Positions 1 through 33,070 of a stretch of 33,070 bases of DNA are shown here, piece after piece (position 1 is the stretch's first letter; every line of letters starts with the position of its first letter). The notes below the pieces were generated by a model that saw only the letters and a program-made list of their open reading frames with translations, did no database searches and was not told the origin of the DNA. Source of the DNA: Gammaproteobacteria bacterium. GTDB lineage: Bacteria > Pseudomonadota > Gammaproteobacteria > JAKEHO01. Position numbers and translations under genes: made by a program. The DNA lies in assembly GCA_027296625.1 (NCBI GenBank), contig JAPUIX010000129.1, forward strand, positions 1-33,070, in the 5' to 3' direction.

Positions 1-1036
1 CGTCGGCACCGAGATCGAGGGTGCGAATAGTTACGGGGATCCCTTTCAAGGCGCCCAGCACGTCAGCATAGGTTCGGAAGTGCTCCTCTTCGTCCGGAGG
101 GCTTTCACGGTTCATATACAGAAATTCTGTGCGGTAAAGTCCCACGCCCGTGGCCCCGACTTTTCTCACGGCATCAAAGTCCTTAGGCAATTCCACGTTA
201 GCCTGCAACTCAACTGCTATCCCGTCACGGGTCACCGCAGGCGCCTTTTTGAGTTTGCTAAGCCCCGCGTAGTAACGTTTTTCTCTTTTTTGCCGCTTTC
301 GATAGTGCGTCTGGATTCGATCGTCCGGATCGACAAGCACAACTCCCTCGGTACCATCCAAAATAAGTAAGTCATCCTCACGAATATAACGGCTGGCCTG
401 ATGCAAGCCGACGATGGAGGGGATACCTAGGCTGCGGGCAAGGATGGCAGTATGCGACGTTGGCGCACCGTACTCTGTCGCAAATGCGACGATGCCATGA
501 TGCTGCATCAATACAGTATCCGCAGGCGCAAGGTCATCCGCCAAAACAATATAGCCATTCAGCCGACTGTCAGGCACCTCATGCCGCAACGGTGTCTGAT
601 TAAGCAGGATACGTTGAATGCGATGCACGACGTGATCCACGTCATCCTTGCGAGTACGCAGATAGGCGTCATCCATCTCATCAAAAACATTGACTAGCGC
701 ATCTCGCTGCAACTTGAGAGCCCATTCGGCATTGCAACCTAGCTCGTGGATTAAGCGCTTCGGCTCCTGCGTCAGTGCGGAGTCCTCCAGCATCAGTAAA
801 TGGGTGTCTATGAACGCAGCGATATCTCCCGCGGTGGTTGCGGGAATGTGTTCACGGATAGCACGCAGTTGTTGTCTGGCTAAAGCAACGGCGCTTTCAA
901 TGCGTCGCGCCTCGTCATCTAGATCTGCCTTATCAACTTGGTATTCCTTAATCTCCAATTGGTCGCGTTCGACGATGTGCACCTTACCTATGGCAATCCC
1001 CCGCGACACGCCCATGCCGTGCAAGGCGATACTCAT
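1..1036 (-). CDS. ptsI: PTS phosphoenolpyruvate-protein phosphotransferase, enzyme I (3' end outside window)
   Basis: Enzyme I takes phosphate from PEP onto a histidine and passes it to the HPr-like protein. About 345 codons are visible, from the ATG at 1036-1034 to the left edge, without a stop. The N-terminus MSIALHGMGVSRGIAIGK is typical of plain enzyme I, with no GAF domain, so this is not the PtsP form. The phosphorylated histidine lies in GAPTSHTAILARSLGIP, at about residue 195 (E. coli His189). The PEP-binding barrel begins near GVGLYRTEFLYMNR. The ATG overlaps the npr stop in an ATGA, implying translational coupling. No sugar permease (EIIBC) is in the window, so a regulatory rather than transport role is inferred. 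The C-terminal half cannot be checked. Confidence 0.95.
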   Translation of the reverse strand, partial: MSIALHGMGVSRGIAIGKVHIVERDQLEIKEYQVDKADLDDEARRIESAVALARQQLRAIREHIPATTAGDIAAFIDTHLLMLEDSALTQEPKRLIHELGCNAEWALKLQRDALVNVFDEMDDAYLRTRKDDVDHVVHRIQRILLNQTPLRHEVPDSRLNGYIVLADDLAPADTVLMQHHGIVAFATEYGAPTSHTAILARSLGIPSIVGLHQASRYIREDDLLILDGTEGVVLVDPDDRIQTHYRKRQKREKRYYAGLSKLKKAPAVTRDGIAVELQANVELPKDFDAVRKVGATGVGLYRTEFLYMNRESPPDEEEHFRTYADVLGALKGIPVTIRTLDLGAD

Positions 1037-1302
1037 TCTTCCCCCTCGAACTGGTTTTTCACCAGGCGTTCCAGCTTCGCTACCGCAAACTCTTCGTCAT
1101 TGCCAGACGCAATAATTTCAATATCTGTGCCTTTGCCGGCCGCCAACATCATCACGCCCATGATGCTCTTACCACTGACCTCGCGATCACCATGAACAAT
1201 ATTGATGTCACATTCGAAACTCGAAGCGAGTTTTACAAAACGCGCTGCCGATCGAGCATGTAGTCCAAGCTTATTCGTGATCGTTACCATCCTGCGCACC
1301 AT
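1033..1302 (-). CDS. npr: HPr-family phosphocarrier protein (NPr-like)
   Basis: This 89-residue phosphocarrier accepts phosphate from enzyme I and hands it to EIIA proteins. The catalytic histidine is His15 in KLGLHARSAARF. Ser46 sits in SGKSIMGVMML, the region HPr kinase phosphorylates in its targets, and hprK is encoded four genes upstream, so both phosphorylation sites look functional. The gene follows the EIIA-Man gene by 3 bp and overlaps ptsI by 4 bp. An AAGGAGG inside the end of the EIIA gene could serve as its ribosome binding site, though it lies 14 nt before the ATG at 1302. A second in-frame ATG is at 1290. The name npr reflects the rpoN context; ptsH would be equally defensible. 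Confidence 0.93.
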   Translation of the reverse strand: MVRRMVTITNKLGLHARSAARFVKLASSFECDINIVHGDREVSGKSIMGVMMLAAGKGTDIEIIASGNDEEFAVAKLERLVKNQFEGEE

Positions 1303-1305
1303 CGC

Positions 1306-1707
1306 TTATTTCATACCCTCCTTAAGCACGAGGAATACGCCGTCGCGACCTCCGCTAACGGCCTTTTCCGCCAGCTGATCGAGCTGGAGCTTTGGATAGT
1401 TTAATACACGGATCACCATCGGCAGATTCACCCCGGTTACAATGCGCACTCTGTCATCGTCGAGGAGCTGCTTCGCGATATTACTTGGCGTGGAACCATA
1501 CAAGTCCGTCAGCACTAAGACGCCATCCCCTTCGTCCAGTGAACCGACTAAATCCCTGCCCTTATTTAGTAGTACGTCAGGATCAGCATCGCGGGACGCC
1601 GGCAGTAATTCGACTTTTAACGGACACTGACCCAGCATATGGGACGCTGTTTCCAACAAGGCGCTCCCAACATCATCATGGCTGATAATTAGAAGGCCAA
1701 TACTCAT
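1306..1707 (-). CDS. PTS EIIA component, mannose (Man) family, stand-alone
   Basis: A 133-residue single-domain EIIA of the mannose/fructose type. The phosphorylatable histidine is His10 in IISHDDVGSALL, and TDLYGSTPSNIA is the conserved loop of the fold. It lies 3 bp after rapZ and 3 bp before npr, so it is almost certainly co-transcribed with them. No EIIB, EIIC or EIID partner is visible. In beta- and some gammaproteobacteria such orphan EIIA-Man proteins sit with HPr, enzyme I and HPr kinase and are thought to be regulatory phosphate acceptors; that role is inferred here from context. Confidence 0.9.
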   Translation of the reverse strand: MSIGLLIISHDDVGSALLETASHMLGQCPLKVELLPASRDADPDVLLNKGRDLVGSLDEGDGVLVLTDLYGSTPSNIAKQLLDDDRVRIVTGVNLPMVIRVLNYPKLQLDQLAEKAVSGGRDGVFLVLKEGMK

Positions 1708-1710
1708 AAT

Positions 1711-2583
1711 TTAGATATCTCGATGTCGCACTAATACATGCTGAAGCTGGTCCGAGAAAATGTCGGATAATCGTTCAACTAGGTAAACGGAGCGATGATT
1801 TCCTCCGGTACACCCGATAGCTACAGTCAAGTAGCTCCGATTGTCCGCCGCAAATTGTGGCACCCAATATTTTAGAAACGTGGTCAACTGATCCAACATA
1901 CTTCCAACTAAGGGTTGCTTTTCAAGAAATTCGATAACCTTCCTGTCTTTCCCAGAAAGGGGACGTAGATGTGTCTCCCAATAAGGATTCGGAAGGCAAC
2001 GAACATCGAAAACAAAATCCGCATCACGCGGAACCCCATGTTTGTAACCAAAGGACACCAGTTGAAGCGACAATGATGCCCTAGGACGACGAGCGATTCG
2101 ATCACGCACCAGATCTCGCAACTGATGCATGTGTGTCCGGCTCGTATCAATTCTTATATCAGCAGCCTCGGCTAGGGGTCCGAGCAATTTCCGTTCAAGC
2201 TGTATAGCATCGGCAAGGGACACCTTAGGTGAAGAAAGAGGGTGTCTGCGGCGGGTCTCGCTGAATCGTTCTATGAGAATATCGTCGCCTGCTTCTATAA
2301 AGACTAGCTCAGTCGCAAGGCCACTATCTCGAAGCTCTGCCATTGCTTGCGGCAACTGTTGCAGCGCTTCTTCAGTGTTGCGCGCATCGATTCCGACAGC
2401 GACGTGTTCATAAGCAGCTTTTGTGTTATTCGTGATTTCTGACGCAAACTGCGCCAGCAAGCCCAGGGGCAAATTATCGATGCAATAGTAAGAAAGATCT
2501 TCAAGCGCATTCAGTGCCACTGTCTTGCCAGCACCCGACAAGCCACTGATGATAACCATTCGCCTCTCGTTACGCTCTATCAC
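1711..2583 (-). CDS. rapZ: RapZ / YvcJ-family nucleotide-binding RNase adapter protein
   Basis: RapZ in E. coli delivers the small RNA GlmZ to RNase E and so controls glucosamine-6-phosphate synthase; relatives elsewhere are described only as GTP/ATP-binding proteins. The protein has 290 residues (family about 285). A P-loop GLSGAGKT is at residues 14-21. The C-terminal part has the conserved SFGYKHGVPRDAD, DVRCLPNPYW and GCTGGNHRSV segments. Translation probably starts at the GTG at 2583, which overlaps the hprK stop in a GTGA; an in-frame ATG at residue 9, just before the P-loop, is the alternative. The link between rapZ and PTS-Ntr genes is conserved in proteobacteria. Whether a GlmZ-like RNA exists here cannot be seen. 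Confidence 0.95.
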   Translation of the reverse strand: MIERNERRMVIISGLSGAGKTVALNALEDLSYYCIDNLPLGLLAQFASEITNNTKAAYEHVAVGIDARNTEEALQQLPQAMAELRDSGLATELVFIEAGDDILIERFSETRRRHPLSSPKVSLADAIQLERKLLGPLAEAADIRIDTSRTHMHQLRDLVRDRIARRPRASLSLQLVSFGYKHGVPRDADFVFDVRCLPNPYWETHLRPLSGKDRKVIEFLEKQPLVGSMLDQLTTFLKYWVPQFAADNRSYLTVAIGCTGGNHRSVYLVERLSDIFSDQLQHVLVRHRDI

Positions 2584-3596
2584 AGACCGCCTTTTTCAAT
2601 GAGTTCCCTTTGCCTTTCCGTGAAATCTTCAGAGGCGTTATAACCACTTATGCGCAACAGGTGGTTGCGTGCTGCACACTCAACCAGTACTGCAAGATTG
2701 CGGCCTGGCGCTACTGGCAACGTGATCTCCGAAATGTCTAGCTCGAGAACACGCCGCATACGATAACTACCTTCCAGCCGATCCAAATCTACCAAATGAT
2801 CTTCTTCCATATGTTCAAGACTAATAATTAGCCTCAAATACTTGTTGCTCTTAATAGCGCTGTCCCCGAAAAGCTCCCGCACATTGATGATACCGAGCCC
2901 GCGCACCTCTAAAAAATCAGCAAGCGCTTTTGGGCAGGTTCCGTTAATGATATCCGGAGCTATATGAGCGAATTGCGGCGCATCGTCCGCAATGAGGCGA
3001 TGACCTCTTGTAATCAATTCCAGTGCTAACTCGCTCTTGCCCACACCGCTTTCGCCAGTGATCAACACACCTATGGCCATCACCTCCATAAAAACACCAT
3101 GAAGGGTCAGGACTTCGGCCAGCAGGTTTGAGAGATAATACTGTAGGGAATCCATGAGCCTACTGCTCGAAAGTTTTGAAGCAAACAGAGGTGTATTAGT
3201 TTCGTTACATTTGCCACGCAGGTACTGCGGAACCTCCTGTCCGTCTGCGATAATGATGCACGCGGGTTCGTGATGAAACAGTTGTCTGAGCGCGTCCTGC
3301 CGGGAGATGTCTCGTAGTGCTTGTAGATACTTAAGTTCCTGCACACCAAAAATCTGTACCTGATTCGGATGGATCAGATTCAAATAACCAACGAGCGATT
3401 TGCTTGAGGTCACTTCCTCGGCGTCGAACCGGGCGCTATCAAGCGTGTTGATATCATCGTCGGCGATACTTAATCCTTTAGTCTGCACGCCTTCGGAAGT
3501 AATAGCCCGAGTACCACCCGACTGACCGGTAATCCACCGTAGTACCAGCTTTTCGGCATGAATCTCAAAAAGTTCCTTGATCGTAATATGCGTCAT
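2580..3596 (-). CDS. hprK: HPr kinase/phosphorylase
   Basis: HprK phosphorylates and dephosphorylates the regulatory serine of HPr. The 338 residues comprise an N-terminal domain with the family segment HPNQVQIFG (about 76-84) and a C-terminal catalytic domain. The latter has a P-loop GESGVGKS at 181-188, LIADDAPQF at 201-209, the signature EVRGLGIINVRELFG at 230-244 and ITLPVAPGRNLAVLVE near the end. The ATG overlaps the ptsN stop (ATGA) and the stop overlaps the rapZ GTG (GTGA), so ptsN-hprK-rapZ are tightly coupled. HprK is absent from enteric bacteria but occurs in Neisseria, Xanthomonas and other proteobacteria with the same neighbours. All key motifs appear intact; its target is presumably the npr product. 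Confidence 0.96.
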   Translation of the reverse strand: MTHITIKELFEIHAEKLVLRWITGQSGGTRAITSEGVQTKGLSIADDDINTLDSARFDAEEVTSSKSLVGYLNLIHPNQVQIFGVQELKYLQALRDISRQDALRQLFHHEPACIIIADGQEVPQYLRGKCNETNTPLFASKLSSSRLMDSLQYYLSNLLAEVLTLHGVFMEVMAIGVLITGESGVGKSELALELITRGHRLIADDAPQFAHIAPDIINGTCPKALADFLEVRGLGIINVRELFGDSAIKSNKYLRLIISLEHMEEDHLVDLDRLEGSYRMRRVLELDISEITLPVAPGRNLAVLVECAARNHLLRISGYNASEDFTERQRELIEKGGL

Positions 3597-4063
3597 AATG
3601 TCACTTCGCGTGGCGACCAGTTGGAAAGCAGCTCGTATAAGCCGTCAGCGGAAGTTTGCGCTCTTAGGCGGGTGCACAGGTCTTCATCACTGAACATCTC
3701 CGCCAGCATAGATAATATCTTGAGGTGCTCATCGATCGACTGTTCTGGGACAATGAGTGCAAACAGAAGGTCTACGGGTTTGTGATCTGTGGCGTCGAAA
3801 TCTATGCCGTTACGCACATGCACGAAAGCCCCAACAACACGTTGTCCATGTTTCACGCGACCGTGCGGGATGGCGACACCCCGTCCCAAACCAGTACTGC
3901 CGAGGCGTTCACGCGCCACCAAACAACCAAATATCTCCTCCTGTATGAGCGCCGAATCGTCCGCGGTAATCAGTTCTGCGAGTTTTTCTAACACACTCTT
4001 CTTACTGGTCAGATCCAGATTGGAAAGAATGCGCGCGGGCAAAACGATGTCCGAGATGCGCAT
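3593..4063 (-). CDS. ptsN: Nitrogen-regulatory PTS EIIA protein (EIIA-Ntr)
   Basis: PtsN is the output protein of the nitrogen phosphotransferase chain and in enterobacteria controls potassium transport and stress pathways. The phosphorylation site is the histidine in GVAIPHGRVKHG, His67 with the start chosen here. The reading frame opens seven codons earlier at 4084, but the ATG at 4063 gives an N-terminus (MRISDIVLPARI) like the Pseudomonas proteins and has CAGG six bases upstream, whereas the 4084 ATG has no ribosome binding site. The length is then 156 residues. The 4-bp overlap with hprK and the upstream hpf-rpoN are the classic sigma-54 neighbourhood. Confidence 0.94.
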   Translation of the reverse strand: MRISDIVLPARILSNLDLTSKKSVLEKLAELITADDSALIQEEIFGCLVARERLGSTGLGRGVAIPHGRVKHGQRVVGAFVHVRNGIDFDATDHKPVDLLFALIVPEQSIDEHLKILSMLAEMFSDEDLCTRLRAQTSADGLYELLSNWSPREVTL

Positions 4064-4110
4064 GGAACCTGCTGATGGAACCATGGAATTGGGGGCGGCC
4101 GTTTGCCTGT

Positions 4111-4440
4111 CTATTGATTAATCTCCTGGTTTTTCAAACCTCCATCGCTGCGATGGTGATCCGTAAGCTTTTCCTTATGTTTTTTGATCTGCCGATCTAA
4201 TTTGTCACACAGAACATCAATGGCAGCATACATGTCATCATGTTCGGCATCTGCGAATAAACGCGCGCCGCTCACCTGTACAGTCGCCTCCGCCCTTTGC
4301 CTCTCTTTTTCGACACCCAGGACAACGTGAATATTAATCATATGATCAAAATGCCTCTCAATTCGTTTCATTTTGTTTGATACGTAAGTACGTAAGGCAG
4401 AAGTAACATCAACATGATGACCACTAATATTGATTTGCAT
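4111..4440 (-). CDS. hpf: Ribosome hibernation promoting factor, short form
   Basis: HPF binds the 30S subunit in stationary phase and drives 100S dimer formation in the short-form class. The protein has 109 residues, with the S30AE domain over residues 1-95: MQINISGHHVDVTSALRTYV at the start and ATVQVSGARLFADAEHDDMY in the middle. The tail of about 14 polar residues (HHRSDGGLKNQEINQ) is slightly longer than E. coli HPF (95 aa), but no long-form C-terminal dimerisation domain is present. It lies 23 bp downstream of rpoN and 47 bp upstream of ptsN, as in most gammaproteobacteria. Confidence 0.95.
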   Translation of the reverse strand: MQINISGHHVDVTSALRTYVSNKMKRIERHFDHMINIHVVLGVEKERQRAEATVQVSGARLFADAEHDDMYAAIDVLCDKLDRQIKKHKEKLTDHHRSDGGLKNQEINQ

Positions 4441-4463
4441 AAGTAGCTCCTATTGTATGTTGG

Positions 4464-5912
4464 CTACGCGAGCCGCTTTCTTTCGCTTGACGGAGGAATG
4501 GCAATCGCTTCACGGTATTTTGCGACCGTCCGCCGGGCAACATTTATTCCTTTCTTTGACAATAGTGCCGCAATTTTGCTATCGCTCAGTGGCTTATTCT
4601 GGCTTTCATTTGCTATCAGTTTCTTAATTAATGCGCGAATAGCAGTTGAAGAACATTCACCCCCCATGTCGGTGCGAACGTGACTAGAAAAAAAGTACTT
4701 AAGCTCAAATATTCCTCGCGGTGTATGCATATATTTATTCGTTGTTATACGTGATATAGTGGATTCATGCATGCCGAGCGCCTCCGCGACATCATGTAAC
4801 ACCAAAGGTTGCATCGCCACATCACCATATTCAAGGAACGGTCGCTGCCGTTCCACGATACAAGTTGCCGCACGTAGCAGCGTCTCATTACGACTTTGCA
4901 GACTCTTAATTAACCAACGTGCTTCCTGCAGATGCGCCTTGAGCGAAGCATTATCTGAACTAGTATCGGCTCGCCGGATCATACCGGCATAGTTAGAATT
5001 GATGCGAATATGAGGCACCGCGTTCATATTGAGTTCCACCTTCCAATTACCTTCCTGCTTGTACACAAAGACATCCGGCACCGCGTACTGCACTGCGATC
5101 GCCTCCACCTGTCCTCCGGGCCGCGGGTTCATAGACTGGATCAATACAATCACTTCATGCAAGTCTTCGCGAGTCAGCTTCATACGTCGCAGAAGCTGCT
5201 TGTAGTCATGTGCTGCCAGTAGCCCAAGGTGACAGGATACAAGGGTCTTCGCTTCCTCTAACCACGGTGTGTCTGGAGGATATTGTGTTAACTGCAGCAG
5301 TAGGCATTCGCGTAGATCCCGCGCACCGATGCCTGCTGGATCGAGCGCCTGTATACGATGCAGGACAGCCTCGACCTCATCGAAGCCAACGTCCATACCA
5401 TTTCCAAGGGAAGCACAAACGTCTTCAAGACTACACGTGAGATATCCGTCATCGTTGAGGGAATCGATTATAGTCAGCGCAATCACTCTATCCGTTTCGC
5501 TGATAGGTGACATATCCAACTGCCATAGGAGATGATCTGCTAGTGTCTGTGCGGGTATCGCTTCATTCTGGAATTCTACGGTCTCGACATCGGCAGTTCG
5601 AGTGTAGGACACGCCACTGTCATAGATATCCTCCCAGGCACTGTCAACTGGGAGCTCCGCAGGTATCTCGTTAACGTTCAGACCATTCTCGCTCTCATCC
5701 ATAGCTGCCATTTCCTCGGAGCCCGTTGCCCCCTCCAGCAAAGTCGCTTCGCCTTCCCCCTCTTCCAACTCCAGCATCATATTCGACTCAAGTGCCTGTT
5801 GGACTTCCATCTGCAATTCAACGTTCGAGAGCTGCAGCAGGCGGATCGCCTGCTGCAACTGAGGCGTGATCGTGAGAGTTTGGCCGAGCCGGAGCTGAAG
5901 AGACTGCTTCAT
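4464..5912 (-). CDS. rpoN: RNA polymerase sigma-54 factor
   Basis: Sigma-54 directs RNA polymerase to -24/-12 promoters that need an enhancer-binding ATPase. The 482 residues show the glutamine/leucine-rich activator-interacting region I ([20 protein letters not shown]), an acidic region II around residues 48-110, the core-binding domain, the DNA-binding helix-turn-helix ([14 protein letters not shown]) and the diagnostic RpoN box [10 protein letters not shown] at about 459-468. The gene lies 43 bp downstream of lptB. I found no clear -24/-12 sigma-54 promoter in the window by eye, so no target is claimed here. Confidence 0.97.
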
Positions 5913-5955
5913 TTTGATAATTCTAACGCAATTTTGCCTGCATAGCGGGCAGCGC

Positions 5956-6681
5956 TCAAAGCCTGAACTTATCGCCTAGATAGATTTCTCTGACCGCAGA
6001 ATTCGCCAAAATCTCGTCTGGTTTTCCTTCGGCCAATATACGCCCGTCATTCACAATATAGGCTCTATTGCAAATCCCAAGGGCATCCCGCACATTATGG
6101 TCCGTAATCAGCACACCAATGCCGATCCGGCACAGGTGCGTAATGATCCTTTGGATATCAATGATTGAAATAGGATCAATGCCAGTAAACGGCTCATCAA
6201 GAAGAAGAAAGCGTGGTTCTGATGCAAGCGCCCGCGCAATCTCGACCCGCCGGCGTTCCCCGCCAGAGAGACTCACCCCAAGATTGTCTCGTAAATGCGT
6301 TATATGAAATTCACGCATCAGATTTTCAAGCCTTCGTTCACGTTGCGCATCCGGCATATCGGGCCGTGTCTCAAGAATCGCGAGGATATTCTCTTGCACT
6401 GAAAGTTTTCGAAACACTGACGGTTCCTGTGGCAAATAGCCAAGGCCCTTGCGTGCCCGTACATCCATTGGCAGATGAGTTATATTGTCCTGATTTAAAT
6501 GAATAGACCCGTTATCGCAGGGGACGAACCCGACAATCATATGAAAACTCGTTGTCTTACCTGCACCGTTCGGGCCTAAAAGGCCTATCACCTCACCGCT
6601 GTACACGGTAAGACTGACATCCTTAACAACCATGCGCGTCTGATAGGATTTTGTGAGGTGGCGAACGGTGAGTACGCTCAT
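5956..6681 (-). CDS. lptB: LPS export ABC transporter ATP-binding protein
   Basis: LptB is the cytoplasmic ATPase that, with LptF and LptG (not in the window), extracts LPS from the inner membrane. The 241 residues contain Walker [10 protein letters not shown] at about 36-44, the ABC signature [15 protein letters not shown], Walker [14 protein letters not shown] and the switch histidine in LITDHNVRD. These match the LptB branch, including the short C-terminus ending in YLGDKFRL. It is preceded by lptA (84 bp gap) and followed by rpoN, the standard order. There is no obvious ribosome binding site before the ATG at 6681, but the N-terminus [14 protein letters not shown] is as expected. Confidence 0.97.
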
Positions 6682-6765
6682 CGCAGTCGAGAATCTTATT
6701 GCGGGCGTTTACTCAGAGAAGACAGTTTTAATAAAGAGTAGTACAGAAAAGTCAGCAAAAAAATG

Positions 6766-7320
6766 TCAGGCGCCTGGACATCTTGATTTGATTATTGGCA
6801 CCGCTTCTATCGTGGCCTCTTTCTTCGGCTGGATAACCATCTTGACACGCTCCTTACCCGACGCTGACTTTCTGGCTCTGACAACGCCGCCTTCAGTATC
6901 ATACTCGATGCGATTACCACTAAATCGATCTTTCCCCTGAAACACCGTCGCCTCCTCAATAAGGACTATTAATTTCTGTGGGGCATGATATTCCATTCGC
7001 AGCGCCTCAGCTTCGACATCTTTATCTCTATTATCCGGTCGCTGCCGGAAACAGGCAGGATTTCCCTCCATAAATACAGTCTTTAGCGTCTGATCGTCCG
7101 CGTAGTAAATGGTCATCGTATCACCATATAGTCGCATACTGCCTTGGGTGACAATTACATTTCCTCTGTAAATAATGACGCCTCGAATGTCATCAAGTTC
7201 TGCCGCGTCTGCCTCTATCTCGAGGGGCTGATCTGAATCGCTGGACAATGCCATGGCAGCACTACACACAACTACGCTAACCAAGCAAACAATTGAACCA
7301 ACAAGCTTACCTGAGAACAT
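6766..7320 (-). CDS. lptA: Periplasmic LPS transport protein LptA
   Basis: LptA forms the periplasmic bridge that carries LPS from LptBFGC to LptDE. The protein has 184 residues from the ATG at 7320; an upstream in-frame GTG at 7329 is less likely. A signal peptide (MFSGKLVGSIVCLVSVVVCS) ends near AMA-LSS. The OstA/LptA jellyroll shows EIEADAAELDD, YRGNVIVTQGSMRLYGD and GNRIEYDTEGGVV. The C-terminus is rich in lysine. The start lies inside the end of lptC (14 bp overlap), suggesting coupled translation. The conserved lptC-lptA-lptB order makes the call secure despite the usual low sequence identity of LptA proteins. Confidence 0.94.
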   Translation of the reverse strand: MFSGKLVGSIVCLVSVVVCSAAMALSSDSDQPLEIEADAAELDDIRGVIIYRGNVIVTQGSMRLYGDTMTIYYADDQTLKTVFMEGNPACFRQRPDNRDKDVEAEALRMEYHAPQKLIVLIEEATVFQGKDRFSGNRIEYDTEGGVVRARKSASGKERVKMVIQPKKEATIEAVPIIKSRCPGA

Positions 7321-7867
7321 GGTGACCACGAACCTGATTGAGTAATTCTAAACGGTTGTCTTCTAAATAGGCGCGCATTCCGATTGCTTTCATTACCGTG
7401 TTATTTGTTCGTAGCGTCGCCGCACGATCTGTTTCTAAGTATTCTAGGTCCGGTAGGATACGAACGTCACTGGTAATGATCTCCACATCACGCATACCTG
7501 TTTCGTTATTACGCCACATGCGGACTGCGCCCGATAGCTGAACCACCTCAAAATCACCCGTAACCCGACCAGAATCTGCCGTCACGTACCAGGGTGGTCG
7601 CCCTTCACGATAAACCTCCAAACTTGGACGGACCAGCTGGATACTGTCATCATGAGGGAAGTGCGCCATGTACTCTGCGCGAAGCTTATTCTTTGGCGCC
7701 CCATTCTCATCCATAGACAAGATCGTGAAATCTTCCACATAATAATCCAGATCCTGCCGCTCCTCAGGCCGTATAGGTCTCTCGCCGTCAGAAATATCCT
7801 TCAATACCCAGGCGCTAGCTACCGCAAATACCAGCAGCACTAGCGGCGTTCTCCACTGCTTCAACAT
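7307..7867 (-). CDS. lptC: LPS export system protein LptC
   Basis: LptC is a bitopic inner-membrane protein that passes LPS from LptBFG to LptA. From the ATG at 7867 it has 186 residues: a single membrane anchor at about 5-23 (WRTPLVLLVFAVASAWVL) and a periplasmic jellyroll domain with YYVEDFTILSMDENGAPKN and LETDRAATLRT. The frame is open from a TTG at 7888, but the ATG has TGAGG about 5 bases upstream and gives the normal short cytoplasmic tail. A gap of 110 bp separates it from kdsC; I see no clear promoter or terminator there. Confidence 0.93.
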   Translation of the reverse strand: MLKQWRTPLVLLVFAVASAWVLKDISDGERPIRPEERQDLDYYVEDFTILSMDENGAPKNKLRAEYMAHFPHDDSIQLVRPSLEVYREGRPPWYVTADSGRVTGDFEVVQLSGAVRMWRNNETGMRDVEIITSDVRILPDLEYLETDRAATLRTNNTVMKAIGMRAYLEDNRLELLNQVRGHHVLR

Positions 7868-7977
7868 GGGAACCTCATCACTCAGCAATCAAGGCTATCA
7901 AGAAAACCCCAAGTTTAAACAGAGTCCTTGCCGATCACTCCACAATCCAAACACAACAGCTTGGTGGCCTATTGCCG

Positions 7978-8511
7978 TCAGCTGGAAACCTGAAGATAAC
8001 GCTGCAGCTGACCTTCCAACGCCCCTTGCGCTTCCATGATCAATTCACATACCTCACGAGCCGCACCGCGTCCACCCACAGACGGCGTCTGCCAATCCGC
8101 ATGGTCAGCGACCAGAGAATGGCCATCGGCAACGGAAATCGCTAGTCCCACACGCGCCATGATCGGCAGGTCCACCACATCATCGCCAACATAAGCAACC
8201 TGATCTGCATTAACCCTCAGACGCTTCAGCAGTTTTTCGAATGCTTGCAATTTATCTGCTTGGCCTTGATAGATGTGTTCGATCCCGAGTGACGCCATCC
8301 GATCAACGACCACCTGGGACGAACGTCCCGAGATAACGGCAATCTGCACGCCGCTTGCTTGCAGCATCACCATGCCGTGCCCATCTCTCGTATAGAAGAC
8401 TTTATACTCCGCACCATTATCACCGAGGATTAGACTGCCATCCGTTAAGACGCCATCCACATCGAAGACAACGAGTTTAATTCGTGCGGCCTTTTCTTGA
8501 AGAGTCGGCAT
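7978..8511 (-). CDS. kdsC: 3-deoxy-D-manno-octulosonate-8-phosphate phosphatase
   Basis: KdsC removes phosphate from Kdo-8-P to give Kdo, the inner-core sugar of LPS. The 177-residue HAD-family (C0 type, no cap domain) protein has the nucleophile motif DVDGVLTDG with Asp17 and Asp19, then FYTRDGHGMVMLQASGVQIA, AVISGRSS, the lysine in GQADKLQAF and the final acid motif YVGDDVVDLPIM. Length and motifs match the tetrameric KdsC family (E. coli 188 aa). It follows kdsD by 10 bp, so the two Kdo steps are co-expressed. Confidence 0.96.
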   Translation of the reverse strand: MPTLQEKAARIKLVVFDVDGVLTDGSLILGDNGAEYKVFYTRDGHGMVMLQASGVQIAVISGRSSQVVVDRMASLGIEHIYQGQADKLQAFEKLLKRLRVNADQVAYVGDDVVDLPIMARVGLAISVADGHSLVADHADWQTPSVGGRGAAREVCELIMEAQGALEGQLQRYLQVSS

Positions 8512-8521
8512 GCCTAAAATT

Positions 8522-9529
8522 TCAGACTACACGGGCACGCAAAAGATCATGCATGTTGAGAACACCTAACAGCAGGTCGTTGTCGTCCACGACCGGCAAG
8601 GCATTGATTCTGTGCTCCTCCATCATGCTGAGTGCTTCGGCCGCCAAATGATCTGCGAAGATAGTCTTAGGTTCGGGTATCATGACTTCGCCCATCCGCG
8701 CCGTATGCACATCCACCTTAGCATCGAGAGTCCGGCGGAGATCGCCGTCCGTGAAGATCCCAATCACCTTACCCTGCCCGTCGAGTATTGCTGTCATCCC
8801 AAGTCCCTTCTGCGTCATTTCAATCAGGGCATAACTCAATAGGGTATCTGCTGTCACCGTCGGCATTTCATTGCCTCGATGCATGATGTCGCTGATGCGC
8901 AGCAGGCGACGCCCAAGCGCGCCACCCGGGTGAAACTCTGCAAAATCCTTTTCGCTAAACCCACGAGCTTCGAAAAGAGCAATCGCCAAGGCATCCCCCA
9001 TGGCAAGGCCGGCAGCCGTGCTTGTCGTCGGGGCCAGACCCTGGGCGGCTTCGCCCTCGACGCTCACATCAATGGTCACGTCGGCCTCTCGCGCCAAGGT
9101 CGATCCTGGCGCCCCCGTTAATGCAATGAGCGGTATTTTACGTCGCTCGATCAATGGCAAGAGCGTGATGATCTCCTCAGTCTCACCGGAATTAGAAAGG
9201 GCAAGCACGACATCGTTGTCGGTGATCATGCCCATGTCGCCGTGGCTGGCTTCCCCCGGATGGACAAAGAAAGCGGGGCTGCCGGTACTGGCAAGGGTTG
9301 CCGCGAGCTTTCTTCCTACATGACCAGACTTGCCCATGCCGATCACAATAACCCGCCCTTCACACTCGCCTATAAGGTGGCAGGCCTTAACGAAGTTATC
9401 GTCGATGCGACTCGCCAGCTCTTCAAGAGCACGTTTTTCCGCCTCGATGACATCGCGCCCAACCTGCTTGAGCTTGTCAGGATTTAACCCAGCATCGGAC
9501 TTCGGTTTCGGCCGTGTTCCTCCAGCCAT
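8522..9529 (-). CDS. kdsD: D-arabinose-5-phosphate isomerase
   Basis: KdsD interconverts D-ribulose-5-P and D-arabinose-5-P, supplying the precursor of Kdo. The 335 residues comprise an N-terminal SIS sugar-isomerase domain (about 40-200) with VIGMGKSGHVGRKLAATLAS, HPGEASHGDMGM and ALSNSGETEEI, followed by two CBS domains (about 210-330). The ATG at 9529 has GGAGG six bases upstream, a strong ribosome binding site. It sits between the YrbG-type exchanger and kdsC as in E. coli. The conserved SIS residues appear intact. Confidence 0.97.
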   Translation of the reverse strand: MAGGTRPKPKSDAGLNPDKLKQVGRDVIEAEKRALEELASRIDDNFVKACHLIGECEGRVIVIGMGKSGHVGRKLAATLASTGSPAFFVHPGEASHGDMGMITDNDVVLALSNSGETEEIITLLPLIERRKIPLIALTGAPGSTLAREADVTIDVSVEGEAAQGLAPTTSTAAGLAMGDALAIALFEARGFSEKDFAEFHPGGALGRRLLRISDIMHRGNEMPTVTADTLLSYALIEMTQKGLGMTAILDGQGKVIGIFTDGDLRRTLDAKVDVHTARMGEVMIPEPKTIFADHLAAEALSMMEEHRINALPVVDDNDLLLGVLNMHDLLRARVV

Positions 9530-9562
9530 GGCACCTCCAGCAAAAACCCAAGATACAAGATA

Positions 9563-10546
9563 TCAGACCACAGCATGGCCAATCGATTCATAGAGTACCC
9601 ATTGATAGATGCAAAAGGAAAGCAACAGAACAGCACCTTTGACTCGATTGATTCTTCCCGGATGACCACGGACACTGTGCGCCATTAACCCCATGGCCAA
9701 TGTGAACGCAATCATGACTGGGAAATCCCGCGTCAAGACCTCGTTGCTGAGTACCGTCGGCTGTATCAAAGCCGACAACCCCAGCACTGGGAGGACGTTG
9801 AACATATTCGACCCGATAATGTTGCCGATGGCGATATCAGGTTCATTTCTCAGCACACTCGCAATCGCAGTCGCCAATTCCGGCAGACTGGTCCCCACCG
9901 CCACGATGGTAAGACCAATCACGAGTTCGCTCACGCCGAAGGCCTCGGCGATTTGCACAGCACCCCACACCACAAGCTCTGCGCTCAAAAGCAGCAGCAG
10001 TAATCCCCCTAGCAAATAAAAGACCGAGTTCACGGTCGACAGGCCGCGGGGGGGCAAGGCCCCTTCAAACTCAACCACCAGTGGCTCCTCTAACCGGGGA
10101 CGAAGACCAAGACGAACAATCCACGCCGCAGCGCCACCAAAACCCAGGAAAAGAATGACCCCGTCAAGGCGGTCTAAAGTACCGTTCCCCATTAAGACGT
10201 ACGCCAGCGCCATTGCCAGGAGCATCAGAGGATACTCCCGCCGCAAGGTCTCGGAGCGAACGTCTAGTACTTTGACCATGGCCGTTGCACCGAGGACCAG
10301 GCCGATATTGGCAATATTGGACCCCAACGCATTGCCAACGGCGATCTCAGTCTTGCCCTGCAAGGTGGCCACGGTCGCAACCAGCAGCTCCGGGGCTGAC
10401 GTTCCGAACCCCACGATGGTGAGACCAATGACGAGTGGGGAGACGGCGAGGTTTCGCGCCATCGCGGCGGCCCCCAGGACAAAACGATCGGCCCCAATCG
10501 AGAGCAGCACCACTCCCCCCAGAATGGACACAGTCGCAATCAGCAT
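9563..10546 (-). CDS. yrbG: Calcium/sodium antiporter, CaCA family (YrbG-like)
   Basis: An inner-membrane cation exchanger of about ten transmembrane helices built from two inverted repeats. Each alpha repeat is visible: GFGTSAPELLVATVATL with GNALGSNIANIGLVLG (residues 47-86), and AVGTSLPELATAIASVL with GNIIGSNMFNVLPVLG (216-256). Glu53 and Glu223 are the expected ion-binding residues of the family. The 327-residue length matches YrbG. The gene is first in the Kdo/Lpt operon and is divergent from amgK across 177 bp. Its physiological ion cannot be told from sequence. No good ribosome binding site precedes the ATG at 10546. Confidence 0.93.
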   Translation of the reverse strand: MLIATVSILGGVVLLSIGADRFVLGAAAMARNLAVSPLVIGLTIVGFGTSAPELLVATVATLQGKTEIAVGNALGSNIANIGLVLGATAMVKVLDVRSETLRREYPLMLLAMALAYVLMGNGTLDRLDGVILFLGFGGAAAWIVRLGLRPRLEEPLVVEFEGALPPRGLSTVNSVFYLLGGLLLLLLSAELVVWGAVQIAEAFGVSELVIGLTIVAVGTSLPELATAIASVLRNEPDIAIGNIIGSNMFNVLPVLGLSALIQPTVLSNEVLTRDFPVMIAFTLAMGLMAHSVRGHPGRINRVKGAVLLLSFCIYQWVLYESIGHAVV

Positions 10547-10660
10547 AAGGGAAGATGATGCCAGATAAGGCCGATATACGGAATCTTGGGGAAGTCCGCA
10601 CGGTCTGATGCCCTCCGAGTATAACCTTCACAAGTGTCCGAAATCGCGCTCGGTGCGGTT

Positions 10661-10666
10661 TATAAT
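10661..10666 (+). promoter_or_regulatory. Candidate -10 element upstream of amgK-murU
   Basis: A perfect TATAAT lies 57 bp upstream of the amgK ATG in the divergent intergenic region. No good -35 is seen 16-18 bp upstream, so the promoter call rests on the -10 and its position; an activator may be needed. The element also argues that amgK starts at 10724 rather than at the open-frame start 10634, which lies upstream of the -10. Confidence 0.45.
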
Positions 10667-10723
10667 GGGACAGCCAAAACTTTATGCACACGGGCGATTT
10701 GGATCACTACCTCAGATTGTTAC

Positions 10724-11713
10724 ATGTCGCAACGCCTCGATGAGATTGCAAGCTGGCTTCGCGAAGACATTCGCATCGCCGCTTTCGATATCAATCCCGC
10801 ATCGGAAGATGCAAGTTTTCGGCGCTACTTCCGCGTTACCTTCGATGGACAGACGCGCATCGTCATGGATGCACCGCCGGATAAGGAAGACTGTGGGCCT
10901 TTCCTGGATGTGGCAAGGAAGCTCCGCGAATGCGGCCTAAATGTGCCCCACGTGCTTGCAACGGATCGATCCCGCGGATTTCTACTGCTCACCGATCTCG
11001 GTACAGAGCTGTACCTCAATGCACTATTTCCAAGCAATGTGGCGGAACTCTATGGCGATGCCCTAGACGCCCTTTTGATTATGCAGTCGAAGGCCAAGAC
11101 GAACAGCTTAGCCCCCTACGATAAGACACTGCTACACGAGGAAATGGAATTGTTTCGCCAGTGGTTAGTACAAAAGCACCTCAACATCTCGCTGAGAGAA
11201 GACGAAAACAAGATGTTGGACAGGACCTTTTCCCTTCTTGCAGAGTCGGCATTAGCCCAGCCTACCGTATTCGTACACAGGGATTATCACTCTCGCAACC
11301 TGCTCCACACATCTCACAACAATCCCGGAATAGTTGACTTTCAAGATGCCGTAGTTGGTCCGGTCACCTATGATCTGATCTCCCTTCTGAAGGACTGCTA
11401 CATTGCCTGGCCAGCACACCAGGTGAAGGCTTGGATCTTGGAGTATCACACGAGGGCCCTGGCAGCCGGCATCATATCACTTCGCGATCAGAGTGAATTC
11501 ATGCGGTGGGTTGATCTGATGGGTATCCAGCGCCATCTCAAGGCAAGTGGGATTTTTGCCCGACTGTGTCACCGTGACGGTAAATGCGGCTTTCTCGACG
11601 ATGTTCCTCGAACACTTGGGTATGTGCTCGAGGCATCCCAGCGCTTTGCAGAACTGGCAGGGCTGCACGAATTGGTCGCACAGCGAATTATGCCGAGGCT
11701 AGATACAGTCTGA
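10724..11713 (+). CDS. amgK: N-acetylmuramate/N-acetylglucosamine anomeric kinase
   Basis: AmgK phosphorylates MurNAc (and GlcNAc) at the anomeric carbon, a step of the peptidoglycan recycling route known from Pseudomonas that bypasses de novo UDP-MurNAc synthesis. From the ATG at 10724 the protein has 329 residues of the aminoglycoside-phosphotransferase fold: EDASFRRYFRV near the N-terminus, the catalytic loop VFVHRDYHSRNLL and the metal site GIVDFQDAVVGPVTYDL. The frame is open back to 10634, but MSQRLDEIASWLRE is the family-like start. The murU gene begins 5 bp after the stop, and this pairing makes the assignment firm over a generic APH-like kinase. Confidence 0.93.
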   Translation: MSQRLDEIASWLREDIRIAAFDINPASEDASFRRYFRVTFDGQTRIVMDAPPDKEDCGPFLDVARKLRECGLNVPHVLATDRSRGFLLLTDLGTELYLNALFPSNVAELYGDALDALLIMQSKAKTNSLAPYDKTLLHEEMELFRQWLVQKHLNISLREDENKMLDRTFSLLAESALAQPTVFVHRDYHSRNLLHTSHNNPGIVDFQDAVVGPVTYDLISLLKDCYIAWPAHQVKAWILEYHTRALAAGIISLRDQSEFMRWVDLMGIQRHLKASGIFARLCHRDGKCGFLDDVPRTLGYVLEASQRFAELAGLHELVAQRIMPRLDTV

Positions 11714-11718
11714 TCGCA

Positions 11719-12390
11719 GTGAAGGCAATGATTCTAGCGGCAGGTTGGGGCACGCGTATGCGTCCGCTGAGCAATGACACCCCAAAACCGCTAATCAAAA
11801 TCGCTGGAAAGGAATTAATCAAATACCACATTGAGCATCTGGTCAAAGCAGGAATTACAGATATTGTCATCAATCACGCCAAGTTTCGGGATCAGATAGA
11901 ACAAATGCTAGGGGACGGTCGGGCCTACGGTGCAGCGATTCATTATTCAGCCGAAGGCGAGCAGCCCCTTGAGACCGGTGGTGGGATCTTCAAAGCGCTG
12001 CCGTTGCTGGGTGATGGTCCTTTCATCGTAGTAAACAGCGACATCTGGTGTGACTATCCGCTGTCTAAGCTTCCAGACAAGTTCAATGGCCATGCCTATC
12101 TGGTACTCGTTGACAACCCGGACCATCACCCCAAAGGCGATTTTGCCCTCGAGGGTGGCCGCGTCCTTGCTGAAGGGCCGTCCATGCTGACGTTTAGCGG
12201 AATCGGCGTTTATCGTCCTGAACTCTTTGCAGATTGCCATCCGGGGACGTTTACTCTCGCCCCCGTGCTGCGTATTGCGATGGCCAACGGTCTTGTAACC
12301 GGGAAACATTACCAAGGATTGTGGGCAGACGTGGGAACGCCTGAGCGGCTCCATCAAATTCAAGAATTGGCGGCTGGTCAAAATAAGTAA
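11719..12390 (+). CDS. murU: N-acetylmuramate alpha-1-phosphate uridylyltransferase
   Basis: MurU joins MurNAc-1-P and UTP to give UDP-MurNAc, completing the recycling branch begun by AmgK. The nucleotidyltransferase signature is ILAAGWGTRMRPLSNDTPKP at the N-terminus, with ETGGGIFKAL and the metal aspartate in VVNSDIWCDY further on, and GLWADVGTPERL near the C-terminus. The GTG at 11719 gives the family N-terminus (M)KAMILAAG and 223 residues; the ATG at 11728 is the alternative. The longest open frame starts at 11584 inside amgK and is rejected. The phosphatase MupP, which acts before AmgK, is not in the window. Confidence 0.93.
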   Translation: MKAMILAAGWGTRMRPLSNDTPKPLIKIAGKELIKYHIEHLVKAGITDIVINHAKFRDQIEQMLGDGRAYGAAIHYSAEGEQPLETGGGIFKALPLLGDGPFIVVNSDIWCDYPLSKLPDKFNGHAYLVLVDNPDHHPKGDFALEGGRVLAEGPSMLTFSGIGVYRPELFADCHPGTFTLAPVLRIAMANGLVTGKHYQGLWADVGTPERLHQIQELAAGQNK

Positions 12391-12416
12391 AGAATATTGC
12401 TATGGGCGCGATAACC

Positions 12417-12422
12417 TATAAT
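12417..12422 (+). promoter_or_regulatory. Possible -10 element upstream of the GCS2/M14 pair
   Basis: A perfect TATAAT occurs 84 bp before the GTG start of the ligase gene, in the 115-bp gap after murU. The best -35 candidate, TTGCTA at 12397-12402, is only 14 bp away, so the promoter is uncertain. Apart from this the gap shows nothing I recognise. Confidence 0.3.
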
Positions 12423-12505
12423 CTATCCTAACAAGCCGCATAAGGCGCATCAGTACTTTCCCGCTCACTAACTGACTCTAAACCGCTTAACCCATCATTC
12501 TTGTC

Positions 12506-13921
12506 GTGGGCCAGGAAATCCGCACAAGCGAATTCTCAAACCATGACTTCCGCACGTTTAGTAACCGCCTGCGGGAAGAAACGGATCTATTGCTCGAATA
12601 CTTTCACCAGCACCGCCTAAGTGACAACAGTGGAGTCGGTGGGTTTGAACTGGAGGCTTGGCTCGTCGACGAGAATGCCGCCCCGGCACCCATCAACGAA
12701 AAGTACCTTAAATATCTTAATGCATCCTTAGTTGTTCCCGAACTCGCTTGCTTTAACGTAGAAATCAATAGCAGTCCTCGGCCGCTTCGGGGTGACGCAT
12801 TGCAGCGCATGGCAGCGGAACTAGCTAAAACGTGGCAGGACTGTCGCAGCATCGCTGCAACTATGAATGCCGATTTAGAGATGATTGGTATTTTACCCAG
12901 CTTGCGGCAAGAACAACTCAGCTTAGAAAACATGTCCCTAGTGACACGCTATCGCGCGCTTAATGAACAGATTCTTCGAATGCGCCATGGGCGTCCACTG
13001 CAGCTAGATATTCAAGGCAAGGAGCGCCTGTACACTACGCATAACGATGTTATGTTAGAAGCAGCTTGCACATCACTCCAGATCCACCTGCAAGTCTCAC
13101 CGGCCAATGCTACCCGTATGTACAACGCTGCGATCATCGCATCCGCGCCCATGGTTGCCGCCTGTGCTAACTCACCGTACCTTTTTGGTCGAGAACTTTG
13201 GGATGAAACACGCATCCCGCTATTTGAACAAGCGGTGGAGATTGGCAGCGAGAGCGACAAACGGGTGACTTTCGGTAACGGTTACATCCGTGGCTCGCTA
13301 GTGACATGCTTCGAAGAAAACCTCGCGCGCTATCCTGTGTTACTGCCCATGACTATGGATGATGACCCATCCCGCTTCAGGCACGTCAGATTGCACAACG
13401 GCACGATCTGGCGATGGAATCGACCACTCATTGGTTTTGACCCGGACGGAACCGCACATCTGCGAATCGAACACCGTGTCGTGCCGGCTGGGCCCAGTGT
13501 GATCGACAGCATTGCTAATGCAGCAATGTATTTCGGCTTAACTCATGCTCTCGGTAGCCTTGCCAATCCACCTGAAACTCAGCTTGAATTCACGATCGCG
13601 CGCTCTAACTTTTATACAGCAGCGCGCGATGGCTTGCGAGCAAAGATCCAGTGGCTCGGCCACGGACGCATACTGATCCAGACACTGTTGATTGAACATC
13701 TTTTACCCCTAGCTCGACAGGGGCTTGAAAAATTAGAGATTGACCGCACTGATATCGACACCTTCATGGGCATCATCGAGGAGAGGGTTCGCACCACACA
13801 GAATGGAGCCGAATGGCAGCGCCGCTGGGTGGCGCGGAATGGAAATGACATGAATGCCATGAACAGAGCCTATTTGGAACAACAAAAAAGCGGCGCTCCC
13901 GCGCACGAATGGGACTATTAG
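12506..13921 (+). CDS. GCS2-family carboxylate-amine ligase (glutamate-cysteine ligase-like), substrate unknown
   Basis: Members of this superfamily form an amide bond between a carboxylate, often the gamma-carboxylate of glutamate, and an amine at the cost of ATP. The 471 residues carry the superfamily marks: GGFELEAWLVD (45-55) and FNVEINSSP (83-91) for metal and substrate binding, SLQIHLQ (190-196), and RIEHRVVPAGPS in the second half. It may be a GshA-type enzyme, but it differs from the enterobacterial GshA family and is not a clear match to the plant/alphaproteobacterial type. The start is a GTG without a visible ribosome binding site. The M14 deacylase gene begins at the very next base after the stop, so the two are probably made together and may act on the same amide. 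Confidence 0.8.
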   Translation: MGQEIRTSEFSNHDFRTFSNRLREETDLLLEYFHQHRLSDNSGVGGFELEAWLVDENAAPAPINEKYLKYLNASLVVPELACFNVEINSSPRPLRGDALQRMAAELAKTWQDCRSIAATMNADLEMIGILPSLRQEQLSLENMSLVTRYRALNEQILRMRHGRPLQLDIQGKERLYTTHNDVMLEAACTSLQIHLQVSPANATRMYNAAIIASAPMVAACANSPYLFGRELWDETRIPLFEQAVEIGSESDKRVTFGNGYIRGSLVTCFEENLARYPVLLPMTMDDDPSRFRHVRLHNGTIWRWNRPLIGFDPDGTAHLRIEHRVVPAGPSVIDSIANAAMYFGLTHALGSLANPPETQLEFTIARSNFYTAARDGLRAKIQWLGHGRILIQTLLIEHLLPLARQGLEKLEIDRTDIDTFMGIIEERVRTTQNGAEWQRRWVARNGNDMNAMNRAYLEQQKSGAPAHEWDY

Positions 13922-14917
13922 ATGCTAAGTATTTTGGAATCCTTGCCAGATGGCTTACTCGACCTGCCTGCGACCGAACTCTATACCGTCTTACCCGGGC
14001 CGACACTCATTCACCTACCCGGCCGGCGTGAGCCAGCTCTGTTTGTCGCCATTCTTCTGCACGGCAACGAAGTGACCGGTTGGGAGGTGATGCGAACGTT
14101 GTTGCGAAGATATCAAAACCAAGAGCTCCCCCGGCGATTATCCCTGTTAATTGGCAATGTTGCCGCGGCACGGCATCGTCGGCGACGACTGGAACAGCAA
14201 CCGGACTACAACCGAATCTGGAGCGGCGGCGACACACCGGAGCACGCAGCGATGCGGCAGGTCCTAGAAACTATGCGACGGCGCGGTGTCTTTGCCAGCA
14301 TTGACGTCCACAACAACGCCGGGATAAACCCATACTATGCCTGTGTAAACCAGGTAGAGCACCGCTTCTTGCAACTGGCGAGACGATTTTCACCCACGAT
14401 CGTGTATTTCACCCGTCCGGAAGGCGTGCAAAGCTTGGCGTTCGCGGAACTCTGCCCATCAGTCGTCCTCGAATGTGGTCAGCCTGGTGATCAAGCGGGT
14501 GTGAGTCGGGCCATTGAACATTTAGATGGGTGCTTGAAGCTGGCCGAAATTCCGAGCGAGCCTGTTTCAGCCAACGACATCGATGTATTTCACACCATTG
14601 CTGTCGTAAAGATCCCAAAAGAGCGGAGCTTTGGATTTGGCCATGGGGAATGGGATATTCAGTTTGCCGAACAGATCGATCGCTTCAATTTTCGTGACGT
14701 GCCGTTGGGCACTGAGCTCGCATCGATCCGATCCGAATCAAACTCAATTCTGGATGTAAAGGAAGCCTCGGGACGGGACGCATTAGACCGGTTTTTCGCG
14801 ATCGAAAACAACACACTAAGGGCGGCTGCCCCACTGATCCCTTCGATGCTGTCGACCAATGTGGACCTGATCCGCCAGGATTGCCTCTGTTACCTCATGG
14901 AGCGCTACCCGCTCTAA
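13922..14917 (+). CDS. Succinylglutamate desuccinylase/aspartoacylase-family (M14) zinc hydrolase
   Basis: A zinc hydrolase of the AstE/AspA branch of the M14 carboxypeptidase fold, enzymes that remove acyl groups from acyl-amino acids. Zinc ligands are His47 and Glu50 in LLHGNEVTGWE and His130 in SIDVHNN. DYNRIW (95-100) is the substrate-binding strip and Glu184 in VVLECGQPGD is the likely catalytic base. The 331-residue length includes the C-terminal beta domain. It is not in an arginine-degradation (ast) context, so true succinylglutamate activity is unlikely. The ATG abuts the stop of the GCS2 ligase with zero spacing. The substrate is unknown; the pairing suggests an amide made by the ligase, which is inference. 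Confidence 0.85.
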   Translation: MLSILESLPDGLLDLPATELYTVLPGPTLIHLPGRREPALFVAILLHGNEVTGWEVMRTLLRRYQNQELPRRLSLLIGNVAAARHRRRRLEQQPDYNRIWSGGDTPEHAAMRQVLETMRRRGVFASIDVHNNAGINPYYACVNQVEHRFLQLARRFSPTIVYFTRPEGVQSLAFAELCPSVVLECGQPGDQAGVSRAIEHLDGCLKLAEIPSEPVSANDIDVFHTIAVVKIPKERSFGFGHGEWDIQFAEQIDRFNFRDVPLGTELASIRSESNSILDVKEASGRDALDRFFAIENNTLRAAAPLIPSMLSTNVDLIRQDCLCYLMERYPL

Positions 14918-14926
14918 GCGCTTCAG

Positions 14927-14952
14927 GCACAGCTGCCTGTGCGTCTTTCTTC
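14927..14952 (+). terminator. Candidate rho-independent terminator after the M14 hydrolase
   Basis: Ten bases after the stop, GCACAG (14927-14932) pairs perfectly with CTGTGC (14937-14942) around a CTGC loop, followed by a pyrimidine-rich GTCTTTCTTCC. The stem is short and the T-tract interrupted, so the call is moderate. Confidence 0.45.
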
Positions 14953-14989
14953 CTGAACGCCTACACTATATATAGAGAGATTGCGGTTC

Positions 14990-15018
14990 TTGACCCCATT
15001 ATATTGAGGTGCTATATA
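14990..15018 (+). promoter_or_regulatory. Candidate sigma-70 promoter for the mltF-like gene
   Basis: TTGACC (14990-14995) and TATATA (15013-15018) are separated by 17 bp, each matching consensus at five of six or nearly so. Transcription would begin near 15025, about 360 nt before the translational start at 15384. A second TATATT at 15000-15005 is too close to the -35 to be used with it. Confidence 0.55.
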
Positions 15019-15024
15019 AAGTTT

Positions 15025-15369
15025 AGCCTCGCTGACACCGGGGACTCGCCGAAAGAGCAGGATTTTACATCCGTATCGTGACATCGCCAGGCGCACTGAG
15101 ATCTAGAACGGACAACCGCGCTGAGACCTGTGAGGGGGACGGCACATACGCCCTGGGTGCCTCCTTAGCAGGGGACACGCGCTAGTGGCCTTATATGGCC
15201 ACTTGCCTGCCGCGTTCCGCCCATCAGGCCCAACCCAACAGCAAACCTACCTCAGATCTGAATACCGACCTGATGACCTTGTGACAGTGACTTCAAGGGT
15301 TTTATGTTGCGATGCAGCATAAGCCTATGGTATACAAGGCACGAGCCAATAGCACGCGTCATGCGTTAG
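15025..15369 (+). other. Long candidate 5' leader with inverted repeats, no gene seen
   Basis: Between the promoter and the ribosome binding site of the mltF-like gene lie about 345 bp without a convincing coding frame. Inverted repeats are dense: GGCAC/GTGCC at 15141-15161, AGTGGCC/GGCCACT at 15184-15203 and CATCAGG/CCTGATG at 15222-15275, the last enclosing the perfect palindrome TCAGATCTGA (15252-15261). A loose direct repeat occurs at 15093-15104 and 15118-15129 (10 of 12 bases). I recognise no known riboswitch. The region may be a structured leader, a small RNA, or eroded sequence. Confidence 0.4.
15184..15203. repeat. Perfect 7-bp inverted repeat (AGTGGCC/GGCCACT)
   Basis: The arms surround the six bases TTATAT, and the stem extends to ten pairs with one mismatch (15181-15206). 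There is no T-tract after it, so it is more like an operator or leader hairpin than a terminator. Confidence 0.6.
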
Positions 15370-15375
15370 AAGGAG
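15370..15375 (+). promoter_or_regulatory. Ribosome binding site deciding the mltF-like start
   Basis: AAGGAG ends eight bases before the ATG at 15384. It favours this ATG over the open-frame start at 15312, which has no such site. Confidence 0.75.
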
Positions 15376-15383
15376 ATGCGCTG

Positions 15384-17762
15384 ATGCCTAACGAACGGGG
15401 GCTTAAGATGTCGAATTGCTATGCATTGCGGGTCGAAGCACGTCTTCCGATAGGGCTTAGGCAGTTGAGTCACTGGATCATGCAGTCCAAGCCCGGGGCC
15501 ATTGCGACGGTACATAATCAAACCGCGATGCTCGCCTACGGGGCGTTCGCGCTCATCGTAGAGCTTGTCGTCTACGCTTGCTTATGGCCCGCACCGCAGT
15601 TTATCGTTCCAGGCCACCGGACACCCGATCTCAGCACGCCAGGCCACTATACAGTAGAGGGCCGCCGATCACCTTTTGCAGACCATCTCACGGCACTCTA
15701 TTATCGAACGACGCGCATGCGCGGGTCGCCTCCTTGGCTATATCTGGAAACTGGCGACTTGGCCTCCCTAAAGCAACGAGGAAAGCTCCGGATACTCGCC
15801 GTGCGGGAGCATAACGTGAAATATCCCGCCAACAGCACTCGCTTGGTCGACGTGGAACAACAGATGATTGCTGAATTCGCTAATGATATCGGCGTGGAGC
15901 CGGTTTGGGTCTATGTGGATAAGCCCGCCGATCTGGTGCGCTTTTTGGCACTTGGGAAAGGTGATCTGATTGCCTACACCGCCCCACTTTCGCCAACGTC
16001 AACCCCAGAAATCGCGTATACGTTACCAATAGCCCTCACGCGCTATCAGTTAGTAGCCCATGCGGATGATGATACGATTCATGGGCCCACTGATCTCGCC
16101 GGCAGGCGTGTCGCTCTAAAAAGGGTGTCGCCAGCCTGGGGCGTGCTTCAACAACTCAAGACACAATTTCCGACGATCGAAATTCAAACAGTCCCCGATT
16201 ACCTCAGCGAGGAAACAATCCTTGAAAGAGTCGCATCGGGCCAATATGACGCAATCGTTACAGATTCCGCCAACCTAAAGACTATATCGCATACACACCT
16301 CAATATTAAAGCCGCCTTTGACCTCACAGATGATCGGCCTATTGCTTGGGCGACCCGCGTTGATGCAATCGCCCTACTTGCATCACTCAACAAATATTTG
16401 AATCAATATCAACCCGCACGACGAATTCCGGATGTTTATAAGGATGATTTACCTGCTCTGAAGCAGCGAGGTATTTTGAGAGTTATAACTCGAGAAAGTC
16501 CATTAAACTTTTTCCAATCAAAAGGGGAATTGCTTGGATTTGAGTACGATCTGGCCCGCAGATTCGCGGAGCAAAATAAACTTCGCCTTGAGATGCTCGT
16601 CGCACCTACCGACGAAGCAGCATTAACCTGGCTAAGAGAAGGAAAAGGTGACATTGTGGCTGCGTCATTGGCTATTAATGATGGGCATAGCGAGGAACTC
16701 ATTTCATATTCACGTCCTTACAACTATGCAACCTATACGATCGTGAGCAATGCGAAAAAACCGCATTTGCTCGATCTTGATAGCTTATCGGGCAGCCAAC
16801 TCGTCATCCCACATCACAGCCCACTTTGGCACAAGGTTGACCGCCTAAAAAGTGAGGGAATTGCGGCAACTTTCGTTGAGGCTCCTCGGGAATTCGCCAC
16901 AAAAGAGATTGTTGAGCATGTTGCCCAAGGTAATTATGAGCTTGCGGTCGTAGACAGTCATGAACTCGCCATCGAATTAGCGTTGCGTGATGATATCAAG
17001 GCTCACTTTTCTGTTGGTGAACCAGTACCAATTAGCTGGGCGGTACGGGCTGCTAACAATAAACTGCTCGCTGCGATCAATAACTATTTCAAAAAAGAGT
17101 ACCGAGGAAAGTACTACAATTTGGCTTACCGGAAATATTTCCAAGATTCCCTCAAGACACAGCAGCACCTAAAGTTTACAACAGAGCAAGACAGACACTT
17201 GTCTCCTTACGATGACTTGGTGAGGAAATATTCAGAGAAATATAATTTCGATTGGCGCCTAATCGTAGCGCAAATGTATCAGGAAAGCCGTTTCAATCCA
17301 CACGCACGATCAAGAGCTGGCGCCGAGGGCCTGATGCAGATCTTGCCGCGAACAGCCAAGCAGTTGGGATACAGCGACGTGCAGACGCCTGAACTCGGAA
17401 TCAGCGCTGGGATTGAGTACTTGGACTGGCTTCGAGAGCGATTTGAGCGTGAGCTTGCCATTGATGACAGGACTTGGTTTGCGCTCGCCGCATATAACGC
17501 AGGTTATGGACGGGTCGAGGATGCACGACGTTTAGCACAGGAACTAGGCCTTGATCCGAATCGGTGGTTCGACAACGTAGAACGAGCACTGTATCTGTTG
17601 GGGCAGAATAAATACAAGCACAGGTCACGATTTCGCCGCTGTCGATGCGGGCAAACCGTTGCGTATGTCAGTGACATTCGTGCACGCTATCACGCCTATG
17701 TTCATCTCACGGAACCCCTTCAGCTGGCATTAACGAGTCGGCAAAACGGTCATGGGAGCTAG
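15384..17762 (+). CDS. MltF-like membrane-bound lytic murein transglycosylase with two SBP-like domains
   Basis: Lytic transglycosylases cleave the MurNAc-GlcNAc bond of peptidoglycan, leaving 1,6-anhydroMurNAc ends. From the ATG at 15384 (AAGGAG eight bases upstream) the protein has 792 residues. There is one membrane anchor at about 48-68 and a linker. Two family-3 solute-binding-like domains follow: one at about 125-346, opening LASLKQRGKLRILAV, and one at about 355-588, opening LPALKQRGILRVITR. The SLT domain is at about 609-741 with catalytic Glu634 in YQESRFNPHARS, then GLMQILPRTAKQLG and ALAAYNAGYGRVEDAR. E. coli MltF has one such regulatory domain and about 518 residues; the similar openings suggest internal duplication. 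A short Arg/Cys-rich tail follows the SLT domain. It is expressed toward queC, in convergent orientation. Confidence 0.9.
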   Translation: MPNERGLKMSNCYALRVEARLPIGLRQLSHWIMQSKPGAIATVHNQTAMLAYGAFALIVELVVYACLWPAPQFIVPGHRTPDLSTPGHYTVEGRRSPFADHLTALYYRTTRMRGSPPWLYLETGDLASLKQRGKLRILAVREHNVKYPANSTRLVDVEQQMIAEFANDIGVEPVWVYVDKPADLVRFLALGKGDLIAYTAPLSPTSTPEIAYTLPIALTRYQLVAHADDDTIHGPTDLAGRRVALKRVSPAWGVLQQLKTQFPTIEIQTVPDYLSEETILERVASGQYDAIVTDSANLKTISHTHLNIKAAFDLTDDRPIAWATRVDAIALLASLNKYLNQYQPARRIPDVYKDDLPALKQRGILRVITRESPLNFFQSKGELLGFEYDLARRFAEQNKLRLEMLVAPTDEAALTWLREGKGDIVAASLAINDGHSEELISYSRPYNYATYTIVSNAKKPHLLDLDSLSGSQLVIPHHSPLWHKVDRLKSEGIAATFVEAPREFATKEIVEHVAQGNYELAVVDSHELAIELALRDDIKAHFSVGEPVPISWAVRAANNKLLAAINNYFKKEYRGKYYNLAYRKYFQDSLKTQQHLKFTTEQDRHLSPYDDLVRKYSEKYNFDWRLIVAQMYQESRFNPHARSRAGAEGLMQILPRTAKQLGYSDVQTPELGISAGIEYLDWLRERFERELAIDDRTWFALAAYNAGYGRVEDARRLAQELGLDPNRWFDNVERALYLLGQNKYKHRSRFRRCRCGQTVAYVSDIRARYHAYVHLTEPLQLALTSRQNGHGS

Positions 17763-17817
17763 TCTCAAGCGGCGGATGCAGCAGCAACGTCCGTACGGCC
17801 TTGCATTGGTTGATTGG

Positions 17818-17835
17818 TGCCTTGCTTACAAGGCA
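17818..17835. terminator. Hairpin between convergent mltF-like gene and queC
   Basis: TGCCTTG and CAAGGCA form a perfect 7-bp stem with a CTTA loop, two bases beyond the queC stop and about 55 bp beyond the mltF-like stop. There is no T-tract on either side, so termination is uncertain. It could be a bidirectional 3'-end structure. Confidence 0.4.
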
Positions 17836-17837
17836 AC

Positions 17838-18524
17838 TCACTGATAGCGCGTCGGATCGGGAACACCGGCTTCGCGAAATCCTTCTGCCCGGAATCGACA
17901 CGATTCACAAACAGCACATGCCTTGCCGTCCTCGTCCGCTTGATAACACGAAACTGTCATTGCATAGTCCACACCCAGACGAAACCCTTCCTGGATAATC
18001 TCTACCTTTCGCTTTTGAATTAGTGGCGCGTGAATTTTAAACGCCCTTCCTTCAACTCCAGCTTTCGTGGCCAATCGTGCTGTCTTTTCGAAGGCACTAA
18101 TAAATTCGGGACGGCAATCGGGATAGCCAGAGTAGTCGATCGCATTAACACCGATGAAGATATCCTGTGCCTGAACCACCTCTGCCCATCCCAGCGCATA
18201 AGCCAAAAAAATCGTGTTGCGTGCGGGAACGTAGGTAACGGGAATGCCTTCAGTATGCATTTCAGGGACGGCGATCGAATCATCCGTCAACGCAGAGCCA
18301 CCGAATCTCCGCAGATCGAGGCATATGATCTTATGTTCGACCGCCCCAAGCGCGCTTGCTACGCGTGTCGACGCCTCCAATTCTGCTCGATGGCGTTGGC
18401 CATAATCAAAACTCAACGCATAGCATGCAAACCCTTGGTCACGGGCAATGGCCAATACTGTGCAGGAATCCAGGCCACCTGAGGTCAGCACGATCGCGTT
18501 GCGCGTTTTATTTTCCCCGGACAT
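17838..18524 (-). CDS. queC: 7-cyano-7-deazaguanine synthase
   Basis: QueC converts 7-carboxy-7-deazaguanine to preQ0 with ATP and ammonia, in the queuosine pathway. From the ATG at 18524 (GGGG just upstream) the protein has 228 residues. The PP-loop is [11 protein letters not shown], with SGGLDS at 15-20. The C-terminal zinc site is Cys193, Cys203, Cys206 and Cys209 (CAVCESC). [14 protein letters not shown] and [17 protein letters not shown] are family segments. The longer open frame to 18608 runs into queE and is rejected. The start overlaps the end of queE by 17 bp, so the two pathway enzymes are likely coupled. Confidence 0.96.
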
Positions 18525-19179
18525 TACCCCAAAGATACTTGTGGATCTGGATCTGCAAACGTACCGGCAAACAGTCCTCCAAAATCCAATCGGCAAGCGT
18601 TGCTGCATCGAGCTCCTCGTGGCTGGGCGAAAATAGGATTTCGCAGCGTTTAGCTAAGCCAAGCTCCTTTATCTTTCCTTTTGTCCATTCGTAGTCATTT
18701 CGATCACACAGAACGAACTTTATCTGATCGGAGTTCGACAAATACTCTATATTGTCATAACGGTTCTTCGCTTCCTCTCTTGACCCGGGCGTTTTCAGAT
18801 CCAGCACCTTCATAACTCGTTTATCCACTTCAGAAATGTCCAACGCGCCACTTGTTTCCAAAGAAATCTGATAGCCAACATCACAGAGTTCCTTTAGCAG
18901 CAAAAGGCAATTTTTTTGCGCAAGCGGTTCCCCACCTGTCACGGTCACGTGCTGCGCATTAAAACCCGCAACACGTTGCAGAATTGCTTCAATCGAGATG
19001 TCCTCCCCACCGTAAAACGCGTATGCCGTATCACAATAGTGGCAACGCAAGGGACAACCCGTCAGCCTGATGAAGACCGTAGGCAATCCAACTTTTTGAG
19101 ATTCGCCTTGAATAGAATAAAAGATTTCAGTGATCCGAAGTGCCGTCTGGCCTGGAGCCTGAACGCTAAAGGTAAGCAT
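18508..19179 (-). CDS. queE: 7-carboxy-7-deazaguanine synthase (radical SAM)
   Basis: QueE rearranges 6-carboxytetrahydropterin into 7-carboxy-7-deazaguanine, the step before QueC. The 223 residues begin with [19 protein letters not shown]. The cluster-binding motif is CPLRCHYC, with cysteines 42, 46 and 49 in the standard CxxxCxxC spacing. VTVTGGEPL and SLETSGA are further radical SAM strips. The chosen ATG at 19179 is two codons inside an open GTG start (19185); neither has a good ribosome binding site. It lies downstream of cpoB, the common gammaproteobacterial order. The pathway enzymes QueD and FolE are not in the window. Confidence 0.95.
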
Positions 19180-19198
19180 AAACACACATTGGTTGGGC

Positions 19199-19225
19199 GC
19201 CGCTAGGGCGTAGACGCGTAGCGGC
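19199..19225 (-). other. Inverted repeat between cpoB and queE
   Basis: CCGCTA (19200-19205) pairs with TAGCGG (19219-19224), extended by a G-C pair, and encloses a second small repeat GCGT/ACGC. No T-tract follows in the minus direction. It could be an mRNA-processing or weak termination structure between the Tol-Pal genes and queE-queC. Confidence 0.35.
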
Positions 19226-19253
19226 CGAAGGTAGCCAGCCGTCTCGACGTTGA

Positions 19254-20204
19254 CTATTGCTGGACTAGTTTCATCCGTTGCAGCCGTTCCTCCGCCAGCC
19301 GTGCTGCCGTCGTGCCTGGGTAGCGCGTCTTGAGATCTTCTAGCGCTGTCCGAGCCTGGTCCATCTGACCCAGCTCATAATAACTGTACCCAATCTTAAG
19401 CATCGAATGGGTTAACTTTTGGCTATCCGGATAATTGGCTACGAGCTTCTGATATTCCACAATCGCTTGTTCGAAACGGCGCAGAACGTAATAGGATTCA
19501 GCTAACCAATATTGCGCATTGTCCGCGTAACTGCTGTTCGGATAGGTGGCAAGGAATTCGTTGAAAGCTGTTACCGCCTGTTCGTAGCGACCTTGCTTGA
19601 GCAGCGTGAATGCCCGTTGATAGGCGGCCCGCGCTGCAGCCGGATCACCCCCAACTGCGGCAGCGGGCTCGGTTTGCGCCGGCGCCGTTGCCCTTGGTTT
19701 AGGGGCTTCTGCAGGCGGCCGCTTTGCTACTTCAACCGTTAGCGGGGCTGCGCCAGGCTGGCCTGCCGGTGGTGTCTGCGAGGCCGCACGCTCGGTCGGG
19801 GGAATCACTTCAACAGGCGGGCTCGCTGCCCGTCGTGACCTTGTGCTTGGACCAGGTGGACTGGGGGTTGTGCCCGCCACACCCAATGCCTCAGTTCGCT
19901 GCAACCTTTTGTCCAGATCTACATAGAGATCTCGCTGCCTCTGCTTTATCTGCTCCAACGTATGAGTCTGAACTTCAATCTCCCCACGCAGCCGCTGCAT
20001 CTCCTTCTGAAGACTTTCCAACTGGCTAAGCATCTCCAATAGTCCCTGAGATTCAAGAAGCCGCTCGACCTTGTTCAGGCGTTGGTCGACATTGGACGGC
20101 ATGCGTTCTTCAACACGCACTGCCTCTTCACCTCGCACGCCGAGTGTCGCGAAAACGACCACCGCAAGCAACGCTAGTTGAAAAATGCGGCCTCTCTCGG
20201 ACAT
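19254..20204 (-). CDS. cpoB: Cell division coordinator CpoB (YbgF), TPR protein
   Basis: CpoB is a periplasmic protein that links Tol-Pal outer-membrane constriction with PBP1B-driven septal peptidoglycan synthesis. From the ATG at 20204 it has 316 residues. A signal peptide ends near residue 25 and a coiled-coil trimerisation helix spans about 38-105. Next comes a proline/alanine-rich linker of about 75 residues (110-186, longer than in E. coli). A C-terminal TPR domain (190-312) has repeats such as AAYQRAFTLLKQGRYEQAV and NAQYWLAESYYVLRRFEQAI. AGGAG lies six bases upstream of the ATG and overlaps the pal stop codon, so the two genes are coupled. The open frame begins one codon earlier with GTG. 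Confidence 0.95.
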   Translation of the reverse strand: MSERGRIFQLALLAVVVFATLGVRGEEAVRVEERMPSNVDQRLNKVERLLESQGLLEMLSQLESLQKEMQRLRGEIEVQTHTLEQIKQRQRDLYVDLDKRLQRTEALGVAGTTPSPPGPSTRSRRAASPPVEVIPPTERAASQTPPAGQPGAAPLTVEVAKRPPAEAPKPRATAPAQTEPAAAVGGDPAAARAAYQRAFTLLKQGRYEQAVTAFNEFLATYPNSSYADNAQYWLAESYYVLRRFEQAIVEYQKLVANYPDSQKLTHSMLKIGYSYYELGQMDQARTALEDLKTRYPGTTAARLAEERLQRMKLVQQ

Positions 20205-20213
20205 CACTGACTC

Positions 20214-20759
20214 CTAATAAATAATCTCAACACGACGGTTCTGCTGCCACGATGATTCATCGTGACCCAAGCCTATCGGTCTTTCTTCGCCGTAGCTCAC
20301 GGTTCGGTTTTGACCAGCTGAGGCCCCCAACAAAATCAGCTGACGACGTACAACCTCCGAGCGGCGGTCACCCAGAGCAAGATTATACTCCCGTGAACCC
20401 CGCTCATCCGCATGCCCTTCCAGCGTCACGATGACATCGGGGTTAGCTGCCAAATAGGCAGCGTGTGCTTCGATGGCCGGACGGTAGTCCGCACTGACCT
20501 CACTACTATCATACTCAAAATAGATCACACGCACCGACAAGGGGCTGTCGGGATCATCCAAGGCGCTTCCCTCGAAACCTTCCGCATCGCCGATGCCATG
20601 GGCCTCGGCCCCTGCGGTGTCCGTTTCCGAGACCGTGCTGCCAAGGTCCTCTACTTGCACCTCTGCAGACGTACCCGCATCACCGATGGTTTGGCACCCC
20701 CCGAGGAAGATTCCAAAAATGACCAACACTAGCGCCATCATGAAAGATTTGCTTGTCAC
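20214..20759 (-). CDS. pal: Peptidoglycan-associated lipoprotein Pal
   Basis: Pal anchors the outer membrane to peptidoglycan and binds TolB. With the GTG at 20759 the protein has 181 residues: a lipoprotein signal with lipobox LGGC and acylated Cys22, an acidic linker (about 30-70), and an OmpA-type peptidoglycan-binding domain with YFEYDSSEV, LEGHADERGSREYNLALGDR and the final NRRVEIIY. The GTG is chosen because AAGGAG lies eight bases upstream; the frame is open back to 20786, which would put that site inside the gene. It follows tolB after a 61-bp gap holding a strong hairpin. Confidence 0.96.
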   Translation of the reverse strand: MTSKSFMMALVLVIFGIFLGGCQTIGDAGTSAEVQVEDLGSTVSETDTAGAEAHGIGDAEGFEGSALDDPDSPLSVRVIYFEYDSSEVSADYRPAIEAHAAYLAANPDVIVTLEGHADERGSREYNLALGDRRSEVVRRQLILLGASAGQNRTVSYGEERPIGLGHDESSWQQNRRVEIIY

Positions 20760-20767
20760 GGTATCGT

Positions 20768-20773
20768 CTCCTT
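20768..20773 (-). promoter_or_regulatory. Ribosome binding site deciding the pal start
   Basis: AAGGAG (minus strand) ends eight bases before the GTG at 20759 and supports that non-ATG start. Confidence 0.75.
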
Positions 20774-20781
20774 CTATCGCG

Positions 20782-20800
20782 CCCAACCCTTAGGGTTGGG
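20782..20800 (-). other. Strong hairpin in the tolB-pal intergenic gap
   Basis: CCCAACCC and GGGTTGGG form a perfect 8-bp stem with a 3-base loop, 20 bp after the tolB stop and 8 bp before the pal ribosome binding site. It has no T-tract. It may slow RNases or partly attenuate transcription, which would let pal be expressed at a different level from tolB. Confidence 0.6.
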
Positions 20801-20820
20801 GTAGCTCTGCTGAAGTCTTG

Positions 20821-22140
20821 CTAACGTTTCGAAAATGGCCCCCATGCGGGCTCTCTTACCTCACCTGCCTGAAGCGCCAGCCGTTGGCGCACGCGGCCGT
20901 CTACGGAGACCGCCGCAAGTTCCGTCCCTTTTTGCCCAAGCGTAGCATAAATAATCATCCTGCCATTGGGCGCAAAACTTGGTGACTCATCCAGACGCGT
21001 TTCCGTCAAGATCCTCAATGAACCCGTGTCCCGATCCAGAACAGCGATACGATAGGCACCGCGTTCACCGTGTATCATGGCAATCTGCCTTCCATCAGGC
21101 GAATAAACGGGTCGCGCATGGTATGGCCCCTCGAAGGTCAAGCGTTGGGGCCTGCCTCCTCTTACATCAACCTCATATATCTGTGGCCCCCCGCCTCGAT
21201 CCGAGGTGAAGGCCAACCTGCCACCGTCAGGAGACCACGCCGGTTCGGTATCGATAGCGGCGTTATTTGTAATCCGCTGCAATAACCCGCTTAAAAGGTG
21301 CAGAACATAAATTTCAGCATTACCGTCCTTAGATAGCGTCATGGCCAAACGGCCACCATCCGGCGAGAAGCTGGGGGCGCTGTTCAGTCCCGGGCTAGAA
21401 GCAACCTTCTTTCGACTCCCAGACTGAACATCCTGCACATAAACGCTGGATTTTCCTCCCTCAAATGAAACGTAAGCAACACGCCGCCCATCGGGTGACC
21501 AAGCAGGCGACAACAACGGCTGCGGTGACTCCAGCAATGTCTGTGGATTATGGCCATCGGAATCGGCTATCTGAAGCGCGTAGATCTTGCTCTCACCTGG
21601 CTTTTCTAAAACGGTCACATACGCAATGCGTGTCGAAAAGGCGCCCCGAATCCCTGTCAGTTTTTCATAAATAAGGTCGCTGATATGATGGGCGGCACGG
21701 CGCAATTGATTTGCCGGCGAAGATATGCGGTAACCTGCCAGCTGCGTACCCTTGTAAACATCGACAAGCCGGAACTCAATATCGTATTTCCCGGATACAG
21801 GCGCGCTCAGATGCCCCACGACTAACGTCTCCATCCCCAGCGTACGCCAGTCTCGAAGGTTGATCTCGGCAAAGTCGTGTGGATGGGCTGGAAGGTCCCT
21901 TTCCGGTAATGGGGCGAAGCGACCGCTATTTGCAAGATCCGCACTTATGATCTGTGTGATCTCGATTGGAGGAGGCGGAGTCCCTTCGGACAATCCAAAC
22001 GGTACGATCGCAATAGGCAGCGCGCTCTCGACCCCTTGGGTGATCTTGATGGTCAACACTGCATGTGCATCACCCGCACAAAGAAACAACACCAATACAC
22101 AGTAAAGCTTGCGACGGAGGTTTTCTGCGACCACACCCAT
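20821..22140 (-). CDS. tolB: Tol-Pal system beta-propeller protein TolB
   Basis: TolB is the periplasmic propeller that exchanges between Pal and TolA during outer-membrane constriction. From the ATG at 22140 it has 439 residues. A signal peptide ends near DAHA. The N-terminal alpha/beta domain runs to about residue 170. A six-bladed propeller follows with WSPDG-type repeats: [46 protein letters not shown] and [14 protein letters not shown]. The open frame extends to 22185 within tolA, but the ATG at 22140 has TAGGA just upstream and gives a normal signal peptide. It begins 4 bp after the tolA stop. Confidence 0.96.
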
Positions 22141-22144
22141 ATTC

Positions 22145-23086
22145 CTACGGTTCAAAGTCAAACTTAAGCTTTCGCATCTTTTCAAATACGCGGGGGTCTT
22201 CCGGGACAGGAAGAGGGGAAGCCTTCATAACGGCAATCTCGGCCTGGCGATCAAAGACGGCGCTGCCGCTCGATTCAATGACCTTTGCATCCACCACGTC
22301 GCCGCCCGGGATCATCTGTACCAATAGTGTGCAAGACAGCCCCTTCTCCGGATAAATGAATACTTGGCTAACTTTCGATTGAATTTCCCAAATATACCGG
22401 TTAATTGTTGCGTCATCTTGGCGACGTTGGGCAAGATCCAATGCTTTCTGTTCCCGATCTAATTCTGCCAGGCGAGCTTGCTCCTCTGCTTTACGGCGCT
22501 TCTCATCCTTAATTCGCTTCTCCTCCGCAAGTTTTTTCTGCTTCTCTTCCTCTATGCGTCGCTTTTCTTCCTCGACTCGCTTTTTCTCCACTTCTTTAAG
22601 TCGCTCTTCCTCCGCCTTACGCTTTTCTTCCAACTGTTTCTTTTCTTCCTCTAATTTCGCCAGTTCCTTCGCTTCGACCTTTTGCTTGGCCTTCAATTCG
22701 GCAATCCGCTTCGCTTGCTCCTCATTTTTTTTCTCTTCCTCCGCCCTCTGCTTGCGTAGCTCGGCGATGCGCTTTTCTTCTGCCTCACGTTTCTTCTTTG
22801 CCGCTTCAGCCCTCTTTCTCTCGGCCTCAGCCTTCTTCTTTAGCTCTTGTTGACGAGCCGCTTCAGCATCTCGCTTTTTTTTCTCTGCCTCTTTAAGTCG
22901 GTTGATCTCGGCCTCGACCTTGCGCTCATCCACCGCCACAGCTTGAACAATGTCTACCTGAGCTGGCGGCGGTGACACAGGCTCTGGCACGAATGCAAAG
23001 CTAAATATCAAGATCCCAGCCAGTATCACATGGATCCCGATGGAGTAGATAAATGACAGCAGCCTATCGAACCAACCCAGGCGCAT
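22145..23086 (-). CDS. tolA: Cell envelope integrity protein TolA
   Basis: TolA spans the periplasm and connects TolQR in the inner membrane to TolB and Pal. The 313 residues comprise an N-terminal anchor at about 10-34 ([20 protein letters not shown]), a highly charged Lys/Glu/Ala helix at about 53-215 with [11 protein letters not shown]-type repeats, and domain III at about 216-313 ([20 protein letters not shown], then [14 protein letters not shown]). Domain III matches the C-terminal TolA fold. It lies 7 bp after tolR. The extreme codon bias of the helix creates a serine/phenylalanine-rich open frame on the opposite strand, which is not a gene. Confidence 0.96.
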
Positions 23087-23093
23087 TGTGACC

Positions 23094-23516
<423 letters not shown>

Positions 23517-23582
23517 TACCTTAAAGAACCTCTCACTATAAGAAAGTTCACCCAATATAGAGCTAATGACCGAATCTGCAGA

Positions 23583-24257
23583 TTAACCGTGAGCATGGCG
23601 CTGCAGAACTGAGGAAAACTCTTCCAGAAAAGTGTCATAGCGGTTTATCAAGCGCTCGACATCGTTCGAGTACCTGTTATATGCAATGACCGCAGGAATC
23701 GCTGCAAAGAGCCCCATGGCCGTGGCAATCAACGCTTCCGCAATACCTGGAGCAACCATAGAAATCGTTGCTTGATTAACATTGCCGAGTGCGCGAAAGC
23801 TGTTCATGATCCCCCAGACAGTTCCCAATAGACCAATATAAGGACTCGTTGACCCCACGGTGGCAAGAAATGACAGGTGGATCTCAAGATCATCGACCTC
23901 CCGGCTCAAGCCCACGCGCATCGCACGTTGTGTGCCTTCTAGGATTCCAGCCGCATCTATCCCCTTCTGTTTCCGAAGACGACCAAATTCCTTGAACCCC
24001 GCTTCGAATATCTTTTCCATGCCCGCGGGTTGATATCTGCGACCACTGACGCGTGTGTAAAGCGTACTCAAATCATCTGCAGACCAGAAGCGTTCCTCAA
24101 AATCCTCCGCTGCACGTTTCGCCTTTTTTAATACCACACGCTTGTTGAAGATCATGGTCCACGACACAACGGACGCCACAACCAAGATCAACATGACTAA
24201 CTGAACAAGGATACTGGCGTTCAATACAAGTTCAACAAGCGATAAGTCAGCCGACAT
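23583..24257 (-). CDS. tolQ: TolQ proton channel subunit
   Basis: TolQ is the MotA/ExbB-family inner-membrane subunit of the Tol motor. The 224 residues show three membrane segments: LVELVLNASILVQLVMLILV near the N-terminus and two more in the second half, with FLATVGSTSPYIGLLGTVWG, MNSFRALG and VAPGIAEALIATAMGLFAAI as the diagnostic strips. The start overlaps the end of ybgC by 11 bp, as in many gammaproteobacterial tol operons. Confidence 0.96.
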   Translation of the reverse strand: MSADLSLVELVLNASILVQLVMLILVVASVVSWTMIFNKRVVLKKAKRAAEDFEERFWSADDLSTLYTRVSGRRYQPAGMEKIFEAGFKEFGRLRKQKGIDAAGILEGTQRAMRVGLSREVDDLEIHLSFLATVGSTSPYIGLLGTVWGIMNSFRALGNVNQATISMVAPGIAEALIATAMGLFAAIPAVIAYNRYSNDVERLINRYDTFLEEFSSVLQRHAHG

Positions 24258-24654
24258 TTTTTAGCTCCGAGAGGATGACACCCGGTAGGGGCCGAGGTCT
24301 TAGCGATATTGCATCCACACAAACAATTTTAATGCGGCCTTGGCAAAGCATGTTTCCTGATTGGTCGCTGATGCCTTGATCAAAGTCTATGCTCGCCGCG
24401 CCTTGGTCAACTATTTTAACACTGACAGAAAGCAAATCATTAAAGCGTGCGGGTTTCAAATACTCCAACGAAACTTTCCGGACTGCAAATACTAGCCCTT
24501 CTTTCCGCAATAGCTGATCCTGCTCAAATCCCAGCTTCCGCAGCCACTCGCTACGCGCGCGTTCCATGAATTTCAGATAATTGGCGTAATACACCACGCC
24601 ACCCGCGTCGGTATCTTCGTAATACACGCGAACGGGCCAAAAAAATTCCGTCAT
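24247..24654 (-). CDS. ybgC: Tol-Pal-associated acyl-CoA thioesterase
   Basis: YbgC is a hot-dog-fold thioesterase that hydrolyses acyl-CoA in vitro and is linked to phospholipid metabolism at the inner membrane. The 135 residues begin with WPVRVYYEDTDAGGVVYYAN; Asp16 corresponds to the catalytic Asp18 of E. coli YbgC. It heads the tol genes and follows ruvB by 20 bp. The true acyl substrate is not evident. Confidence 0.95.
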   Translation of the reverse strand: MTEFFWPVRVYYEDTDAGGVVYYANYLKFMERARSEWLRKLGFEQDQLLRKEGLVFAVRKVSLEYLKPARFNDLLSVSVKIVDQGAASIDFDQGISDQSGNMLCQGRIKIVCVDAISLRPRPLPGVILSELKNVG

Positions 24655-24674
24655 GAGGTCACAAACAAAATGAA

Positions 24675-25715
24675 TTATGTTTCATTGAATAGATCGGGTG
24701 CCTGGGTGGGCGCTTGAGGGGGAGTCAGCCCAAAATGGAGCCACGCATTGCGTGTCGCTATGCGCCCGCGCGGTGTGCGCATGATGAAACCCTGTTGGAT
24801 GAGATACGGCTCCAGAACGTCTTCAATCGTATCACGTTCTTCCCCAATCGCTGCTGCGATGCTATCAATGCCCACAGGGCCGCCGTCGAATTTCTCAATA
24901 ATGGTTAGCAGCAACTTGCGATCCATTGTGTCAAAGCCGTATACATCAACCTTAAGCATATCGAGCGCCTTGCGCGCCACCTCTTCGGATATACTTCCGT
25001 CCGCACGTATGTCAGCGTAATCGCGGGCACGTCGAAGTAAGCGGTTTGCAATACGCGGCGTTCCTCGAGAACGTCCAGCGAGCTCCGCCGCACCCGATGG
25101 ATCGACTGCAACGCCAAGGATCTTGGCAGAACGTGTCACGATCTCACCAAGATCCCCCGTACCATAGAACTCTAGCCGCTGTACGATCCCAAACCGGTCT
25201 CGGAGTGGTGATGTCAATAACCCTGCCCGCGTTGTTGCACCTACAAGCGTGAACGCAGGGACGTCAAGCTTAATCGCCCGCGCTCCCGGTCCTTCACCAA
25301 TCATAATATCAAGCTGGTAATCTTCCATCGCCGGATATAACACTTCTTCAACCACTGCGCTTAAGCGATGCATCTCATCGATAAAAAGCACGTCGCGCGG
25401 TTCAAGATTGGTGAGCAGGGCTGCGAGATCACCGGGGCGCTCCAGCACAGGACCAGACGTTTGATGCAAGTTAACACCCATCTCATTAGCGATGATGTGT
25501 GCGAGCGTGGTCTTACCGAGCCCCGGTGGGCCAAAGATTAGTACATGATCGAGCGATTCAGCACGCTTGCAGGCGGCGCGGATGAAAATCTCCATCTGTT
25601 CGTGCACGGCAGGCTGTCCCACAAAATCCGCAAGCCGCTTCGGCCGAAGCGTCGTGTCTGCGGCTGCGTCTTCAGCAGTGCTGGTGGGCAATACGATAGG
25701 ATTCAGCTCGGCCAT
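24675..25715 (-). CDS. ruvB: Holliday junction branch migration DNA helicase RuvB
   Basis: RuvB is the hexameric AAA+ motor that drives branch migration with RuvA. The 346 residues include Walker [10 protein letters not shown] at 62-70, Walker [12 protein letters not shown], sensor 1 LVGATTRAG, the arginine-finger strip [12 protein letters not shown] and the C-terminal winged helix ending [18 protein letters not shown]. It is 127 bp downstream of ruvA; I see no gene or clear promoter in that gap. Confidence 0.98.
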
Positions 25716-25842
25716 CTGGATTAACTACGCAAGTTCCCCGCACGCATGCGACCGTGTGATGCTAATGAACACGATAAAACATGCGTCGTGTCTCACAGGC
25801 ATCTCACACAAGCACATTCTCGGTAGACCCTTCGCATTCCAG

Positions 25843-26451
25843 TTAATTCTGCACCGACGCTTTCAGCGCCTCACGAATGATCTCTTCGGTCGACAATCCG
25901 TCACGATTTACCGCTACCACATACCGGCTTGCCTCCTGGGGTTTATACCCAAGGGCTACCATCGCACTGACGGCATCTTCTGCGGCAGTCGTCGCCGGAG
26001 CTTCTCTGGTATCTTGTCTAGCTCCAGGCACAGATGAAGAACTCTGCCAGTCCGACAACCGATCACGCATTTCCACGATCAACCGTTCCGCTGTTTTTTT
26101 CCCCACACCAGGCAATCGCGTCAGGCGGACACTATCTCCTTCCTGCACACAGAGTGCGAAATCATTGGACTCAATACCAGACAATATAATGAGCGCCATT
26201 TTAGCGCCGACACCATTAACACGTAATAACGCACGGAAGAGGCGACGCTCATCCTCGGTTGCAAAGCCAAAAAGTAATTGTGCGTCTTTGCGCACGACGA
26301 GATGTGTAAACAAACTGACTTCATTGCCGAGTACAGGAAGCCCGTAGAATGTAGTCATTGGCGCTTCCAATTCGTAGCCGACGCCATGTACATCAAGAAG
26401 TAAGTACGGGGGGCGTTTTTCCAAGAGGACGCCCCGGATGCGCCCGATCAT
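25843..26451 (-). CDS. ruvA: Holliday junction DNA-binding protein RuvA
   Basis: RuvA binds four-way junctions and loads RuvB. The 202 residues contain the N-terminal OB fold (MIGRIRGVLLEKRPPYLLLD), two helix-hairpin-helix motifs (VNGVGAKMALIILSG and LPGVGKKTAERLIVEM), an acidic/serine-rich linker and the RuvB-contacting domain III (AVSAMVALGYKPQEASRYV). The ATG overlaps the ruvC stop by 4 bp. Confidence 0.97.
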   Translation of the reverse strand: MIGRIRGVLLEKRPPYLLLDVHGVGYELEAPMTTFYGLPVLGNEVSLFTHLVVRKDAQLLFGFATEDERRLFRALLRVNGVGAKMALIILSGIESNDFALCVQEGDSVRLTRLPGVGKKTAERLIVEMRDRLSDWQSSSSVPGARQDTREAPATTAAEDAVSAMVALGYKPQEASRYVVAVNRDGLSTEEIIREALKASVQN

Positions 26452-26966
26452 AGCAAGCGGCCGCCCCGCGAACCCCGAACACCCGCCATACGCAGGAGTC
26501 CCTGACGCCTATACCCGTGACCCAGTGCAATCGCCAAGGCGTCCGCTGCGTCTGCTTGAGGTGTTTCATTGAGGCACAGCAAGACCTTAATCATATGCTG
26601 CACCTGAACCTTGGCGGCGTTGCCCCTGCCAACAATGGCCTGCTTGATCTCGGTTGGGGTGTATTCATAGATGGGAAGCGACTGCGTAGCGCATGCGACA
26701 ATAGCCGCGCCGCGGGCCTGGCCGAGTTTCAAAGCGGAATCGGGATTACGATGCATGAACACCCGCTCCACTGAAACTTCATTGGGTTGAAAAGTGCCGG
26801 CAATGGCGTGAATCGCCTCGAAGATCGTGCGAAGTTTTGCTCCAAGTTCATCGTCCCGGATAGGGATGCTACCGTTTGCAACATGTGTAGCACGATTCCC
26901 CGCCATGTCGATGACACCGTATCCAGTAACCTGGGAACCCGGGTCGATTCCAAGAATTCGTGTCAC
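26448..26966 (-). CDS. ruvC: Crossover junction endodeoxyribonuclease RuvC
   Basis: RuvC resolves Holliday junctions by paired nicks. In the 172 residues the four catalytic acids are in place: Asp8 (ILGIDPGSQVTGYG), Glu67 (VERVF), Asp139 and Asp142 (DAADALAIALGH), each one position later than in E. coli. The start is a GTG at 26966. It lies 42 bp after yebC and overlaps ruvA. No LexA-type CTGT-N8-ACAG box was seen upstream, so SOS control is not supported by this sequence. Confidence 0.97.
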   Translation of the reverse strand: MTRILGIDPGSQVTGYGVIDMAGNRATHVANGSIPIRDDELGAKLRTIFEAIHAIAGTFQPNEVSVERVFMHRNPDSALKLGQARGAAIVACATQSLPIYEYTPTEIKQAIVGRGNAAKVQVQHMIKVLLCLNETPQADAADALAIALGHGYRRQGLLRMAGVRGSRGGRLL

Positions 26967-27008
26967 CTCATGCTGTCCCTTGAACCCCGGAAACGAGGCG
27001 CGTTAACA

Positions 27009-27755
27009 TCAACTCACTTGCGCTAGTACAGCGTCCGGGATTTCTGCATTGGAATAGACCTTTTGCACATCGTCAAGGTCTTCCAACATTTCCAACAAGC
27101 GTATCATTTTCTGGGCACCGTCGTGATCGAGCGTGGTCGTGGCTGGCGCTCGCATCGTCACCTCAGCGACCTGCGGCTCAATTCCTGCGCCGGCAATCGC
27201 GTCTTTGATTACACCAAACTTACCCGGGGCTGTAATCACATCATAGGTGCCGTCGCCATCAGCGATTATATCCTCCGCTCCAGCTTCTAACGCCACATCC
27301 ATAAGGCTTTCTTCATCGGTGTCGGCAGGATATGTCAACACCCCAACTTTATTGAACAGATAGGCAACCGAACCTTCTGCACCGAGGCTGCCACCGCATT
27401 TACTGAATGAATACCGCACATCCGCGACGGTTCGCTTACGATTGTCAGTCATACAGTCGATCATGACAGCGACGCCGCCCGGCCCGTAACCCTCGTAGCG
27501 GACTTCCTCCAGTGGCTCGCTGTCCCCTGCCCCCGAGCCCTTCTTGACTGCCCGATCAATAGTATCCTTCGGCATGTTATTCGACAACGCGTTGTCGATT
27601 GCCGCACGAAGTCGCGGATTAGCCGATTCATCACTGCCGCCGAGCCGCGCCGCGACAGTAATCTCTCGAATCAGCTTAGTAAACAGCTTAGCCCGCTTGG
27701 CGTCCTGCCGGCCCTTGCGATGCTGAATATTGGCCCACTTGCTATGCCCCGCCAT
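27009..27755 (-). CDS. yebC: YebC/PmpR-family protein
   Basis: YebC-family proteins were described as DNA-binding regulators and more recently as factors that help ribosomes through difficult peptide stretches. The 248 residues begin with the invariant MAGHSKWANIQHRKGRQDAK. IRLLEMLEDLDDVQKVYSN is near the C-terminus. The frame is open upstream to 27812, but the family start is at 27755. It leads the ruvCAB genes, the usual arrangement. Confidence 0.96.
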   Translation of the reverse strand: MAGHSKWANIQHRKGRQDAKRAKLFTKLIREITVAARLGGSDESANPRLRAAIDNALSNNMPKDTIDRAVKKGSGAGDSEPLEEVRYEGYGPGGVAVMIDCMTDNRKRTVADVRYSFSKCGGSLGAEGSVAYLFNKVGVLTYPADTDEESLMDVALEAGAEDIIADGDGTYDVITAPGKFGVIKDAIAGAGIEPQVAEVTMRAPATTTLDHDGAQKMIRLLEMLEDLDDVQKVYSNAEIPDAVLAQVS

Positions 27756-27835
27756 CAGTGAATCCGCGTCATTTGACACCTGAACAAAGTGTATCACCAG
27801 CCACCTTAGCACCCAAGGCAGCGTCCAGCCACATG

Positions 27836-28501
27836 TCAGTCGCGGTGTCGATCATGATCGAATTCACCATGGCGCAAGAAATGCAACGTTTGCTGCGCGC
27901 CCGACGGCGCAAACAACAGCCCAGTATGCGACACGGGCAGGGTAATGCGATCGCGCATGTTGGGTAGGATTGTTTCTTCGACCGCTATGGTGCCGTCGTT
28001 TGGAAACGGTAAGGCAGGGATGACACGACCAACGCCCATAGGCAGGGTACCTGCAATCACGCCTAGCTCGTAGTTACCGGACCACGCCGGCACGCTACCG
28101 CACAAACCTTGATCGACGCTTCGCCCCAGGAGCCAACGTCCAAGGGCATGTCGTGACAATCGCCCGGCGACATGACTGCCACGGTGCGGCGTACCCAAGG
28201 TCACGACGCGGCCGGGACGTTGCTCGGGAAAAATATGAAAAAGATGCCGCACCAACAATCCACCAAGGCTATGACATACAAAGAACAGCTTAGGCACATG
28301 GATGCGCTTAATGAACTCGGACAAGGTCACCGCATTTTCCTCGGGGCTTGCATTGACGCTCGGGTAGGTAAATTGTTCGGTAAGATAGCCTGCCGCCGCC
28401 AAGCGCCGTCTGAGCAGCGACATATCCAGCCCATTCATCCAGATCCCATGAATCAGAACGACGCCTTCCTTGGTAGCTTCCTCCCGATGGGAGTGATTCA
28501 C
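27836..28501 (-). CDS. Alpha/beta hydrolase, lipase/PGAP1-like, with altered nucleophile elbow
   Basis: A 221-residue alpha/beta hydrolase of unknown substrate. The oxyanion strip is VVLIHGIWMNG. The nucleophile elbow reads FFVCHSLGGLLVRH, so the first glycine of GxSxG is replaced by Cys76; Ser78 is the expected nucleophile. Asp in PNDGTIAV and His in SHTGLL can complete the triad. TLGTPHRGSHVA is typical of triacylglycerol lipase/PGAP1-like relatives. There is no signal peptide, so it is probably cytoplasmic. The GTG at 28501 lacks a visible ribosome binding site. It follows nadA by 57 bp and is probably the third gene of the nrtR-nadA transcript; a link to NAD metabolism is only positional. 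Confidence 0.82.
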   Translation of the reverse strand: MNHSHREEATKEGVVLIHGIWMNGLDMSLLRRRLAAAGYLTEQFTYPSVNASPEENAVTLSEFIKRIHVPKLFFVCHSLGGLLVRHLFHIFPEQRPGRVVTLGTPHRGSHVAGRLSRHALGRWLLGRSVDQGLCGSVPAWSGNYELGVIAGTLPMGVGRVIPALPFPNDGTIAVEETILPNMRDRITLPVSHTGLLFAPSGAQQTLHFLRHGEFDHDRHRD

Positions 28502-28558
28502 AAGACGGTGACTAACAGAGCATGGCGTGAATGGAAAACTGCCGCATCGAGACGCCCT

Positions 28559-29641
28559 TCACGCGTCGTTATTCCCTAAGATCACAGTGTCTCTAGTACT
28601 TGCGAAGTCAAGAAGACGTTGAATCGGGACGATAGCCTTTAATCGAGTCGCTTCATCGACGATGATTTCATTGGCTCCAGTCTCCAACACATGAGTCAGC
28701 TTCCTCAGCCCGTTCATCGCCATCCAAGGACAATGGGCACAGCTTTTACACGTCGCACTCTTTCCGCTTGTCGGTGCTTCAAGCAATAACTTTTCAGGAG
28801 CAGCCTCTTGCATCTTGTAGAAAATCCCCTTATCAGTGGCGACGATAAATTCGTCTGCATCCAAGCTTGTGACTGCATTAACCAGCGCCGTAGTCGAACC
28901 GACCACATCGGCTTGTGATACAACCGATGGCGGAGACTCTGGATGCACCAGAATTTTGGCATGGGGGTGTTCAGCGCGCATCGCCATCAGTTCCTTTCCC
29001 TTGAACTCTTCGTGCACGACACAAGCGCCCTGCCAAAGCAACATATCCGCACCGGTTTCCCTCTGGACATATTGGCCCAGGTACTTATCCGGTGCCCACA
29101 AGATCTTTTCACCGCGATCGGCAAGGAATCGAATGATCTCGGCCGCAATGCCTGAGGTCACGACCCAATCTGCGCGGGCTTTGACAGCGGCGCTGGTGTT
29201 AGCATAGACAACAACGGTACGATCCGAGTTGGCATCGCAAAACTCGCTAAACTCGTCCGCCGGACAACCAAGATCAAGCGAGCACGTTGCCTCCAGATCC
29301 GGCATGAGGATGTGTTTTCCTGGACTCAAGATCTTGGCCGTCTCACCCATGAATCTGACGCCCGCGACCACGACGGTAGAGGCGTCGGTTTCATAACCAA
29401 AACGTGCCATATCGAGGGAATCGGAAACATGACCGCCCGTTTGCTCGGCCAACATCTGGACATCAGGGTCGGTGTAATAGTGGGCAACCAGGACAGCGTC
29501 CTGTGCCTTGAGAAGGGACTTAATCCGGGCGACTAAATCGGCGCGGTCGACGCTGCTAAGCATTTCAGATTGGGTCTCAGGAACCGCGGACGGCGGAATA
29601 CGCCTGTCAAATACTGCAGGTAACGCGTTCGCAATGTTCAT
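28559..29641 (-). CDS. nadA: Quinolinate synthase
   Basis: NadA condenses iminoaspartate and dihydroxyacetone phosphate to quinolinate, the first committed product of de novo NAD synthesis. The 360 residues contain the three cluster cysteines expected of the family: Cys120 ([15 protein letters not shown]), Cys207 ([11 protein letters not shown]) and Cys304 ([14 protein letters not shown]). [12 protein letters not shown] near residue 52 binds substrate. The ATG at 29641 has AGAGGTG about five bases upstream. It lies 31 bp downstream of nrtR, so regulation by that protein is likely. NadB and NadC are not in the window. Confidence 0.97.
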
Positions 29642-29672
29642 ACTTCACCTCTCCACGGCAGTCGCCCTTGGG

Positions 29673-30341
29673 TCACTTAATAAACTCCACCGTCCCAGGT
29701 GATGTAACGCTATACAGTCGCGCTGGCCGATGATTTCCATACCGCGCGACCTCACCAGTGTCTTCAATGCACGAATAAGCCATAACGCGCTTTCTAAAAT
29801 TACGCTTATCAAGTGCCTCGCCCAAAACGATTTCGTAGACCTTCTGCAATGCACTCAAGGTAAATTGGTCCGGCATGAACTGGAGCGCAATGGTGGAGTA
29901 GTCTAACTTGGATGCGAGACGCTTGTGGGCCATGGCGATCATCTCGTCATGATCAAATGCAAGGGGGGGCAATGCATCCAGAGGGAACCAAGCCAGCGCC
30001 TGGGCGTCACTTGCTGCGCGAAGCTGTAACCGGTCGGATGGAACCAGGGCGTAGTAAGCGACAGAAATGACACGCTCACGCGGGTCACGCCTGGGCGCAC
30101 CGAAGGTGTAGAGCTGCTCCAAATAGACGCCCGTCACGCCAGTCTCCTCCCTGAGTTCCCGCATGGCCGAGGCCTCAAGATCTTCGTCAATGTCCACGAA
30201 GCCCCCTGGAAGGGCCCAACTGCCCCGGTAGGGCTCAGCTGCCCGCCTGATCAAAAGGACTTCAAGTTGCGCATCACGAATCGTGAAGATGACGACATCG
30301 GTGGTTAGGGCAGGGTGCGGGTGTTCGTAGCAGTATGCCAT
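29673..30341 (-). CDS. nrtR: NrtR-type Nudix transcriptional regulator of NAD metabolism
   Basis: NrtR proteins join a Nudix domain, which senses ADP-ribose-type compounds, to a C-terminal winged helix and repress NAD biosynthesis genes. With the ATG at 30341 the protein has 222 residues. The Nudix box is complete (GFVDIDEDLEASAMREL followed by REETGV, about 47-69), so hydrolase activity cannot be excluded. The C-terminal half has FTLSALQKVYEIVLGEALDK and RNFRKRVM, typical of the NrtR winged helix. The frame is open to an ATG at 30374, but the inferred promoter puts the transcription start near 30368, downstream of that codon. The neighbour nadA supports the role strongly. Confidence 0.9.
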   Translation of the reverse strand: MAYCYEHPHPALTTDVVIFTIRDAQLEVLLIRRAAEPYRGSWALPGGFVDIDEDLEASAMRELREETGVTGVYLEQLYTFGAPRRDPRERVISVAYYALVPSDRLQLRAASDAQALAWFPLDALPPLAFDHDEMIAMAHKRLASKLDYSTIALQFMPDQFTLSALQKVYEIVLGEALDKRNFRKRVMAYSCIEDTGEVARYGNHRPARLYSVTSPGTVEFIK

Positions 30342-30357
30342 CGTTGACGCATAGTTA

Positions 30358-30372
30358 GTGTAAGAATTACAC
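30358..30372. promoter_or_regulatory. Operator-like palindrome 1 at the nrtR transcription start
   Basis: GTGTAA and TTACAC flank a GAA spacer, a perfect 6-3-6 palindrome centred at 30365 over the predicted start of transcription. It shares the AGTGTAA half-site with palindrome 2, whose centre is 24 bp away. Binding by NrtR is inferred from position. Confidence 0.6.
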
Positions 30373-30374
30373 AT

Positions 30375-30404
30375 ACTATAAGTGTAATAGATACACTATG
30401 TCAA
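30375..30404 (-). promoter_or_regulatory. Candidate sigma-70 promoter of nrtR-nadA
   Basis: On the minus strand a perfect TTGACA (30404-30399) is followed after 18 bp by TATAGT (30380-30375). The predicted transcription start is about 30368, giving a leader of about 27 nt to the ATG at 30341. Confidence 0.65.
30381..30397. promoter_or_regulatory. Operator-like palindrome 2 in the nrtR promoter spacer
   Basis: AGTGTA and TACACT flank ATAGA, and the whole 17-bp element lies between the -35 and -10 hexamers, an ideal place for a repressor. The half-sites match those of palindrome 1. Confidence 0.6.
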
Positions 30405-30419
30405 GCCGCCTGGGGCGGC
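30405..30419 (-). terminator. GC-rich hairpin downstream of aspS
   Basis: GCCGCC and GGCGGC form a perfect 6-bp stem with a 3-base loop, 55 bp after the aspS stop and directly against the nrtR -35. Only two T residues follow, so it is a weak terminator candidate at best. Confidence 0.35.
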
Positions 30420-30474
30420 AGTCCAACTAGTTGACTTCAGTGGCCGATAAACGGCTGAGGGATCGATTGAATCA

Positions 30475-32253
30475 CTAATCTTCGCGCGGTGCTCTGCGCA
30501 GTCGGATCCCAAGTTCCCTGAGCTGTGCCTCAGAGGCTGGGATCGGTGCCGAGGTCAAGAGGCAACTCGCCGTTTGGGTCTTGGGAAAGGCGATGACGTC
30601 GCGGATGGAAGCCGCACCCGCCATCAGCATAACCAGTCGGTCCAGGCCAAAGGCGATGCCGCCGTGGGGTGGAGCGCCATACTTCAGTGCCTCCAACAAA
30701 AACCCGAACTTCTCCTGGGCCGCCTCCGCGTCCATTCCGAGCAGACGGAATACGGTCATTTGCATCGCACGATCGTGAATACGGATAGATCCGCCTCCCA
30801 GTTCCGTGCCATTTAATACCATGTCGTAGGCCCGGGATAGGCAGCCGCCCGGGTCCGTCTCCAGCTCCTCGGGTGATGTGGCTCGGGGCGCGGTGAATGG
30901 ATGGTGTAGGGGCTCCCAGCGATCCCCTTCTCCTGCTCTTTCAAACATTGGAAAATCCACGATCCAGGCGGGTGCCCAACCCACTTTCACGAGTTCTTGA
31001 TCCTCACCAAGCGTGTGGCGCAACGCCCCCAGGGATTCGTTCACAATCCGCGTGCGGTCAGCACCGAAGAACACCAGATCACCGCTCACGGCACCGGTGC
31101 GGGCCAACAATGCCTCGATGGCCTCATCCGGTAAGAACTTGAGGATCGGTGATTGCAGGCCATCGCGGCCAGCACTTGGGTCATTCACCTTAATATAGGC
31201 AAGGCCCTTCGCGCCATGGGCGCCGACAAACGCTGTGTACTCGTCAATCTGCTTTCGGCTCATCCCAGCGCCGCCCGGTAAGCGAAGTGCCGCGACCCGG
31301 CCATCGGCCATCTCGGCTGCCTCTCGGAAGACCTTAAACTCAACCGACCGCATCAGATCGCCCACTTCCACCAGTTCGAGCGGGTTGCGTAGATCAGGAG
31401 AATCGGTACCAAAACGCCGGAGTGCATCCGCATAGGCAATACGCGGGAACGGCGAGGGCAATTCGACGTCGAGCACCTGCTGATACAGATCTCGGATCAT
31501 CGCCTCCACGATATCCATAATGGCGGCCTCCTCCATAAAGGAGGTCTCCATGTCCAATTGTGTAAATTCTGGCTGGCGATCAGCGCGCAGGTCTTCGTCA
31601 CGGAAGCAGCGCACAATCTGATAGTAGCGATCCATGCCCGCCACCATGAGCAGTTGCTTGAAGAGCTGTGGCGACTGGGGCAGGGCGAAGAACGTGCCGG
31701 TGTGGGTGCGGCTTGGAACCAGATAATCGCGGGCACCCTCTGGCGTTGCCCGCGTCAGCATCGGTGTTTCGATCTCGAGAAAGCCCTGCTCATCTAAGAA
31801 CCGTCGGAGCGTGCGAGTGACCTCTGCACGCAGACGCATATTCGAAAGCATGTCTGGGCGCCGCAGGTCAATATATCGATACCGAAGTCGGGTTTCTTCG
31901 TGAAGGTTTTCTTCCTCGATTGGGAACGGCGGCGTTTCAGCAACGTTCAGTATCTCAATAGTGTGCGCAAGGACCTCCACTTCGCCGGTCGGTAGCGCCA
32001 GGTTTTCCATCCCTTCCGGACGGCGTCGCACACGGCCTACGACGCGCAGCACATATTCGCTGCGAACCTGCTCTGCGACGGCAAACGGTTCCGGTGTATC
32101 GGGATTGAAGACGACCTGGACGAGGCCTTCGCGGTCACGAAGATCGATAAAAATGACGCCGCCATGGTCCCGCCTGCGGTGAGCCCAACCGCAAAGCTCG
32201 ACTTCCTCGTCCAGCAAGCTTGCGTTGAGTTCTCCGGAATAATGGCTACGCAT
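30475..32253 (-). CDS. aspS: Aspartyl-tRNA synthetase, probably non-discriminating
   Basis: AspS charges tRNA with aspartate. The 592 residues show the N-terminal anticodon-binding OB fold, class II motif 2 ([18 protein letters not shown]), the bacterial GAD insertion and motif 3 ([14 protein letters not shown]). In the OB fold the strip [11 protein letters not shown] has His30, and RVRRRPEG has Gly81. These align with His31 and Gly82 of Pseudomonas aeruginosa AspRS, residues reported to allow charging of tRNA-Asn. E. coli has Leu in place of the histidine. A non-discriminating enzyme working with GatCAB is therefore likely; GatCAB is not in the window. The gene lies 111 bp downstream of fmdB. 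Confidence 0.97.
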
Positions 32254-32364
32254 TTAAGATCGACCCCAAACGACGGAACAAAGGGCGGGATATTACGTGC
32301 CTGCTCCAGTCCGCGCAACACCACCGGAGGAGAATTAAACCAAGTCCGTGTTTGCTCGATAAGA

Positions 32365-32688
32365 CTAGTCAGAACCACCGGATTCCGTTTTGGACTTTGT
32401 GTCCGATGCCGCCTCAGACTTTTCCCCCTCTGATTTTGCTGCACGCGTTCCAGACGAGTCTGATTTCTCGGCAACATCCTTTTTATTTCCGGCCTTCTTC
32501 TTGTCATTATTCCTAAAATCGGTGGCGTACCATCCTGTCCCTTTCAAGCGGAAAGCAGCCGCCGAGATCAGTTTACGCAGGCTCGCGTGATCACACTCTG
32601 GACATTGCTTCAACGGCGCGTCACTGAAATTTTGAATCGCCTCAAGGCGATGTCCGCACTCCGTACACTGATATTCATAGATCGGCAT
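32365..32688 (-). CDS. FmdB-family zinc-ribbon protein
   Basis: A 107-residue protein with the FmdB-type zinc ribbon: MPIYEYQCTECGHRLEAIQ with Cys8 and Cys11, then KQCPECDHASLRKLIS with the second Cys pair. The tail (about 50-107) is a low-complexity, charged Lys/Ser/Glu/Asp region. The molecular role of this family is unsettled; the name comes from a presumed regulator of formamidase. It commonly precedes aspS in gammaproteobacteria. The DUF502 membrane-protein gene often found between the two is absent here. Its promoter has a palindrome in the spacer. Confidence 0.93.
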   Translation of the reverse strand: MPIYEYQCTECGHRLEAIQNFSDAPLKQCPECDHASLRKLISAAAFRLKGTGWYATDFRNNDKKKAGNKKDVAEKSDSSGTRAAKSEGEKSEAASDTKSKTESGGSD

Positions 32689-32718
32689 ATCTGGATCCTT
32701 AGTATCGCACTACGCGAA

Positions 32719-32747
32719 AAAATAAGGGCGAATTTCGCCAAAATCAA
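32719..32747 (-). promoter_or_regulatory. Candidate sigma-70 promoter of fmdB-aspS
   Basis: On the minus strand TTGATT (32747-32742) and TATTTT (32724-32719) are 17 bp apart, about 31 bp before the fmdB ATG. The spacer contains the palindrome at 32727-32739. Confidence 0.55.
32727..32739. promoter_or_regulatory. Operator-like palindrome inside the fmdB promoter spacer
   Basis: GGCGAA and TTCGCC form a perfect 13-bp palindrome around one T, fully between the -35 and -10. The binding protein is unknown; the sequence does not look like a LexA, Fur or NrtR-type site. Confidence 0.5.
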
Positions 32748-32822
32748 GGGGTGGGCGGATGCTATGCTTTACGAGTCGTCCGCGATCCGGGGTCAACCGG
32801 CGCTTTGAATGTTAAAATGAGC

Positions 32823-32850
32823 TTGCCAGCGCGTCCATATTCGGTATCAT
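32823..32850 (+). promoter_or_regulatory. Candidate promoter of tRNA-Lys
   Basis: TTGCCA (32823-32828) and TATCAT (32845-32850) are separated by 16 bp, about 20 bp before the mature tRNA 5' end. Each hexamer is one base off consensus. Confidence 0.5.
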
Positions 32851-32869
32851 CGCCGACCTTGCGTAACCT

Positions 32870-32945
32870 GGGCCGTTAGCTCAGTTGGTAGAGCACCGGA
32901 CTTTTAATCCGTTGGTCGAAGGTTCGATTCCTTCACGGCCCACCA
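32870..32945 (+). tRNA. tRNA-Lys (anticodon UUU)
   Basis: The 76-base cloverleaf has acceptor arms GGGCCGT and ACGGCCC, a D arm with TCAGTTGGTAGA, anticodon loop CTTTTAA with anticodon TTT at 32903-32905, T arm GGTTCGATTCC and an encoded CCA end. No terminator is seen directly after it. Confidence 0.97.
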
Positions 32946-33001
32946 ATAAATCAAGAGGTTACATTGTAATATGCGCCGCTATGATGCGGATTAGTGATTG
33001 C

Positions 33002-33023
33002 AGGTATCAGTTAAGGTATCAGT
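33002..33023 (+). repeat. Tandem direct repeat AGGTATCAGT x2 downstream of tRNA-Lys
   Basis: The ten-base unit occurs at 33002-33011 and 33014-33023, in register every 12 bp. The surrounding 125 bp to the window edge is AT-rich, with no gene recognised. Such short repeats beside a tRNA can be integrase arm sites of an integrated element, but no integrase is visible. Confidence 0.5.
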
Positions 33024-33070
33024 ACATAATGGGGCAGATAGTCCCGTCAAAATAGGTGTAAATATTATTT

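Follow-up and report, generated by a model that had tools for sequence, protein, structure and literature searches.

A conserved gene pair for a divergent carboxylate-amine ligase and an AstE-type amidohydrolase: a possible make-and-break system in Pseudomonadota

Among the closest described systems is the glutamylation of ribosomal protein S6 by RimK. Passages of PMC12239564, citing Little et al. 2025, report that RimB, which is co-transcribed with RimK, takes off the glutamates that RimK adds, thereby reversing its action. Much as is proposed for the gene pair considered here, a glutamate ligase has a hydrolase beside it; however, RimK is an ATP-grasp enzyme and RimB a retropepsin-like protease, whereas our candidate ligase is assigned to the GCS2 superfamily. 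Both members of the pair also have described relatives. YbdK of Escherichia coli and its family share motifs with the ligase that align over 331 columns, but the ligase is some 100 residues longer, forms its own clade, scores below the YbdK cut-offs and is paired with a hydrolase. True glutamate-cysteine ligases (GshA; PF04262, PF08886 and TIGR01436) catalyse the same class of reaction, and plant-type GshA falls in the same superfamily; these enzymes are present separately in the ligase-bearing genomes, and the ligase has a clade of its own. With AstE and aspartoacylase (PF24827), the hydrolase has in common the zinc ligands, the general base and an R..DxNR stretch, but it falls below the AstE equivalog cut-off, has no arginine pathway nearby and adjoins an amide ligase.

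No description of the ligase–hydrolase pair was found in the titles and abstracts of the open-licence literature; an earlier one is possible in Iyer et al. 2009, which is reportedly a paper on amidoligases. According to passages of PMC5005798, the genes that a chytrid acquired horizontally include those for a 'succinylglutamate desuccinylase' and for a 'carboxylate-amine ligase', which may or may not correspond to the pair. The pair goes unmentioned in the AmgK–MurU passages of two cell-wall recycling papers (PMC13046382, PMC13041923) and in passages on a metallopeptidase-like protein from a third paper (PMC4000134).

The stretch of DNA analysed here (the window) is 33,070 nt long and comprises the whole of contig C129 from a gammaproteobacterial genome of 2.42 Mb that is 97.7% complete. 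The pair lies in the order AmgK-like, MurU, ligase, hydrolase, MltF-like (Table 1). The first-pass annotation, made from the sequence letters, had placed the ligase stop codon immediately before the hydrolase ATG, and the junction confirms this: a TAG at 13919–13921 is followed by ATG at 13922, with 0 nt between them. The N-terminus of the ligase, MGQEI, is conserved, in support of its predicted GTG start. Homology of the AmgK-like protein begins near residue 30, so its true start is probably further in. The MltF-like protein is 816 aa long, carries SLT and SBP_bac_3 domains and an additional N-terminal solute-binding-like region (a weak Phosphonate-bd match), and exceeds the MltF model in length; the protein is present in a sister species too (L033). 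Promoter and terminator scans returned sites no more numerous than in shuffles. Among the genes beside the pair (AmgK-like, MurU and lytic transglycosylase-like), no arginine-degradation context was seen, as the first reading had also held.

Table 1. Coordinates of the candidate pair and its context genes in the window
Feature	Position	Strand	Description
Candidate ligase	12506..13921	+	471 aa, GTG start; predicted divergent GCS2-superfamily ATP-dependent carboxylate-amine ligase
Candidate zinc hydrolase	13922..14917	+	331 aa, ATG start; predicted AstE/AspA-type (M14-like) N-acyl-amino-acid amidohydrolase; PF24827 over cut-off
MurU-type MurNAc-1-phosphate uridylyltransferase	11716..12390	+	303.7 bits against an NCBIfam cut-off of 250; context gene
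AmgK-like sugar kinase	10634..11713	+	302.7 bits (cut-off 550); context gene
MltF-like lytic transglycosylase	15312..17762	+	Extra N-terminal solute-binding-like region; context gene

The pairing is conserved well beyond this genome. In a main sample of 94 relatives' genomes, which included its own, the ligase was found in 34 and strong hydrolase matches (profile match at E ≤ 1e-100) in 33. Both were present in 32 genomes, the ligase alone in two (G001, with a decayed hydrolase, and G068), the hydrolase alone in one (G093, where it lies beside MurU) and neither in 59, giving a Fisher p of 1.4e-21, although genomes this closely linked by descent cannot count as wholly independent; when limited to genomes of at least 2.8 Mb, the association still gave p = 4.8e-10. 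Thirty of the 34 genomes, one of them with a decayed copy, have the hydrolase immediately downstream of the ligase and on its strand, and in every adjacent pair the ligase gene came first. Of 30 separately coded pairs, a set that takes in the decayed copy and also L002, which comes from another collection, 27 have a spacing of −20 to +60 nt, with a median of 4. The four genomes without adjacency comprised three with the hydrolase elsewhere (G019, G006 and G064, whose copy contains one in-frame TAG) and one with none (G068). A phylum-wide sample of 398 genomes yielded 19 with the ligase; 16 of the 17 new loci, from the same class and elsewhere in the phylum, were looked at (G226 was left out), and the hydrolase was adjacent in 15. 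Conservation of the adjacency, whose absence in relatives the first-pass annotation had named as a refuting outcome, was borne out in both samples. At the remaining locus (L119), as in L064 of the main sample, the ligase is instead fused to two CBS domains. These C-terminal fusions lie at L119:7156-9111 and L064:2434-4335, and they suggest nucleotide control of the ligase in that lineage.

Two loci bear on how the two proteins relate to each other. In L060 (genome G010), a single frame of 814 aa spans the two enzymes, and PF24827 matches it at residues 512–662. Its junction contains a G run in which a one-base difference would split it into two genes with a four-base overlap, such as three other loci show; the fusion may be a sequencing slip, and because one base in this run decides, we counted it as weak support. 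The sister species G001 has kept an intact ligase (79% identity), which is under purifying selection (dN about 0.12, dS about 1.17). The hydrolase beside it (L033:3369-4000) is decayed, with stop codons, HGNE changed to RGDE and residues 102–251 missing; the G001 assembly is 87% complete, and a loss of 150 codons can hardly be a sequencing slip. The G001 ligase appears to function without the hydrolase, and an intact ligase beside a dead hydrolase would be expected if the latter were the accessory 'break' step. Four plasmid-borne ligase homologues, from actinobacteria and a haloarchaeon, also had no hydrolase nearby, and these cases, together with the sister species and G068, indicate that the ligase can work alone.

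The catalytic residues that the first-pass annotation had expected are all at the positions given: GFELE (46–50), FNVEIN (83–88) and SLQIHLQ (190–196) in the ligase, and His47, Glu50, His130 and Glu184 in the hydrolase. An alignment of 31 ligase rows showed E48, E50, E86, N88, Q192, H194, R320, E322 and R324 to be invariant, and E48, E50, E86, H194, R320 and E322 aligned with YbdK motifs in a profile–profile comparison; we take the acidic, histidine and arginine residues among them to be those that are catalytic in the GCS2 superfamily. The family assignment itself is more distant. The window ligase had no Pfam match at E 0.001 and scored 20.9 bits against the YbdK-type NCBIfam model, for which the cut-off is 371. 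PF04107 (GCS2; cut-off 21 bits) gave weak passes of 22–40 bits for six of eight ligase-type proteins, L060 and L103 falling below, and was exceeded by the ligase of 10 of the 94 genomes, the window ligase not being among these. None of 31 members passed the YbdK models TIGR02050, NF010039 and NF010040 (best E 1e-10 or weaker), and the best E of these scanned members against any GshA or YbdK model was 9e-13, well short of the curated cut-offs of at least 176 bits. Profile–profile comparison matched the ligase to the YbdK set with 97% probability (E = 5e-11, 331 columns, ~18% identity), as against 80% for RimK-linked GCS2 and 32% for plant-type GshA, all from small sets (4, 4 and 2 rows, respectively). 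The name GCS2, which the first pass had also used, thus derives from the relatives' weak PF04107 passes and the profile match to the YbdK set, and not from the window protein. In public records, homologues are labelled 'glutamate-cysteine ligase family protein'.

In an unrooted tree of 36 rows, the 26 ligase rows formed one group (94/83), separate from the YbdK, RimK-linked GCS2 and plant-type GshA groups. This comparison with true GshA enzymes, suggested at first pass, gave the ligase its own clade but left the two plant-type GshA rows on the ligase side (97/88), at a point for which the program gave warnings of meeting long branches and of a bootstrap that had not settled; the join is possibly a long-branch artefact. 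We consider the ligase to be a distinct, divergent subfamily, closest by profile to the YbdK-type ligases and with an unsettled nearest neighbour in the tree. A PDB sequence search with the ligase, both as a single sequence and as a profile, returned no matches, and AlphaFold2, given alignments only 4 and 2 rows deep, modelled the two proteins at mean pLDDT values of 35 and 43, too low to confirm the folds. A search of viral contigs returned one partial ligase homologue (L121, on an IMG/VR contig that is filed as viral and is possibly host DNA) and no hydrolase.

The ligase is also not the glutathione gene of its host. A separate classical GshA (PF04262, 563 bits; G000:C65), whose presence the first pass had left to be looked up, is encoded on another contig of the same genome, which also has gshB, and the idea that the window ligase is the organism's GshA was rejected on this ground. 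Counting PF04262, PF08886 and TIGR01436, we found an independent gshA in 33 of the 34 ligase genomes; that of G006 is the plant-type TIGR01436 enzyme, and the sole genome without a match, G038, is 81% complete. The PF08886 model works in this sample, since it gave matches in 50 of the 94 genomes.

The hydrolase is more readily placed at family level. It scored 37.2 bits against AstE_AspA (PF24827; cut-off 25), and H47, E50, R88, D95, N97, R98, H130 and E184 were invariant in an alignment of 25 rows. It aligned with solved succinylglutamate desuccinylases and aspartoacylases (1yw4, 1yw6 and 2i3c; E 1e-4 to 7e-3), and the alignment covers the zinc site together with R..DxNR. Against the AstE equivalog TIGR03242, it reached only 23.7 bits, far under the cut-off of 305.65. 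The substrate of AstE is succinyl-glutamate, and a succinyl group resembles a gamma-glutamyl group minus its amino group, so glutamyl amides are plausible substrates.

A RimK-like ATP-grasp gene had been suggested at first pass as a third gene travelling with the pair. It was absent from all 20 annotated neighbours and was rejected as a travelling partner; AmgK–MurU was the commonest neighbour instead. The hydrolase profile also gave 19 weaker AstE/AspA-type places, 17 of which lie 155–391 nt downstream of a weak PF02955 (ATP-grasp) match on the same strand. In L144 and L145, RimK scored 466.6 and 469.0 bits, above its cut-off of 331, and was followed 5–6 nt on by an AstE/AspA/DoeB-like gene, that of L144 sharing 23% identity with the window hydrolase; the 15 other RimK-type places were judged by position alone. 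The arrangement of a ligase followed by an AstE-type hydrolase recurs, and the RimK-like ligase with its AstE/AspA/DoeB-like neighbour is possibly a second make-and-break pair. By analogy alone, this arrangement and the RimK/RimB system make a make-and-break reading of the window pair more likely. Another GCS2 subfamily was encountered at L127 to L131, where the L127 member comes immediately after a RimK-like ATP-grasp gene of 484 aa and the upstream frames of L128, L130 and L131 are similar to that of L127.

The 20 annotated neighbours were mostly mutually unrelated (UvrD-like helicase, DUF350, LysR, DarP, FolD-like, AMMECR1, Memo, L,D-transpeptidase, PEP carboxykinase and a glutamyl/glutaminyl-type tRNA ligase, among others). 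No third gene was constant beside the pair across loci, and the module therefore seems to need just the two genes. At L065:7234-10206, Memo and AMMECR1 lie directly upstream of a divergent ligase–hydrolase pair and a CBS-like gene lies downstream.

We think it somewhat probable that the ligase forms an amide and that the hydrolase cleaves the same amide, the two together setting the level of one compound. The chemistry of each enzyme would follow from its family membership; the proposal that both act on one compound in opposite directions draws on the pairing, the gene order, the possible fusion and the RimK parallel. The loci that have a ligase with no hydrolase nearby, and the solitary hydrolase of G093, count against it. 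The divergent GCS2-superfamily ligase would spend ATP to join a carboxylate to an amine. The carboxylate would most likely be glutamate's gamma-carboxyl or that of a close analogue. The AstE/AspA-type zinc amidohydrolase would then cleave this amide, or a close analogue of it, and return the parts. The product would be distinct from the gamma-glutamylcysteine made for glutathione, and it might serve in storage, regulation or tagging.

The neighbouring genes raise another explanation, compatible with make-and-break, in which the pair acts on a peptidoglycan-derived compound, such as an amide of D-glutamate or of a muropeptide, beside AmgK–MurU salvage. Of the 34 ligase genomes, 17 carry MurU upstream of the ligase and on its strand; 16 of the 17 also have AmgK there (in L047, AmgK is some kilobases away), and MurU is the neighbour of the solitary hydrolase in G093. 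Over the whole sample, MurU passed its cut-off in 66 of 94 genomes, namely 32 of the 34 with the ligase and 34 of the 60 without it (p = 1.1e-4). The MltF-like gene follows the pair in its own genome and in the sister species, and in L002 the downstream genes encode a DUF882 peptidase-like protein and an L,D-transpeptidase. However, neither AmgK nor MurU was near the pair in any of the 16 phylum-wide loci, both are missing beside it in half of the relatives, and the association with MurU shrinks among larger genomes (p = 0.03 to 0.006). Haloarchaea have no peptidoglycan, and a distant ligase homologue in a haloarchaeon likewise speaks against a cell-wall substrate. Because the AmgK–MurU link is absent outside one part of the sample, we keep this explanation as a rival only and regard it as doubtful.

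Tight coupling and a possible fusion would suit sequential enzymes as well as opposing ones, and the hydrolase might instead release an N-acylated amino acid or amine, which the ligase would join to another carboxylate. It would be odd, if the hydrolase supplied the substrate, for the ligase gene always to come first and to persist where the hydrolase is dead or absent, and we find such consecutive steps unlikely. A back-up glutamate-cysteine ligase resembling YbdK, with a hydrolase that trims gamma-glutamyl peptides, would agree with the shared superfamily, the profile proximity to YbdK, the plant-type GshA rows on its side of the tree and the public name of its homologues; the near-universal second gshA, the faint matches to GshA and YbdK models and the long-branch warning on that very join render it quite improbable. 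The hydrolase might also exist for damage control, removing faulty amides made accidentally by the ligase or by another enzyme, as its dispensability in one sister species and its rarity without the ligase (1 of 60 genomes) would allow. In our judgement, a dedicated repair enzyme would have no need to keep beside a single gene across such a broad spread of bacteria, and we rate this possibility as quite unlikely too.

Under the preferred make-and-break reading, two imprecise database labels, 'glutamate-cysteine ligase family protein' and 'desuccinylase/aspartoacylase', become one testable two-gene system that is not part of glutathione synthesis. We further propose, tentatively and as a possibility that falls short of likely, an undescribed, reversible cycle of amide tagging or storage across the Pseudomonadota, in which the ligase would form some new compound of gamma-glutamyl or similar type, to be taken apart again by its own AstE-type hydrolase, with nucleotide control in the lineage where the ligase carries two CBS domains and a tie to cell-wall recycling where the pair adjoins AmgK–MurU. 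If the parallel with the RimK/AstE-type arrangement is true, a ligase paired with an AstE-type hydrolase would be a general bacterial route to reversible small amides.
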